Positions 1 through 64,000 of a DNA stretch of 64,000 bases are shown here, piece after piece; the first letter of the stretch is position 1, and each line of letters opens with the position of its first letter. The DNA lies in the NCBI GenBank assembly GCA_028685185.1, contig JAQUEK010000001.1, forward strand, positions 190,338-254,337, given 5' to 3'. The translations under genes and the position numbers were made by a program. The notes under the pieces were generated by a model. The model did no database searches and was not told the origin of the DNA. It saw only the letters and a program-made list of their open reading frames with translations. This DNA is from Candidatus Altimarinota bacterium. GTDB taxonomy: Bacteria > Patescibacteriota > Gracilibacteria > BD1-5 > UBA2023.

Positions 1-517
1 CGACAGAACCGAAGGAATATTGAAAGAAAAATGAAGAAATCTATCTGAAGAAAACATCAGAGCAATTGCAATCTCAGCTATAAAATATTCATATCTATCT
101 CAGGATCGCGAAAAAGACGTTGTGTTCGATTGGGATAAGGCATTGAGTTTTGAAGGAAATAGCGGACCGTCAATTCAATACGCATATGTAAGAGCAAACA
201 AGATATTGAATTGAATCGAGATCTGAAGATATGACAACGTAGAGATAAATGCTCAAGATAAATCATTGATAAAGAAGCTTCTTGAATTCGAAAACAAGGT
301 TTTGGATGCCGCAAGCAAATATAAACCGCATATAATCGCTCAGTATTGCTATGAATTAGCACAGGAATTCAACAGCTTCTATGTACATACCCCTAAGATT
401 TTGGACGAGAAGGATATAGGATTGAAGAATTTCAGATTATCATTGATATTGAAAACTACAGAAATACTGAAAAAATGATTCGGTCTTCTTGCTATAAATA
501 TGCCAAACGAGATGTAA
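1..517 (+). CDS. argS: Arginyl-tRNA synthetase, C-terminal part (5' truncated by window edge)
   Basis: Charges tRNA-Arg with arginine in the cytoplasm. The visible part is the C-terminal anticodon-binding helical domain: a segment like DREKDVVFDWDKALSFEGN followed by GPSIQYAYVRA is the classic ArgRS signature, and the end (LLAINMPNEM, then TAA) matches the usual ArgRS terminus. The frame crosses in-frame TGA codons read as Gly, for example at 476-478 just before the final 13 codons. Under the standard code the protein would stop there, losing the conserved tail. The start and catalytic domain lie upstream of the window. Identification is from motif recognition and is firm. Confidence 0.93.
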
Positions 518-581
518 AAAAATAAATTGCATTTCGTAGGTTTTTTCTATAATCAAGATAATAATTCTAATGATTTTTTAA

Positions 582-1760
582 ATGAAATCTTATCAGATTC
601 TCTTATTTCCGATATTGCTATCAGTCATCCTGTTTCCTTTCAGCCTTAATTCTGCTGATATTTATGAGATTTCCGATTGAAGCAGCAAAATCCTGAGCTC
701 ATTGAATGAACATATAATAATCTGAACGGAAAAATTGGATTCGACTATCATCGCGTTCAGATCATGAGAGGATTTATTGAAGCCCAGCATATATTCAAGC
801 TGCGATATGAACCAGAAGATCATCTATAAGAATGCCTTTCCGTCATGAAACCTTTATTTTATCCAGATTGATTTTACCGATAAAAGCTGTGATAGCGATA
901 AGATATATATCAAAAATTGAGATATCATATATACCGATACCGAATTCAAGATAAATATAACCGATTATTCTAAGGAATTGGAAAGATTTTTGGATTACAG
1001 CGATTCTGATCTGAAAAAAGAGATAAAACAGAGCAATGTCTCAATGCATGAGCTTGATAATGAATCTTTCGCGCTTAAAGATAAATCAGACATATGATCC
1101 AGGGCGAAAAGGGTATCAAAAATCTATAGCATGAACTACAGCGAATTCAAATCGGTGACATTGGAATATATATATAAATCAAGAACAGGTCTTCGCTATA
1201 TAAGTCCGGTCAAATGAAAAGTGATTCCTACGCAAAAAACGCTTATACCGAACGCATGAAGATGATATCGTAAGGATGTTACAGATTGAATCCATCATTG
1301 ATATGATATCCTGGCTCCGAAATGATATCCTGTCCAAGCATTGTGAGATTGAGTTATCGTAAAGATAAAAAGGGATTTTGCATGGGGTAATTTTTCTAGG
1401 ATAAAAAGATGAAACCTGAATTTTGATGATAAGCTTGAAAATCTTGATATTTACAGATGAAATCAGGTCTGGCTCAAGACGCTTGATTGAAATATAACCT
1501 TCTATTCGCATCTATGAAAGATATCAAATGATATATATGAATGAAAAGTGGTCAAATCTTGAGAATATTTTTGAAATATAGATAAGACATGAGTTCCTGA
1601 TAGAGAATATAAGGATTTCCATCTTCATTTTGAAATCCAGCTTAATCCACATATCAAGGATAAGGTAAATTCAGAATTGGACATATTGAGATGGAATTGG
1701 TTCTGACAATGAAAAAAACAAGATTGGATATTGGACGAGCAGAAAAAGATTTTCATGTAG
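582..1760 (+). CDS. M23-family peptidoglycan endopeptidase, secreted
   Basis: A 392-residue protein with a hydrophobic N-terminal signal segment (roughly residues 3-24), an unassigned middle region and a C-terminal M23 (lysostaphin/LytM-type) zinc peptidase domain. The zinc and active-site motifs are visible: HHGYDILAPKG gives the H..D pair and HLHFEIQ the HxH motif near residue 355. Members cleave peptide cross-bridges in peptidoglycan outside the membrane. The C-terminus (to FM, then TAG) extends about 30 residues beyond HxH. It begins 64 nt after argS and converges with comM, whose stop lies 5 nt away. Most glycines of the catalytic domain are TGA. Confidence 0.85.
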
Positions 1761-1765
1761 ATGTA

Positions 1766-3292
1766 TTATCATACTTTCCTATAACTCAAGGCTTCTGCAA
1801 TATGCGGAAGCCTTATTTTTCAACTTCATTCAAGATCAGCGATAGTTCTTGATAGCTTCAATATCCTGAAATAGACTCTTGTTGATAAGCTAAGCCTTTC
1901 CATTGCACTTTTCAAAAAATTGTCAGCCTCATCATCAAGTTTGCAAAATATCTCAATATCCTTATTTGTCATCTCAGAGTTGAATGTTATGTTTAAGTCC
2001 TTGAATCTTTCAAGCTGTATAATCCTTACCTTTTCAACATTCTCTTTCATAATGAGGCTTGATATCCTTTTTATCTTGCTTTGGTCAAAATCTTCGATCT
2101 TGATTCTCGGAACGTTTATGAATATATCTATCCTGTCAAGGATCGGTCATGAAAGCTTGCTTCTATATCTTTCTATGTTCGATTGGCTGCAAATGCAGGG
2201 TTTTTCCTTATCTCATAGATATCAGCATGGGCATGGGTTCAATGCTCAGACGAAAGTGAACTTTGCAGGATACCTGTAACTCGCATTTATCCTGTTTATG
2301 GTGATCTCTCAATCTTCTATGGGCTGTCTCAATGTTTCGATAAGCTTTGAATCGAATTCTAGGAATTCATCGAGAAACAGAACTCATTTATGTGCAAGGC
2401 TTATCTCACCAGGCCTCGAATCCCTTCATCATCATACAACGCTTATAAGGCTTGCTGTATGATGTATCTTTCGAAACGGCCTTGAGAATACCAATGGGTT
2501 TTTCTTAGAAAGAATTCATGCCACGGAATATATCTTTGAAACTTCGATAATTTCAGATAATGTCATTTCCGGTAAAATGGAGCTGAAAGTTTTAGCAAGC
2601 ATTGTCTTTCATGATCATGGAGGTCATTCAAGAAGTATGTTATGTCAGCCGGAAGCAGCTATAAGGAGGGCTCTTTTCGCCTGTTCCTGTCATATTATCT
2701 GGCTGAAATCCAGCATATCCATATCGATCTTCTGTCATATATAATCCTTTATCTTTATATTTTTGGCAAAATTCGGAACAGTCCTTTTTATGAGAATATC
2801 GATTATCTCCTTCAGATTCTTTACGGGGATTATCTTGATGTCTGGAATTAGGCTTGCCTCTTCCATATTTTCTTCAGGTATGAATATATATTCAAAATAG
2901 TTATTCTTAGCGAATATCGTTGATGGCAAAACCGAGCTTATAGGACGTAAGCTTCAGTCCAATGCTAATTCTCATAGGAATATAGATTTCTCTATGAATT
3001 CCTTGTCATATGAAAAATCTCACGCTAATATTCAGATGGCAATAGGAAGATCATAGCTTGGTCATTTTTTCCTTATATCTGCCGGGGCGAGATTCACGGT
3101 TATTCTTGTTCCAGGAAACCAATATCCTGAATTCTTTATTGCCGATCTGACCCTTTCCCTGCTTTCCTGAATTGCTGTATCTCATAATCAGACTATGGCA
3201 AATGCGGTCATTCAATTGCTTACATCAACCTCCACCTCAATCCTTATTCATTCAAGCCCATTTATAGAAACGGAATTTATCTTTGAAAACAT
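1766..3292 (-). CDS. comM: ComM/YifB-type Mg-chelatase-like AAA+ ATPase
   Basis: A 508-residue protein, the usual ComM length. The N-terminus ([20 protein letters not shown], then VDVSNGMTAFAIVGLGDTA) is the typical ChlI/Lon-like domain, and the C-terminus carries RTIADLEGS and [12 protein letters not shown], hallmarks of the family. ComM helicases promote branch migration of incoming DNA during natural transformation. The last TGA codons (1826-1828 and 1820-1822, minus strand) must be read as Gly to reach the conserved C-terminus and the TAA at 1766-1768. Its presence suggests uptake of exogenous DNA, consistent with foreign genes elsewhere in the window. Confidence 0.93.
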
Positions 3293-3441
3293 GTTATTAT
3301 ATTAAAAAATAATGATTTGATATTACCTTTTAAATAAAGAAAAATATTGAAAAACTTAAGAAAATTTACTTTTTTTTAACTTGAATTGCATATATTATTT
3401 TTTAAATTATATTGATTGAAGTTTTTTAATTTTTTTTGGAA

Positions 3442-4629
3442 ATGACAAATATTTTCTCGCCGAAAAGAAATTTCTACATATCATATGTAAAATGATTGGC
3501 CATATTCTACATGATAATAATCCACTTGGTGGATTGGTCTGATCTTCATCTTTGATTCACTGCGAATATGATGAAGGAGGTTTTACATACCAGCCTGATA
3601 TTTTTTGTCACCCTGACTTGAGCCAATATAATTCAAGCGTATTGAAATTATGAGAATCTATGAAAGCCTATCAGAAAACTATATAAGAGAATACTTATAC
3701 TTCTGGCGATATATTTTGCTTACAATATAGGTAAATATTATATCTTCGATTTCTCCACATCATCATTCTATCTCCAATTTATAGAAAAACAGACTTTCAA
3801 CCTCAGCTGAATCCTGAATTTCAAATCTTTCACATCTCCTATCACTGTCCTTATAATGGACTCTGCATTCCTTTTCTTATCGCCCCTTCTGCTCTATGTG
3901 AACAAGAATTTCAAATACAAAAAAAGCTTTATCCTGTGATTGATAATAATCATCCTTATAATAAACTATGGTATAATATTGCCGAATTATCTTCCGCTTA
4001 ATCCTACTGATCCATATTTCCCTATAAATAGGAACATCGTATTAGACATCCTTTATGCCAATGGTTTCGTTCTTTTTCCTATGGCTCTTTGGGCTGTTCC
4101 TTATCTTGTATGAAGCCTTCTTGCGATGCTTTGATTCGAAAAGAGAAGGCATGAAGCCATAATGATATTTTCAATCATCACGGTCGTATTATGAGCGCTT
4201 AAGCTTTCAAATAATGAATCGCTATTGCTTAACCCATATATTTTCCCTTTGATGCCTTACTATGTATTCGTATGTTTTTTTGCGATGTTCATTTTCATAC
4301 AGTGTTTCATGTGGCTTGAAAAAATCAGATCCAAAAAAATAAATCTGTTGCTCTCGACCTTCAGGTTATTCTGAGACAAAAGCTTGAAGATATACATATA
4401 TCATTGGCTTGTCATAGATATTTCGATAAGGATATTCTTCCCTTACATAAAATCCATGTGGCTTGTAATGATCCTGTATCTTGGGTTTTTCATATATTCC
4501 AACAGGAAAACCATACTTGAATATAATGAATACTGATACAAGATCAACCACTATAGATCGAAAGATTCAAAAGATACCAGCATGATGATCGGACTTAACA
4601 ATACTGAGACGATTCCTGTAAAAGAATAA
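3442..4629 (+). CDS. Multi-pass membrane acyltransferase-like protein
   Basis: A 395-residue protein with about ten hydrophobic segments. It opens with FYISYVKGLAIFYMIIIHL, resembling the first helix of membrane acyltransferases (acyltransferase-3/DUF1624/YeiB-like), where an early His is functional, and a late segment YIYHWLVID resembles the conserved C-terminal helix of such families. A short basic tail follows. Such enzymes O-acetylate sugars or surface polymers, but the substrate cannot be deduced here. The gene stands alone, divergent from comM, with its own terminator. Family placement is by general resemblance only. Confidence 0.5.
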
Positions 4630-4648
4630 GACATATATATTTGATTTA

Positions 4649-4675
4649 AATGGCTTCCATTAAGGGGCCATTTTT
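4649..4675 (+). terminator. Rho-independent terminator after acyltransferase-like gene
   Basis: Stem AATGGCTTC (4649-4657) pairs, with two G-T wobbles, with GGGGCCATT (4664-4672) and is followed by a T run. It lies 19 nt after the upstream stop codon and before the export operon. Confidence 0.75.
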
Positions 4676-4767
4676 CGTATCCTATCAATCTAACTAAATT
4701 CTTAAAAATAAACTTGCTTTTTTTGTTTTTTTATGTACAAATAAAAAAATATCTTAATTTTCCCACT

Positions 4768-6609
4768 ATGTGAATATTAACTGAAATCAGACAGAATAAG
4801 AAGAAAAAGATATGGAAAGCAATGTTTGTCATCCTATTATTAGTGATAATCATATGAGGATATCTCATTTTCATCAAAAGCAATAATCAGAAAAGCGTCA
4901 TAAAGACATATACCGTTTCAGAAAGGGATATCACAAGCACTTTATCAGCCGATTGAAAAGTGAGATACAAAGAGCAATATGATCTTAACTTCCCTATTTC
5001 CGGGACATTATCCGCTATATATAAGAATGAATGAGACATTGTGAAAAAATGAGATGTCATTGCAGCTATCGATGATACATATCTCAAAATAAATCTTGAT
5101 AAGGCAAATATAGCACTACTCAATGCCAATGCAAATCTCGATTCCAAATTATATTCAAAAAGCTGAGATATAAACATTTCAGAAAAACAGCTTGATTCTA
5201 GTAAAACATCCCTTGAAAGCAGTATTTCGCAATGAAAAATAGATCTGAAAAACGCTCAAGATAGCTTGATTTCTGCAAAAAAGGATTATACGAATGCATT
5301 AGCAAATCTTGATACCATAAAGGTTCAAGAAAACCTTAATGTGAAAAATGCATATGAAAATGCGGTTTTCTGAATAGGTGTGATATTGCCAGCATTTGAA
5401 AGATATATGAAGGATATCGATATGCTTCTGGGAATCACGAATCTGAATAAAAATGTAAACCTATCCATAGAGACATACCTATGAGCAAAAGACAATACTC
5501 TTAAACCATTAGCCAAGAATTCATTCGAATCCTCAATCCATTTGCTATCAGTATTCACCACAAAATGGGAAAAATCCAAAAATAATGCTTCATATGATGA
5601 TATAAACAATTACTTGAATGATATAGAAGCAATAAATGAAAGCATCTATGAAACAACCGATTACACGCTTTCAACAATCAAGAAATCGATTTCTTCATCA
5701 ATTTTCCCTCAGTCTAGCATAGATACCCTGATCAGCAGTTTTGAAGCAAATATAGCCGAAATAAGATCACAGAGCCAAAAAATAAATTCGTACAGGCAAA
5801 ATATTGAAGCTGCAAAAACTTCACTGGAGATAAAGGTCTTGAATCAGGAGAATATAATAGAATCATTATGAATAAAGGTCAGCTTTGCTGAAGATAACTT
5901 GAATTCAGTAAAAACAAAACTTGAAAGCAACATATCGATAGCAAATTCTCAAATATGAATTTCTCAAGCAAATCTGGATTTCAAAAAATCTAACTTCAGC
6001 CCGAAAGAGCTTGAATCTTTTAATATCGCCATCGATAATGCGAAAAAATGAGTAGAAGAAGCTCAGAAAAGGATTGATGATTCAAAGATAAGAAGTCCTA
6101 TAGATTGAAAGATATGAAAGCTCAGTGTTACTAAGATATGAACAATACTAAATGCCAATCCGACTTTACCATTTGTCTCTGTAATAAACAAAGATTCTCT
6201 TTATGTTGAGGCTAAGATAGAAGAATGAGATATTCCGAATGTATATCTATGACAGGAAGTCAAAATATGATTCAATTCCCTTGAAAATGTTAGCCTTACA
6301 GGAAGAGTATCTTTCATATCCGATAAATCCGAAGCAGATATAAACAATATAATAACATATAAAGTGGATATAATTTTTGATTCGCTTGATAAGTGAGTGA
6401 AAGAATGATTCACTGCTCAGCTCTATTTTGTACTTACAAAACATAGAAATATCATGGCTGTTCCTATTGAGACCGTAAAGGATGAGAATTCAAAATCTTT
6501 TGTCACACTGAAGGACTGAACAAAAAAAGAGGTTAAAACATGAATAAACGACTGAGATTTCGTAGAGATCGTCTCAGGTTTGAAGAAGTGAGATATAATT
6601 AATTATTAA
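4768..6609 (+). CDS. MacA/HlyD-type membrane fusion protein
   Basis: A 613-residue periplasmic-adaptor-like protein. There is one N-terminal TM helix (about residues 16-36) after a Lys-rich cytoplasmic start. A lipoyl/biotinyl half-domain follows (ISGTLSAIYKNEGDIVKKGD, then VIAAIDD), then a long coiled coil rich in Asn/Ser/Lys. The second lipoyl half (DSKIRSPIDGKIGKLSVT) and beta-barrel domains complete it, with a C-terminus SGLKKGDIINY typical of RND/MacA adaptors. It is longer than MacA (about 370 residues) because of the extended coil. The start ATG at 4768 is followed directly by TGA (Gly). First gene of a four-gene operon with a MacB-type permease and ATPase. Confidence 0.85.
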
Positions 6610-6617
6610 CTGTAAAA

Positions 6618-7268
6618 ATGAATAAAGTCAGAACACATTCAAAATTTGAGAACACTGAAATCATAAGGATTTCAGTTTCTAATCTTGTTTCTGATATAAA
6701 TTGAAAGCTTATCTGAATAATAAATAAGGAGTGATTGAAAAGATGACAGAAAAATGTCAGCCTTGCATGATGAAAGGCATTATTATTCAATAGGAAAATC
6801 ATCGAAAGCCTGTGAGGTTTCGATTTTGAAAAGGATGAAGCATGTTTCAGGATTGCAGAAGAAAAATCAAGTGAAGCGATTTCCCTTTTTACAGTCCGAG
6901 ATCCATCGCTATATGAGATAGATGTGAATCGTGAATTGAAGCAGGAATTTGCAGAAGAAATAATATGAAATATGTCAGAGCCTATTCTAAGCCCTGATGA
7001 ATGTGATCAGCTCACCACGGATTATAGGTGAGTCTCGTTCTATGATTGATATTGAATGACTGAAGCTCGCGAAATAATAACAAAATATGTCTGGCATCTT
7101 TTCTCGCTCAATTGACCTGATCCGATCATGAAAAAGCTCCAGGCGAACAAAATGGTGCACATCATAGAAAATGAAGACCTTTTGATATGAAAGACAAGCG
7201 ATTGATTCAGAATAGCCCAGAACACATACAACGCTAAAGCCCTCCTTATAGAATCAAAAAATAAGTAA
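6618..7268 (+). CDS. Uncharacterised protein of MacAB-type operon
   Basis: A 216-residue soluble protein with no signal peptide or TM segment. It begins 8 nt after the membrane fusion protein and ends 43 nt before the permease, so it is very likely co-transcribed and may assist the exporter. The N-terminal half contains FENTEIIRISVSNLVSDING and a Gly-rich NVSLAGGKALLFNR; the C-terminal half is mostly charged. I do not recognise the family. A Nudix- or ATP-grasp-like fold was considered but no catalytic motif is present. Confidence 0.7.
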
Positions 7269-7311
7269 TCTATGATTTAAAAATTAAGATCATATCCTTA
7301 ACTGAAAAACT

Positions 7312-8502
7312 ATGAGATTATTCCTTGAAATATTGAAACTATCCTTCAAATCCCTAAGAGCGAATAAGCTTCGTTCAAGCTTGTCGATGCTTGGAATTGT
7401 CATAGGGGTATTTACCATAATTTTAGTTGTGGCCATCGGAAATACTGTTAGCAAAGCGATTGATGACCAGTTCAAATTCTTGAATGTGACAACTTTGGTC
7501 GTAGTTCCCGTGAATGCCACAAACGGAAAATCAAAACTGCATGAAAGGGATATAAAGTATATAATGAAGACTGCGAAAAACATTTCCATAGGTACTGAGC
7601 TGTTTTTCGGAAGAGCTTCTGTAGTCTATAAAGATAAGAAGAAGCAGTATAATGTACTTGCCTGAAATGAGAATTTCTCAAAAGCCTTACCGTTATGAAT
7701 AAAGGAATGAAGGTTTTTCAGCGATAGCGAAGCTAAAAAATGAGAGAAAGTCGTCATAATATGAAAGATTGTCGTTGATGACATATTCTGAGAATGAACG
7801 AATCCTGTAGGAAAATCGATGCTCATAAGCTGAAAGATGTTCAAGATAATCGGTACTATGCTTTCATCCGGATGAGTATGACCGTTTTCATTCGATGATT
7901 CTCTGATAATTCCTATAGCAACAACGAACAAATTCCTTTCAAATGCAACCGATCCGAAAAATATGATATTTCTGGCTAAAGATGTGAACCTTGTACCTGA
8001 TGCAATGGAAGAATTAAAGAACCTGCTCAGGAAAAACCATAACATAAGGCCTTGAATGGATGACGATTTTGCTGTCAGGGATCAATGAACAATACTTGTT
8101 CTGGCTCGCTGAGTCGCAGCAATAACGAAATACCTTCTGGTATGAGTATGAACTATAGTCCTTATTGTTTCAGGAATAGGTATAATGAACGTAATGTTCG
8201 CATGAGTCGCCGAAAGAAGGAAGGAAATTTGAATAATGAAATCGATCTGAGCAAGAAGAAAGGATATATTAAGCCAATTCCTGATAGAAAGCGTCATATT
8301 GACGATAATCGCATGATTGGCATGAACCGTCCTATGATGATGAATGATTTACATATTCAACATATTCAGTCCGTATAAGATCGTGAATGCTATGTCCTGA
8401 ATCATACTTGCGATAACATTCGCGATTGCGATATGAGTGTTTTTCTGAATATACCCGGCAAGAAGAGCTGCAAGCTTGGATCCAGTAGATACATTAAGAT
8501 AG
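7312..8502 (+). CDS. MacB/FtsX-type ABC transporter permease
   Basis: A 396-residue permease. It has an N-terminal TM helix after the FKSLRANKLRSSLSMLGIVIG motif typical of MacB, then a MacB periplasmic core domain (about residues 45-260). Three C-terminal TM helices follow, with the FtsX signature GIGIMNVMFAGVAERRKEIG plus IMKSIGARRKDI. The end GIYPARRAASLDPVDTLR is the classic MacB terminus. With the adaptor (4768) and ATPase (8519) it should form a MacAB-like mechanotransmission exporter; the substrate is unknown. Many TM glycines are TGA. Confidence 0.92.
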
Positions 8503-8518
8503 AAATAACCAGAAAATC

Positions 8519-9223
8519 ATGAAAAAGACAGAGAATATAATAGAGATGAGAGATCTCCATAAATCATACTACCTCGAAAATAATGAAGAGGTTCCAGTTT
8601 TGAAGTGAGTGAACCTTGAAATAAAGAAAAATGAATTCATTGCAATAATGTGAGAAAGCTGAAGCGGAAAATCGACGCTTCTCAATATAATCTGATTCCT
8701 CCATCCTCTTTCTTCATGAAAATATCTTCTGGAATGAGATGATGTTTCTGAAATCAAGGATGATGAAACCCTTTCATTCATCCGCAACAAGGAGATATGA
8801 TTCATATTTCAGCAATTCTATCTTCTTCCGAAGTTAAGCTGCCTTGAAAATACATATCTTCCGAGCATCTATGCATGAATATGAAGCGAGGCTAGGATAA
8901 AGAAAGCCTCAGAGCTTCTCAATAAGGTATGATTAGGTGAAAAGCTTAATAATCGCCCATGAGAATTATCAGGTGGTCAGCAACAGCGAGTTGCGATAGC
9001 AAGAGCCCTGATAAATGACCCTGAGATACTTCTTGCAGATGAGCCGACCTGAAATCTCGATAGCCAGACAACCATCGATATAATGAAGCTTATAACCGAA
9101 TTCAAGAAGCAGTGAAAAACCATAATAATGGTAACTCATGCTCCTGATGTGGCGAAATACGCTGACAGGATAATCTTCCTTAAGGATTGAAAAGTTTTGG
9201 ATGCTGATTATAAGCTATCATAA
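8519..9223 (+). CDS. ABC transporter ATP-binding protein (MacB/LolD type)
   Basis: A 234-residue ATPase with all motifs in order: Walker A GESGSGKST (about residues 45-53), Q-loop FQQFYLLPKL, signature LSGGQQQRVAIARAL, Walker B ILLADEPTGNLDS and H-loop VTHAPD. Two of the three Walker A glycines are TGA (8651-8653, 8660-8662) and the third is GGA, direct evidence for UGA = Gly within one motif. It starts 16 nt after the permease stop and is the last gene of the MacA-orf-permease-ATPase operon. Confidence 0.95.
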
Positions 9224-9399
9224 GAAAGCTTATATGTTTTAAAATATATTTAAATTTACAATAAAAAGCTGTAAAAACAGATATTAGATAGATTTTAATA
9301 TACACTAAATTAAAATTTCAATTCCAAAGATTTAAGTTTGATTATGAATTTCATTCGCTATATTTTCTGCTATGTGATATTTATGGAATGATATATGGT

Positions 9400-9927
9400 T
9401 TAAAATTTAAGTATATCATAGGAATGCAAGTCTATTCAATATTTTTCATAAACGCTTATGACAGACATGTTTCAGGAATCCATTCATTCTAATCAAAGCA
9501 GGCTCAATCATTCTAAGACTTTCTGCTCATTATATGATTCCACTTCAAGATATGTAGGTATCTTTGGCCAACTATCAATGCAGAATTCGATATCTCATAG
9601 TCTATAGAATTTTCTTCTGTTTTCCTGATATTTCCTCTCTTTGAATTTCAATTTATTGAAAATCTCAGCTGTCTTTTCGAAATCATCGACATTAACCTCT
9701 ATCTCTTCGGTTTCATCGATTCAGTGTCAGGATTTTTTCTTGTAAGTGATAGTGATTTTATCTCAATTTTCACGTAATCGTATCCATTCATCAGCTTTTC
9801 AATCTTCAACGAACACCCATCTTTTCATAAGGTTATCCTCGATTAATTCAGCTCATATCTTCTCTAGTTTTTCTATGATATCGTTCTCATCGATATCCAA
9901 AACCTTTACTTCATATTCCAGTGCCAT
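9400..9927 (-). CDS. CYTH-domain protein (CyaB/triphosphate tunnel metalloenzyme)
   Basis: A 175-residue protein opening with LEYEVKVLDID, the ExExK motif of CYTH enzymes, followed by WVFVEDGKADEWIRLR and ITYKKK strands lining the tunnel, and ending SYDILKF as in class IV adenylate cyclase/thiamine-triphosphatase relatives. Members act on triphosphates such as ThTP, tripolyphosphate or ATP. The activity cannot be assigned from sequence. A second, longer CYTH protein is encoded at 56194-56868. The gene is divergent from marR. Confidence 0.85.
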
Positions 9928-10002
9928 TTTAACCAAATTAATAATAAGATTGTGTTTTTAGGATATTAATAAAATTATCTGATTTGTAAATATATAAAAG
10001 TT

Positions 10003-10041
10003 TTGACAAAAAAACTGTTTGAAATATACTTGATATATCAA
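10003..10041 (+). promoter_or_regulatory. marR promoter with palindromic operator
   Basis: TTGACA (10003-10008), 16-nt spacer and TATACT (10025-10030) form a near-consensus sigma-70-type promoter. The -10 box abuts a perfect 12-bp palindrome TTGATATATCAA (10030-10041), the kind of symmetric site bound by MarR dimers, 18 nt before the marR start. Autorepression is the simple inference. Confidence 0.7.
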
Positions 10042-10059
10042 CTATTAATCAATCATAAT

Positions 10060-10494
10060 ATGACAACAGATTCTTCACTTGAATTTTTCCTTAATCTGGC
10101 GAAAGTCCAGGCTGTGATGTTTCGACGCTTCGATAGTAGCCTTTGATGACTCGGTTTCAACGAATTCATCATTCTATATCACCTCAGTCAAATAAAAGAC
10201 AATAAGCTTAGAAGAATAGACTTGGCAGATAAGATAGGTCTGACAGCATCATGAGTCACAAGAATGCTTCTTCCTATGGAAAAGATCGGACTGGTAAGCA
10301 GAGAGACGAATGAAAACGATGCAAGAGTGAGTTATGTCATCCTTGCTCCAGGATGAAGGCTCAAATTGGAAGAAACATTGGAAAGAGCACAACATCTATC
10401 TTGAGAGCTGATTCCAACAGACAAGAGAGATAGATTGCTTGACCTATCGATTCTTATCAATGATATCTGAGGCGCTTTGATGTGGAAGAGATAA
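10060..10494 (+). CDS. MarR-family transcriptional regulator
   Basis: A 144-residue winged-helix protein. The recognition region reads RRIDLADKIGLTASGVTRML, followed by PMEKIGLVSRETNENDARVS (the wing, with the typical D.R.S motif) and YVILAPGGRLKLEETL, a textbook MarR layout with N- and C-terminal dimerisation helices. A palindromic operator overlaps its promoter, suggesting autoregulation. The ligand and target genes are unknown. The downstream HEPN-like gene, 111 nt away, may or may not be in its regulon. Confidence 0.92.
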
Positions 10495-10605
10495 TATTAT
10501 TAAAGGAAAAATATTTATAAAGCTGTATTTAAGATTCAAAAAGAATGTACTTCTGATAAACGAATATTCTTTATTCCGTTTATAAATTGTTATTATATTC
10601 ATAGT

Positions 10606-11118
10606 ATGAAAATATATTACAATTGATTAGCACAAGAGGAATGAGATATTGTTATTTCTGGCAATATGATTGATTTATTAGTCTCTATATTACAAGATGA
10701 TATATTAAGTATTGATATTAACTATTTTTATATAAAAGCTGATAATAAAAAAATTCTGAGTTTTTTGATTGATGATAGTTATTCTGACAAAGATAAAAGC
10801 ACAGAAATAATTTCAAAGCATTATTCAGAATGACAATTTTCTTTGGATAATTGATTATATAAAGATGCGGTGTTAAATTTTTGAACAGTGTTAGAATGAA
10901 TTTTAAATAAATGATTAGAGGATATTAAACTTTGGAAGCTGATAAAGGAATATTCTTGAAATGCAGATAAAGAATCAATGAAAAAAATACAATGATTTAG
11001 GAATAAAGTTCATCCTAATTTAATAAAAGATTTTGAAGATATAAGTAGAGAGGATGCTATTGAAGCAAGAAATTTATTGGAGATATTGATATATAATTTT
11101 TTTAAAGATATTAAATAA
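10606..11118 (+). CDS. HEPN-like hypothetical protein
   Basis: A 170-residue protein in two parts. The N-terminal half (about 1-85) is predicted beta-rich (DIVISGNMIDLLVSILQDD, INYFYIKADNKKI). The C-terminal half is an all-helical domain containing KDAVLNFGTVLEGIL and GFRNKVHP, then EDAIEARNLLEILIYNFF. The C-terminal layout (helix pair, R-x-K-x-H-P-like motif, helix with A..LLE.LI) resembles HEPN/DUF4145 domains, often RNases or toxins. The RxxxH spacing is shorter than canonical Rx4-6H, so catalytic activity is doubtful. Weak family call. Confidence 0.5.
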
Positions 11119-11121
11119 ATT

Positions 11122-11148
11122 TTGCAAAAAAAAGTTATTATATATAAT
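11122..11148 (+). promoter_or_regulatory. Promoter of the cysteine leader/cysteine synthase unit
   Basis: TTGCAA (11122-11127) and TATAAT (11143-11148), 15-nt spacing, lie just after the HEPN-like gene. Transcription would start near 11155 and run through the Cys-rich leader ORF and terminator hairpin. Confidence 0.55.
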
Positions 11149-11174
11149 ACGAACAGGAATTTTAGAAAAAAATT

Positions 11175-11231
11175 ATGAAAATGCTTCAGAAAAATATTGA
11201 TTGTTGTACTGTCTATATATGTAGGCGGTAA
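11175..11231 (+). CDS. Cys-rich leader peptide of transcription attenuator
   Basis: An 18-codon ORF, MKMLQKNIDCCTVYICRR then TAA. Three of 18 codons are TGT (Cys), with two adjacent (11202-11207) and a third at 11220-11222 inside the proposed antiterminator strand. It sits between a promoter and an intrinsic terminator, upstream of a cysteine-synthase-family gene. This is the arrangement of amino-acid attenuators such as the trp or his leaders, here keyed to charged tRNA-Cys. The ORF is too short for any statistical support; the position of the Cys codons relative to the hairpins is the evidence. Confidence 0.6.
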   Translation: MKMLQKNIDCCTVYICRR

Positions 11232-11285
11232 ATTTAAATGACTAAAAAAATCAGAAACCACCTACGTAAATGGTGGTTTTTTTAT
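11219..11285 (+). promoter_or_regulatory. Putative cysteine-responsive transcription attenuator (antiterminator/terminator)
   Basis: The terminator is AACCACC (11256-11262) pairing with GGTGGTT (11272-11278) followed by seven or more T. The alternative antiterminator is ATGTAGGCGG (11219-11228) pairing with CCACCTACGT (11258-11267), 9 of 10 positions including one G-T wobble, which sequesters the terminator's 5' arm. A ribosome stalled at the Cys-Cys codons would leave 11219-11228 free and favour readthrough. One reaching the TAA at 11229 would cover that arm and permit termination. cysK-like begins 107 nt after the T run. Confidence 0.6.
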
Positions 11286-11391
11286 ATTTAAAAAATATTT
11301 TATGGACAATAGATTTTATTACAGATGAAGATTCACGGAGTTTTGTTAAAAGCAAGTTTTAGCAATATTTATCATTTAATAAAATTAAAAC

Positions 11392-12297
11392 ATGAAAGTA
11401 AATATCGAGAAACTTCTTATAGAAGTGCCTATAACAAAAATCCAGTGAATCCAAAAAAATGAAGTATATGCATTGCTGGAAAAATTTAATATCTGATGAA
11501 GCATTAAGATAAAAACAGTATATTGGATACTTAAAAAAGCCATTGAATCATGAGAATTGAATTCCAACAAAATCATATTAGAAGCTTCTAGCTGAAATAC
11601 TGCAATATCTCTTGCTTATCTTGCAAATCTTTTCGATATGAAAGTCCAGCTGATTGTTCCTGCTTCTACTGCTAGCTGCAAGAAAAAATTAATCAGATCA
11701 TACTGAGCTGAATTAATTGAAGTTGAATGAGTTACAGATGATTCCATAGAGTACAGAGATAAATTATATAAAGAAAATCCGGATAGATATTTTCTTGCTG
11801 ATCAATTTAACAATATTGCAAATCTTGAAGCTCATTATAACCTGACATGACCATATATTGAAAAAAAGATTTGAAAAATCGATTTCTTTGTTGCTTGATT
11901 ATGAACTGCGTGAACCTTATTATGAACATGAAAATATCTTAAGGAAAAATTTCCAGAAATTAGAATAATAGCAATAAATCCGCTTGATAAGGTCGAATGA
12001 ATAAAAAATTATAAAATCGTAAGGAATATCTGAGATTTCTATAAGAAATATAATTATCTTATTGATGAGATAATTGATGTAAGTTTTGAAAAAGACGCCG
12101 TTTCTTGAATAAATGACTATATAAAAGAAGGATATTTCAATTGAATATCATCATGAGCGATATTATCCTGAACAAAAAGATATTTAGAATGAAAAAAATG
12201 ATTAAAATGACTGATAATCGCTCCCGATTGATGAGATTATTATTTCTGAGAAATATTTAAATTTATAGAAAAGGATAATATATCTTGATGCAAATAA
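11392..12297 (+). CDS. Cysteine synthase-family PLP enzyme (CysK/CysM-like)
   Basis: A 301-residue fold-type II PLP enzyme. It shows the phosphate/substrate loop EASSGNTAISLAYLA, a GGSIKIK region where the Lys would bind PLP (family consensus SVKDR; here the Asp and Arg are altered), VAGLGTAGTLLGTGKYLKE (glycine-rich PLP-phosphate loop) and GISSGAILSG. Members make cysteine from O-acetylserine or O-phosphoserine plus sulfide, or act on cystathionine. The attenuator with Cys codons upstream argues for cysteine synthesis. No serine acetyltransferase gene is in the window. Confidence 0.85.
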
Positions 12298-12348
12298 GTA
12301 ATTTTATGCATAAAATCTTGAAAATAAAAAAGTTTGATTTTGTTATAT

Positions 12349-12430
12349 TTGGTGCCGGGAATGGGATTTGAACCCACACATCCTTACGGACACAGCCACC
12401 TCAAGGCTGGATATCTATCATTTCACCAAT
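12349..12430 (-). pseudogene. Degenerate tRNA-Leu(GAG) copy, possible attachment-site remnant
   Basis: Positions 12349-12409 are identical over 61 nt to 17040-17100, the 3' two-thirds of the intact tRNA-Leu(GAG) including the anticodon arm, variable arm, T arm and CCA. Beyond that the D-arm is only partly similar and the 5' acceptor strand cannot pair with the 3' strand. It therefore cannot fold as a tRNA. It lies in the same orientation as the intact gene, at the far end of a 4.6-kb gene group, as expected if an element integrated at the tRNA 3' end. Confidence 0.75.
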
Positions 12431-12472
12431 AATTAATTTTTGTTAGATCTGAATTTTTCATTCTTTATAAAA

Positions 12473-13108
12473 TTAACTTAAAAGTACAGTGACCACTTTC
12501 TTTAGGTCTTCATCGCGGATTACGATTCACAGTTCATGATAAGTTGATATTACCTGGATTATGTTGATGTCATGGAACGCAAGTTTTTTTGTGACAGAAT
12601 AGAATAGTCATTTTTGGTATATTTCCTCATCGCGAAGCTGAAGCGAACATAAGGAAAGACCTTTGATGGTAAGGATTCACAAGTGTGCAGGAATAATTTC
12701 CTCTATCTTTGATCAAAAAGTATAATCATAAAAAATATCGATTTCACGGCTTCATTCAATGATTGCCATGTATCTGTTTATTTCATTGTTCTTCAAATAA
12801 TTTAATTTTCAGATCATTTCCTGTGTGTTCGGATTTTTTATTATGCTCATCAGATTCAATCCTGATATCGTATTTATCTGATTATGCTCACAGCGAATAT
12901 TATAAGGAAAAAGATTTTTCGGATAGTCTAATCTGGAAAGCGTCATCTTTATGGCATGGGAAGATATGCTTTTCCCTGCTATTTTTTCCACATAAGGTCT
13001 TATATATTCAGAAAAACCCGTTAAATTCAAATATCAGTGCTGCAAAGCATCTTCAAGGAAAGGCTGTCAAACCACAATTTCTTGAATGATATCACTTATA
13101 CGTATCAT
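12473..13108 (-). CDS. ACT-domain-like putative regulatory protein
   Basis: A 211-residue protein. The N-terminal part (IRISDIIQEIV; FLEDALQHGYLNLTGFSEYI; AGKSISSHAIKMTLSRL) looks like a helical DNA-binding or partner-binding region. The C-terminal half contains two segments (about 140-165 and 172-208) with the beta-alpha-beta character of ACT domains, notably KLAFHDINIIQVISTYHE and LGIVIRDEDLKKVVTVL, as in aspartokinase. Related 'ACT domain' orphans occur in CPR genomes. An amino-acid-sensing regulator is plausible given the divergent gamma-glutamyl gene pair, but this is inference. Confidence 0.55.
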
Positions 13109-13232
13109 ATTTGTTCCATTTATAACAAAATAAAATATTTTTAGAACAAATTAGTCATTTTTTTGATTTTTTCAATTAGAAAAGTATAAAAAACGTGCGC
13201 AAAAAAATATTTTATCCTTAATTATAAATAAT

Positions 13233-14642
13233 ATGAGAGAAGTAATAGTTCCCGAGATAAATCATAAATGACAACTAATCAAAGAAAGGAGAATCTATGA
13301 CACAAGTCATTGGGTTTCCTGAAAAATCAATGCAACGATTGATTCAGACAGACAGCAAAACGGTTTTGAGTGAGAATGATTTGTTATAGATAATGAAGGT
13401 TCCGTAATGATATATTCTGAAGACAGGTTTATTCCTATTGATGAAGTGCAATGCATAGAAACCAATTCAGAGAATTGAAATTCAGAGCAAAATCTTAATT
13501 CAGATATTTCCCAAAATTCTGAAAATGGTCTTTTTTCAAACGGAAAAGCCCATATAAGCCAAGAATTATATCTTCCGTGCATAGAATTTTCTTTTGATAA
13601 AGGATATGGAAGCAAAGAATTATTTGAAAATATCATTAATACATATTCTGAAATCATGTGATATCTATGAAATAATTGACTTCTATACTTACCGAGCTGA
13701 AATATGCCAATTACAACAAAAAATTATCCGAATCTTGCGAATGAGTATTACAAATATCTTTTTGAGGCTAGGGATGGTTATGATATAGCATATTTCAGAT
13801 GAGCATGATTTCAGCTTCATAAAGAAATGGATAACTATGAATTAGCTGTATACACTTATAATAAAATCCGTCATTTATTGCCGATGTTCCTCACTCTTTC
13901 TGAAAATTCTCCATTATCAAATAATGAATATCATTGAAACCTTTCAGAACGCATAAGCACAAAATGCGATTGGAAAATGACATGAATACCAGAATCGATA
14001 AACAATGATTTTTTATCAGATCTTCAAAGATGGCTTAATTCAACCATTAAAACAGTCACTCCATATTATTTTGCAGTCAGATATCCTAGGGTTGACATCA
14101 ATACCATTGAAAATTGCGCAATGGACACTGTTTCTGATATTCCACTTATGTGTGCCTTAACGGACCTATATTACAGATTGACCGAAAAATTAAAAATGAC
14201 ATTTGTAGAGTGAGGAGCTTTGCCTAGAGAAATATTTTGAGATAACGACGAATCTTGAGTGGAAACTCATGTAATCAGGGAAAACTATCATCGTTCGATT
14301 CGTTATGGTACAGATGTGGAGTTTACGATATTATGAAACGGGAATATCTGATTCAAAGAATACATGTGAAATGTTTATCGCTTCATAGAAGACATACCCT
14401 CTATATTCCCAGAGAATATAAGCGATGAATTCTGATATTCAAAAACAGATGCTACCCAATCGATAATAAATGAGATCATCGATTGATGAAATCTTGCAGA
14501 AAAAACACTAAAAGACCTTTGAATTGCAAAAAAAATGCCGATTAATCCTATTAGTGTCAATGAGAGTGAAATCCGCAGATATTTATTGCACATGTCTGAA
14601 AATTTTAGAAATCAGATTAATTTAATCACTAACAATCATTAA
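13233..14642 (+). CDS. GCS2-type gamma-glutamyl ligase (carboxylate-amine ligase)
   Basis: A 469-residue protein with features of the GCS2/YbdK family: an acidic LPCIEFSFDKGYGSKELF region (substrate/metal site), a GAGFQLHKEM segment resembling the family's G.HVH motif, KIRHLLPMFLTLSENSP (family consensus lP.llaLSasSP) and AVRYPRVDINTIENCAMD (consensus vRp..rl.TiE.R..D). Such enzymes attach an amine to the gamma-carboxyl of glutamate in an ATP-dependent reaction. The first 100 or so residues look like an added domain. One nucleotide separates it from the C26 hydrolase, so synthesis and cleavage of a gamma-glutamyl bond are likely linked. Confidence 0.65.
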
Positions 14643-14643
14643 T

Positions 14644-15309
14644 ATGAAAAAAGTATGAATCATTGCCGCATATAAAAAGGAATCCATAGATAAGATAAAC
14701 CGTGTCGCATTCGAATATGTTGAAGCGGTGGAAAATTCCTGATGAATACCATATATCATTCCATGCAATGTAAAAAATATCGAATCGTACATAATGGAGA
14801 TGGATGCATTCATATTCCCATGATGAACAGATATCGACCCGTCCTTATACTGAGAAGACCTAGATGGTTCTATCGATACATCAAAAGAAAATGATAGATT
14901 TCTTTTGCACTTCATGGAAATCATCATTGAATCCTGAAAACCTATTCTTGGCATATGCAAAGGCATGCAGCTTATAAATATCTTATTTTGATGAAAGCTT
15001 ATCCAGAATCTTAAAAATACAGATTTCCATAATCAATATGAACGTCAGTATGAATTTGTTGATGAAGTTATAATTACTGAAAAAAGCTTTCTTCACAAAA
15101 TATTCTCAGAAAATGAGATTCAGACAAATTCCCTTCATCATCAAGCAATCTCTGTGCTTGGAAAAGACCTGGATATTGTTGCGATAAGCGAACATGATGA
15201 CACCATTGAATGAATAGAACACAAAAGTCTACCGATATATGGTATACAATGGCATCCGGAATGCCTTAAAAGCCAAAATAAACTATTTGAATGGTTCATG
15301 AAGATTTAA
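14644..15309 (+). CDS. Class-I glutamine amidotransferase-like hydrolase (peptidase C26, PuuD-like)
   Basis: A 221-residue enzyme. FPGGTDIDPSLYGE, GICKGMQLINILFGG (nucleophilic Cys in GxCxG), SLHHQAISVLGK and YGIQWHPE (His-Glu of the triad) are all present, matching gamma-glutamyl-GABA hydrolase/peptidase C26. It hydrolyses gamma-glutamyl amide bonds. It follows the GCS2-type ligase by one base and shares its terminator. The catalytic residues are intact. Confidence 0.9.
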
Positions 15310-15353
15310 AAAAGTACGTAACTACCAAAACACTGTGGTTACGTACTTTTTTA
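15308..15353 (+). terminator. Strong terminator after ligase/hydrolase pair
   Basis: AAAAAAGTACGTAAC (15308-15322) pairs with GTTACGTACTTTTTT (15338-15352), 15 bp ending in a T run. It overlaps the stop codon of the hydrolase. Confidence 0.9.
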
Positions 15354-15415
15354 AATCTATCTTATTAAAGATAATCCTAATAATGATTTTATTCGTTAAT
15401 ATATTTTGGTAGAAT

Positions 15416-15435
15416 ATAATAGACCGTCAACTTTT
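15416..15435. repeat. Direct repeat copy 1 (20 bp)
   Basis: ataatagaccgtcaactttt, identical to 15992-16011. Similarity also extends leftward (TTGGT..GA/GC..). It lies just downstream of the stop of the minus-strand gene 15451-15921. Confidence 0.85.
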
Positions 15436-15450
15436 TGATCTGTGATATAT

Positions 15451-15921
15451 TTATTGCTTTTTGTGCTGATTAGGAATTGGATCCCCAAGAATATTATTAA
15501 CTTTTAACACATGTTTTTCTATTCCATTAGGTCCTTGCTCGATAATAGAAGTCATTTTTTTATTGGTTTTAGATCATAACATTTTAGAAACATTAGATTC
15601 TGGTATATTGCTCTTTTCTAGTTCGTCTTTTCTTTTTTGTATTGCAATATTTAAATCTACAATTATTTTTACAAATTCAGTTCATATATTTTTATATGAA
15701 TCAAGCAATCAATTTAGATTTAATTCAATTATTTCTAATATTTTTCAATCTGCAGTAAGAATTTTTGATTTAATACTGTCAGATATTTGGTCTAACGTAT
15801 GAGTTTTCTTATCTAATTCAGGCAAGAAAAATTTATTTTCTAATTCTTCTACAAGATTTTTTATACTGTTAACTATTTCATTTGCTTCCAATAATCCTTT
15901 ATTGATATCATTAGTTTCCAT
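15451..15921 (-). CDS. Uncharacterised helical protein
   Basis: A 156-residue, strongly helical, charged protein with no signal peptide or TM segment (NSIKNLVEELENKFFLPELD; ILEIIELNLNGLLDSYKNIG; IAIQKRKDELEKSN). I do not recognise it. It is bracketed by two copies of a 20-bp direct repeat, each located just 3' of a minus-strand gene. Together with its orphan status and position within the tRNA-Leu bounded region, this suggests an accessory gene. Confidence 0.65.
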
Positions 15922-15991
15922 AAGTTTTTTTAAAAAATAAAATACTTTTTTAGTATAATAAAAATATTAAATTTGTCAAAATTGGTGGAGC

Positions 15992-16011
15992 ATAATAGAC
16001 CGTCAACTTTT
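15992..16011. repeat. Direct repeat copy 2 (20 bp)
   Basis: Identical to 15416-15435, again a few nt downstream of a minus-strand stop codon (gene 16026-16874). The two copies are spaced 576 nt apart. Confidence 0.85.
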
Positions 16012-16025
16012 ATTACCTATTTTAG

Positions 16026-16874
16026 TTAAACTGCTTTTGGATCTTGTTTTTTAATCCAAGCCAATGAGGTTTGTGGATTAGGAGGATTTTTATTTATATT
16101 TATCAAACATTCTTTGACTTTATTTGCTGAATAATCAAAGGTGTAATTTTCCTTTAAGAGTTTAAGATTTAATTTCAAAGTATTGAAACATAAATAATCC
16201 ATTTCCGAATCAATTTTTTTAATAATGGTATCAAATATAGCTAGATCTGGCTGTTTAGAATTTTTTACCTGCATATTAAAATTTCAATATGAAATATATT
16301 TTCAATAACCAGCCATGGCAGCAAGTCACCTATGATACATTGATATTGGTCATAATTTAATTCATTCACTTCATATTTGCAACCATGAATCATCGGATAA
16401 ATTTATTCAGAAACGCAGCAATTGAGGAGGAAAGCCTCATATTGTAACTATAGCTCCATTTTTATAGAAAATTAAACTGCAATTAACTTTTTGTCATCTT
16501 TCTCAAAAGTACTCAAATCTAAAACTCCCTCCTATAGATATCCTTTGATCTTTTGGTATAAAAGAGTCTAAAATCTTCTGTATTCTTTTTTGATTACTTA
16601 AAGTTTCATTTCAATTAAGAAATTCTTCGGCCTTGTTTGCAATTAATTTATTTTCTTGGATTTTAATTTCAGTTTTTCTTTTCTCTTTTAATTTTTTAAA
16701 AGTACTCTCTAAAAGTTTTATTTTATATGATTCTGAAGCTGAGGATATCATTTCTTCTACCTCCTTTTTATTTTTAATACCATAAACAGTAGGCAAAATA
16801 TCCATCAAATATTTTGCCATGTCTCATAAGTGCTTATTAAATGTATTATTGTCAAAAACTTTTAATTTTTCCAT
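16026..16874 (-). CDS. Uncharacterised protein, 282 aa
   Basis: Continuous only with TGA = Gly; the standard code splits it into two short pieces. The N-terminal third is helical and Lys/Glu-rich (NKKEVEEMISSASESYKIKL; TFKKLKEKRKTEIKIQENKL). A central domain contains Gly-rich beta segments (ISIGGSFRFEYFGE; GAIVTIGGFPPQLLRFGINL). The C-terminus is helical, ending WIKKQDPKAV. There is no signal peptide. I do not recognise the fold or function. It is likely accessory cargo of the tRNA-Leu-flanked region. Confidence 0.65.
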
Positions 16875-16948
16875 AGTATAATATATATGATTTATTTATT
16901 ATAAAGTTTATCGTAAACTATGAATTTAATCAAGATTTGAGATATTTT

Positions 16949-16982
16949 AAAAAAATACTAATTGAAATAAATTAGTATTTTT
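16949..16982 (-). terminator. Terminator of the tRNA-Arg/tRNA-Leu transcript
   Basis: AAAAATACTAATT (16951-16963) pairs with AATTAGTATTTTT (16970-16982). On the minus strand the stem is followed by a T run, about 60 nt after the tRNA-Leu 3' end. Confidence 0.75.
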
Positions 16983-17040
16983 CCCTTTATAAAGCCTTTA
17001 ATTACCTAACAGGTAAAAAATAGTTCAATTTGTATCAACT

Positions 17041-17126
17041 TGGTGCCGGGAATGGGATTTGAACCCACACATCCTTACGGACACAGCCACCTCAAGGCTG
17101 CATGTCTACCATTTCATCACCCCGGC
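17041..17126 (-). tRNA. tRNA-Leu (anticodon GAG)
   Basis: Full cloverleaf: acceptor GCCGGGG/CCCCGGC-type pairing, the long variable arm typical of Leu, anticodon loop TTGAGGT (GAG) in the stem CAGCC/GGCTG, T loop TTCAAAT and an encoded CCA. Its 3' 61 nt recur exactly at 12349-12409. Confidence 0.95.
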
Positions 17127-17129
17127 ATA

Positions 17130-17206
17130 TGGTACGCCCTGCTGGACTCGAACCAGCAACCAACGGCTTCGAAGACCGCTACTCTAATCCATTGAGCTAA
17201 GGGCGC
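17130..17206 (-). tRNA. tRNA-Arg (anticodon UCG)
   Basis: A 77-nt cloverleaf with acceptor GCGCCCT/AGGGCGT (G-T first pair), anticodon loop CTTCGAA (TCG), T arm GCTGG TTCGAGT CCAGC and an encoded CCA. It lies 3 nt upstream of tRNA-Leu(GAG) and is co-transcribed with it. Confidence 0.92.
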
Positions 17207-17229
17207 ATATAAAATGCAATCCAATTTTC

Positions 17230-17250
17230 CCTTCCCTTATAAAGGGAAGG
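17230..17250. repeat. Hairpin between secF and the tRNA pair
   Basis: CCTTCCCTT (17230-17238) and AAGGGAAGG (17242-17250) form a perfect 9-bp stem with a 3-nt loop. There is no T run on the minus strand, so it is more likely a processing signal or weak secF terminator than a clear intrinsic terminator. Confidence 0.5.
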
Positions 17251-17288
17251 TGCCTGCTAGGGCAGATGGGTTAAAACCTAGAAAAGAT

Positions 17289-18254
17289 TTATTTCTTACC
17301 GCTTATATCATACAGAAGAGGAGCAGCGATAGCTATTGATGAATAGGTACCGAAAATCGTACCATACATCATAGCAAGTATGAATCATTTGATAGTTATA
17401 GGTCAGAAGAAGAACATCGCAACAAGAGTCAAAAACACTGTGAATGATGTGAATAGGGATCTTGCCAATGTTTCATTGATAGCATTATTCACAAGGGATC
17501 CGAAATCAAGCTTCTTGTTAAGTTTATTCTTAAGGTTAGATCTTATCCTATCCATTATGACTATCGTATCACTGACAGAATAACCCAGAACAGTAAGCAT
17601 TGCTGTTATGAAAAACGTATCTACCTTGAATTCCGGAAAGAAAAAAGAAGTTATCAGATAGAATCCTAGTGCGACCAAGACATCATGGAACAAAGTTATT
17701 ATTGTAACTCCAGCGAAAGGAAAGCTTGAAAATCATTCGATTGATCATCTGAATGCCCATGCAAGGTATATAGATATGAATACTATCGTAAGAAACAATG
17801 TTATGTATGCAGTTTGCTTTATATATGCTCCGAAAGATTCTCAGATATTCACGTATCTTGTAAGTGATATTGAAGATTCCATTGAAGTAAGCTTCTTGGA
17901 TAATTCATCCTTGAACGAAATCTTAAGCTCTTCCAATTTCTTAATGTCAAGATTATCGATCTGATTCAATCCTGCTTCGATCACGAATTTATTCTCTCAT
18001 GAAACTTTATATGCAGTAACAGTGTTTATAAGTTCCTTTCATTCGAATTTTATATTGCTTTTGGTATCATTAAGTATCTTTGATACTTCATTCATATCAA
18101 CTTTATCGCTGTAATTATATTCAGCTTGAACTCATCATGTCATATCTATTCAAAGATTCAAAGGAAGTGTGAATAAAGCTATGATAGCTATCAAAGTCGT
18201 TGTTATTGAAACAGAATAAAACTTTTTTCTATTCTTTATGAAATTAAAAATCAT
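17289..18254 (-). CDS. secF: Protein translocase subunit SecF
   Basis: A 321-residue membrane protein with six TM segments. After the first TM comes LNLGIDMTGGVQAEY (the SecF/SecD D1 motif GIDFtGG). A periplasmic domain of about 130 residues follows, and then five TM helices with LFHDVLVALGFY and VLGYSVSDTIVIMDRIR (conserved SecF motif GYSinDTIVifDRiRE). SecDF uses the proton gradient to complete protein export. No secD gene is adjacent: the neighbours are tRNA genes and a divergent PrgI gene, so secD must be elsewhere. Confidence 0.93.
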
Positions 18255-18391
18255 TTTTCAAGAAGTTATATATATAAATAATCGCTCTATTTATAAGATG
18301 AAATGAAAAAAAGTCAAAACAAATGTTATAATTATCTTGCGATTTTTCAATAAATAAGGTATAATTCAGAAAGTTAAATTAATTACAAAAC

Positions 18392-18805
18392 ATGCAATAT
18401 AAGATTCCTGTCCAAATAGAAAACGAAGATAAGATTTTTCTTAACCTTAGCGTAAGACAGCTGACGATAATGATGGTTTGATGATGATTGGGTTATTCAC
18501 TTTTCTGATCATTGAAACAGAGCGTCTGAGATACTGTCGCACTTTTCCCTTCTGTTGGAATAATTCTTGTATTCGTAGTTGTTGCATTATTCAAAAACAG
18601 TGAAATGACATTTCTTCCGTTCATACTTAATCTAATAAGACTGAATCTAAACGCAGGGCAGAGATTATGGTCAAAATGAGTGGATAGCTTTTCAAAGATA
18701 GAGGTATGATATATAAACATGCAGATCAGTGTAGGGACAAAAGTAGAGAACAAGCAGGATCATAAGATCTACCAGGAAATAGAAGACAAATTAAATAAAA
18801 TCTAA
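18392..18805 (+). CDS. PrgI-family type IV secretion-associated membrane protein
   Basis: A 137-residue protein with the layout of PrgI/VirB3-like proteins: a short N-terminal basic/acidic stretch (YKIPVQIENEDKIFLNLSVR) preceding two adjacent TM hairpins (about 30-75) and a soluble tail. The opening V-Q-I-E-x-E-D-K-I followed by LT.RQ is typical. It is followed 14 nt later by a TraC/VirB4-like protein, the usual partner in CPR and Gram-positive conjugative T4SS-like loci. Confidence 0.75.
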
Positions 18806-18819
18806 ATCTTAAAATAAAC

Positions 18820-19545
18820 ATGGACGAAAAAACCAAAAAATCAGTCAAATCAGCAAAGAAGCATATATGAGATAATACCACCCAAAGATATCTCCCTTTT
18901 TCTGAGGTCAGAGATAATCTTATGGTTATGAAAGACTGATCTTCGAGAATGGTATTGAAGGTAAATGCACTGAATTTCAATCTTAAAAGCGAAGAGGAGC
19001 AGGATTCTATAATCTATGCTTACCAAAGATTCCTGAATTCCCTGAATTTCCCTATTCAGATAATCGTAAGGTCCCTTAAGGTCGATATCGATTGATATAT
19101 AAACAAGCTGAAGAATCTTGCTGTAAAGCAATCTAATCCGCTTTTGCAGGAACAGACCTATAGATATATAGATTTTCTTGTTAATCTTGTTGATATGGCG
19201 CAGATAATGAAAAAGGATTTCTATATAGTTGTCCCTTATGATAGCGATGAGAACAGGAGTGTTCAGGATCCATGAGTGTTCTGAATTTTCAGGAGTTTTT
19301 GGGCGTCTATAACACAAGAAGAGACTATTTTCTCAATAAGGGAAAAGAAAAGGAAAGTCGACAATCTGAAAAAATGAAATCATGAAAGGCTGAATCAGAT
19401 CAAAACCAGTCTTGAAAATATATGATTGAAGGCGACTGAAGTGAAAAAAGATGATCTTATAAAGTTCCTGATAAATTATTACAATCCTAAGATAAGCTCC
19501 GAAACTAAGATCAAAGAGGATATTGATAACTTTAACTTCTCTTAA
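18820..19545 (+). CDS. TraC/VirB4 N-terminal-domain-like protein
   Basis: A 241-residue protein without the ATPase domain. It contains YLPFSEVRDNLMVMKDGSSR and VLKVNALNFNLKSEEEQDSI, characteristic of the N-terminal region of TraC/VirB4-type proteins, then IQIIVRSLKVDIDGYINKL. It ends at a short coiled coil. Stand-alone versions next to PrgI are frequent in CPR genomes. A large ATPase of the same general system is encoded at 42852-45779. The stop codon is immediately followed by the GTG start of yraN. Confidence 0.8.
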
Positions 19546-19902
19546 GTGGAATCAAAGACAAAATCTTGAGATAATTGAGAGATAATCGCTATAAGATATC
19601 TTCTCAAGAACTGATATAGGATATGTGCGACCAACTATAAGATAAAGGGCTGAGAGATCGATGTGATATCAGAATTATGATGAAACACTATATTCATAGA
19701 AGTGAAGTACAGAAAAAATGACTCTCATTGATCCCCTGAAGAAGCGCTCACAAAAACCAAAAAAAAGAACATATTAAGGACGATAAGGTATTATATGATG
19801 AAAAATGGCATAAGAGAAGAGAATGTCAGATTTCACTTCATTTGAATCACAGAAATCGACTGAACGATAAAGATAAATCATCTAAAGGATGTAGAATTAT
19901 AA
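19546..19902 (+). CDS. YraN/UPF0102 family putative endonuclease
   Basis: A 118-residue protein with the restriction-endonuclease-like core: GEIIAIRYLLKNGYRI, then NYKIKGGEIDVISE (E-x-D) and IFIEVKYRK (E-V-K), the PD-(D/E)xK-type pattern of YraN. It begins with GTG directly after the previous stop (zero spacing), so translation is coupled to the TraC-like gene. The cellular role of YraN is poorly defined; a link to DNA uptake or recombination is a guess from context. Confidence 0.88.
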
Positions 19903-19905
19903 AAA

Positions 19906-19949
19906 TTAAAAAAGTAGGTATGCGATTAATCGCGTACCTACTTTTTTTT
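19906..19949 (+). terminator. Terminator of the prgI-traC-yraN operon
   Basis: AAAGTAGGTA (19911-19920) pairs with TACCTACTTT, with an inner palindrome GCGATTAATCGC and a T8 tail. The A-rich left flank makes it bidirectional. Confidence 0.88.
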
Positions 19950-19964
19950 ATGAAAATATAAATA

Positions 19965-20351
19965 TTATAACCCTAAACTGTTTTTCAGATCATCGATCTT
20001 AGCCTGATCCTGACCTTCAGAATCTTTTTTCAATCATTCTTGCACATATATGTCCTTCAATTGATTCCATCATTCCTTTTGCTTCATCACTAATTCTTTT
20101 ATAGCTTCACCTTCAGTTGATAGAAGCTTTTTGAATTCTTCCCTTTCATCAACGAATACCTTTATAAGCTCATCTATCTGAAATTGGCTTAAATTAGGGA
20201 TTGAATCGATCACTCTCTTTTTTTCGAATACATTCAAAGACAATGAATGCTCCAAAAGATCAAGGAATGCAACTTCCTCAAAGCTAGTCAAAGGATGAAT
20301 CATCATTCGGTCTAAAAATATCTGGTTTTGATTTTCTTCTGCTTGTGACAT
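19965..20351 (-). CDS. Uncharacterised acidic helical protein
   Basis: A 128-residue, highly charged helical protein (SFEEVAFLDLLEHSLSLNVF; QFQIDELIKVFVDEREEFKK; EAIKELVMKQKEGWNQLKDI). No signal peptide or TM. It lies 18 nt downstream of yebC on the same strand, so probably co-transcribed. The middle region resembles small CPR proteins of unknown function that track with yebC or glycosyltransferases, but I cannot name a family. Confidence 0.65.
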
Positions 20352-20369
20352 AATGTATATATTATTTAA

Positions 20370-21182
20370 TTAAGTTCTGAATTTAGCTTTTTCTATGGCT
20401 TCTATCGCTTGGTTCTGCATTTCATCAGAGATATCATAATTGTGCCATACTTTTTCGATATCTTCATCTCATTCCAAATCCTCAACAAGTTTAATAATTT
20501 TTAATGCTTTGTCAAAATCGGATATTCAAATAGTCGAATTGGCGATATATTCAAGTCAATATTCAGTTATCTCAAGTCATTTCTCTTTAAGGTATTTCAC
20601 TACGCTCGCAAGATCCTGTTTCTGGGAAAGAACTCTTACTGTATCATCTTCCTCAAGGTTATAATCTTCAGCTCCGGATTCGATTATATATTCCTCAATT
20701 TCTTCCAATTTCTTGCCAGAAAGGCTGATATAGCAAACTCACATGAATTTGAACGCAAAATTCGAAACAGATCAAGTCTCTCAAAGGCTTCATCCGTATT
20801 TTGAAAATATATGCCTTATGCTTGATGTTGTCCTGTTTCTGTTATCTGTAAGCGTCTTTGCGATTATTCACACTCATCCGACTCAATATCACTCGTAATA
20901 TATCTCTTGTATCTGGATTCATTCCTTATCTTCTCATGTTCATTTCCTTATCGCTCTAGCTATATTCTCTGACGGAACATTATCTTTTTTGGCTTTTTCA
21001 ATGGCCTCGTGCAAAGTGGGATTCTTATCTGGATCTCATCATTTCTGAGCAGCAAGAGAAATAAGCTTAGCATGTATGGTGAAAGTCTTTCATCTCAAAG
21101 CATTCACAAGAGCCTTTTGTCTCTCGATAACTGGTCATCTTCACATTTTAACTTCAAAATTATGAATTAAATCGGAAAGCAT
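20370..21182 (-). CDS. YebC/PmpR-family translation/transcription factor
   Basis: A 270-residue protein with the YebC layout: N-terminal ALRGKTFTIHAKLISLAAQK, GGDPDKNPTLHEAIEKAKKD, NVPSENIARAIRKGTGE, YYEGYGVGGVGIIAKTLTDN, NRTTSSIRHIFSKYGG (all strongly conserved) and a C-terminal LVEDLEGDEDIEKVWHNYDI. YebC proteins resolve ribosome stalling or regulate transcription. The start could be 21182 or the internal ATG giving MGRGP, which lies closer to the usual N-terminus. It follows the glycosyltransferase gene by 27 nt. Confidence 0.93.
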
Positions 21183-21209
21183 TTTAGCTGAAAAGTCTTT
21201 AAATTCAAA

Positions 21210-22337
21210 CTAAATTTTACTTTCTATGAACTCCATCAGATCCTTTCTGAAAATCGAAACATCAAAATTATATGCATATTCTCTCAATTTTTTCGGCTCA
21301 AATACCATTTTCTCGAATTTATCTATCGCAAGATTAAGGCTTTCAACAGTCTGCTGTTCGAAAAACACTCAAGTCGAAGGCATAAGCTTATGATTTTCCC
21401 TGACAGTTTCAAGGGCACCTCATTTCTTATATGCTATGACAGGAGTTCATGTTGCCATAGCCTCGATAGGCACTATTCAAAAATCCTCTTCAGAAGGAAA
21501 GAATACAGCTTTGGCTTCGCTCATGTATTTATTCCTTTCATCATTATCAAGTCAGAATATCCACTCTATATTAGGTTTTGAGATGGATTTCAATTTTCTG
21601 TATAGTTCGTTATCCGTTGCAGTGGACAAAATTATCTTTTTTCAATTCTCATTGAAAGTATCTACAAGAAGATCGAACTTCTTATATGGAACCATTCTTC
21701 CTACATAAAAATAATAATCTTTCTTTTCTTCTGAAAAAGGAAATGAATCTATGTCTACAGAAGGTGTCATCACAACAGAATCTCTTCTGTAATATTTCCT
21801 TATCCTTCTTTTGGTGTTATCAGAATTCGCAATGAAATAATCAACTCTTTGGGCAGCAGCAAAATCCCATAATCTCAGATTATGTATGATAAGATTCATC
21901 ATGAATATGGCAACAGGATTCAGGATTCAGAATTCCAGCCTTTTGAAATACTCCTTGTAATGGCTCCAGAAATACCTTGTCGGAGTATGACAATAACATA
22001 TATGAAGCGTTTCAGGCTTTGTTATTATTCATTTGCTTTCAGCAGAGCTTAATGAGATAACCAAATCATATTCTCACAGATCGAAAGACTCAAATGCCCT
22101 TGGCCTTAAAAATAATGCCATTTTATGCCTTTTATTGAAAAACGGTATCTTTTGGATGAAGGAGGTTGTGATTTTCCTTCATTCGAATAAGGGGTTTCAC
22201 TTTTGCCAAAATACAGATGTGAATATGTCAGCATTTGGAAAAAGATTCAAGATATCCACCAAGACTTTCTCTCAGCCTCACATATCCTTTATCCAATCGC
22301 AGACTATCGCTGTTTTTATGTTTTCTAACTTGCTCAT
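21210..22337 (-). CDS. Glycosyltransferase family 4 (mannosyltransferase-like)
   Basis: A 375-residue GT-B enzyme. The N-terminus TAIVCDWIKDMGGGEKVLVD and HICYCHTPTRYFWSHYKEY are typical of WbaZ/mannosyltransferase-like GT4 proteins. The C-terminal domain has DYYFYVGRMVPYKKFDLLVD and the nucleotide-sugar motif SEEDFGIVPIEAMATGTPVIAY (E-x7-E region). It probably adds a sugar to a surface glycan or glycolipid at the membrane. It has its own divergent promoter region shared with the coiled-coil gene at 22456. Confidence 0.9.
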
Positions 22338-22399
22338 GGTTTTATATTATTTTTATAAATATATCCATTTTTGCAATTTTGCAAAATTTAGGTCATTTT

Positions 22400-22428
22400 T
22401 TGCATTAAAAAAGGTTATATGCTAAAAT
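22400..22428 (+). promoter_or_regulatory. Promoter for coiled-coil protein gene
   Basis: TTGCAT (22400-22405), 17-nt spacer, TAAAAT (22423-22428), 28 nt before the ATG at 22456. Confidence 0.6.
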
Positions 22429-22455
22429 TTAAACATATAAAAATAAAAATAAGTT

Positions 22456-24240
22456 ATGAGTGAAACCCTTAATGAATGGGCTTGAAAAATAGCATGAAAA
22501 AATATTGAGCTTAAAAAAAGACTGATAGATGATATGACAAAATATTGAAATCAGTATAAAAGCGGCCAAATTACAATAGATGAATATGAGAATTTCTGAA
22601 AAAAATTTAAAGAAATAGCAAGTGACAACTTTTTTTCTCAACAAGAAGCGCTAAGAAATTATGAGCAAAAGAAAAAAGAAGTAATAAGAGAATCTAAAGT
22701 GAAAAAAAAAGGCTTTTTCGAATCTATGAAAAATAAAATCTGAATTTGAACAAAAGTGGAAAAGAAATTTTCTGAAGGTAGTATATTAAATTGAGATTTT
22801 GAAGATAATATATTGCAGATCATATATAATTATGAAATGGATTCAACAAATAATATAGCTAAAAATCTAGATAAAGACAGTATTAAAAAAATGGAGTTGC
22901 TGCTGGAAAAAAGCTTTTTGTGAGATAGATTATTTTACAATAAATTTATGTGAAAAGTAAAAGATCTTATTATAGAAACAAAAAACTGTAATATAAATTT
23001 ACAAGAGGTTGTTAAAAAATTTAAAGGAAAAGAACTTACAAAAGAAAGATTAGGATTAGAAAAAAAGGTTGAGGAAATCCTTTGAAAAGAGAAATGAAGA
23101 AAATTATTCGAACATCTTAATGAAAGACTTACAAACAGCTACTGTACACTTAACATTTATGAGGAAATAGATAATTTCAGTAAAAAAAATAAAATAACAA
23201 TAAATGGTAAGAATATAAAAAAACTGACCGATGTTTTATTGAAATCAAATAAGGAAACCGAATCAAATAAGATAAATTATCTTAAGACAAAATATAAAAT
23301 TTCAGACAAAGAGCTTTTACAAGTAAAAAATAATAAAAAATTAGAAGTATTATTATCAGAAAAATGAGTTACCGAGGAACATAGGAAAATATTCATGGAT
23401 TCTCTCAAAAAACAAAAGAAAGCAGATATTGCAATAGAAAGGAATAAACTTATCAAAAGCACTGAAATCAAAAAAATCATTGAAGAAAAAAAGAAATGAA
23501 AAAGCAATGAAGAAATAATGAGGGAACTTGAGAAAAATAATAAGGAGTTAAGTGAATTCAATAAAAAGGTTGAAAAAGGTATTGATACATTATCTGAAAA
23601 ATCCAAAGCTGAAAATGTAAAACCAGAAACACCTAGAGAAAGTGCACCAGAGAAAAAAAGGCAAGTGATAGAAAATAGCTGATGAAGTTATTCTTCTGTA
23701 GTGAATAGCCTTAATGATCCTGAATTCAAATGAAGAATCGATCTCTGAAGCAATTCTCATCTTACAAAAACAGAAAGCTGAGATTATATCCTGAAGATAT
23801 GAAAAGAGAAGTTCAAAAGCAAAGAAAAGAAAGATATACTGAACATATTGGAGCTTAAAGACCTATGACTTGATTTTCTTTTCCCTCATATGAGAAAGAT
23901 AGAACGTGCAATCAAAAATAATCCTAAAAACATAGGAATATCATTTGATGTGAAAAATTGACTTGATAATGAAGAGAAGAAGAACTTCCTCAAAATTATC
24001 TGAAATGCTTTCATTCCTTGATTCAATGAAAACGCCACAGATATAAGAAATGAATTCAATATCTCAAACATAAATGCGAAAATATCCTCACCTAAAAATA
24101 AGGATCAGAAAATGAAGCATCACACCTGAAAGTTCGAAAGCATAAAAAGCTTGGCTGATTTCTTCTGCTCTGATGATAAGTCGAAGAAAGATGGCTCTAA
24201 ATTCAATATAGATAAACTGCTTGAAAGATTAAGCAGTTAA
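22456..24240 (+). CDS. Large Lys/Glu-rich coiled-coil protein, unknown function
   Basis: A 594-residue protein without signal peptide or TM. Residues 1-400 are highly charged and helical (EKKKEVIRESKVKKKGFFES; KKIIEEKKKGKSNEEIMREL). A Pro/Glu-rich linker (ENVKPETPRESAPEKKRQ) leads to a C-terminal globular domain (about 415-594) with LELKDLGLDFLFPHMRKIER and ISFDVKNGLDNEEKKNF. The architecture is that of a structural or scaffold protein; large orphan coiled-coil proteins of this kind are common in CPR. No homology recognised. Confidence 0.75.
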
Positions 24241-24323
24241 TCTTAAATATACAAATAAAACAAAAAAGCTTTATTTTTCAACTAAAAAAAATATACTCAT
24301 AAAAATAACAATAACATATTTTT

Positions 24324-25382
24324 ATGTGAAATATAATATTTTTACTTTGATATCTTCTTGTATCATTCATACTAACCTTCGCGTTATCACCTTTTTATAT
24401 CAGATTTCTTCATAAGTATAAATTAGGAAAACAAATTAGAGAAGATGCCTTAGTTTGAAAAGCTACTGAATTTGCAAAGCTCCATCAACATAAATTATGA
24501 ACACCTGCTATCTGATGATGAATTATTCTTTTTATGATATTTCTTTTAGTCTTATCCTCAATAATAATCAAATATTATTGAGTTTACATAGAGAATATAT
24601 TTTGAATGGAAATAAAATTTTCTCTTTTTAACAGAAATGAAACCTATCTTCCATTATTTACTTTATTTACTGTAGGAATATTATGACTGGCTGATGATTT
24701 TATCAATATTAAATGAATCTGATGAGCAAAATGAATCAGTGCAAAATTTAAAATGATTTGGCTGATACTATTTGCTTCAGCATGAGCATATTGGTTTTAT
24801 TTCAAATTAGGATATACAAGCTTTAATCTACCATTTTACTGAGATATTAACGTTTGATATTTTTATATCCCTATTTTCATTTTTATAATTATTTCGATGG
24901 CAAATGCTGTAAATATCACAGATTGACTTGATGGTTTAGTATGATGACTTCTTCTTTTTAATTATACTATTTATGCAATCATAACTTATTATCAATCTTT
25001 ATTCATCCTATCAGCAATTTGTATGATAATAGTTTGAGCACTGATCGCTTTTTTATGGTTCAACATAAAACCCGCTCAATTTTATATGTGAGATGTCTGA
25101 GCACTCGCACTGTGAGCAAACCTGTGAATAATGGCTATGATGACAAATACCTTAATAGTATTAATTATCATTTCTTGAATTTATATTATAGAAATACTTT
25201 CAAGCCTTATTCAAGTTACAAGTAAAAAATTAAGAAATTGAAAAAAAATATTTAAGATAGCCCCATTTCATCATCATCTCGAAGCTTGTGGATGGAAAGA
25301 GGAGACAATCGTCATGAGATTCTGGTTGATAGGAATGGTCTTATCAAGTATATGACTTATAGTTAGTTTCCTTTTGAAGTAA
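24324..25382 (+). CDS. mraY: Phospho-N-acetylmuramoyl-pentapeptide transferase
   Basis: A 352-residue polytopic enzyme that transfers phospho-MurNAc-pentapeptide to undecaprenyl phosphate, making lipid I. The key motifs are intact: HKLGTPAIGGGIILF (TPTMGG-like), [10 protein letters not shown] (the catalytic D-D pair), NAVNITDGLDGLVGG, FMGDVGALALGA-like FYMGDVGALALG and [19 protein letters not shown]. About ten TM helices. It stands outside the usual dcw cluster here, with its own promoter-sized gap and a 40-nt palindromic terminator. Confidence 0.96.
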
Positions 25383-25390
25383 TTAATTTT

Positions 25391-25430
25391 AAAAAAACTT
25401 TATAGAATCATGATTCTATAAAGTTTTTTT
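25391..25430. terminator. Bidirectional terminator between mraY and prfA
   Basis: A perfect 40-nt palindrome, 20-bp arms (25391-25410 and 25411-25430), A7 at one end and T7 at the other. It serves convergent mraY and prfA. Confidence 0.92.
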
Positions 25431-25436
25431 TGTTTA

Positions 25437-26522
25437 TTAATCTGATAATCAGCTTCTGTTCAGCTCCTCTAATTTAGCAGTCTGATCAGCTATCGTAAGT
25501 GCTTCGATTATATGTCACAATTTTCACATCATGATTCAAGGAAGGTTGGAGTAACTCTCTCATATCCTATGATCTGTAACCCTGTCTTGCGGAAAATTAT
25601 ATGTCCTTATTTTTTCGCTTCTATCTCAGCTTCATACTTGAGCCAATCTTGCAGCTCAAATCTGAGCAGATCTCTTTTCTTCTTCCATTGCCCAAACTCT
25701 TGCTCTCAAAATCTGCAAAGCCTTTTCCTTATTCTTAAGCTGACTTCTTTGATCCTGACATTCTACGAATAATCCTGAAGGCTTATGTACGATTCTTATA
25801 GCAGACTCAGTTTTATTCACATGCTGTCATCCAGCTCAGCTTGCCCTACAGGCCATTATATCAAGATCCTCATCCTTAAATACAACATCAACTTCATCAA
25901 CTTCAGGTAAAACTGCAACAGTAATAGCACTAGTATGAACCCTTCATTTGCTTTCAGTCTCAGGGATCCTTTGTACTCTATGTGTTCAGGCTTCAAACTT
26001 GAATTTGGAATAAGCTCAATATCAGCTTATTTTCATTATGATTTCCTTGTATCATTCATTCTCGCTTAAAGATTCATCAAGAATTTCCAGTTGAAAACCT
26101 TGTTCTTTAGCGAAAATCATATATGCATTAGATAATTCACGAGCAAACAATGCCGCTTCCTCTCATCCGGTACCTGCCCTGACTTCAAGCATTATATTCT
26201 TTTCGTCATTCTTATCTTTAGGTATAAGCATTATACGAAGTTTCTCTTCGAATTCTTCGATTTTTTTCGTCGAGGTTTCAAATTCTTCCTTTGCCATCTC
26301 TATCATTTCAGAATCTGATTCGTTTTTCAATATAAGCTTGGCTTCTTCAAGATTTTCACATGTTCTCTTATATTCCTTGTAAAGGATTACCGTTTCCTCA
26401 AGATTTTTCTTCTTCTGCATTAATTCCTTAAGTTTTTTTGGGTCGCTATAAACCTCAGGATTTGTAAGTTCCTGTCATAGGTTTTCGTATTCTGTAACCA
26501 GATTGTCTAGTTCAAATTTCAT
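25437..26522 (-). CDS. prfA: Peptide chain release factor 1
   Basis: A 361-residue class-I release factor that recognises UAA and UAG. The stop-reading loop carries P-E-T ([14 protein letters not shown]), the RF1-type PxT motif rather than the RF2 SPF tripeptide. The peptidyl-tRNA hydrolysis motif is [16 protein letters not shown]. The middle codon of GGQ (25827-25829, minus strand) is itself TGA, so functional RF1 requires UGA to be read as Gly. No RF2 gene is present, as expected in a code-25 organism where UGA is not a stop. Divergent from tRNA-Leu(CAA). Confidence 0.97.
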
Positions 26523-26593
26523 AAAATTCTAATTTCATCTTAATAATATAATTGTCATCATAATACTAATTTTTGGTTTAAAGTCTAATTTTT

Positions 26594-26621
26594 TTGACTT
26601 TTGGAAATTTTTAAATAATCT
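26594..26621 (+). promoter_or_regulatory. Promoter of tRNA-Leu(CAA)
   Basis: TTGACT (26594-26599), 16-nt spacer, TAATCT (26616-26621), with the mature tRNA beginning about 40 nt downstream. Confidence 0.55.
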
Positions 26622-26662
26622 ATGTCTCGCTTCTGTTTTTTTCCGGAAAATCAGATGGATTC

Positions 26663-26747
26663 GCCCGGGTGGTGGAATTGGTAGACACGCGGGACTCAAA
26701 ATCCCGTTCTGCGAGGAGTGAGGGTTCGATTCCCTCTCCGGGCACCA
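26663..26747 (+). tRNA. tRNA-Leu (anticodon CAA)
   Basis: 85 nt with acceptor GCCCGGG, long variable arm, anticodon loop CTCAAAA (CAA) on stem GGGA/TCCC, T loop TTCGATT and an encoded CCA. The last 21 nt, counted to 26749, recur with two mismatches at 32198-32218. Confidence 0.96.
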
Positions 26748-26820
26748 AAGAAAGAATCAAGTCAAACTTCCTTCAGGAAGAATAAAATAAGAGATATGTA
26801 CTTTTATCTCGAATTCTTAT

Positions 26821-26856
26821 ATAAAAGAGACTAGGCTTAAGCCTAGTCTCTTTTAT
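26821..26856 (+). terminator. tRNA-Leu(CAA) terminator, perfect palindrome
   Basis: A 36-nt perfect palindrome (18-bp arms) centred at 26838/26839, ending in TTTTAT, about 75 nt after the tRNA. Confidence 0.8.
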
Positions 26857-27037
26857 AATTGATTTTAAATAAAAAGCTGTGGGATATCTTAATTCAAAAA
26901 TAGAATTTAAAAATCTTATTTAGTATTATTTTAAATAAATAGCTTCTTGCAGATTATGATTTTAAGAATTTGATTGAAAAATTGATTCGACATGATTTCA
27001 TATTCCATATTTTTTAAAAAACTAATTTAGTTCTAAA

Positions 27038-27841
27038 CTAGTTTTTTATGAAATTTCAATTTTTATACATTTCAGTATATTTTCAAAGAACGATTCATCT
27101 ATTATTTAACATTTCTTTTTTTTCTTCCATTTCATGATTCATATAAAGTCATATTTCCGGAAATTCCTTGGTTCTTTTCCAGTCATTCGTATAATGTACT
27201 GGAGTTCTTTCATTAAATAAGAGAATTTTACTTAAAGCATATGATTTTAATGAATTTTCATTTACATCTTTATTACATGCAGTTAAAAATCTTGAAAAAA
27301 ATAGCCTTTCAACCATTACATTTCATTTTCATAAATACCTTAAAAGTTCAAGATGCTTCTCTCTGAAATCTGCATATCTTAGTGGAAATGTATTATTTTT
27401 GTTTTCCCAATTAGCATCTAAAATAAAAAAATCAGTTGCAAATCAAACATCTTGTGGGTTATTCATTTCAGGGTTTCACCATGGACAAGTGAAAAGAAAC
27501 TTTGATTCATTTTCCATTAACTTTACTTTTTCATGGATAAAAATTTCATCAATAAGCCATGTATCAGAGGCACTTACAACAACATAGTCACAATCTAATT
27601 CAAGAGCTTTTTTAATTCATTCATCAATTAGATTACTTGCACCTTCAAAATGTCAGGGATTTGATATTTTCAATAAATAATCTTCAAGTGTTTTTTGCGG
27701 GTACCATTCATCTTCTCAATTATAAACATGTATGATTTCAATTTTACCAAATTTTTTCTCCCATAAATGACGTACAATTTCCATTTGTACTAGAGCATCA
27801 TGAATTCTATCATATGTATAAATTACGTATGCTAATTTCAT
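27038..27841 (-). CDS. Putative glycosyltransferase-like protein
   Basis: A 267-residue protein beginning KLAYVIYTYDRIHDALVQME and containing LDCDYVVVSASDTWLIDEIF, a D-x-x-V...SDT pattern resembling the GT-A nucleotide-sugar/metal site. VRHLWEKKFGKIEIIHVYNW lies upstream of that. The remainder has many aromatic residues. Assignment to a GT-A family is tentative. Its start overlaps the stop of the upstream permease gene (TTATGAAATTAG), so they form an operon. An AT-rich hairpin with a T run at 27014-27047 overlaps its stop codon and probably terminates the unit. Confidence 0.5.
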
Positions 27842-28821
27842 AAGTTAGATTTTTTAAAGAATATTTTAGTAAAAATTGTGGAAAATCCTATCTGTACAAG
27901 ATAACTCAGTGCAAAAACCAACATAAAAGAAGTCGAGAAATACTGCGCATAAAGAAAAGAGAATATTAAACCCAGAGTTAAAAATCTTGTTATTCATATC
28001 CAAAAGAGACTTCTGGATTCTGGCGAATCTCAAAGCTTTTTAAAAATAAAAAAATTTATCGTAAACATTATGATATAGACTAAAATTACTAGTCCAAAAA
28101 TTTTACTTAAATATATCAGATTCATATTAAAAACCAGATGTAATTGTTTTAACGCGAATATATAAAAAATTACAGAAAAAGATCATATTTGAGTAAGAAT
28201 GCTTTTTTTACTGATAATAAAACTAGAAATTTTGGGGAATAGATTAAATATTCTTGATAAGATAAACGGAAAAAAAACTAAAACCAGAAGTCAACTAAAA
28301 GGACTTACTCATCATTCTGTTGAATTTCAGCAACTAAAATTCTTGGTCAATTCTGTAGCATCACAAGAAAATTCTGCAGGATTTATCATAAATTCATGTC
28401 CTATTTTTTGCAAATAAAAATCAAGTGGAAAAAATATGACAGTAAAAATCAATAGATTCAAAACAAAAAGATTGAATCATAACTTCGTATTGGCTCAAGT
28501 TTTAGTAATCCAGCTCATCACAAGTCATCATCAGCTAAGCAGGCTAAGCAATAAAAAAGCATAGAGCACTGAAGACTTGCCAAAAATCAAATAAGCTAAC
28601 CCGATTCAAACAACAGGAAATATCAAGTAATTTATAATCAGATTAAGATAAAAAAATTTTGGAAATTTCTTGATGATCAGTAAATCCTTGTAATGTATTT
28701 CCATTAGAGGCGGTAAAATAAGAAAAACTGCTGCTATTATACAAAGTACAGAGGTAAAAGGTATTCATCAAAATAAGTAATTTACAATGATTCAAGATAA
28801 TATTGCCATAAGGTTAACCAT
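27832..28821 (-). CDS. BASS/ACR3-type membrane permease
   Basis: A 329-residue protein with about nine to ten TM segments. LILPPLMEIHYKDLL, then INYLIFPVVGIGLAYLIFG and the conserved unwound-helix region LLSLLSGGGLVMSWITKTGA, followed by NTKLGFNLFVLNLLIF, resemble arsenite efflux ACR3 and bile-acid:sodium symporters (consensus PCaamvivWt.lAkGN). The Cys and Asn of true ACR3 are not evident, so the substrate is open. It overlaps the following gene by 10 nt. Confidence 0.6.
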
Positions 28822-28947
28822 ATTTTTTATTTAGTTATATATTTACTAATAAATATATTTAAATATAGTTATTTAACAAGAAAAATATCTTGCAAATGAA
28901 ATATATTTCATTATAATGAAACCTGTTTAATAATTAATTAAATTGTA

Positions 28948-29220
28948 ATGCCTAGAAATTGTAAGATAAGAACTATAAATCATAAGTTGCAAAGTAATTT
29001 CTTTAAGCCAAATGGAATTCCTCTTCATGAATTAGATATAAAAGAAGTTGGATCAGATGAAATTGAAGCACTAAGACTAGCTTACATTGAATGACTAAAT
29101 ATGGTAGATTGAGCTGTCAAAATGTGAATATCAGGTCCTACTTTCAATAGAATCCTTAATTCATGAATTACAAAAATCGCTGACGCTATAATTAATTCTA
29201 AGGCAATTAAAATTAGATAA
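28948..29220 (+). CDS. UPF0251/DUF134 putative DNA-binding protein
   Basis: A 90-residue protein matching the UPF0251 pattern: an N-terminal P-R-N-C segment, FKPNGIPLHELDIKEVGSDE, IEALRLAYIEGLNMVDGAVK, MGISGPTFNRILNSGITKIA and DAIINSKAIKI. It carries a sigma-70 region-4-like helix-turn-helix. Genes of this family often stand next to MPGRD-type Gly-rich proteins, and such a gene follows 38 nt downstream here. Confidence 0.9.
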
Positions 29221-29258
29221 TTATTCAGCAATTTATTTATTTTTTAATTTGAAATATT

Positions 29259-29489
29259 ATGCCAAATAGAGATAGGACTTGACCAAATGGTCAAGGAAGT
29301 AAGACTTGAAGATGAATGTGAGAATGTATAAATAATATAGATGATACTTCAGAAAATGAATTATTAGAAAAAATTCATTGTTGTAAAGATAATAAGGAAG
29401 CTACATTTTGAAAAAGAGATAGAACATGATATTGAATATGAAGATGAGCTTGAAAAAATTGAAATTGAATAAGATGTTGTGGCAGATAA
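29259..29489 (+). CDS. DUF5320-type Gly-rich small protein
   Basis: A 76-residue protein opening MPNRDRTGPNGQGSKTGRGM, clearly related to the MPGRDGTGPMGxGPMTGRGxG start of DUF5320 proteins. A C-terminal Gly/Arg-rich segment (GKRDRTGYGIGRGAGKNGNG) ends CCGR. Many of its glycines are TGA, giving a very high TGA density. The family is usually found with DUF134 and dinitrogenase-cofactor-like (NifX/NifB) proteins in anaerobes; none of the latter is visible here. Function unknown. Confidence 0.88.
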
Positions 29490-29494
29490 GTTAA

Positions 29495-29529
29495 ATGATA
29501 AACTAGTAGATTATTTTTTAGTTTATCAT
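29495..29529 (+). terminator. Terminator-like hairpin after DUF5320 gene
   Basis: TGATAAACTA (29496-29505) pairs with TAGTTTATCA (29519-29528) across a T-rich loop; only a weak T tail follows. Confidence 0.5.
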
Positions 29530-29550
29530 AATAATTTTTAAAAAAATATT

Positions 29551-29847
29551 ATGAATAGTCCTAATTCAAAAGTTGTTATTCCTTTTTGAGTAGTTGAAAA
29601 ATATTATTTTTGATGAGTTAATGGTTTTTTAACTGATTTTAAAGACAAGATTAATATATTATTAGATGATAAAAATATTCACATAAAATGAAGTCAATAT
29701 TTTCCTGAATGTACAAATTTAATTGATTTTTGGAGGAATAGATGAGTGAAGGTTTTTAAGATGAAAGATTGAGAGATAGTATGGGATGAGATTTGTTTTG
29801 TAGATGAAAATGGGAAAATTCCTAATTATAGGTGTGACTGGATTTAA
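29551..29847 (+). CDS. Uncharacterised small protein, 98 aa
   Basis: Opens MNSPNSKVVIPFGVVEKYYFG, ends IPNYRCDWI. Aromatic-rich, probably a small globular beta-containing domain; no TM or signal peptide. Several glycines are TGA, so it belongs to the resident code. An A/T hairpin with a T tail (29988-30013) follows. No family recognised. Confidence 0.6.
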
Positions 29848-29987
29848 TTTTTTATTTTTAAAACTGCTTTTTCAGTTATCTTCATTATCTTCAAAATAAT
29901 TAATGATGATATCATAAATAAAGAAAGATTCTTGTCCTGAAAAAAGTTTTATACAATTCTTCTCTGATATCATCAAAGAAATATTAA

Positions 29988-30013
29988 AAATATCCTTAAT
30001 CAGGATATTTTTT
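29988..30013 (+). terminator. Terminator-like hairpin
   Basis: AAATATCCT (29988-29996) pairs with AGGATATTT (30002-30010), followed by TTT. It probably ends the unit containing 29551-29847. Confidence 0.6.
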
Positions 30014-30053
30014 GATCAAAAAAACTTCCTTTGGCGCACGCCAAAGGAAGTTT
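30014..30053 (-). terminator. GC-rich terminator of the chemoreceptor gene
   Basis: AAACTTCCTTTGGC (30022-30035), loop GCAC, GCCAAAGGAAGTTT (30040-30053). On the minus strand the stem runs into T7. It is more GC-rich than other terminators in the window and probably arrived with the receptor gene. Confidence 0.88.
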
Positions 30054-30083
30054 CTGAAAACTAAAACATATAAATCATAAAAA

Positions 30084-31805
30084 TTAAATAAGTCATTGCA
30101 GGGCTTCAGGTTTCATTCCTACAATCACAGCTCCGAAATGCTGGCCTTTCACATAGATAGGCATGGAGATATCATGGAGAATCTGACCTGTATCGCGCAG
30201 ATATGTCTGAACAAGAAATGTTTCGGTGTTTTTTGCCCTTTTTATTTCTTGTTCATTTCCGACGTACATCCTTCTGTTTCTGCTTTTCAGCAAATCAACG
30301 CTGTAATCTCCAGTCAATGCGCATGAATTTGCTTTATGATGGGTTCCGACGTAGCCGTTAATATCGACGGCAAGGGAAAAAACCGCACCATTCAAATGAG
30401 TGAGACCTTCATCGAACATATATTGAAGTTCCCTATCGAAAACCTCATTGTAAGAAACGGTGAACTTCTGGGGGTTTGTGTTAGGGATAAGTTTGTAGTT
30501 CCTATCCAATACATTGACCCCCTTGTTTGCGATCTCTTCCATCTTCTCTTGAATATTATCGCGGAATCTGGATATCTGATTGATGGTTTCTTCAATCTTA
30601 CCTTTTCCAGCCTTGATTCTCGATGCTCTCTCAAGCATGGTTTCCGTCAATCTCTTGAGCTCGTTATTGAAGCTGTTTGATCTTGTCAGATAATCGAGAG
30701 TACTTAGACTCAAGGAATGGACATCTGTTATCTGTCTGCTCACCTCCTCATTAGTTACTGTAATCTCTTCAGTCGCCGAAGCGATTTCAACAAGCTTTGA
30801 ACTGTTGCTTTCCGAAGCCTTGACCAACAAGGTGAAATGTTCGAATGTACTCTCGATCACACGTTTCGTAACCACGATGCTCTGATCGATCTCGGCGGTT
30901 TCCTGCTGAGTTGATCTTACGTTTTTAAGCATCTCATCGATATTCTTCGAAATTTCTTTTGTTGCGATACTTACTCTTCCAGCAAGCGCCCTTACTTCAT
31001 CTGCGACAACAGCGAACCCTCTTCCATGCTCTCCTGCACGCGCAGCCTCAATGGCTGCATTAAGTGCAAGAAGGTTGGTCTGGTCCGAGATATCCTCGAT
31101 CAACGAGACGATATCCCTGATTTTTTCCGAATTGGAATTGAGTCCGCTTACTGTCAGATTGAAATCGTTCAGTTTCCTGGTGATCAGATCGATGCTGCCG
31201 TTCACATTCTTCAGTTCTTCCATCGAAGTCACTGCTGTCATATGATTGCTTCTGATGGATTCTGAAATGTTCTGGGTGCTCTGGGAAATCTCAATGATAG
31301 CCTGACTTGATTCTCTGCTTGAACACTGGATTATCTCAGACAATCCACCTTGTTTCTTCGCATTTTCCAAAGACTCCGCAACCTGCTTTATGACATTTGC
31401 CGATTGAACGGAAATCCCCAACGTGAATATCTTATTCTCCTCCATCATCTTTCTCAGCTCTTCAGCGAAGTTGTTGTAGCTTTCAGAAAGATCCCTGATC
31501 TCGTCAAAGGTGACAAGCGGAATATTCAACGAGAGATCGTTTGAACTGAAAGTATCGGTAATCTTCTTCAGAGGCCTTATGACAAGGAACCTGAGGAAGA
31601 TGATAAGCCCGATGGCACTGATCACAGATGTGATATAAAGTGCGACCGGGAGCCAATTTAGATCTTTTAAGAATCCGACATGTGGAACAATTATGATGAT
31701 CGTTTCCAAAAAAAGCAGAAAGCAGATGTTACCAGTGAATTTCTTGGTTAGAGAATTAAAGAAATGCTTCTCGACGAATGAGTACAGATACTTGAATGTC
31801 TTCAT
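30084..31805 (-). CDS. Methyl-accepting chemotaxis protein, horizontally acquired from a standard-code donor
   Basis: A chemoreceptor: two N-terminal TM helices (about 20-40 and 50-75), a HAMP segment ([12 protein letters not shown]), a signalling hairpin with [20 protein letters not shown] and [16 protein letters not shown], and a C-terminal sensor-like domain ([35 protein letters not shown]). All glycines are GGN; not one TGA occurs inside the 570 codons, unlike its neighbours. The original stop is TGA (30093-30095). In a UGA = Gly host, reading adds Gly-Leu-Ile to the TAA at 30084-30086. It has a strong AGGAG Shine-Dalgarno sequence. No che genes are in the window. Confidence 0.95.
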
Positions 31806-31995
31806 GGTAATCTCCTTTGATTGTGTTCGTTAAATTCACGATAAAATATGCCTATATGAATGAAAAAATCAATATGATTTACATTTTAAAGAACTTCTCC
31901 TTTTTTGCTTTTTATATTTGTTATTTTGAATAATATATAAAATGTATATTTAGTCAATAGATATATTGTTCCAGGATTATTATCTGTGACTTTAT

Positions 31996-32024
31996 AAAAA
32001 AGCCAGATCTGATCTGGCTTTTTT
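31996..32024. terminator. Symmetric terminator hairpin
   Basis: A6-GCCAGATC, T, GATCTGGC-T6: a 14-bp stem with A and T tails, so functional on either strand. The GCCAGATC-N-GATCTGGC core recurs at 34667-34683. Confidence 0.85.
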
Positions 32025-32025
32025 C

Positions 32026-32220
32026 ATTTATTATATTATGTTCTTAATGCTCTACTTGATTTTTTACTTCTTTTTGAGTACGAAGAGGAAATCGAATAGA
32101 GGGAAGAATTTGCGGAACAAATTCAGAAAGACAGTAACGCCTGTCTTTCGATCCCGACCCATCTCTGGCAGCAAAAGATAGCGAACGAGGAAGAACAATT
32201 CTATCTCCGGGCACCAAATA
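32026..32220 (+). other. Gene-poor remnant with hairpin and tRNA-Leu 3'-end copy
   Basis: The 612-nt interval 31806-32417 has no convincing gene. This part is less AT-rich than its surroundings and contains no TGA-bearing ORF. A GAAAGACAG/CTGTCTTTC hairpin lies at 32126-32149. Positions 32198-32218 match the 3' end of tRNA-Leu(CAA) (26729-26749) at 19 of 21 positions, 15 of them continuous through CCAAA, with vague similarity back to 32181. A 47-codon plus-strand ORF (32038-32181) is probably spurious. It looks like an att-site or tRNA-pseudogene scar. Confidence 0.6.
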
Positions 32221-32241
32221 AATACAATTCCTTACTAAAGC

Positions 32242-32277
32242 AGAAAGATATCCTTTTAAAGAATATCTTTCTTTTTA
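32242..32277 (+). terminator. Terminator downstream of the tRNA-like fragment
   Basis: AGAAAGATAT (32242-32251) pairs with ATATCTTTCT (32263-32272), followed by T5. Its placement after the CCA-like end is like that after a real tRNA gene. Confidence 0.7.
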
Positions 32278-32417
32278 TGGGCAGTTTTATTATAGCCAAA
32301 TAGTGTCTATTTTACCAAATAAATCTTAGTTCTAACTATTTTTTAAATTAAAGTTTTACTAATTTGCATAAATAATATTACCGAATATACTCAAAATCAT
32401 TAAATCATTATTATTAG

Positions 32418-32993
32418 ATGATGAAATTATATATTATAAGACATTGAAAAACCACTCAATGAGAAAATGATATCATACTAGGGAGTTTACCTTGAACTCT
32501 TTCTGAAAAATGAATACAGGAAGCTCATAAAATCGGAAAATACTTATCATCTGAAAAATATGATATATCGAAAATAATAACAAGTGGCCTTGATAGGACG
32601 ATTCAAACCTGAAAAATTATTTCTGAATATATCAAAGTTCCAACTTCACAAAATTTTATAATCAATGAAAGGGATTCTTGAATTGCAGAATGAAAAAAAG
32701 AATCAGAGATCAACTGGGATTTATATGAAAAAAAATCTTTGCCCTATAGAAAACATTTAAATTGAGAAAGTTTCATTGATGTGAAAAAAAGAGCAAGAAA
32801 TTTTCTCAATTATATTAATACAAATCAAGGAAATATATGAATTTTAATAATATCGCATAGTGTTTTTATTCTTATGCTAATATCTTTAATAAAAAAAATA
32901 TCAATAAAGAAAGCCTTACAGATAGACATAAAAAATAAAATAATTTATTTTGATGTGAATACTAAAGAATTAAAATTACTAGATATCAATTAA
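32418..32993 (+). CDS. Histidine phosphatase superfamily protein
   Basis: A 191-residue protein starting MMKLYIIRHGKTTQGEND, the RHG catalytic motif of the phosphoglycerate-mutase/phosphatase superfamily. ITSGLDRTIQTGKIISEYI (second Arg) and LIISHSVFILML (second His) follow. The substrate is unknown; relatives include GpmB, CobC and SixA types. It starts at one of two tandem ATGs. Its stop overlaps, by 4 nt, the end of the convergent radical SAM gene. Confidence 0.88.
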
Positions 32994-34249
32994 TTATTTC
33001 AAGCAATAAATAGGATTTTATCTGCTATAATTTTTCTTACCATATCACATCTTTCAGGATTAATTGATCATAACCATTTTTCATTATTTGCATACATGCA
33101 TCCTCCACGACAATGCCATTTTGCAAAACAATCAGAACATTCTTTCAATGATAAAATACTGATTGCTTTAAATTTTGTAATTCTTTCATTATCAAGAATA
33201 AGTCATTTTGAGTCAATTTTACCTATATCAAAATTTGAATTTTGGTTATTTTTACCATTAAAAGTCAATGTGCAAGCAGATATTTCTCAACTTGGAGAAA
33301 CGGAAAAATTTGGGACTGATACTCAACATGGATATAATGAAATAGAATGTATATCTGTACCGGTAAAAGCAATATCAACATCTAATTTTCTATATTTTTT
33401 CCAAAGTTCAATATAGGTTGTACGAAGTTCTTCATAGTCTATATTAATTCAATTAACTGCCTTTCATACATTATCTTTTAAGGTTAAAAAAATATCTTCT
33501 ATTCCATAGGTTTCATATAATTGATCTATAATTTCTTGAAGATTATTCTGATTATCTTCGGAAACCACAGTTGCTATATTAACTTTGGATCATCCCTTAA
33601 CTAATAATCATATATTTTTCCATATTTTTTGTCATATTTTATTATCTTTTCTATATCTTGGATTACTTTCTAAAAAGCCATCCCAAGAAACTTGGATTCA
33701 ATTAAATAAATCCACAATTTTTTGTGTATCATTTTCTGGAAATAATCAATTAGTCAATAATTTTGTTATAAGTTTAATATTTGTTCATTCTAATTTTTCT
33801 TCGGCTTCTATAATTAATTCTTCTATCTGTTCTAATTTTAAAGTCGGTTCTCATCATGAAAAGGTGAGTTCCAACTCTGTCATTCAATGTTCTTTTGCAT
33901 AATTAACAAATTGGTCTATCGATTTTAGAGCCATAGTATAATCCATATCGATTCATTTTCACTCTTCAGTATTTACACTGCAATACTCACAGTTCAAACT
34001 GCATTTAGAAGTAATATTCATTCTTAACTTTAATTTTTTTCTCTCATCGGAAAAACTTTTTTGTCTTATAAAATCTGGAACTTCATCTATGTTTGTAGCA
34101 TCTGTTAACCATCTATCATCAACTTCACTATTTCAATCATGAATACTAAAAAAACGAGTAAGGGGAGCATATGATATTTTCCTATTTTCATGTGAAAAAG
34201 AATATACCTCTTTTGAAAGTAATTGCTGATTAATCATTATATTTAACAT
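32990..34249 (-). CDS. Radical SAM/SPASM peptide maturase
   Basis: A 419-residue radical SAM enzyme. The SAM-binding cluster motif is CSLNCEYC (CxxxCxxC). The C-terminal SPASM region has ISLYPCGVSVPN, SPSGEISACTLTF, then ECSDCFAKGHCRGGC and ERCD, providing ligands for auxiliary iron-sulfur clusters. An N-terminal extension of about 80 residues could bind a leader peptide. Such enzymes install thioether, C-C or epimeric modifications in RiPPs. A 34-residue peptide gene with strong expression signals lies immediately upstream. The start could be 34249 or 34237; neither has a clear Shine-Dalgarno sequence. Confidence 0.88.
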
Positions 34250-34254
34250 TACTA

Positions 34255-34290
34255 TTAAAACTGAGGGGCACCATTGCTGGAGCCCCTCAT
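34255..34290 (-). terminator. Leaky terminator between RiPP precursor and maturase
   Basis: TGAGGGGC pairs with GCCCCTCA (34262-34269 with 34282-34289) and is followed on the minus strand by TTTTAAT. Its position between precursor and enzyme genes fits partial termination giving excess precursor, common in RiPP operons. Confidence 0.75.
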
Positions 34291-34306
34291 TTTTTCAGAA
34301 ACTGCA

Positions 34307-34411
34307 CTACTTGGTTTTGAGTGGACGAGCACTGATCTTGCGGGTATTTCCGCAGCTTGAGAATGCCGAAGCATTCTGACCATCATCTATCTTACCTTGT
34401 TTCGTTAACAT
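34307..34411 (-). CDS. Putative RiPP precursor peptide, 34 aa
   Basis: MLTKQGKIDDGQNASAFSSC followed by GNTRKISARPLKTK. It has one Cys at residue 20 in an Ala/Ser/Asn-rich core and a basic tail. It is preceded by a strong AGGAGG-type ribosome site 8 nt from the ATG, an unusually good signal for this window, and by a near-consensus promoter. It is separated from the radical SAM/SPASM gene only by a hairpin. The three Gly codons are GGT/GGT/GGA. The sequence matches no RiPP class I know (not SCIFF, PqqA, mycofactocin or streptide). The product and modification are unknown. Confidence 0.7.
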   Translation of the reverse strand: MLTKQGKIDDGQNASAFSSCGNTRKISARPLKTK

Positions 34412-34452
34412 ATTTCCTTCCTCCTTTCCTGGATTTGTCTAAAAAGACAAAA

Positions 34453-34482
34453 ATACTATATATAAAAAAATATATGTGTCAA
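34453..34482 (-). promoter_or_regulatory. Promoter of the RiPP-like operon
   Basis: On the minus strand TTGACA (34477-34482), 18-nt spacer, TAGTAT (34453-34458), 41 nt before the precursor ATG. A short TTGTCT/AGACAA hairpin follows in the 5' leader (34434-34450). Confidence 0.7.
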
Positions 34483-34649
34483 AACAATTACTTAAATTTG
34501 AATTAATTATAGTTGTTTCAAATTCAGGAATACAAAATTTCCTGAAATCTTAGAAATAGTAGAGAGTTGGGTGGGTTAAAAAATTAGACCTTGACAAAGA
34601 GTGCCTGAAATAATTTAGCATGAAGAAGATGTTGTGAAAAGTAATCTAA

Positions 34650-34700
34650 GAAGAATATTAAAATAAGCCAGATCAGATCTGGCTTATTTTAATATTCTTC
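34650..34700. repeat. 25-bp perfect inverted repeat (terminator-like)
   Basis: Arms 34650-34674 and 34676-34700 around a single A. It contains the same GCCAGATC-N-GATCTGGC core as the terminator at 31996-32024. It ends 5 nt beyond the stop of the minus-strand gene 34705-36441 and probably terminates it. Confidence 0.8.
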
Positions 34701-34704
34701 TATA

Positions 34705-36441
34705 TTATCCTATTGATTTTTTGCTTCTCTTTTCATTCACAGCAACTGCGACCTCATTTTTAGGATCAGCAACCTGTGATGCTGTCAATGTATTTATTCA
34801 GAATCTTCAATCCTTGATTATGGCAATTCATTCATATTCAGCATTAAGGTTTTTCTGAAGATTGATTATATTTGATTTTATAGGCTCTTCCACAGCATTT
34901 TTCAATAATTTTGCCGTTTCCTTATTTGCAGCATCATCAGATTTACTCAAATTAGAATATGCTGTATCGATTGCCCTTTTGTTATCTGGAATTTTCATGA
35001 AATTAACGCTATATCTATCAGCTCATTTTACTTTTTCTCATAATTTCAATGTTTCTGCTGGTGCAGATTCAGGCTTTCTCTTAGCTGCTTCTATTTGCGC
35101 TAATCTGGCTTTTTCTGCTTTTTCTTGCTCAGCTTTTGCTAATCTGGCTTTTTCTGCTTTCTCATCAGATAACTTCTTATTTGCAAGAACTTCAGCTTTT
35201 TCTGAACTTCCCATAAGTTCTACCAATCTGATCTGATCAGTTGTCATTTCTTTAGAAACGGTAGTTTCTTCCCTTCATGTTTCATGATTGAATTTAGTGA
35301 TAGCTTTTCAATCTTTTCTTTCAAGATCTGCATTATCAGCAGAAGTGAAAATTCCTTCATGCCATTTCAAAGGACTAACCTTCTTTCAGTCAAGTTTAAC
35401 CTTGAATTTTTCATCCTTTTTAAGCAATTCATCAAATCATTTCACATCATAACCGTTATTCTTAAGCAATTGGATATCCTTAGCTGATGTTATCGTGAAT
35501 TCCTTAAGCATAACTGGAAGCGCTTTTGTAACCTCGGATTTCAATATCCTAAGATATTCTTTTCTTTCGGCACTTACAGGATTTTGTTCATTATCCAATA
35601 TATCTTGGAATTTGAGCAATTGATCTTTTGTAATATTTCATTCCTTGAAGATTTCAGTCAATTCTGATTCCTTCATTGTTTCGATCTTTTCAGATTTGGC
35701 TCATTGAATATCATTAATAGAGGCAGTTTGTTTTATTTCATTCACTTTTGCGTTCAGTTCCTTAACGAATGCTTCTCATTTTGTTATGCATGAAGCTAAA
35801 TATTCATCATATTTCTTGGTATTTGATTCTGTTTCATTTCAATCGCTATCTTTGTTTTTTACTGTTTTATCTCATTTGAATTCTCACATAAGAAGAGTCA
35901 TCACTCAATCAGGTATAATCTTAGTATCAACTATCCATCCGTCTTTTATGTCAATAGAGAATTGATCTCAAGCTCAAACATTCTTATCGAATTCGAACAC
36001 ATCCTTTCATTTAAGGTTTGCAACTACATCCTTAAATTCATTTCATCTGATTCTTGATACTATGCTATTCAGAAGATTGTCTTTTAATGCAGGATTAACA
36101 CTTATTGCAGTATTAAGACCGTCTTTCTTGTCGCTTGTTTCAACTTTAAGGGCAGCTTTTGCAATGTCATAATTTTTCTTGATTTCAGCGGCTTCATTAT
36201 CATCAACCTTTGCATCATTTGCCAAAGCAACATCAAACATAAGGCTTGTAATTTCTCATAAGAGTTTTGTCTGATCAGCAGATGATGTGGAGCTTTTTAT
36301 CTTGTCGATCTTAGCTTGTAATTCCTTTTTTTGAATTTCTGTCGCATCCTTCGGTAAAAGATCTCATAAATTAATCTTCGCTCCGTTAATGTTAAATGAA
36401 TTTTCAACTCAATTAGCTTGAGCTGGTGCTGATTCTGCCAT
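34705..36441 (-). CDS. Uncharacterised 578-aa protein with Ala/Lys/Glu coiled segment
   Basis: A cytosolic-looking protein with no signal peptide (MAESAPAQANGVENSFNING start). It is mixed globular/helical, with EKAEKARLAKAEQEKAEKAR as a tandem near-repeat (about residues 425-450) inside a charged coil. The final segment reads KNEVAVAVNEKRSKKSIG. Large orphan proteins with similar composition are common in CPR and may be structural. No catalytic motif or known family recognised. It is flanked by strong hairpins on both sides. Confidence 0.75.
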
Positions 36442-36561
36442 ATACATAAAATTAGAGATTAAATTTGTTTTTGTTTGTCTTATATTTTTGACTTAACTAT
36501 ATTAAGGTATCATATCTTTAAAATTATGTCAAAAAATCAATGAATAATAATTTGCAATTTG

Positions 36562-36600
36562 ATATGAAAAAACTCTGGATTATCCAGAGTTTTTTCATAT
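36562..36600. terminator. Symmetric terminator downstream of SH3 protein gene
   Basis: ATATGAAAAAACTCTGGA (36562-36579) pairs with TCCAGAGTTTTTTCATAT (36583-36600), an 18-bp stem containing A6 and T6 tracts, on the 3' side of the minus-strand gene ending at 36613. Confidence 0.88.
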
Positions 36601-36612
36601 ATATTTCAATTA

Positions 36613-37425
36613 TTATTTTCAGATATTGTTCAATATTGTTTCAACAACATCCTCTTCAGCTCAAGTATCATCTGAAGATTCATCGCTTACATCTTCTTCA
36701 CTTGATGATTCTTCCTCACTAGAAGTGTCTTCTTCAGACATATCTTCTTCGTCAGATGATGTATCCTCATCTATAGACTCTTCTGAAGAATTTTCATCGA
36801 TAGCTGAAGGATCTTCAGGCGCACTGTTCAATTCGAACGGCAATTCTACGCTATTTGAATTATCTGAACTAACAGGATTTTCTACAACAGCCACTTCATA
36901 TCAGCTTACGACTTCCAAAAGCCTTTTTGCTACATATCAGGTCCTACCGACGTATCTTCCATCGATCTGAGCCTCAGCAACTCTTACCTGTACCCATTTA
37001 TCAAGATATAGCTTATCGCTTGTGACATCCAATACATCTCATTTCTTAAGTACTGCAACTTTGCTTACCATGTTAAATCATCTCAAGAATGCCATTCATG
37101 ATTTTATCGTATATCTTGAACCGTCAACCTTAGGATAATGAGGCATTTCCTCAGTTATATATTTACCGTTCAGATATCATTGCTCTCAGTTTTCAAGGAT
37201 AACCTTTTTCCATCAGTTCGCCAATGTTTCAAGGACTGTAACCTTATATCATTTATCTACGGTTGCAATGATCTTAGCAGTATGTACTCATGCTGATCTG
37301 ATGTTCAGATGCACAACCTTTACATATGAATAATCATCAGCCAAAGTTGTAGTTGAAGCAATGCTTCAGATTAACATTCCACCTAAAACTATCTTGGTCA
37401 GGATTTTTTTTGTTGTTGTTTTCAT
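36613..37425 (-). CDS. Secreted SH3b-domain protein with acidic Ser/Glu/Asp tail
   Basis: A 270-residue protein. It has a signal peptide (MKTTTKKILTKIVLGGMLIW, cleavage near ALA/TLA about residue 29), then two bacterial SH3-like units: VHLNIRSAGVHTAKIIATVD, typical of SH3b 'LNVRSGPS' starts, and a second around AFLRGFNMVSKVAVLKKGD. A Pro-poor acidic tail is built of D/E/S (residues about 200-260). SH3b domains bind peptidoglycan, so it is probably a wall-associated exported protein, with the acidic tail exposed. Confidence 0.75.
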
Positions 37426-37602
37426 AATAAAATGATTATTGTTAAGATATTTTACCTATCCATACCATTCAACCATAAAAAATTTTTTTTGTCAAAAAAT
37501 ATGCAGATATTTTCAGGTATCGTTTCAAATGATATGATAACCCTGAAATTTGACAGAAAAGTTCCAAAGTGCTAATATGAAGAAAATTTAAAAAAACATA
37601 GT

Positions 37603-38277
37603 ATGAAAGAAACATTGCCTGAATATATATTAGACTGATCTGAAAATCAGTATAAGTCAATCAAGGGATTGATAAATTCTTATTCAATGGCACGTAGTGA
37701 TATAAACTCCGTTATTGGAAATGTCGACAAAAATGTTTGGAATGAAGAAAGTGAAGAAGATAAATTAAAATATTCAATTGCAACTAATCATGCCGAAGAG
37801 ATAAAAAAAGAGCTTACAAATCTATTATGTAATATAAATCCAGTTATATTAAAATTATTAAGAGAGATATTTAAAAAGGAAAATGATACAAAAAATGGTA
37901 GAAATATCTTTTGGCCTGAAATCGAAAAGATATTCAGTGCGGCATATATCTGAAACACAGCATGAATCCATAAGGAGAAATCCTTAGTATTGGTTGATAG
38001 ATGAACATCTGAAATAGAAAACAATGAAAAAAAACCTGAAAGGGCAGATTTATTGAATAATCTCTTATTGAGTTTGGATCTTATGATATTGGAGCTGAAA
38101 GATAGATGATCTGAAATACCAGAATTGGAAGAATTTATGATTGAGATATTGAAAAGCTGAAACATCGATTATGAATTCTGAGACAAGATTAACTTGTATT
38201 CTTTTGCACAATCCATAGATCTACCTCATATAATCGATCTAATAGACGAATTCAAACGAAATCTGAAACAAAATTAA
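37603..38277 (+). CDS. Uncharacterised helical protein, 224 aa
   Basis: Predicted mostly alpha-helical (INSYSMARSDINSVIGNVDK; AEEIKKELTNLLCNINPVIL; LLLSLDLMILELKDRGSEIP). It contains FWPEIEKIFSAAYIGNTAGI in the middle. No signal peptide, TM or recognisable motif. It converges with sodB, overlapping its stop by 4 nt. Under the standard code it would be cut at several TGA codons. Function unknown. Confidence 0.7.
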
Positions 38278-38864
38278 CCCATTCTCTCTTCGACCTTTCT
38301 CCAGTTTACGATTTTCCAGAAATTCTCCATATACTCTCATCTTCTATTCCTATAATCTATATAATAAGCATGTTCCCAGACATCACATGTCAGAAGCGGA
38401 ACATATTTCTTTTCCTTCATTATAACTGGATTAACAGCATTTGAGGTGTTCAATATTTCGAGAGATCAGTTATCATTCATAACAAGCCACGTCCAACCTG
38501 ATCAGAAATTTGATAATGCCATCTTATTGAATTCTGCTTTGAATTGATCATAACCTCACCATTTGTCATGGATAAGATTTAAGATTTTCAAGTTCGGTAC
38601 CTGATTCATCAATGGAGACAGATTTTCAAAATAGAAATTATGGTTCCATATCTGTGCGCTGTTATTGAAGACTGGACCTGATTGGGATTTCATGATTATA
38701 TCTTCGAGTGCCATATCAGCATATTCAGTTCCTTCAATGAGTTTATTAAGATTATCAACATAAGTCCTATGATGCTTACTATAATGATATTCCATTGTCT
38801 CTTCTGAGATATATGGCTTTAAGCCATTGAAATCATAATTCAGCTTGATTAATTCGAATTTCAT
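38274..38864 (-). CDS. Superoxide dismutase (Fe/Mn type)
   Basis: A 196-residue metalloenzyme. [20 protein letters not shown] (first His ligands in H-x-x-K-H-H), [13 protein letters not shown] (second His), [14 protein letters not shown] and [20 protein letters not shown] (the D and H ligands in DVWEHAYY) give a complete Fe/Mn SOD. It protects against superoxide in the cytoplasm, suggesting exposure to oxygen in an otherwise anaerobe-like gene set. Monocistronic. Confidence 0.96.
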
Positions 38865-38982
38865 AATGCATTTAAGTTTAATTTAAAAAGTCGGTGATAT
38901 TATACTTCTTTGGAAATCAAAATCAAATTTGATAAAATTTTGTTTTTGCATATATTTTAGCCATTAAATTTAAATATCGGTT

Positions 38983-39612
38983 ATGAGAATCAGATCTTTG
39001 CTTGCACTTTTTGTTTGAACCTTTTTCTTGGTTTCCTGCCAGAACACAAATGAATACCTTTATCAGAAAGATAATGCACCGATAACATCAAAAAACATTG
39101 ATAGCCCTGTTTTCTGAGATCCTAATGCCAAAATACAAATGATGATATTTTCAGATTTTCAGTGTCCTGCTTGCATATATTTCGAAAAGAACATATGAAA
39201 TAAGATATTGACAGACTATGCAATGACAAACAAGATATGACTTACATATAAGAATTTCCCTCTTCCGTTCCACAAAAATGCCATGGACGACGCAAATGCT
39301 TCAATGTGCGCTTTATCAGAATGAAAATATAAGGTTTTTGCGGAAAAGATGTATGCTCTGGAAGATGCTAAAAAATGAGAAAGAGTCACAAAGATTGAAA
39401 GACAAAACATTGCAAAGGAAACCGGTCTTAATATGGATAATTTCAATAAGTGCATGGATGAATGATTCTATATAAGCAAAATCAAGGAAGATATGGACAT
39501 ATGAGATAAACTATGATTAGAATGAACCCCATCTGTCTATGTGAATTGAAAAAATCTCGATTTCAGGAATCCTGATGAATTCTTTAAAATTTTAGATCAA
39601 TTAATCAAATAA
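38983..39612 (+). CDS. DsbA-like thioredoxin-fold lipoprotein (thiol oxidase)
   Basis: A 209-residue protein with a lipoprotein signal (LVGTFFLVSC, acylated Cys about residue 19) and a DSBA/thioredoxin domain with redox motif FQCPAC (C-P-A-C), a central helix with CALSEGKYKVFAEK and the cis-Pro loop LEGTPSVYVNGKN. It would introduce disulfides into exported proteins. It is 2 nt upstream of a VKOR-like gene, its likely re-oxidant. Confidence 0.9.
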
Positions 39613-39614
39613 CC

Positions 39615-40055
39615 ATGAAAAAACTAATAACGATTTGTGCGCTCTCAATCCTAGCATTCATAAATGCAACATACCTGACCGTTCAGAACTATAAGATCGA
39701 GCAGGCAGAAAACATATGACAGATCAGCTCATTCTGTGACCTTAATAATACATTCTCATGTACCAATGTATTATCAAGCCCATATTCAAAGATATTCTGA
39801 ATGCCTTTCACTGCAGTTGCGATGGTGGTATATCCAGTCATATTCCTTATCGCATTCCTATGAATCTGATGAATCATAAAAAAGCCTTTCATTATACTTG
39901 CATTGATGTGAATCTGATGAATCCTCTTCAATTCATATTTCATATATCAAGAATACGCAAACATATGAGCATATTGTCCTCTTTGTCTACTATGCAGCTG
40001 AATGATAATCACGATCTTCATATTGTCCTGCATTTGATTTAAAAAACAACAGTAA
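39615..40055 (+). CDS. VKOR-family disulfide reoxidase
   Basis: A 146-residue integral membrane protein with about four TM helices. SSFCDLNNTFSCTNVLSSPY carries the outer Cys pair, with the conserved Ser/Thr after it. AYCPLCLLCSG contains the quinone-proximal CxxC. FGMPFTAVAMVVYPVIFLI is the second TM. VKOR homologues transfer electrons from DsbA-like partners to quinone. Translational coupling to the DsbA-like lipoprotein (2-nt gap) gives a complete disulfide-formation system. Confidence 0.92.
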
Positions 40056-40201
40056 TACATATTTCTGGCATCTCATTTCGATGATTGATGTTTCAGCTAA
40101 ACACCTCTTACAATTAGATTTTTTTTTGACTAATTAACTTTTCTTCATATAATGCCGCTTGATTAATTAGCTATACCTATTTATTGTATTACCTAAATTT
40201 T

Positions 40202-40507
40202 ATGTTTAAATTTTTTACCGAGTCTATAAAAGAATTCGAACATGTAGTGTGGCCTACTAAAAATGAAACAAGGAAATATTTTTCAATCGTTGTTTGATTG
40301 ATCATAAGTCTGACATTGTTCATTTTTGTTATCTGATCTGCATTTTCTGCATGATTGTTTTATGCGAAGAATATAATCAATCCAGCAAAAATCAGCACAA
40401 CAAGCCAAACTCCAAACACTAGTAAAAGCACTGACAATAATCTGAAGCTTGATGATATAAAGATCAACTCTTGATCAGTTTCAACCGGTTCTGTAAATAC
40501 AAAATAA
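40202..40507 (+). CDS. secE: Preprotein translocase subunit SecE
   Basis: A 101-residue protein with the SecE amphipathic helix FTESIKEFEHVVWPTKNETR (V.WP...E motif) followed by one TM helix, then a Ser/Thr/Asn-rich tail of about 40 residues, longer than usual. It sits immediately before nusG, the near-universal order. Part of the SecYEG channel in the membrane. Confidence 0.93.
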
Positions 40508-40572
40508 GAAAATCTGAGGATTTAAGAAAAATCTTCGTGTTATGCTAATCTAAATTTTAATTTAAAATAATT

Positions 40573-41124
40573 ATGTTTTCAAATTCCTGACAAAGTGGCG
40601 CAGAATGGTATGTTATAAGGGTAATCTCATGAACAGAGGAAAACGTCAGACAATCATTATTGCAAAGAAGAGAAGCTTTTTCTCTTGAAGACTACATATT
40701 AGAAATATTCGTTCCTACACACGATTCTGTTTCAGTTAGAGCATGATGAGTAAAGGTTAGAAAAAAGAAGAATATCTTTCCATGATATATTCTGGTTAAG
40801 ATGGTCGTAACAAATGAAAGTTGGTATATAGTTAGAAATACACCGAATGTTACTGGTTTCCTTTGAGCTTGAACTGTTCCGGTTCCTGTAAGATGAGAAG
40901 AATTGGAGCAGCTTAAATGAGTTCTGTCTGAAAAAAGCGAAGAATATAAGGTTAACATAAAACTTTGAGAATATGTAATAATAGCATCAGGTCCTTTTGA
41001 ATGAAGCGAATGAAAGGTTATTGAAGTAAATGAGGAGAAATGATTGGTTAAAGTTAATGTGAATCTGCTTTGAAGAGACACTCCGGTTGAACTTGATTTT
41101 GCGAATGTAAAGACAAAGAAATAG
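40573..41124 (+). CDS. nusG: Transcription termination/antitermination factor NusG
   Basis: A 183-residue protein with the NGN domain (GAEWYVIRVISGTEENVRQS; KKNIFPGYILVKMVVTNESW; RNTPNVTGFLG) and the C-terminal KOW (LGEYVIIASGPFEGSEGKVI, then KVNVNLLGRDTPVELDF). It binds RNA polymerase and links it to Rho or S10. First Gly residues of the KOW motif are TGA. 65 nt downstream of secE. Confidence 0.96.
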
Positions 41125-41141
41125 TAATTAAATTCAATTTC

Positions 41142-41825
41142 ATGCGAATCGTATCATATTTTGTTTCATTTATTGCATTAACGTTATTCTTAAATATTAT
41201 TATTTCCTTTGCTTCTCCAAGCTATAAAAGTTTTCTTAAAGATACGAAAGGTAGATTCTTTAAAATTGAAGAAATACGATCAGTTGATCTTAAACCAAAA
41301 ACCGATTACAATGAAAAGATAATAGAATCTATTGAGAAGCTGAATGAGAATATAAGCAAGATAGATATTAATAATAACAAAAAAGAAATAATAGAAGAAA
41401 GCGGGATGACCAATATAGGGGCATTAGCGGATACATGAACAGTTGCGATTGATGAACTTGAAAAAATCCCAGCATCGATAAGGATTAAGCTTGAAAAAAT
41501 AAGCCTGAAAAAGATTGAAAACCGATGAATTTATGATATAAACAAGTTGGATAAGGACGTATATTATACTTCTTACTATGACGAAACAAACAAGATATTG
41601 GTATATGTGTTTGAATCCAATTATGGGATAATGATGGATCACTTCAGGACCGATAAGACATATAAGATCAATGAGGCAAATAATTTCTTCTGATATTGAT
41701 TCTATCTTAATCCAATCAAAAAGGATGACAAGGTAAGATTCGTGATACAGATAGAATGAAAGAGTATCTGATTTGAGGTAAATAAGGGTAACTACGAATT
41801 GCTTAAAAAAATATTATTAAAATAA
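41142..41825 (+). CDS. Secreted protein of unknown function in secE-nusG-greA operon
   Basis: A 227-residue protein with an N-terminal signal peptide (MRIVSYFVSFIALTLFLNII, cleavage near ISFA|SP). A helical Lys/Glu/Asn-rich middle and a C-terminal beta-rich region (YYTSYYDETNKILVYVFESN; VRFVIQIEGKSIGFEV) follow. It begins 17 nt after nusG and ends 21 nt before greA, so it is in the same operon, which is unusual company for an exported protein. No family recognised. Confidence 0.7.
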
Positions 41826-41846
41826 TTAATTTATAATCATAAAATT

Positions 41847-42332
41847 ATGTCTAAAAAAGTATTACTTACAAAAGAATGACTTGCTGAATTGCAAGATGAA
41901 TTGAAAGTCTTAAAGGAAGTTAAGAGAGTTGAAATTGCTGAAAAGCTTAAAGAAGCTATCTCATATTGAGATCTATCAGAAAATTCCGAATATGAAGACG
42001 CTAGAAATGATCAAGCTCAACTTGAGTTAAGGATCCAAGAATTAGAGGAAATCCTAAAGAATTATGAATTGGTAAGCTCAATATCAGATGCTAAAAAATG
42101 ATGAAAGGTGAATATCTGAAGCACTGTTACTATCATGAATAAATGAGAGCATCATAAATGAGAGAAGGAGGTCTTAAAGATAGTCTGAACTACTGAATCA
42201 GATATATATGAGAACAAAATTTCAAATGAGTCACCTATCTGAAAAGTCATACTATGAAAATCTGTCTGAGACATTATAAAATGAAAATCTCCGTCTTGAG
42301 AATTCGAATATGAAATCACCGATATAAAATAA
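41847..42332 (+). CDS. greA: Transcription elongation factor GreA
   Basis: A 161-residue protein. The N-terminal coiled coil with the conserved acidic tip region KLKEAISYGDLSENSEYEDA and ARNDQAQLELRIQELEEIL is diagnostic; the C-terminal FKBP-like domain ends YEITDIK. GreA stimulates transcript cleavage by backtracked RNA polymerase. Two of its most conserved positions, the G of YGDLSEN and later glycines, are TGA codons. Confidence 0.96.
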
Positions 42333-42343
42333 TTTAAAGAAAT

Positions 42344-42754
42344 ATGAACATATTTTGGAATAACATAATATTGGTTCCCGTTTTTACTTGGATTATTTCT
42401 GTTGTGATCAAGTGAATCTACCTGAAAAGCATAAATAATTTTTCATGGAATAGGTCTCTTGGATCATGATGAATGCCAAGTGTCCATTCTGCATTAGTTA
42501 CAAGCATAACAACTGCAGTCTGAATAAAATTCTGAATCTCCAGTGATCTTTTTGCAGCATGTCTGGTGTTCTCAATGATAATAATATATGATGCTATAAA
42601 TGTAAGATTTGAAGCTTGACTTCATGCAAAAACATTGAACCAGCTTACATGAAAGCAATATAATTTCAACGAATCCATATGACATCTTCCTAAAGAAGCT
42701 TTCGTATGAAGCATAATATGAATTTTAAGCGCATTCTTGTTGATGCAGATATAA
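42344..42754 (+). CDS. DUF212/divergent PAP2-family membrane protein
   Basis: A 136-residue membrane protein with GGMPSVHSALVTSITTAVGI (P-S-x-H motif), VFSMIIIYDAINVRFEAGLH and NESIGHLPKEAFVGSIIGI, the three conserved blocks of the DUF212 (acid-phosphatase/vanadium-haloperoxidase-like) family. It probably acts on a lipid phosphate at the membrane. It is 11 nt after greA and the last gene of the secE-nusG-orf-greA-orf unit. Confidence 0.92.
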
Positions 42755-42760
42755 AATTCG

Positions 42761-42790
42761 ATAACTACTAATTTAGTAGTTATTTTTTTG
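42761..42790 (+). terminator. Terminator of the secE-nusG-greA unit
   Basis: ATAACTACTA (42761-42770) pairs with TAGTAGTTAT (42774-42783), followed by T6. Confidence 0.88.
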
Positions 42791-42851
42791 TGATTTTTGC
42801 CTTTTTTTCTTTTATATGATAGAATTCAAAAAATAATATTTACTTTGAACT

Positions 42852-45779
42852 ATGGAAATTACAGATCTGTTTTTATCTAAGGCATATGCAAAAGTAGCCT
42901 GAATATGATGATCTTGAATGATAAATAAAACGATACAGAACCAGAATAGCTGAGATGACTTCTTTAACACGATATCAGGTTGGTTCTGGACTTGAGTAGA
43001 TATTTTTTGGTTCGTAATAATCTTTTTCATAATCTTGAAGATTATAAGATTATTATACGAAATATATACTACAAAAAGATTGGTTTATGTAAAAGTGACA
43101 CTACCTAGGGCAGATAGTAAATTAGACAAAGAAAAAGAAACAAAGAAGGATTTCAAAGAAAAGATCTGAATAATGTCAATTTTTTATAAGGCTGTGCATA
43201 AGATAGATGAGCTTAGTTTTGTAGATGCGATATTAAACCTTGTCTTCAATCATGCCAAGATATCATTGGAAATCGCATATCAGGAATGACAAGTACATTT
43301 TTATGTTGTTGCATATAAGGAATGTATAACACTTATAACACAACAGATAACTTCAAATTATCCTGATGCAGAAGTGAAGATAATCAATCAAGACGAATAT
43401 ATAGATATTAAGCCTACATGATATACTTTAAAGGCGGTCAGCTCTTGAAAGGTCAATTCAGATATTTTCCCTATTAAGACCTACAAATATTTTGAGGATG
43501 ATCCATTATCAAGCATCACAAATGCATTTTGAACCCTAAAGAAAACAGATAAGGCAGTTTTTCAGATTGTGATCAAGCCGCTTTGAGAAAAATGGAATAA
43601 GAAAGCGAAAAAAGGTGCTTCCCTTGTAGCGAAATGACAATACAAGAAATGAATCAAATCTAGCCTTTGAATGGATTTCATACAGAAACTCCTTGATCCA
43701 TTATATTGGATACTTAACAGATTCATAAATAATGAAGAGACCTGATGAAGCTGAGCGCCTGGGGCGAGTTCATGAGATTCATACAAGATATTCAACCAAG
43801 CAGAACAGGAATCTCATAAGGCTGTTTGAGAATCTGCAGGTCAGCAATGATTTCAAGCATCGATAAGATTTTTAGCATCTTCAGATACAAAAGAAAGTGC
43901 AACAGAATGATTGCATAATCTTCTATCAACCACTTGAATCTATTCTGATGAATATAACAATAAGCTTGATGACCCTAGGGTAACTGAGGATCTTTTCAGC
44001 TTTATACTTACGCCCATAAGATACATCGCATTCAAGTATAAACTCGTATGATTATTCCAGAATAAGAGTGTTTTCAGTATAGATGAGCTTTCTACATTAT
44101 ATCACTTCCCAGATATTAACTATAATAAGTCACCAGTAATAAAATGGCTTGATTACAAGATGCTTACACCGCCTTCAAATCTGAAGACATTGAAAGAGCC
44201 TTTGATATTGTCTGACTATAAGAGAGATGTTAATTGAAATATAATCACAAAGGATTGAACATTGCTTAAGGTTGATAAGAACAAGAATCTGAAAAGGGAT
44301 GAGAACAAGAATTTCATTTCTGTAGATTGAGAAACCATAGAGATATATAAGGAATGAGAGCAGAAATGAAAAACGGTCCTTGAATGAAAGATGCCTATAC
44401 AAGAGGAAAAACAACGATATCTATGATGATTCCCTCTTTTCAAGGATTGAGTTCTGTTGTGATGGAATGAATATAGGAATATCAAATCCCCTATTTACTT
44501 TTCAAGAAAAGATAGATGAAGGCATCATTATATAATCTGAAAATCATGAGGTTGAAAATCCGTATTCATCGGTTATCTTGCACGTCAAGACCTATGGGCA
44601 TGAGATTGATTATGTGTAATCGATCCGCATTGAGACCTTGTTGAGGATATAATAAGCTTCACACCTAAAGAAAGAGCAAAAGATGTTATCATTTTCGATC
44701 CATCTGATTATGACAGGCCTATGTGACTGAATCTTTTGGAAATAATAGCAACCGATCCGAATCTTAGGGCTGTTGAAAAAGACAGGGCTGCACTTGATGC
44801 AACATCAATATTCATAAAGATATTCAATGAAGAGGTCTTCGGTCCTAGGATCCAGCATTATTTCAGAAATTGATGTCTTACATTGATGGATGATGAAGAT
44901 GAAGGATGAACCCTTATCGATGTTCCGCGTCTTTTCGTGGATGATGCTTTCTGCAAGTACAAAGTTTCAAAAGTTAAAAACCCTGTTGTAAAATCGTTTT
45001 GGGATTATGAATATGCGAATACTTGAGACAGGGAAAAACAGGAGATGATACCTTATTTCTCTTCAAAATTCTGACCTTTCATCACCAATACTACAATAAG
45101 GAATATCATAGGTCAGCCAAAATCGGCCTTCAATATAAGAAGAGTTATGGATGATCAGAAAGTGCTCATGGTAAACCTTTCAAAATGATTGATCTGAGAT
45201 CTAAATGCTCAGTTGCTATGATTGATATTCGTATCGAAAATCAATATGGCAGCTATGAGCCGTGCAGATACTCCTGAAGATGAGAGAAAAGATTTCTTCT
45301 TATATGTCGATGAGTTCCAGAATTTCGCAACCGATACATTCTGAGAGATATTATCCGAGGCTCGTAAATATCATCTAGCTCTTATAATGGCTCATCAGTT
45401 CATCGCACAGATATGATGAAACAAAAGCAAGGATTGAAAGCCTTCCATTAAAGATGCAGTGTTCTGAAATGCCTGAACGATAATGAGTTTCAAGGTCTGA
45501 GCTGAAGATGCAGAATATCTTGAAAAGGAATATGCACCGCTTTTATCTCAGCAGGATATAATTTGAATTGCAAATTTTACAACATATTGTAAACTGAATA
45601 TAGATAATGCTACGACTCGTCCTTTTGATATGAAGACTTTTTGGGACAACACATATAAGAATCCTGAAGTATCTAAGATTATAAAGGAATATTCAAGGAA
45701 AATGTATTGAAGGAAAAAAGAATATGTAGACATGGAAATCGAGGCACGTCTCGGTATTATAAAGAATGATGATAATTAA
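42852..45779 (+). CDS. Type IV secretion-type ATPase with TM anchor and HerA/VirB4-like motor
   Basis: A 975-residue protein. An N-terminal TM helix pair (about 48-70) is followed by a soluble region of about 480 residues. The motor domain then starts with Walker A GIIIGKSGGGKSVFIGYLAR and VIDPHGDLVEDII; MGLNLLEII and IGDLNAQLLGLIF precede Walker B FFLYVDEFQNFATDTF and the HerA/VirD4 'MAHQF' sensor motif. This matches DUF87/TraD-type 'type IV secretory pathway' ATPases widespread in CPR, thought to drive pilus or DNA/protein transfer. Three of the motif glycines are TGA. It pairs with the TSP3/pilin-like gene downstream. Confidence 0.88.
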
Positions 45780-45824
45780 CTATAGGAAACACTAATAAAA
45801 AATTAGAATATAACATCTAGATCT

Positions 45825-47627
45825 ATGAAAAAAATATCGAAATTAATGCTTTTAATATTAATGTTTTTTGCATTGACTTGAATTTCTTTTGCTGATAGTT
45901 CTACAACAGATCAAGATAAGGACTGAGTGATGGATAACGTCGATAAATGTCCTAATACTCCATGATCGCAAATCGCATACGAAAGCTGAGAATGGATATG
46001 ATGTAGCCATGAACAGCAAACAATAGTTACAGACAGGGGCTGAACTTCTTCTGATTTGGATAACGATTGACTGGGTAATGATGAAGAGATTAACTGATAT
46101 ACCTGAACATATCTTTGAACAGATATGTTCATAGTAACGAATACTTTATCAAAAGATTCCGATTGAGATTGATTGAGTGATAAGACAGAAAAGACCGGTT
46201 TTACAAACCCTATTGATCCAGATACAGATTCGGACTGAATTATAGACTGAACTGATACAGAGCCACTGACCCCAAAAGATAAGACACAATTTGTCAATTC
46301 ATCATGAGAATGTGATGCTACTTGTATTAGTGATTACACCAAATGGAGTGATGACCAGGATGTTGATAATATAACAGATAATACAGAGAAGGTTTGGTGT
46401 CTTAACACAGTAAAATGAAACCAAGTATATACCGATTCTGGAGATTACAAATGATGTAGCAGTGAGCAAAAAAATCTGAAAATCGACTATGAAAAGATTA
46501 AAACAACCCTGTTAAGTCAGATGACAATAACTGCAACCGCAATTTCAAGCTGAAATTGAAAGGAATTGGAAACTCAGAATTTTATCGATAAGCATGATGA
46601 TTATTTCCGTTTCATAAACAAGATAAAAAGTCCTAATCCTGATTTTTATGAATATATAATTTCAGATAGTTCACTTAATCCAGATATATTGAAGCAATTC
46701 ATAGATGATAATCATATCATACTAAATTGAGTCTGAAGAGAGGTTACATTGGATGTAAAGGTATGAGATTCTAACTGATGAAGCAACAGATGAAGTTTTT
46801 TGGATGGATATAAACAAGGATGACATTTCTGATGAAACCTGACATGAGAAAAATGAACTCAGAATTTTCTGATAAACATAGCAAAAGACATGAAAAATCT
46901 CTTTATAGCAATTGCAGTGATATATTTATTTATGCTGACATTCAGGTTATTTTTCGGATGATGATGAGAGGATGATTTGAAGAAATGGAGAAATTGAATA
47001 TTGTGGACTTCACTTTGAATCATGACAATGCAGATGTCATATGTAGTAATCACTTCAATGTATGATAAATCTATATCTCAGGTAACAGCAGCCGAATTCT
47101 CGAATAATGTTGTCTGGCCATTGATAAACCTGCTTTATGTAGTGGCTTCATTTATATTCATATCAATGGCGATATTTGCATTCTACAAGATAATCACCTG
47201 AGGTTGAAATGAAGATTGATATAAAAAATGAGTTCAGACTATCACAAGTGCGATCATATGATTCATACTTGTAAAGATATCTTCAAGCCTTGTTTTCAGC
47301 GTATACGGACAGGTTAAATGTGAAAAGACATGATTCATAACAACTTGTAATTGAGATGCTTTATGAGATCCAAATCTAAGCGATACTATAAAGATTGCAA
47401 GGAACCTTATCCAATATTTTACATGATTCTTGTGAATATTCGTCATACTTATGATTATCTATGCCTGATTCTTAATCCTTACAAGCTGAGGTAATGAGGA
47501 TAAGGTAAAAAAAGCAAAGGCAATGATAAAATACATTGTAATCTGAATGATATTGATCGTTATAAGTGTGATACTATTCGAATTCCTATGATGATCTGAT
47601 ATCAAATCAACATTTGGGTGATTCTAA
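45825..47627 (+). CDS. TSP3-repeat secreted/membrane protein with pilin/VirB6-like C-terminus
   Basis: A 600-residue protein. It has a signal peptide (LMLLILMFFALTGISFADS) and calcium-binding thrombospondin-type-3 repeats (DQDKDGVMDNVDKCPNTPGS; then DSDGDGLSDKTEKTGFTNPI and DPDTDSDGIIDGTD). The middle region has Cys residues. The C-terminal third has about five to six TM helices, ending in a TrbC/VirB2-like pair (FTGFLGIFVILMIIYAGFLI, then LTSGGNEDKVKKAKAMI and a final TM). The LTSGGNEDKVKKAK hinge is a hallmark of CPR pilin-like subunits. It follows the ATPase by 45 nt. Confidence 0.8.
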
Positions 47628-47635
47628 TTTTATAC

Positions 47636-47675
47636 AAAAAAACTCCTGAACAATGCTGTTCAGGAGTTTTTTTTT
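47636..47675 (+). terminator. Terminator of the T4SS-like unit
   Basis: AAAAAACTCCTGAACA (47636-47651) pairs with TGTTCAGGAGTTTTTT (47657-47672), T9 tail; shared with the convergent lipoprotein gene. Confidence 0.93.
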
Positions 47676-47676
47676 G

Positions 47677-47949
47677 TTATTGGACGTAAACTCAAGATGA
47701 TTCAGGAGGATTGAATTCATCTATGTTATCGGATCATGAATTTTCGACTGATGTCGTTCATGTGTCAACTACAATGGTTCAAGTCTCTGTTATCTGCGTT
47801 GCCGGTGTCTCATCATTAGCTACGGATCATGAAACAGTGTTGTTACCTTGGGTTTTCATATTATCTGATGTTGCATTTTGATTTTCATTGCTGGCCGAAC
47901 AAGATGCAAGAACAATTGCTAATATCATTGATATCCCTAATTTTTTCAT
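47677..47949 (-). CDS. Small lipoprotein
   Basis: A 90-residue protein: signal peptide KKLGISMILAIVLASC with an LASC lipobox (acylated Cys 17), then a Ser/Thr/Asn/Glu-rich mature part (residues 18-90) of low complexity (NVSG, TGTTSVENSG), with no domain. Probably a surface-exposed lipoprotein anchored in the outer leaflet. No function recognised. Confidence 0.75.
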
Positions 47950-48033
47950 TTTCAGGTTTTTATTAAATAAACATATTAATTATATTTTTTTATTGCAGAT
48001 AACAAGAAAAATACCATTGACAATAAGATTATA

Positions 48034-49065
48034 TTAAAGATTTTTCATGAATTCCCTCAATTTATATTTAAGGAAGAATAATCAAAACATGATTTTCTTA
48101 TTTATGAAAATCTGAGAATCGGGCCATTTTGTTGTTTTTTCGCTGAATTTTCATTTGAAATCAGTTACTCATATCAGGCTTGATCTTTTTGATTCAGGTC
48201 ATGCCACTCATAGAAAATCGTAGAACACACATCATTTGGATTTTGCTTCTTGAATCACCTTCCATTGTATGAGATATGAGGCCATATATTTACGTTTGTT
48301 GTTATCGCTTGTGGATGCTCAGTAATAATAGTAACAGGTGTTTTTCAACATGATGAATATTCAAGCTGCCACTATCTCTTCATCCTTTTTTGCAAAATAA
48401 AGTCATCATATGTCATTTTCATATATATAATCGAGAAACGTCTTGAAATAAGATAACGAGTTTATGTTAAATGAATCCCTTTTGGTAGTCAAAGAAAGCA
48501 GATCATAGAAAAGCTTCAGGTTTTTTTCTGTATTTTCAGACTTTTCAACCGAAACAGAATTCTTTTCGGCCACCTTGATATTATATCTTCACTTCGGCTT
48601 CATGGCTGAAAGCAATTCTTCCTCTGTTTTTCTTAAATCAAGATTTATGGTATAGGGTTCTATGAATCTCTTTAAATTCATGGCCTTGAATCTTTTTAAT
48701 TTACATTCCACTAATGGTTCAATTTGAATATAAACAGCTTTCTCATCTTTCGACAATCTTATCATCTCTGTTTCAAGAAGATCAAGGTATTTTTCATTTA
48801 TAGGTCATCAGATTACAAAAAATGCATAGCTTCATAATCAGATGCTTCTTTTTTCTATAATCACGAAATTTTCCAGATTCTCATCATCATAAATTCAAAT
48901 GAAAAAACCTTTATCGATATATCATGATTTTTTCAGCATCTCGTTCCATTCTATCGTTTGCCAAATAGGCTCATAGGAGATGTCTGAAAAGATTTTTCCT
49001 ATATCATTTCTTATTTTATCTTTAAATCCAGGATTTTCATCTAAACACGAATTTATAATTTTCAT
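48034..49065 (-). CDS. FemX/FemAB-type aminoacyltransferase
   Basis: A 343-residue protein of the GNAT-like Fem family. PIWQTIEWNEMLKKSGYIDK at the start, GLGSYAFFVIGGPINEKYLD, PYTINLDLRKTEEELLSAMK, PKGRYNIKVAEKNSVSV (R-Y-N-I-R-x-A-like) and FYDFLGVAGPESKRSSLIGV (the D-x-x-G motif) are all in order. Fem proteins add amino acids from aminoacyl-tRNA to lipid II to build peptidoglycan cross-bridges. This fits the M23 and sortase genes elsewhere in the window. Confidence 0.88.
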
Positions 49066-49206
49066 TGATTTATCATTTAATTTTTATATACTGGGCATAA
49101 CTTGTTTTAGTTTATGTGTTATGGTTTTTTTTTCAATAAAATTTGCAATAATATAAGAAATATATTAAAATGAACTTAAGAAATATTTTATTTTCTATTT
49201 AAAACT

Positions 49207-49614
49207 ATGAATACTCCCATTGAAATAAAGAAGAAGGTTATCTCATGAATCGATATTTTTGAATTTGTTGGTGAACTTGATGAAACAAATGCAGATAAGA
49301 CTTTTACAGCTATTTATAACGCTATTTGAGACTTCACTTGAAAAAAACTTATTTTCAACATGTCTGGATTGAGATATCTTAATTCAAAATCGATCTGATA
49401 TATCGCTGATATTTTTTCAAACATTGAAGATTGAAACGGTCAGATGTTTTTGACTAATATGACAGATGAGGTTAAGGATACTTTGGAATTGGTTTGAATA
49501 ACAACAATCATCACTTCTCTAAATAAAGAAGAGGAAGCTTTGGCAGAACTATGAATCACTCAAGTTCCACCAGAACAAAACAATACCACTCAACTTCTTT
49601 CAGATCAGAAATAA
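49207..49614 (+). CDS. STAS-domain protein (anti-sigma factor antagonist-like)
   Basis: A 135-residue protein. GIDIFEFVGELDETNADKTF, KKLIFNMSGLRYLNSKSIGY (the loop with phosphorylatable Ser in D/N-x-S-G-L...S-x-G) and ALAELGI form a SpoIIAA-like STAS domain. The usual Asp before the phospho-Ser is N-M-S here. About 20 disordered residues follow (PPEQNNTTQ). It could be part of a partner-switching regulator; no kinase or phosphatase partner is in the window. Confidence 0.8.
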
Positions 49615-49633
49615 TCAATTTGGTTAAAATTTT

Positions 49634-49661
49634 AAAAAGCGTCATAAATGACGCTTTTTTT
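49634..49661 (+). terminator. Terminator after STAS gene
   Basis: AAAAAGCGTCA (49634-49644) pairs with TGACGCTTTTT (49649-49659), T tail. Confidence 0.9.
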
Positions 49662-49715
49662 GATTTATCTTAAATATTATGATAAGATTTAGGAAATATA
49701 TCCTAATAAGCACAT

Positions 49716-51146
49716 ATGGCAAGGAAATCAGCACAGATAGAAACAGTGAATCAGCAGACAGAGAAATCTATAGAAGAAAAATTAAAGGAGATCAAATCCC
49801 AACTTTCTTCATGAGAAAGTCTGAAGCTGAATAAAACAATTGAAAATTTGAATGTTTCAAGGAAAAAATTGGAATTACTGAAAAAAGCCTCTCCTAAATC
49901 TCAAGAGATAAAAAGGCTTGAAGATGAGGTTTTTAAGTTAGAAAGAGAAGAGATGAGAGTATCTCATTTCCTTAATCTGAAATACAAATGAAATGAAAAA
50001 CACAAAGCAATCATCTGAAAAAACGAATCTTCAGATAATCTGAAGGCATCTGATATCCTGTTTCTGAAGAAAACATGAGCGGATCTGTCCAAATTCCTTC
50101 TCGTAAGGGATTGAAACGCCACATGAAAAGTATCAGAAAAAGATATCAAAGAAAACGATAAGTTCATTGTGAATTTCTGAGAGAATCAGAACATGAATAA
50201 TATAATATGAGCTTGAGATATTCTTCCTTATGAAGTGAATTCCATCAAGATAAATTGAGTTGAATGAATAAGAAGGAATATGCCAAGACCATGATATTAT
50301 GAGGCTCTACCTAATTGAAAATTCAGATATCTGAGAATATTCGATTGAGATAAGATAGAAATCATAAAAATGAAAAAAATCAATGATTCTGAAATAAAGG
50401 AATTTCAAAATTCGGATGAAAAGAGATTTGAGAAATTAAGGATAGAAGATACGATACATAACAATTGAAATGCTATTACCGATCTTCAGGAAGATAAGGA
50501 CCTGATTGAAAAAGCCAAAAAAGTAAAGGAAGAGGAAGAAAAAAGAATGGATAGGATCAAGGATATCTATAAGATAGACTGAAAGGATTGATTTGAAGGA
50601 ACTGTAAAGAAGCTTAAGGACCTGAATTTTGATGAGTCAAAGACTCTCTTGATATCAATATTCTGAGAATGACCTGCAACCAGATTGCTGATCAAAATAG
50701 ACTGATGATCTACTTTCGCCATAAAAAGAATGATAGCTCTAGCCAAGCATGAATGATGATTCAAATTCTGAAGAAGAAATCCTGATCCTGCAAGTGGATT
50801 CAATATATGAACATTCCAGATTTGATGAAGTTGAAGCAATGAATCTGACTCCTTGAAGAAATTCAACAATTGTCTTGATATATGAGTGAAAATGGCAGAA
50901 GAGAACAAGATTGATGTTGACTTCGCTTCTTTGGATAATGCACAGAAGGATCTTCTTGCGCATCTGTGATACATTCAAGAATACAGATGATGAAAAGATA
51001 AATGAACATTTGAAAAACTCAAAGATCCGAACCTGAGCGACTCTGAAGTGATAAAACTGATGTCTAGAGAAATCCAATGATGAATACCTGCAATCTGAAA
51101 ATCAGTTGTTTCTCAGCTAGAAAATGCTTCAGTCAAAATATGATAA
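49716..51146 (+). CDS. Coiled-coil protein with C-terminal lysozyme-like domain
   Basis: A 476-residue protein without signal peptide. Residues 1-120 form a coiled coil (SIEEKLKEIKSQLSSGESLK). A middle domain with IRRNMPRPGYYEALPNGKFR and YLRIFDGDKIEIIKM follows. The C-terminal region (about 335-476) has ALAKHEGGFKFGRRNPDPAS, then GFNIGTFQIGG, resembling the E-S-G-G...G-x-x-Q-I catalytic segment of goose-type lysozyme/soluble lytic transglycosylases. If so, Glu in KHEGGF is catalytic. A non-classical export route would be needed. Family call moderate. Confidence 0.55.
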
Positions 51147-51155
51147 AAATATGAA

Positions 51156-51195
51156 AAATATAGAGACGCGATTAATTGCGTCTCTATATTTTTTT
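51156..51195. terminator. Bidirectional terminator
   Basis: AAATATAGAGACGC (51156-51169) pairs with GCGTCTCTATATTT (51178-51191), T tail; lies between convergent genes. Confidence 0.9.
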
Positions 51196-52402
51196 AAAAC
51201 AGACTTACCTGTCATTCGCTCACTTTTTCCCTTATTCATGTTCAGTCTATATATCACCAGATTCTCTTGATATCCTCTTTCAGATCAAATCCTGAAATCA
51301 ACACATCGCTTTCCAACAATCTCTTGAGGAAATCCTTGATATAGACTTTTTTTGTATTAACTTGATATATTTCATTGTCTCAGATATATAGAGTGATGAA
51401 ATCAAGTTCGAATTGCTTCTCTCAAATTGTTGAGATTCATATCTTTTTGGTATTTCTGATCTTATCTTCTAGATTTTTCAATTCATTTTCGGACTGTATA
51501 TCTATAATCTTCTTTCAAAGCTTTTCGAAATTCTTTATCTCATCCTGAAGGTGAACAGGCACAAGAGATTTAAATTCGAATCTCTTGAATAATTCAACTG
51601 TTTTATCCGTAAGAAGAACCTTATTTTTGAATTCGAAATTCCCTATTTCAAAATTTTCAAGTTCTACATTAGTGTCTATCGATGCCAATCTCTTACTAAG
51701 AAAAGCTTGTTCCTTAAATTCGATCAAGGTATCTTTGGTTTTTCAGCTTATATCCTCTATGTTCTCATAGATATCTTCCAAACTTCAATACTTACCTATC
51801 AGTTCCTGAGCTTTTTTCGGTCAGAATCATGGGATTCCTGGAATATTATCTGAAGTGTCTCCGCAGATGGAAAGCCAATCTACGACATGCTTCGCATCTA
51901 CTCCGAATTTTTCCACCACTTCTTTGTCATGCGAGATTTTTCTTTTCATGGTATCATATACAGCGACATTTCAATCTATGAACTGATAAAGGTCCTTATC
52001 TCATGAGAGTATATAGATATCATTTTCCGGGTCTGTCCTAAGCTTTTGTACCAAAGTTCAGATTATATCATCAGCCTCGAATCAGATTTTAGACAACGGT
52101 GAAATATTGAAACTATCAAGCAGTTCGCCTATCAGTCATTCCTGAAGCTTAAGATCACTCGGCATCCTATCTCGGGTCGCTTTGTATTCAGGATAGATAT
52201 CATGCCTATAATTATCTCATTTCGAATCAAGAACGAATATCAGCTTATCAGGCTTATCTTGTTCATACCAGGAAATGACAACTTTCGCCAATCAAAAGAC
52301 CGTGTTTATAGGTGTTCAATCTCTCAACGAAAATGGAGGAACAGCATAAAACAGCCTATAGATAAAATTATGTCAGTCAATTATGTAGATTTTTTGCTTC
52401 AT
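51194..52402 (-). CDS. PolI-type 5'-3' exonuclease, no polymerase domain
   Basis: A 402-residue protein. Residues 1-290 are the FEN1-like nuclease of DNA polymerase I: YIIDGHNFIYRLFYAVPPFS, LIFVLDSKGDNYRHDIYPEY, FEADDIIGTLV, IYILSGDKDLYQFI and WLSICGDTSDNIPGIPGFGP with KKAQELI. Residues about 290-402 resemble a degenerate 3'-5' exonuclease domain (GISTIGEKQFELDFITLYIG; LESDVLISGFDLKEDIKRI). The gene ends there, so the DNA polymerase domain is lacking. It probably processes flaps and RNA primers, with polymerisation by another enzyme or a separately encoded fragment. Confidence 0.88.
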
Positions 52403-52407
52403 AATAT

Positions 52408-52435
52408 TTGCTTTTTAAATTATTTTTTATATACT
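52408..52435 (+). promoter_or_regulatory. Promoter of small RNA
   Basis: TTGCTT (52408-52413), 16-nt spacer, TATACT (52430-52435), identical in both boxes and spacing to the promoter of tRNA-His/rpsA at 57742-57769. Confidence 0.7.
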
Positions 52436-52440
52436 ATTTA

Positions 52441-52545
52441 GGTATTACCACGAAAGAGAAACCGAACGGTGCAGGTGCCTAAGGACAGCTCTTTCTATAC
52501 AGATAGGTTACAAAAAGTGTTGGTGCTTTAGTAACCTATTTTTTC
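52441..52545 (+). ncRNA. Structured small RNA, family unknown
   Basis: About 105 nt between a strong promoter and an intrinsic terminator. GAAAGAG (52452-52458) can pair with CTCTTTC (52489-52495). TTAGG (about 52438-52442) can pair with CCTAA (52478-52482), which would make a pseudoknot with the first helix, or alternate with it. The terminator is ATAGGTTAC/GTAACCTAT (52503-52511/52531-52539) plus T run. No ORF and no downstream plus-strand gene for more than 600 nt, so it is not obviously a riboswitch. It lacks the SRP domain-IV loop motif and does not resemble 6S, tmRNA or RNase P. Confidence 0.55.
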
Positions 52546-53042
52546 TTATATTCAATCTTATTCTTAATGTGATCCAAGCTTAAATTATTTCTATATTTGG
52601 TATCTATTTGCTTATAAAGGGATGAATATTTATTATTTGGAAATAATATCTTTTTAAAAAGATTCTTTTCGATCAGATATTTTACGGGTTTTATATAATC
52701 TCAATCTCAGGAAATCAATATTATCTTATCAAAATTCTTTTCTTCTATGATTCTTTTCATTATCTCAAATACTATATCAACATCGACATTTCATTTCTTT
52801 TTTCATTTCATCTCTGAAGAATGTTCCCTAAATACAAGAATATATCAGGATTTTTGCAATCTCGTGTATAAATCCTGTTCATCTTCAGATAAAAATCATA
52901 AAAAGAAATAGATCTCTCTTATATTATACTTATCCTTAAGATATATCCTGAATTTATTGAAATCCACCTTCCAATTTTCGCTCGATGTCCCCAGATGAAG
53001 ATTCTGTCAATCGATGAAGGCTATATTATATTCTTTGGCCAT
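52536..53042 (-). CDS. NYN/LabA-like putative RNase
   Basis: A 168-residue PIN-like protein. YNIAFIDGQNLHLGTSSENW (first Asp), EIYFFLGFLSEDEQDLY, KKGNVDVDIVFEIMKRIIEE (acidic pair) and FDKIILISGDGDYIKPVKYL (S-G-D-G-D-Y/F motif) form a complete NYN nuclease core (LabA/DUF88). It probably cleaves RNA. Its last codons overlap the terminator of the plus-strand small RNA, so the two transcripts are antisense at their 3' ends. Divergent from the deaminase-like fusion gene, 147 nt apart. Confidence 0.9.
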
Positions 53043-53081
53043 AAAGAAAAATTATTTCTCCCATTATACTGAAATCCCAAA

Positions 53082-53110
53082 AAAATAAACCTGAAATTCA
53101 GGTTTATTTT
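53082..53110. terminator. Hairpin in the NYN/CDA-like intergenic region
   Basis: AAAATAAACCTGAA (53082-53095) pairs with TTCAGGTTTATTTT (53097-53110). It lies upstream of both divergent genes, so its role is unclear (regulatory or remnant terminator). Confidence 0.6.
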
Positions 53111-53189
53111 CATCTGATCGATTTTCTGGAATTTTTGTTTTGAAATAATCATTAAATTATTATATTGAATCAATAATTAAATTAACTTT

Positions 53190-54125
53190 ATGTGGTCACA
53201 GCTTAAACATATTTTAGAGAAGGCAGAAGCATGAATATCAGACAGGAAAGTTGCTTGTATGGTCGTTTTGCAGAATTGAGACGTGCTATCAGGATATAAC
53301 ATAGAAAAGACAATGGAAAATATCATCCATGCTGAAGAATCAATTATACCTTCAATAGATTCAAGTTCAGTAATAAAGGAAATCCATATGATGGCCTGAT
53401 GAAAAGCTATGAATATCAAATATTCCATGCCTTGTGAAAAATGTTCAAATCTGCTTTTGCCTTTTACAGATGAGGACACAAAGATATTCTTTTATTTTAA
53501 TCAGAAAGACACAAGATTCGAGCTGAATTTTCATGAAATCTCAAAATCATACAAACCGTTTGAAAATATAATTATAAGAAACAATGAAAGCATTGATTAC
53601 TTTCTGGATTCAAATACAAAATTAAATAGTATAGATAAACTCCTATTGACCTGATTTTGTGAAAAATTAATATCCATCATTGGTGATGATTCGATAGAAA
53701 TATACATAACATGATCTTCTTGTTGAACCTGATGACCGAAATCCTTATTAAGTGAAATTATCACAGGGTCATCTTACTGGGATATAGACTTAATACTTAT
53801 TTTTCCTGAAAATACACCTGAAAATTTGGAATCATCAATTAAAAACTCATATATAGCATGACTTAAAAAAGCTTGATATTCTTATGATTCTATTTTGGTT
53901 GAAGATAAACCATCATATAGATTGGAAGAAAATGAAAAAAATTTGGAAAAGTTTTTGTTCAGAAAAGTTTACTATGATGTTAACATGAAACTAGAAAAAG
54001 ATGAAAATGATCATATTAAGGACAAGGATATCCCATCAACCATGGATATAAGTGTATGAAAAGATTTATCCTCAACCATAACGGATAAATATATAAAAAG
54101 GAACTGGTACATGAGATTATATTAA
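53190..54125 (+). CDS. Deaminase-like domain fused to nucleotidyltransferase-like domain
   Basis: A 311-residue protein. The N-terminal half has the zinc-site layout of cytidine-deaminase-fold proteins: ISDRKVACMVVLQNGDVLSG, then IIHAEESIIPSI (H-A-E) and SMPCEKCSNLL (P-C-x-x-C). The C-terminal half contains IYITGSSCGTGGPKSLLSEI and ITGSSYWDIDLILIF, a G-S-x(n)-D-x-D-like pattern resembling minimal nucleotidyltransferases. The combination is not one I know. A nucleotide-modifying or effector enzyme is plausible, but function is unknown. Monocistronic, with promoter-size gap and terminator. Confidence 0.6.
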
Positions 54126-54158
54126 AAATAAAAAACTCTTTTTTCGAGTTTTTTATTT
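54126..54158. terminator. Bidirectional terminator
   Basis: AAATAAAAAACTC pairs with GAGTTTTTTATTT (54126-54138 with 54146-54158) between the convergent fusion gene and folA. Confidence 0.85.
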
Positions 54159-54617
54159 CTTCTTATATGTAATGAAATCGAATTCCTCGAATTCTTCCCT
54201 ATTTACTTCTTTGAATTTATCCTCAAATTCTGGAAAATAAGTATCTCATTCAAAATCTCATTTGATCAATGTAAGATCCAGGATATCCGCCAAAACCAAG
54301 GATTGCCTATATATTTCTCATCCTCAGATGATAAAGATTTCCTTATCGTATTTTTTTACTCAGTCGATAGCTTCTTCCAGTGAATTATAGACCTCACATC
54401 ATTCCTTAGTACAAAGATTATCCCTTGTTATTATAACATTTATCCTGTTCGGAAGCGGTCTTCATATAGATTCGAAAGTCTTTCTTCACATGATTATGAT
54501 ATTTCAGGTCGTCAATTCCTTGAAATGCTTTAAGTCTTCCTTGAAATTCCAAGGAAGACTATTTTTTATTCAAATTACTCTTTTTTCTCAAGCCATCGCG
54601 GCTATTATATGGATCAT
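54153..54617 (-). CDS. folA: Dihydrofolate reductase
   Basis: A 154-residue enzyme: IHIIAAMAGEKRVIGIKNSL, PWNFKEDLKHFKELTTGNII, IMGRKTFESIGRPLPNR, IFIIGGGEIYRQSL and the C-terminal YKKK give the complete DHFR sequence pattern, with the substrate-binding acidic residue in LPWNFKED. It regenerates tetrahydrofolate consumed by ThyA. Its ATG overlaps the thyA stop (TAATG), so translation is coupled. Last gene of the CYTH-dcd-thyA-folA operon. Confidence 0.95.
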
Positions 54618-55597
54618 TAAGCCTTTTTATCAAATTTTATGGTTCTGTCTTTTTCATCAAAACCTCCAGCAACCGTCATTTCTCATTTTAAAATTGGGTG
54701 TGGATCATATCATTCCAATGTGAAATATTCTGCCTTTATATCATCAAGGCTTTGTAATCTATCATCAATAATTAATTTTGGGAAAGGTCTTGGTTCTCTT
54801 GAAATCTGTTCTTTTGCTTGTTCCATGTGATTTTCATATATATGTGCATCTCAGAATGAATGTATGAAATCTCAAACCTCAAGTCCTGCCAATTTTGCAA
54901 CAATCTGAAGCAAAAGAGCATAACTTGCGATATTAAACGGAACTCATAAAAACATATCTGCACTTCTCTGATATAATTGAAGAGACAGCTTTCCGTTTGC
55001 TACATTGAAATGCATCAATATATGACAAAGCGGATAAGGTAGAGCTTTACCAGGAGCAGCCATTCAATATAGGAATTCAGGATTCCAAACAGAAAGAACA
55101 GCATGTTTCCTATCTGGGAAATTCTTAACAGTATCAACAATCCAAGCAAGTTGATCAACTTTTCTTCCATCACTTGCAGGCCATGCTCTCCATTGCTGCC
55201 CATAGATCATAGGAAGCTCTCACCACTCTCGAGCAAAATCCTCACTGTTTTTTATATTTTCAATAAATTCTGCCTTTTCCATGCAATCCTTTCATTCTGA
55301 CTCCATCTTCTTCTTGTATGTCTTATAAGGATAATCGTCCCAAATATGGACATTATTATCGACAAGATATTTCACGTTTGTCTGACCTGTGGCGAACCAT
55401 ACCAATTCATGTAAGATTCAGTGCCAATATGTCTTTTTCGTAGTAAGTAGAGGGAATCACTTAGATAAATCAAATCTGATTTGTCTTCAAAAAACGCTTT
55501 TAAGACCATTTCAAGTATTATGATCCTTCTTGTCTGCTCAGTTTTCCATTATATCTTCCAATAAATCAAGATATTGGTATTCAGGATGCTTTGCCAT
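54617..55597 (-). CDS. thyA: Thymidylate synthase
   Basis: A 326-residue Thy[70 protein letters not shown] (catalytic Cys in P-L-C-H), [39 protein letters not shown] and PRPFPKL are all canonical. The enzyme is longer than E. coli ThyA (264 aa), with an insertion in the region after the [11 protein letters not shown] segment. It makes dTMP from dUMP. Tryptophans here are TGG while conserved glycines are TGA, a clean demonstration of code 25. Confidence 0.97.
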
Positions 55598-55636
55598 AAA
55601 TATAGATTGTTAAGAAATTAAATTATTTTTTATATA

Positions 55637-56182
55637 TTAATCAACCTTTTTCTCGATGAATCAAGTCCAGTTATTTTCATGATATCTTCCTACCTTGTCA
55701 TATGTTTTTGAAGAAGGAGAGGAAAGCTTTGAGAATGTTATCTGCGCTATTTCCATTTTCGGCCTTAATATTATCGGAACATTATTAAGATTACTTAATT
55801 CGAAAGCTATATTAAGAAAGTGTCATGGATTAATCAATCCTGCAGTATTATGAACAACGAGTCAGATACGTGCTAAGCTTGATTTTCATGATAATTGGAC
55901 CAGATAATGGTTCGAACCGAAATAATCCCAGCTGAATCATAGTAGACTAACCCCAGGATGAAGTACGAATTCCTCACCGTCAGCGATATGTATTTCCCTT
56001 GTCTTAGGCAGGATTTTCTTAACAGGATCGATAATTGGAGTCAGATATGAATCGGTTATAAGGAATTTATTTCATAGCAAAATATCATAAGAAGCTGCCT
56101 GAAGCCTCTTTTCATCGAATCATTCGATGATTATATCTCACGACTCCACAGATTTTTTTATATCGATATCAGATAAGAACAT
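55637..56182 (-). CDS. dcd: dCTP deaminase
   Basis: A 181-residue trimeric deaminase: MFLSDIDIKKSVESGDIIIE, LQAASYDILLGNKFLIT, KSSLARIGLVVHNTAGLINP (the S-S-L-A-R and catalytic Glu region; here the E-containing segment is GEEFVLHPGVSLLG) and GHFLNIAFELSNLNNVPIIL match Dcd. It converts dCTP to dUTP (or dUMP), feeding ThyA downstream. It is 11 nt after the CYTH gene and 39 nt before thyA. Confidence 0.94.
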
Positions 56183-56193
56183 TTTAATTATAA

Positions 56194-56868
56194 TTATAAA
56201 GTAAAAGTATTGTTTGTACCGTAATAATCTCTCCAATTTTCATTATAATATGCGAACATCTTTTCAAGCTTTCATTGATCCAATTCTTCAAATCCAAGCT
56301 TTACAATGAGATCCCTAAGGTATTTCTTGGTCTCATCTGCTTTCGAATTGTCTTCTATTATACTTTCGAATTCAGCTAGATAACCGTATCCGGCATTTTT
56401 ATCAAGACAGACCGTACAACCTAAAAATGAATATTCTTCACGCTCCCTTGACCATTTTGCCTGATATGGGAATTCTGCGCTTATTAGGACATTGTCCAGT
56501 TCATCTATACCCATTCACTCAAAAGTGACCTCAGATTCTGTTCTTGCGGTTCAATTCGAGCTTGTGGTATCGTCAATCGATGCCTTTATCACTAAGATGG
56601 AATTACTGTTCATATACCTTGTCCTTACGGAATGTTTCTTTCCCTCGTTTATTATGTGTTCCAGTTTCGTGTAATCTGATTCCTTTATCATAGGTTTTAG
56701 CTTCTTAAGTAAAGCTGAGAAGTCTCAATTCAGGAAATAATGGTTCAGCTGAGAGCTCTTATCTTTCAATTCAGTATTCGGGTCCATGTTCTTCATGTTC
56801 TCAAGAAGTCTTTTTGCTTCTTTTTCCTCTCATAAAAGCACTTTTATCTCTATTTCAATTCCATTCAT
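56194..56868 (-). CDS. CYTH-domain protein heading the dcd-thyA-folA operon
   Basis: A 224-residue CYTH enzyme. GIEIEIKVLLGEEKE (ExExK motif), SVRTRYMNSNSILVIKAS, TARTESEVTF (E-x-E), SREREEYSFLGCTVCLDKNA, GYGYLAEFESII and FEELDQGKLEKMF follow in the family's order. It is distinct from the 175-aa CYTH protein at 9400-9927. Operon position suggests a triphosphate-hydrolysing role in nucleotide metabolism, which is inference. Confidence 0.85.
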
Positions 56869-57022
56869 AAAATTAATTTATCGCTTAAAGAATAATGAAT
56901 TCATTTTAAAAAAAAGTATTCTTTTTACAAATGATTTTTGAAATAAAAAACCTGTTTGACAAGCAATGAAAACTTATTATATTAAACTTAGATTAAATTA
57001 ATAAATATTAAATTGTCAATAG

Positions 57023-57691
57023 ATGAATTTTAGCTGAATATTCACAAGATTATTCGATAAATGAGAAATAAGATGAACTGAAAAATGTTTATCTGTTATC
57101 GATATGCAGACATTCTTTCTGAGCAAGCGTCCGGAATTCATAAAGATGTGTGTAAAAAAACTGACTGTAAATATCATAGGCGAAATAGAGTTCTATAAGG
57201 ATATGTGATATGATATCATGCTTGTTGAATATGATGATCATTGAGATACCCTTCCTGAAATCAAGAGCGCATTATGAAAATATCGTTACAAGCTATTAAA
57301 AAAAGACTGCAGCTGACTGATGAGTTCAAGAAAACATGAAAAAAGAAACAATGAGGCTGCTTCGATAATCAAGTCTGCTTGATCTTTGGTTGAATTATCC
57401 TGAGTTAACGCTACCTGATGTGTAGCATCAACAGCACATTGATTCACTCATATACAGATCAAGACATTATTGAAACTAAAGAACACTTTGAGCGTATGCG
57501 ATTATGATGAGTTTGAATTCATGGAATACAATGAAATCGGGTGCCTTATAAGATGCCTTTGATGAGATTTGAACAATCTTTGAGAATGAGCTTTGAATCG
57601 ATGATGAAAAGTTATCCTTAAATGAAGCTACAGCGACATAGATATCACATGATATGACCCTGCTAAACATAAATATGCCTCAGATCTATAA
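57023..57691 (+). CDS. Isochorismatase-like cysteine hydrolase
   Basis: A 222-residue protein: LSVIDMQTFFLSKRPEFIKM carries the catalytic Asp (D-x-Q), IMLVEYDDHGDTLPEIKSAL is the second strand region with K/E, and SGVNATGCVASTAHGF the nucleophilic Cys (G-x-x-x-x-x-C-V). This is the isochorismatase-like hydrolase pattern, though the Lys of the triad is not clear. It may be a nicotinamidase-type or amidohydrolase enzyme. Monocistronic, divergent from the CYTH-dcd-thyA-folA operon. Confidence 0.75.
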
Positions 57692-57741
57692 ATTATTTTT
57701 TCATATCAATTTGGCAAGATTTTGCTTTTTAAAACTTTTTT

Positions 57742-57769
57742 TTGCTTTTTTTTATAATTTTAATATACT
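57742..57769 (+). promoter_or_regulatory. Promoter of tRNA-His/rpsA
   Basis: TTGCTT (57742-57747), 16-nt spacer, TATACT (57764-57769), 57 nt before the tRNA. Confidence 0.65.
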
Positions 57770-57825
57770 TTCTTCGCTTATTTTTATAGGCAAATTTTTT
57801 GACTTATTTGAGATGATTTAACTAT

Positions 57826-57903
57826 GGCGAACGTAGTTCAGTTGGTTAGAATGCCAGACTGTGAATCTGGATGTCATGGGTTCGATCCCCATCGTTCGCC
57901 CCA
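57826..57903 (+). tRNA. tRNA-His (anticodon GUG)
   Basis: 78 nt including the genomically encoded G-1 paired with the C73 discriminator typical of tRNA-His, anticodon loop CTGTGAA (GTG) on stem CCAGA/TCTGG, T loop TTCGATC and an encoded CCA. Confidence 0.96.
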
Positions 57904-57934
57904 TATTTTTTTTAATACTTAACCGATTTTTTAT

Positions 57935-59248
57935 ATGACTAACTTAAAAGATTTTTGAGTAGTGTTTAAGGAAATGAATCCTATAATCACTCCGAAGATT
58001 TGAGATATCGTAACATGAATAGTGTTACATGCTAACAGCAAAATGATCCTGGTTGATCTTAATGGTCAATTCACTTGAATCATTACTTGAGCTGATTTAA
58101 ATTCAAGTATAGATGATGTTTCTAAGATTTGAATCTGAGACATGGTTGAATCCATGGTTATATGAGATGATGCTGATTCAGGGCTTGTTATCCTTTCATT
58201 GAAGAAAGCTAGCCAAATTAAATTGATTGCGAGACTACATTCGAATTTTGACACAAAAGAAATCATCACAGTTGTTCCAAATGAAGCAAACAAAGGTTGA
58301 CTTCTTATTGATCTTGACGGTATAAAATGATTTATCCCGGTTTCTCAACTTACTCCTATGAATTATCCTAGGGTTGAATGAGCAAATCCTGAAAGAATCC
58401 TTGAACACCTTAACAGATTGGTAGGTAAGCCATTTAAAGTAAGAGTTATAAATGTTGATACTGACGGTAAGAAAATCATCTTCTCAGAAAAGGCTGCAAT
58501 AGAAGAAGAAAGATGAGTAGCATTACAAGGATTGAAGATAGGAGATATCGTAGAATGAACTGTAAGCTGAATATTGACTTACTGATTATTCGTTACATTC
58601 AATTGACTTGAATGACTTGTCCACGTTTCTGAAATAGATTGGGGACATGTATCTGATCCATCAAAATTCGCTAAGGTATCTGATAAAATAAAAGTTCAGG
58701 TAATCTGAATAGATTCTGATAAGATAAGCCTTTCAATGAAAAGATTGAAATCAAATCCTTGGGATGAGCTTGCTAAGAAATATAAGGTTTGAGATATCAT
58801 CGAAGCACCAGTTACACGTATTTCAAATTTCTGAATCTTCCTAGCTCTATCTGGAGGAATAAGCGGACTTATCCACTTATCTGAAATATCTAACGCTATG
58901 GTTAAGAATATAGAGGATTACGTAAAGGTTGGATGAACTGTTAAGGCAAAGATAATAACTTTCGATTCAACTGACAAGAGAATCGGACTTTCTATCAAGG
59001 CTTTAGAGGAATGATACGAAGAAAGTAAAGAAGAAGCTAAGAAAGCTGCTCCTAAGAAAGAAACTAAGGTTGAAGAGCCTAAGAAAGAAATCGTAGAAGA
59101 AGCTAAAGTTGAAGAAGTTAAGACTGAAGAAACAAAAAAAGCTGCTCCTAAGAAAGAAAAGGAAGTTAAAACAGCAGAGCCAAAAGAAGAGACAAAGAAA
59201 GCTCCTGCAAAAAAAGCTGCTCCTAAGAAAGAAAAGGAAGTTAAATAA
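57935..59248 (+). CDS. rpsA: 30S ribosomal protein S1
   Basis: A 437-residue protein with four S1/OB-fold repeats, the third and fourth clearest: GDIVEGTVSGILTYGLFVTF, GLEGLVHVSEIDWGHV and APVTRISNFGIFLALSGGIS, GLIHLSEISN. The last about 85 residues form a low-complexity tail rich in Ala, Lys and Glu with repeated AAPKKE units. S1 helps ribosomes bind mRNA; the tail is unusual and may be RNA- or ribosome-contacting. About 30 nt after tRNA-His; they may be co-transcribed. Confidence 0.95.
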
Positions 59249-59260
59249 TTTCTGAATCAA

Positions 59261-59305
59261 AAATACAAAAAGTCCATTGAATAATTCAATGGACTTTTTG
59301 TATTT
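59261..59305 (+). terminator. rpsA terminator
   Basis: AAATACAAAAAGTCCATTGA (59261-59280) starts a 22-nt arm pairing with 59284-59305, with a T5 run within the 3' arm. Confidence 0.9.
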
Positions 59306-59356
59306 AAATTAAATATATGTTACTATTTAAGAAATATAAATAAAAACTTAGGACAA

Positions 59357-60529
59357 ATGGATAATAATCAAATAAAAACAAATGCTGTCATCTCATATAT
59401 GTTTTTGGGTTGGATATTCCTTCTTGCAAAATCAAACCCGAATTTTGAACATGAGTTCATAAGGAAACATGCCAAAAAAGCGACTAAGATACATCTGATA
59501 TTCCTGATGATATTTATAGTTTATAACCTATTTTTTTCCAAATATCTCTACTACTCGATTCCGCTTGTTCTCATAAGCGTAGATAAAATCATTAACCTTA
59601 TTATATTTGCAATCCTTACAGTCTCTATATTGAAATGATGCTACAAAGCTCATAAATGACTTGATCCGAGCAATGTTTCGCTTAGAAAGGCATATATAGA
59701 TAATTCTGTAAACTATGATCTGAAAGACATATCAGAGAATGAGAAGATGTTATATCTTTCATCTTTATTGCCATTCCTATGAATAATATCCTCAAAGAAC
59801 CATGAAAACGAATTCACAAAGAATTGAGTGAAAGTATGATTCATCCTTACTTTTCTTATAGTGTTGTATTATATATTGAATTGATTCGATTCAATCTTCC
59901 TGATAAGCCTTTTCGCTTATATATTTGTGATTGTATATTACTGAGTGAATGTTTTCATAAATAATAAGTTCAGTTTTCCTGCATTTATAGAAAATATACC
60001 GAACCTGAAGATTTCCTACCTGTTCATAAAGACATGATTTCTATATTCCATTGATTTCATTAAGCTTATCTTCTGAAAAAATAAGGTTCTGGATTTCAGA
60101 TCCAAAGCCATCATGATAAATAAGGAAGATCATGAATATGATGACCTTCTTAGAAACTATTACACAAATGATAAATTGATACTATCAAAAAAACTGATAT
60201 TCTTTCCTATCATAAATCTGCTTTTCATTCCTTTGATATTGAAAGATGGCAAAAACAGATATTTCCTTGCCATAATACAATGAATCATCATGTCAGCTAT
60301 AATCATTTTCCTATGAATATCATACTGATTTAAGTCAAATCTTGAGATATTGGTACTATTTCCTGTATTCTTATGAGTCGCAAATATCGATTCCAACCCA
60401 TTTTATAGGATTCCTTTTATATATGAGATATACAAGATATTCAATCTTATCAGCTTCTGATTTTTTTCAAAAATAAGATTGATAAAAGAGAAAAATAAGG
60501 AAATGAAAGAGGTCAGATTAAAAGTTTAA
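59357..60529 (+). CDS. Polytopic membrane protein, unknown function
   Basis: A 390-residue protein with about nine TM helices: NAVISYMFLGWIFLLAKSNP at the start resembles the first segment of DUF4870/Tic20-like small membrane proteins, followed by F-x-H-E-F-I-R-K-H-A-K-K-A-T (an 'xRxHAxKA' loop also seen in those families). Repeated halves (residues 1-95 and 130-200 share LGII..; K.H/NEFTKN) suggest an internal duplication. Function unknown. Confidence 0.65.
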
Positions 60530-60611
60530 TTTAAACAAAAGGCTACATCTGTTAAAAAATAAAAAACTTTACTTTTACGATTTATACATATAATAAATAC
60601 AAGTTTTTACA

Positions 60612-60640
60612 AAACCGAAGCATAGCCTCGGTTTATTTTT
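60612..60640 (+). terminator. Terminator upstream of typA
   Basis: AAACCGA (60612-60618) pairs with TCGGTTT (60628-60634), followed by A then T5. Confidence 0.75.
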
Positions 60641-60668
60641 ACTATCTTTATAAATTAATTTTTTTATC

Positions 60669-62468
60669 GTGTCATATAGAAATATTGCGATTATTGCCCA
60701 TGTAGATCATGGAAAAACTACTTTAGTTGATGCTCTTTTAAAGCAATCTTGAACTTTTTCAGAACATGAAGAGGTTGCAACTTGTGTTATGGATTCAAAC
60801 GATCAGGAACGTGAAAGATGAATCACCATATATGCAAAGAATACTGCTGTAAACTATAAATGAGATAAGATAAACATTGTAGATACTCCAGGACATGCTG
60901 ATTTCGGATCTGAAGTAGAACGTGTGCTTAGAATGGTTGATTCAGTTGTATTGGTTGTTGATGCTTATGAAGGACCTATGCCTCAGACAAAATTCGTATT
61001 GAAGAAGTCACTTGAATTAGGACTAAGGCCAACTGTAGTTATCAACAAGATAGATAAGCCGACTGCAAGACCAAATGAAGTTGTAGATATGATATTTGAT
61101 CTTTTCGTACAGCTTTGAGCAACTGATGAGCAATTGGATTTTCCGATTGTTTACGCTATAGCAAAACAATGAATAGCATTAAGGAATCTTAATGATCCAC
61201 ATGTAGACATATCACCTCTTTTCGATTCTATAATCGAGAATGTTGCAGAATCTGCAAATGATACGACAAAACCTTTCAGAATGCAGATTGCAAATCTTGG
61301 TTATGATAATTTCATGGGTAGGCTTTGAATCTGAAGAGTATACGAATGAAAGGTTAAAACCGGACAACAGGTAACGATCGTTTGAAATGATTGAACTCAA
61401 AGAACTTGAAAGATATCAAAAGTATTCACTACATTATGACTGCAGAAAATAGCTGTAGATGAGGCTGAAGCTTGAGATATAGTTACAATCGCATGAATCC
61501 CTGACATATATGTTTGAGAGACAATCTGAATCGACAGTAATATCGTTGCAATGCCAGCCATTACTATCGATGAACCTACTTTAAGGATGGAATTCTTGGT
61601 AAATGATTCTCCATTTGCAGGTAAGGAATGAAAGATGGTTACATCAAGGAATATAAGAGAAAGGCTTGAAAAGGAATTAGAGATGAATGTTTGATTGAAG
61701 GTTGACTTCGATTCAATCGATAACGGTTTCGTGGTTTCAGGAAGATGAGAGCTTCATCTATGAGTTCTTATAGAGACTATGAGAAGAGAATGATATGAGC
61801 TTCAGGTAGGTTGTCCTCAAGTAATCTTCAAGGAAGAGAAAGGTAAGAAGATGGAACCTATGGAAAGTGTTATCGTGATTGTTCCTGAGGAATTCAGCTG
61901 AGTTGCTATAGAGAAACTTGGAAAAAGAAAATGAATAATGAAAGATCTGAAAACTGAAAATGGTATCACTTCTATGGAATTTGATGTTCCTACAAGATGA
62001 CTTCTTTGATTCAGATCAATCTTCACCATTGATACGAAATGAGAATGAATAATGTATTCTTCTTTCTCTCATTATGAAGAATTCAAATGAAATATCGAAA
62101 AGAGAGATATCTGATCTATGATTTCTGGATTTCCAGGTAAAGCAATGGCTTATTCTCTTTGGAAGCTTGAAGAAAGAGGGCCTATCCTTATCGAGCCGAC
62201 CACAGAGGTTTACGAATGAATGATTATATGAGAGCATCTTAAATGATGAGATCTTACGGTTAATCCTACAAAAAACAAACAGCTTACAAATATCCGTGCA
62301 TCAGGTACTGATGAGGCAATCAAGCTTACTCCAATAAGAAAGATGACATTAGAAGATGCTCTGGATTATATTAAAGAAGATGAATATGTTGAAGTTACTC
62401 CTTTAAGCGTCAGATTAAGAAAGAAGTGGTTGACCGAGAATGACAGAAAAAGAAATGGAAGCAGATAA
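60669..62468 (+). CDS. typA: Ribosome-associated GTPase TypA/BipA
   Basis: A 599-residue translational GTPase beginning with GTG (no upstream ATG in frame). G1 [10 protein letters not shown]2 RERGITI with Gly encoded by TGA (60819-60821), G3 DTPGH, G4 NKID, then EF-G-like domains II-V and the BipA C-terminal domain ([20 protein letters not shown], then [10 protein letters not shown]). It assists ribosome assembly and stress translation. Standard-code translation would stop at the first TGA in the GTPase domain. Monocistronic. Confidence 0.98.
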
Positions 62469-62535
62469 AAAATTTGACTATCTGACTAATTTTAATACAA
62501 TAATCGCACTTTATTTACTTATATAGGAGATTCTA

Positions 62536-62730
62536 ATGATAATTTACGCTTTTAAAAACAAATCTGAATCCAATGAAAAACTTGTTTTGAGATATAAAAA
62601 AATGTTTTTCCAAACAAGAATTGCAAACAAACTTAGAGGTGAAAGATATGCAGTAAAAGACATGACACCGAGAAAAGTCAGAGAGAAAGCTATAATTAGA
62701 CAGAAATATAGAGAACTTAATAAAAAGTAA
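62536..62730 (+). CDS. rpsU: 30S ribosomal protein S21
   Basis: A 64-residue basic protein (KRGERYAVKDMTPRKVREKA-like: LRGERYAVKDMTPRKVREKA) with the S21 pattern. AGGAG ribosome site 8 nt before the ATG. No TGA codon occurs. 67 nt after typA and followed by a terminator. Confidence 0.9.
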   Translation: MIIYAFKNKSESNEKLVLRYKKMFFQTRIANKLRGERYAVKDMTPRKVREKAIIRQKYRELNKK

Positions 62731-62746
62731 AACTTATTTCTACAAC

Positions 62747-62776
62747 AAAAAATACCCCTTGCAAGGGGTATTTTTT
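62747..62776 (+). terminator. rpsU terminator
   Basis: AAAAAATACCCCTT (62747-62760) pairs with AAGGGGTATTTTTT (62763-62776). Confidence 0.93.
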
Positions 62777-62803
62777 GACGTTAAAAAAAATGTATGATAG
62801 TAT
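62775..62803 (+). promoter_or_regulatory. Promoter of sortase gene
   Basis: TTGACG (62775-62780), 17-nt spacer, TAGTAT (62798-62803). It starts inside the rpsU terminator's T run and supports the ATG at 62838 as the sortase start rather than the upstream in-frame TTG at 62775. Confidence 0.65.
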
Positions 62804-62837
62804 TTACGTGCAATATAAAAATAAATACAAAATTAAA

Positions 62838-63851
62838 ATGGATTTACAAAAAACAAATGATATTTTTTCATCTTTAAAAGAAGAATATAACGAAGATACT
62901 GAATTTTCAGATCTTATTTCAGACCTTGAAAAAAATCTGCAGGAAATTCAATTCAGTGATATGAAAGAAGAGATATCTGAAGATCTTGTCGAAGAGATCG
63001 TGAAAATAAACACAGAGAGAAAATATGGATGATTCAGATTATTGATGAATAAAATCAAGCTATGACAGAAATTCAAATTCCTTGCATATTATGTTTTTGT
63101 TTCCACAATGGTATTTTTTATTTTGCTTTGAGCTACGAATTACAGCGCTTATTCAAAAATCCTGTACAGCTATATAAATCCTCAATATCTTAAAGATTCT
63201 TCAAAAGATATCCTCGATACCATAGACGATTGAAAGATAAAGGTATATGCATCAGATGAATCTGATGACAAGAGCATGGAAGAAAAACTTTCGAAAAAAA
63301 TGGAAGAAGATGACAATACTGTGAAGCAAAGCAATTTTTCTCCTAAGAAGCTTGTTCCGCTTGATGGTGATGTAAGTCTTGACCTTGAAATAACACCATA
63401 CGAAAATAGGATAATCATACCTAAGATCTGAAAAAACGTACCTTTAGTTGATGTTGACCCGAGAAGATGACTTACATTCGAGAATCTGCAAGATGTATTC
63501 ATGAAGGAACTTGAGAAATGAGTGGTGAGATATCCTTGAACTTCAATGCCTTGAGAAAATTGAAATGCTTTCATTTTCTGACATAGTTCGAATTACCCAT
63601 GGATAAAATGAAATTATAATGATATATTCGTATTATTGGATGATCTGTCTTTTTGAGATGAGATAATAGTATTTTATAACCAGAAGAAATTCACATACAT
63701 AATAAAAGAGAAGAAAATCATAAAACCAGGTGATGTGAAGGTATTAAATAGAGAAGAAGGAAAGAAAGAATTGAGCCTTATGACTTGCTGGCCAATATGA
63801 ACTGCCATAAACAGGCTTATAGTTTTTGCAGAGCTAAAGGAGACTAAATAA
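62838..63851 (+). CDS. Sortase family transpeptidase
   Basis: A 337-residue protein with a helical charged N-terminus, one TM helix (about residues 85-108) and a C-terminal sortase domain. The catalytic residues are present: His in IFGHSSNY, Cys in LMTCWP and Arg in AINRLIVFA. Class D/E-like by general appearance. Sortases link secreted proteins to peptidoglycan or polymerise pilins. It complements FemX (peptidoglycan cross-bridge) and pilin-like genes in the window. Confidence 0.9.
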
Positions 63852-63872
63852 TATTTGATCAAAAAAAGAGTT

Positions 63873-64000
63873 ATGAATATTACAAACTACATTTTTTCAT
63901 ATGATTCATCTCGTATTATTATGTCGAAAATAAATATTTTTTCATGAGATCCGTCGAATTTCAAATTGCTTATATCATGAGTTATCATACTTGTATTATA
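63873..64000 (+). CDS. Hypothetical protein, 3' truncated
   Basis: The ORF opens MNITNYIFSYDSSRIIMSKI and runs off the window after 42 codons, with a TM helix starting near LLISGVIILVL. It is 21 nt after the sortase stop, probably the same operon. Too little is visible to name it. Confidence 0.5.

Follow-up and report, generated by a model that had tools for sequence, protein, structure and literature searches.

The chemoreceptor gene MCP1, at positions 30084-31805 on the minus strand of the window (the whole 64,000-nucleotide stretch of DNA analysed), was very probably acquired recently by horizontal transfer from a standard-code bacterium and is most likely a transient or near-neutral passenger, one of several imports into this code-25 genome (G000). 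Judged from sequence, the import as such, recent and from an ordinary-code bacterium, is almost certain, as the sequence-only reading of this DNA had proposed. Four marks support recent transfer: no internal TGA, a Shine-Dalgarno (SD) motif absent from native genes, outlying codon usage and a TGA stop. On the same kind of evidence MCP1 is not a single event but belongs to a set of imports that forms a recurrent class. The features of the locus are as follows.

30084-31805, minus strand: MCP1, methyl-accepting chemotaxis protein, 573 aa in the code-25 reading, terminal TAA
30093..30095, minus strand: original TGA stop of MCP1, Gly571 under the host code, then CTT ATT TAA (Leu-Ile-stop)
30711..31175, minus strand: MCP signalling domain (PF00015), residues 211-365, hairpin tip intact
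31452..31580, minus strand: HAMP-like linker, residues 76-118, Pfam match below cut-off
30096..30518, minus strand: C-terminal cytoplasmic domain, about residues 430-570, without a Pfam name
31812-31818, minus strand: Shine-Dalgarno AAAGGAG, 6 nt upstream of the ATG
about 30018-30053, minus strand: intrinsic terminator, inverted repeat AAACTTCCTTTGGCG-TG-CGCCAAAGGAAGTTT followed by a T run
29551..29847, plus strand: left neighbour, ORF of 98 aa, six TGA read as Gly
32418..32993, plus strand: right neighbour, histidine phosphatase, nine TGA read as Gly
27871..29482, no strand: left flank collinear with contig C15 of genome G011 (79% DNA identity), collinearity stopping at 29482

According to Pfam, MCP1 is a complete chemoreceptor. 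The PF00015 match reached E 3e-39 and 135 bits against a curated cut-off of 34.6, the HAMP score (24.2 bits) lies slightly below the cut-off of 25, and the N-terminal region has two apparent hydrophobic membrane segments as judged by eye. The C-terminal domain, which gave a pLDDT of 31 when modelled without an alignment, is probably a ligand-sensing module, and methyl-accepting chemotaxis proteins (MCPs) on Salinivibrio plasmids align with residues 194-566 at 33%.

The 570 codons before the original stop contain 25 glycines, all GGN, and no internal TGA, exactly as first described. The readings under table 11 and code 25 differ at G571 alone (TGA at 30093-30095), and in the code-25 frame the host would indeed add Gly-Leu-Ile. 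In 632 kb of G000 surveyed for glycine codons (54% of the genome), TGA accounted for 76.4% of them (9,357 of 12,251), and at this rate 25 successive GGN codons have a probability of about 2e-16. The neighbourhood is as rich in TGA as had been claimed, since besides the two flanking ORFs nearly all remaining long genes of the window carry several TGA each, up to 58. The GC content of MCP1 is 0.43 vs 0.31 and its GC3 0.50 vs 0.32, and its codon fit to the host table falls at the 0.6th percentile of native genes, i.e. worse than 99% of them. An anticodon-TCA tRNA, called SeC by ARAGORN, was found at L074 11908-11986 and is a candidate glycine tRNA reading UGA.

The ribosome site and the hairpin terminator reported by the sequence-only reading were both recovered. 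Among 368 native G000 genes, AGGAG within 22 bases of the start occurs in 0.3%, not more commonly than permuted motifs, and AAAGGAG in none. AGGAG precedes five of seven long TGA-free genes vs this 0.3% (P 1e-7), and every clear TGA-free gene has AAAGGAG, AGGAG or GGAGG at proper spacing. Native genes of G000, G011, G031 and G037 show SD motifs at or below the permuted-motif rate, and two SR1/Absconditabacteria genomes were reported to be SD-poor and to lack a conserved CCUCC in 16S rRNA (PMC10783764). Promoter matches did not exceed chance. We found no case for selection of an early stop behind the TGA, because 18% of native G000 stops likewise have a second stop within three codons and the receptor of G031 has no early second stop.

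The right flank shows no collinearity with G011, so that an empty site for MCP1 itself has support from the left flank alone. At 32058-32224 the window contains a small element of about 165 bp, a fragment of which recurs at G000:C3:1869-1923 and copies of which occur in G011 (L111 1490-1620, L117 1513-1655). In the G011 copies a common core is bounded at the start by the inverted complement, and at the end by a direct copy, of the 3' part of the adjoining tRNA (Glu or Leu), comprising T arm, acceptor and CCA. The element may be mobile and target tRNA ends, or it may be an RNA.

The earlier statement that no other chemotaxis gene is present holds within the checks made on the window, whereas the genome does contain others. 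Six long frames in the surveyed 632 kb are clearly set off from the rest by having 13 to 25 GGN codons without any internal TGA. They encode MCP1, a second receptor (MCP2), a CheW and three proteins that match no Pfam family above its cut-off, one with a weak CFI-box match (NCBIfam) and another with MORN repeats in appearance, by eye. MCP2 lies on contig C5, followed by an equally TGA-free gene for a periplasmic protein of 96 aa; the stand-alone CheW (C4:144162-144566, 125 bits) is the only CheW-domain match in G000. MCP2, its periplasmic partner, CheW and the three further genes all bear the two foreign marks of MCP1, absence of internal TGA and an SD motif. Most of the other TGA-free genes are codon-usage outliers as well, and two fall inside the native range. 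As MCP2 and CheW came from directed searches, the TGA-free genes are a biased sample; the 515 kb away from the loci so chosen contained three, and the rough estimate for the genome is about ten. Three chemotaxis genes among about ten imports would have a probability of about 1e-4, or 3e-3 leaving out MCP1, under an assumed background rate of 1%.

A comparable set is found in G011, which belongs to another genus of the same family. The end of its contig C4 carries the last codons of a receptor, the periplasmic gene, a small ORF and CheW, all without internal TGA, and its CheW terminates in TGA ATT AAT TAA. The periplasmic gene, present only in G000 and G011 among 99 genomes, is 59% identical between the two and CheW 55%. 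The median identity of orthologous native proteins of this pair is likewise 59%, so that identity alone cannot tell vertical descent from repeated transfer, whereas position does. In G011, 77 bases separate the genes that border the MCP2 insert of G000, and one of these genes is inverted; the insertions hence sit at different places in the two genomes. A receptor set ancestral to both was therefore rejected, separate insertions being more likely as positions differ and one site is empty. Further SD-led TGA-free genes of G011 encode a beta-CASP nuclease (L215 14915-16681), a protein with a weak endonuclease/phosphatase match (L215 8080-9048), a PilZ protein with its sole TGA near the end (L168 3160-3918) and a cyclic-nucleotide-binding protein (L205 10968-11336). 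Imports thus seem often to have regulatory functions.

Of 353 genomes of the class, about 30 have any receptor match. None of the 353 contains an MCP1 orthologue, the best match being MCP2 of G000 itself (31%), and orthologues using TGA internally, which would have spoken against import, were thus not found. Whether a receptor is TGA-free was judged only in genomes with enough TGA; high-GC receptor contigs in G007, G008, G017, G092 and others, where TGA is scarce, were omitted. TGA-free receptors were found in G037, G031, G049 and G012 (contig C21) as well. All five receptors read through in G037 are TGA-free, with 18 to 34 GGN each; this 1.4-Mb genome has at least five different ones (sCache_2, PilJ-like, FIST and others, on contigs C2, C3, C7, C20 and C50) and no CheA or CheW match. 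The G070 receptor is counted with them, its three TGA all lying close to its end, and that of G061 is consistent with the TGA-free pattern but lies on a 3.7-kb contig. In G031 (L063 9242-10396) the original TGA stop of the receptor precedes its terminator; read in code 25, the frame would continue across the hairpin and close at a TAA where the T run ends. In G031 and G049 a separate PAS protein gene lies upstream of the TGA-free receptor and overlaps its start, a layout that by analogy suggests Campylobacter-like (CetB-CetA) donors.

Two receptors are converted, with TGA for 47 of 60 glycines in G065 and for 21 of 24 in G012 (contig C77), and clear intermediates between TGA-free and converted receptors are lacking. 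The G065 receptor (L065 9934-11565) is full length and has both the HAMP and the MCP domain, in a 90% complete genome that gave no match to CheA or CheW; it has been long retained and so perhaps has a CheA-independent function. Its GC content also exceeds that of its genome, and part of the receptor GC excess therefore comes from amino-acid composition. Receptor GC3 loosely tracks host GC3 across genomes, which could reflect longer residence or donors of matching composition. We read the pattern among the relatives as one of import, usual loss and occasional retention.

The search for cheA and cheW in the rest of the genome, which had been suggested as a check, yielded CheW and no CheA dimerisation domain (H-kinase_dim) in G000. 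Among the 99 genomes, this domain occurs in one (G092), whereas CheW domains occur in four, with G000 either among these or in addition to them. The receptors of these genomes thus appear to be orphans. MCP1 accordingly has a CheW but no kinase and, lacking CheA, would be unable to signal in the usual way.

We propose that MCP1 was imported as a whole unit of ribosome site, chemoreceptor gene, TGA stop and terminator, and that it is one of several imports, which include MCP2 with its operon partner and CheW. A gene without internal TGA is legible in both codes, so that the barrier acts one way: import costs a short tail, here Gly-Leu-Ile, since the reassigned codon lengthens proteins that ended in TGA, and export of native genes is blocked. 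The likely route would be that type IV pili and ComEC took up DNA of the prey or host, which then integrated illegitimately, and the donor would then be the host. ComEC is present in G000 in native, TGA-rich form; Saccharibacteria are proven to be transformed in a ComEC-dependent manner (PMC10633639), and Vampirococcus and Strigamonas were suggested to take in DNA of their hosts (PMC8080830, PMC13059738). The donor clade expected from a homology search did not emerge: among 84,980 genomes scanned by pattern a single relative was found, at 36%, and the best plasmid match reached 33%. Phages gave no match, and among viral contigs neither MCP1 nor the periplasmic gene had a relative. MCP1 is most likely a transient or nearly neutral passenger and would lack a function; such passengers would sometimes be kept and slowly converted to TGA.

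It is improbable, in our judgement, that selection keeps these genes readable in the standard code for action in the host or prey cell, with DNA or mRNA delivered without TGA and with an SD. We give similarly little credence to the accompanying idea that receptor and CheW, having no CheA of their own, would join the chemotaxis array of the host. The host-style SD on all clear TGA-free genes and its absence from native genes, the presence of receptor and CheW without CheA, the set of MCP, periplasmic gene and CheW common to G000 and G011, and the known code-compatible phages of these bacteria (PMC10746230) would all agree with use in the host. Nevertheless, recent transfer predicts the same marks, and the surroundings of MCP1 showed neither a delivery signal nor a secretion gene. 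The low probability assigned follows from the foreign, unameliorated codon usage, from gene positions not conserved between genomes and from the two receptors converted to TGA. If true, signalling genes of the epibiont would be expressed inside a standard-code host and re-wire its chemotaxis.

An assembly chimera, in which a contaminant piece would have been joined into a code-25 contig, was the less exciting option of the sequence-only reading and appears highly improbable. GC and codon usage do break at both edges of MCP1, and collinearity with G011 ends at 29482. However, the foreign block would consist of one gene, flanked at distances of about 240 and 610 bases by native code-25 genes, in a contig of 316 kb from a genome with an estimated contamination of 1.37%, and the double TGA/SD mark recurs on C4, C5 and other contigs and within long contigs of independent genomes. 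That MCP1 is a native receptor avoiding TGA through protein or codon constraints is barely credible: the elevated GC of the converted G065 receptor would fit, but the two converted receptors, with 78-88% TGA, contradict it by showing that MCPs can carry TGA, and the improbable absence of TGA, the SD motif and the outlying codon usage speak against it.

The preferred reading, recent import of a passenger, has consequences beyond this gene. With TGA used for three quarters of native glycines and SD motifs nearly absent, recent standard-code imports become visible gene by gene without a database match. The two marks offer a way to list what uncultured epibionts take up, to derive a guess at their hosts, and to follow imports as they change from the standard code to code 25. 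That these bacteria acquire genes horizontally is already known (PMC8080830, PMC12455944); among the papers searched, none deals with import of chemoreceptors or CheW into code-25 genomes. It is unexpected, and testable, that chemotaxis parts were repeatedly imported where no CheA was detected.

Compared with known methyl-accepting chemotaxis proteins (PF00015), MCP1 shares the signalling hairpin with intact tip, a putative HAMP-like linker and two apparent N-terminal membrane segments, but differs in its genome without a found CheA, in a C-terminal extension without a Pfam name and in leaving TGA unused within a code-25 genome. The arrangement of PAS protein and TGA-free receptor in G031 and G049 resembles the bipartite energy-taxis receptors CetA/CetB of Campylobacter (PMC2628428), an analogy by domain layout alone and an arrangement absent from G000. 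The code 11/25-compatible phages of Gracilibacteria and Absconditabacteria (PMC10746230) likewise have no in-frame TGA and several different stops clustered at gene ends; those are entire phage genomes, whereas here single bacterial genes lie in a chromosome, and the integrated prophages of that study were all TGA-rich. In Vampirococcus lugosii (Absconditabacteria), 126 genes were acquired horizontally (PMC8080830), and the main text of that study does not mention CheA or methyl-accepting proteins. The two cases share the broad group, a predatory or epibiotic lifestyle and the suggested role of ComEC and pili for host DNA, while here it is the genetic code and the ribosome site, not a donor tree, that reveal import, and the imports include parts of the chemotaxis system.
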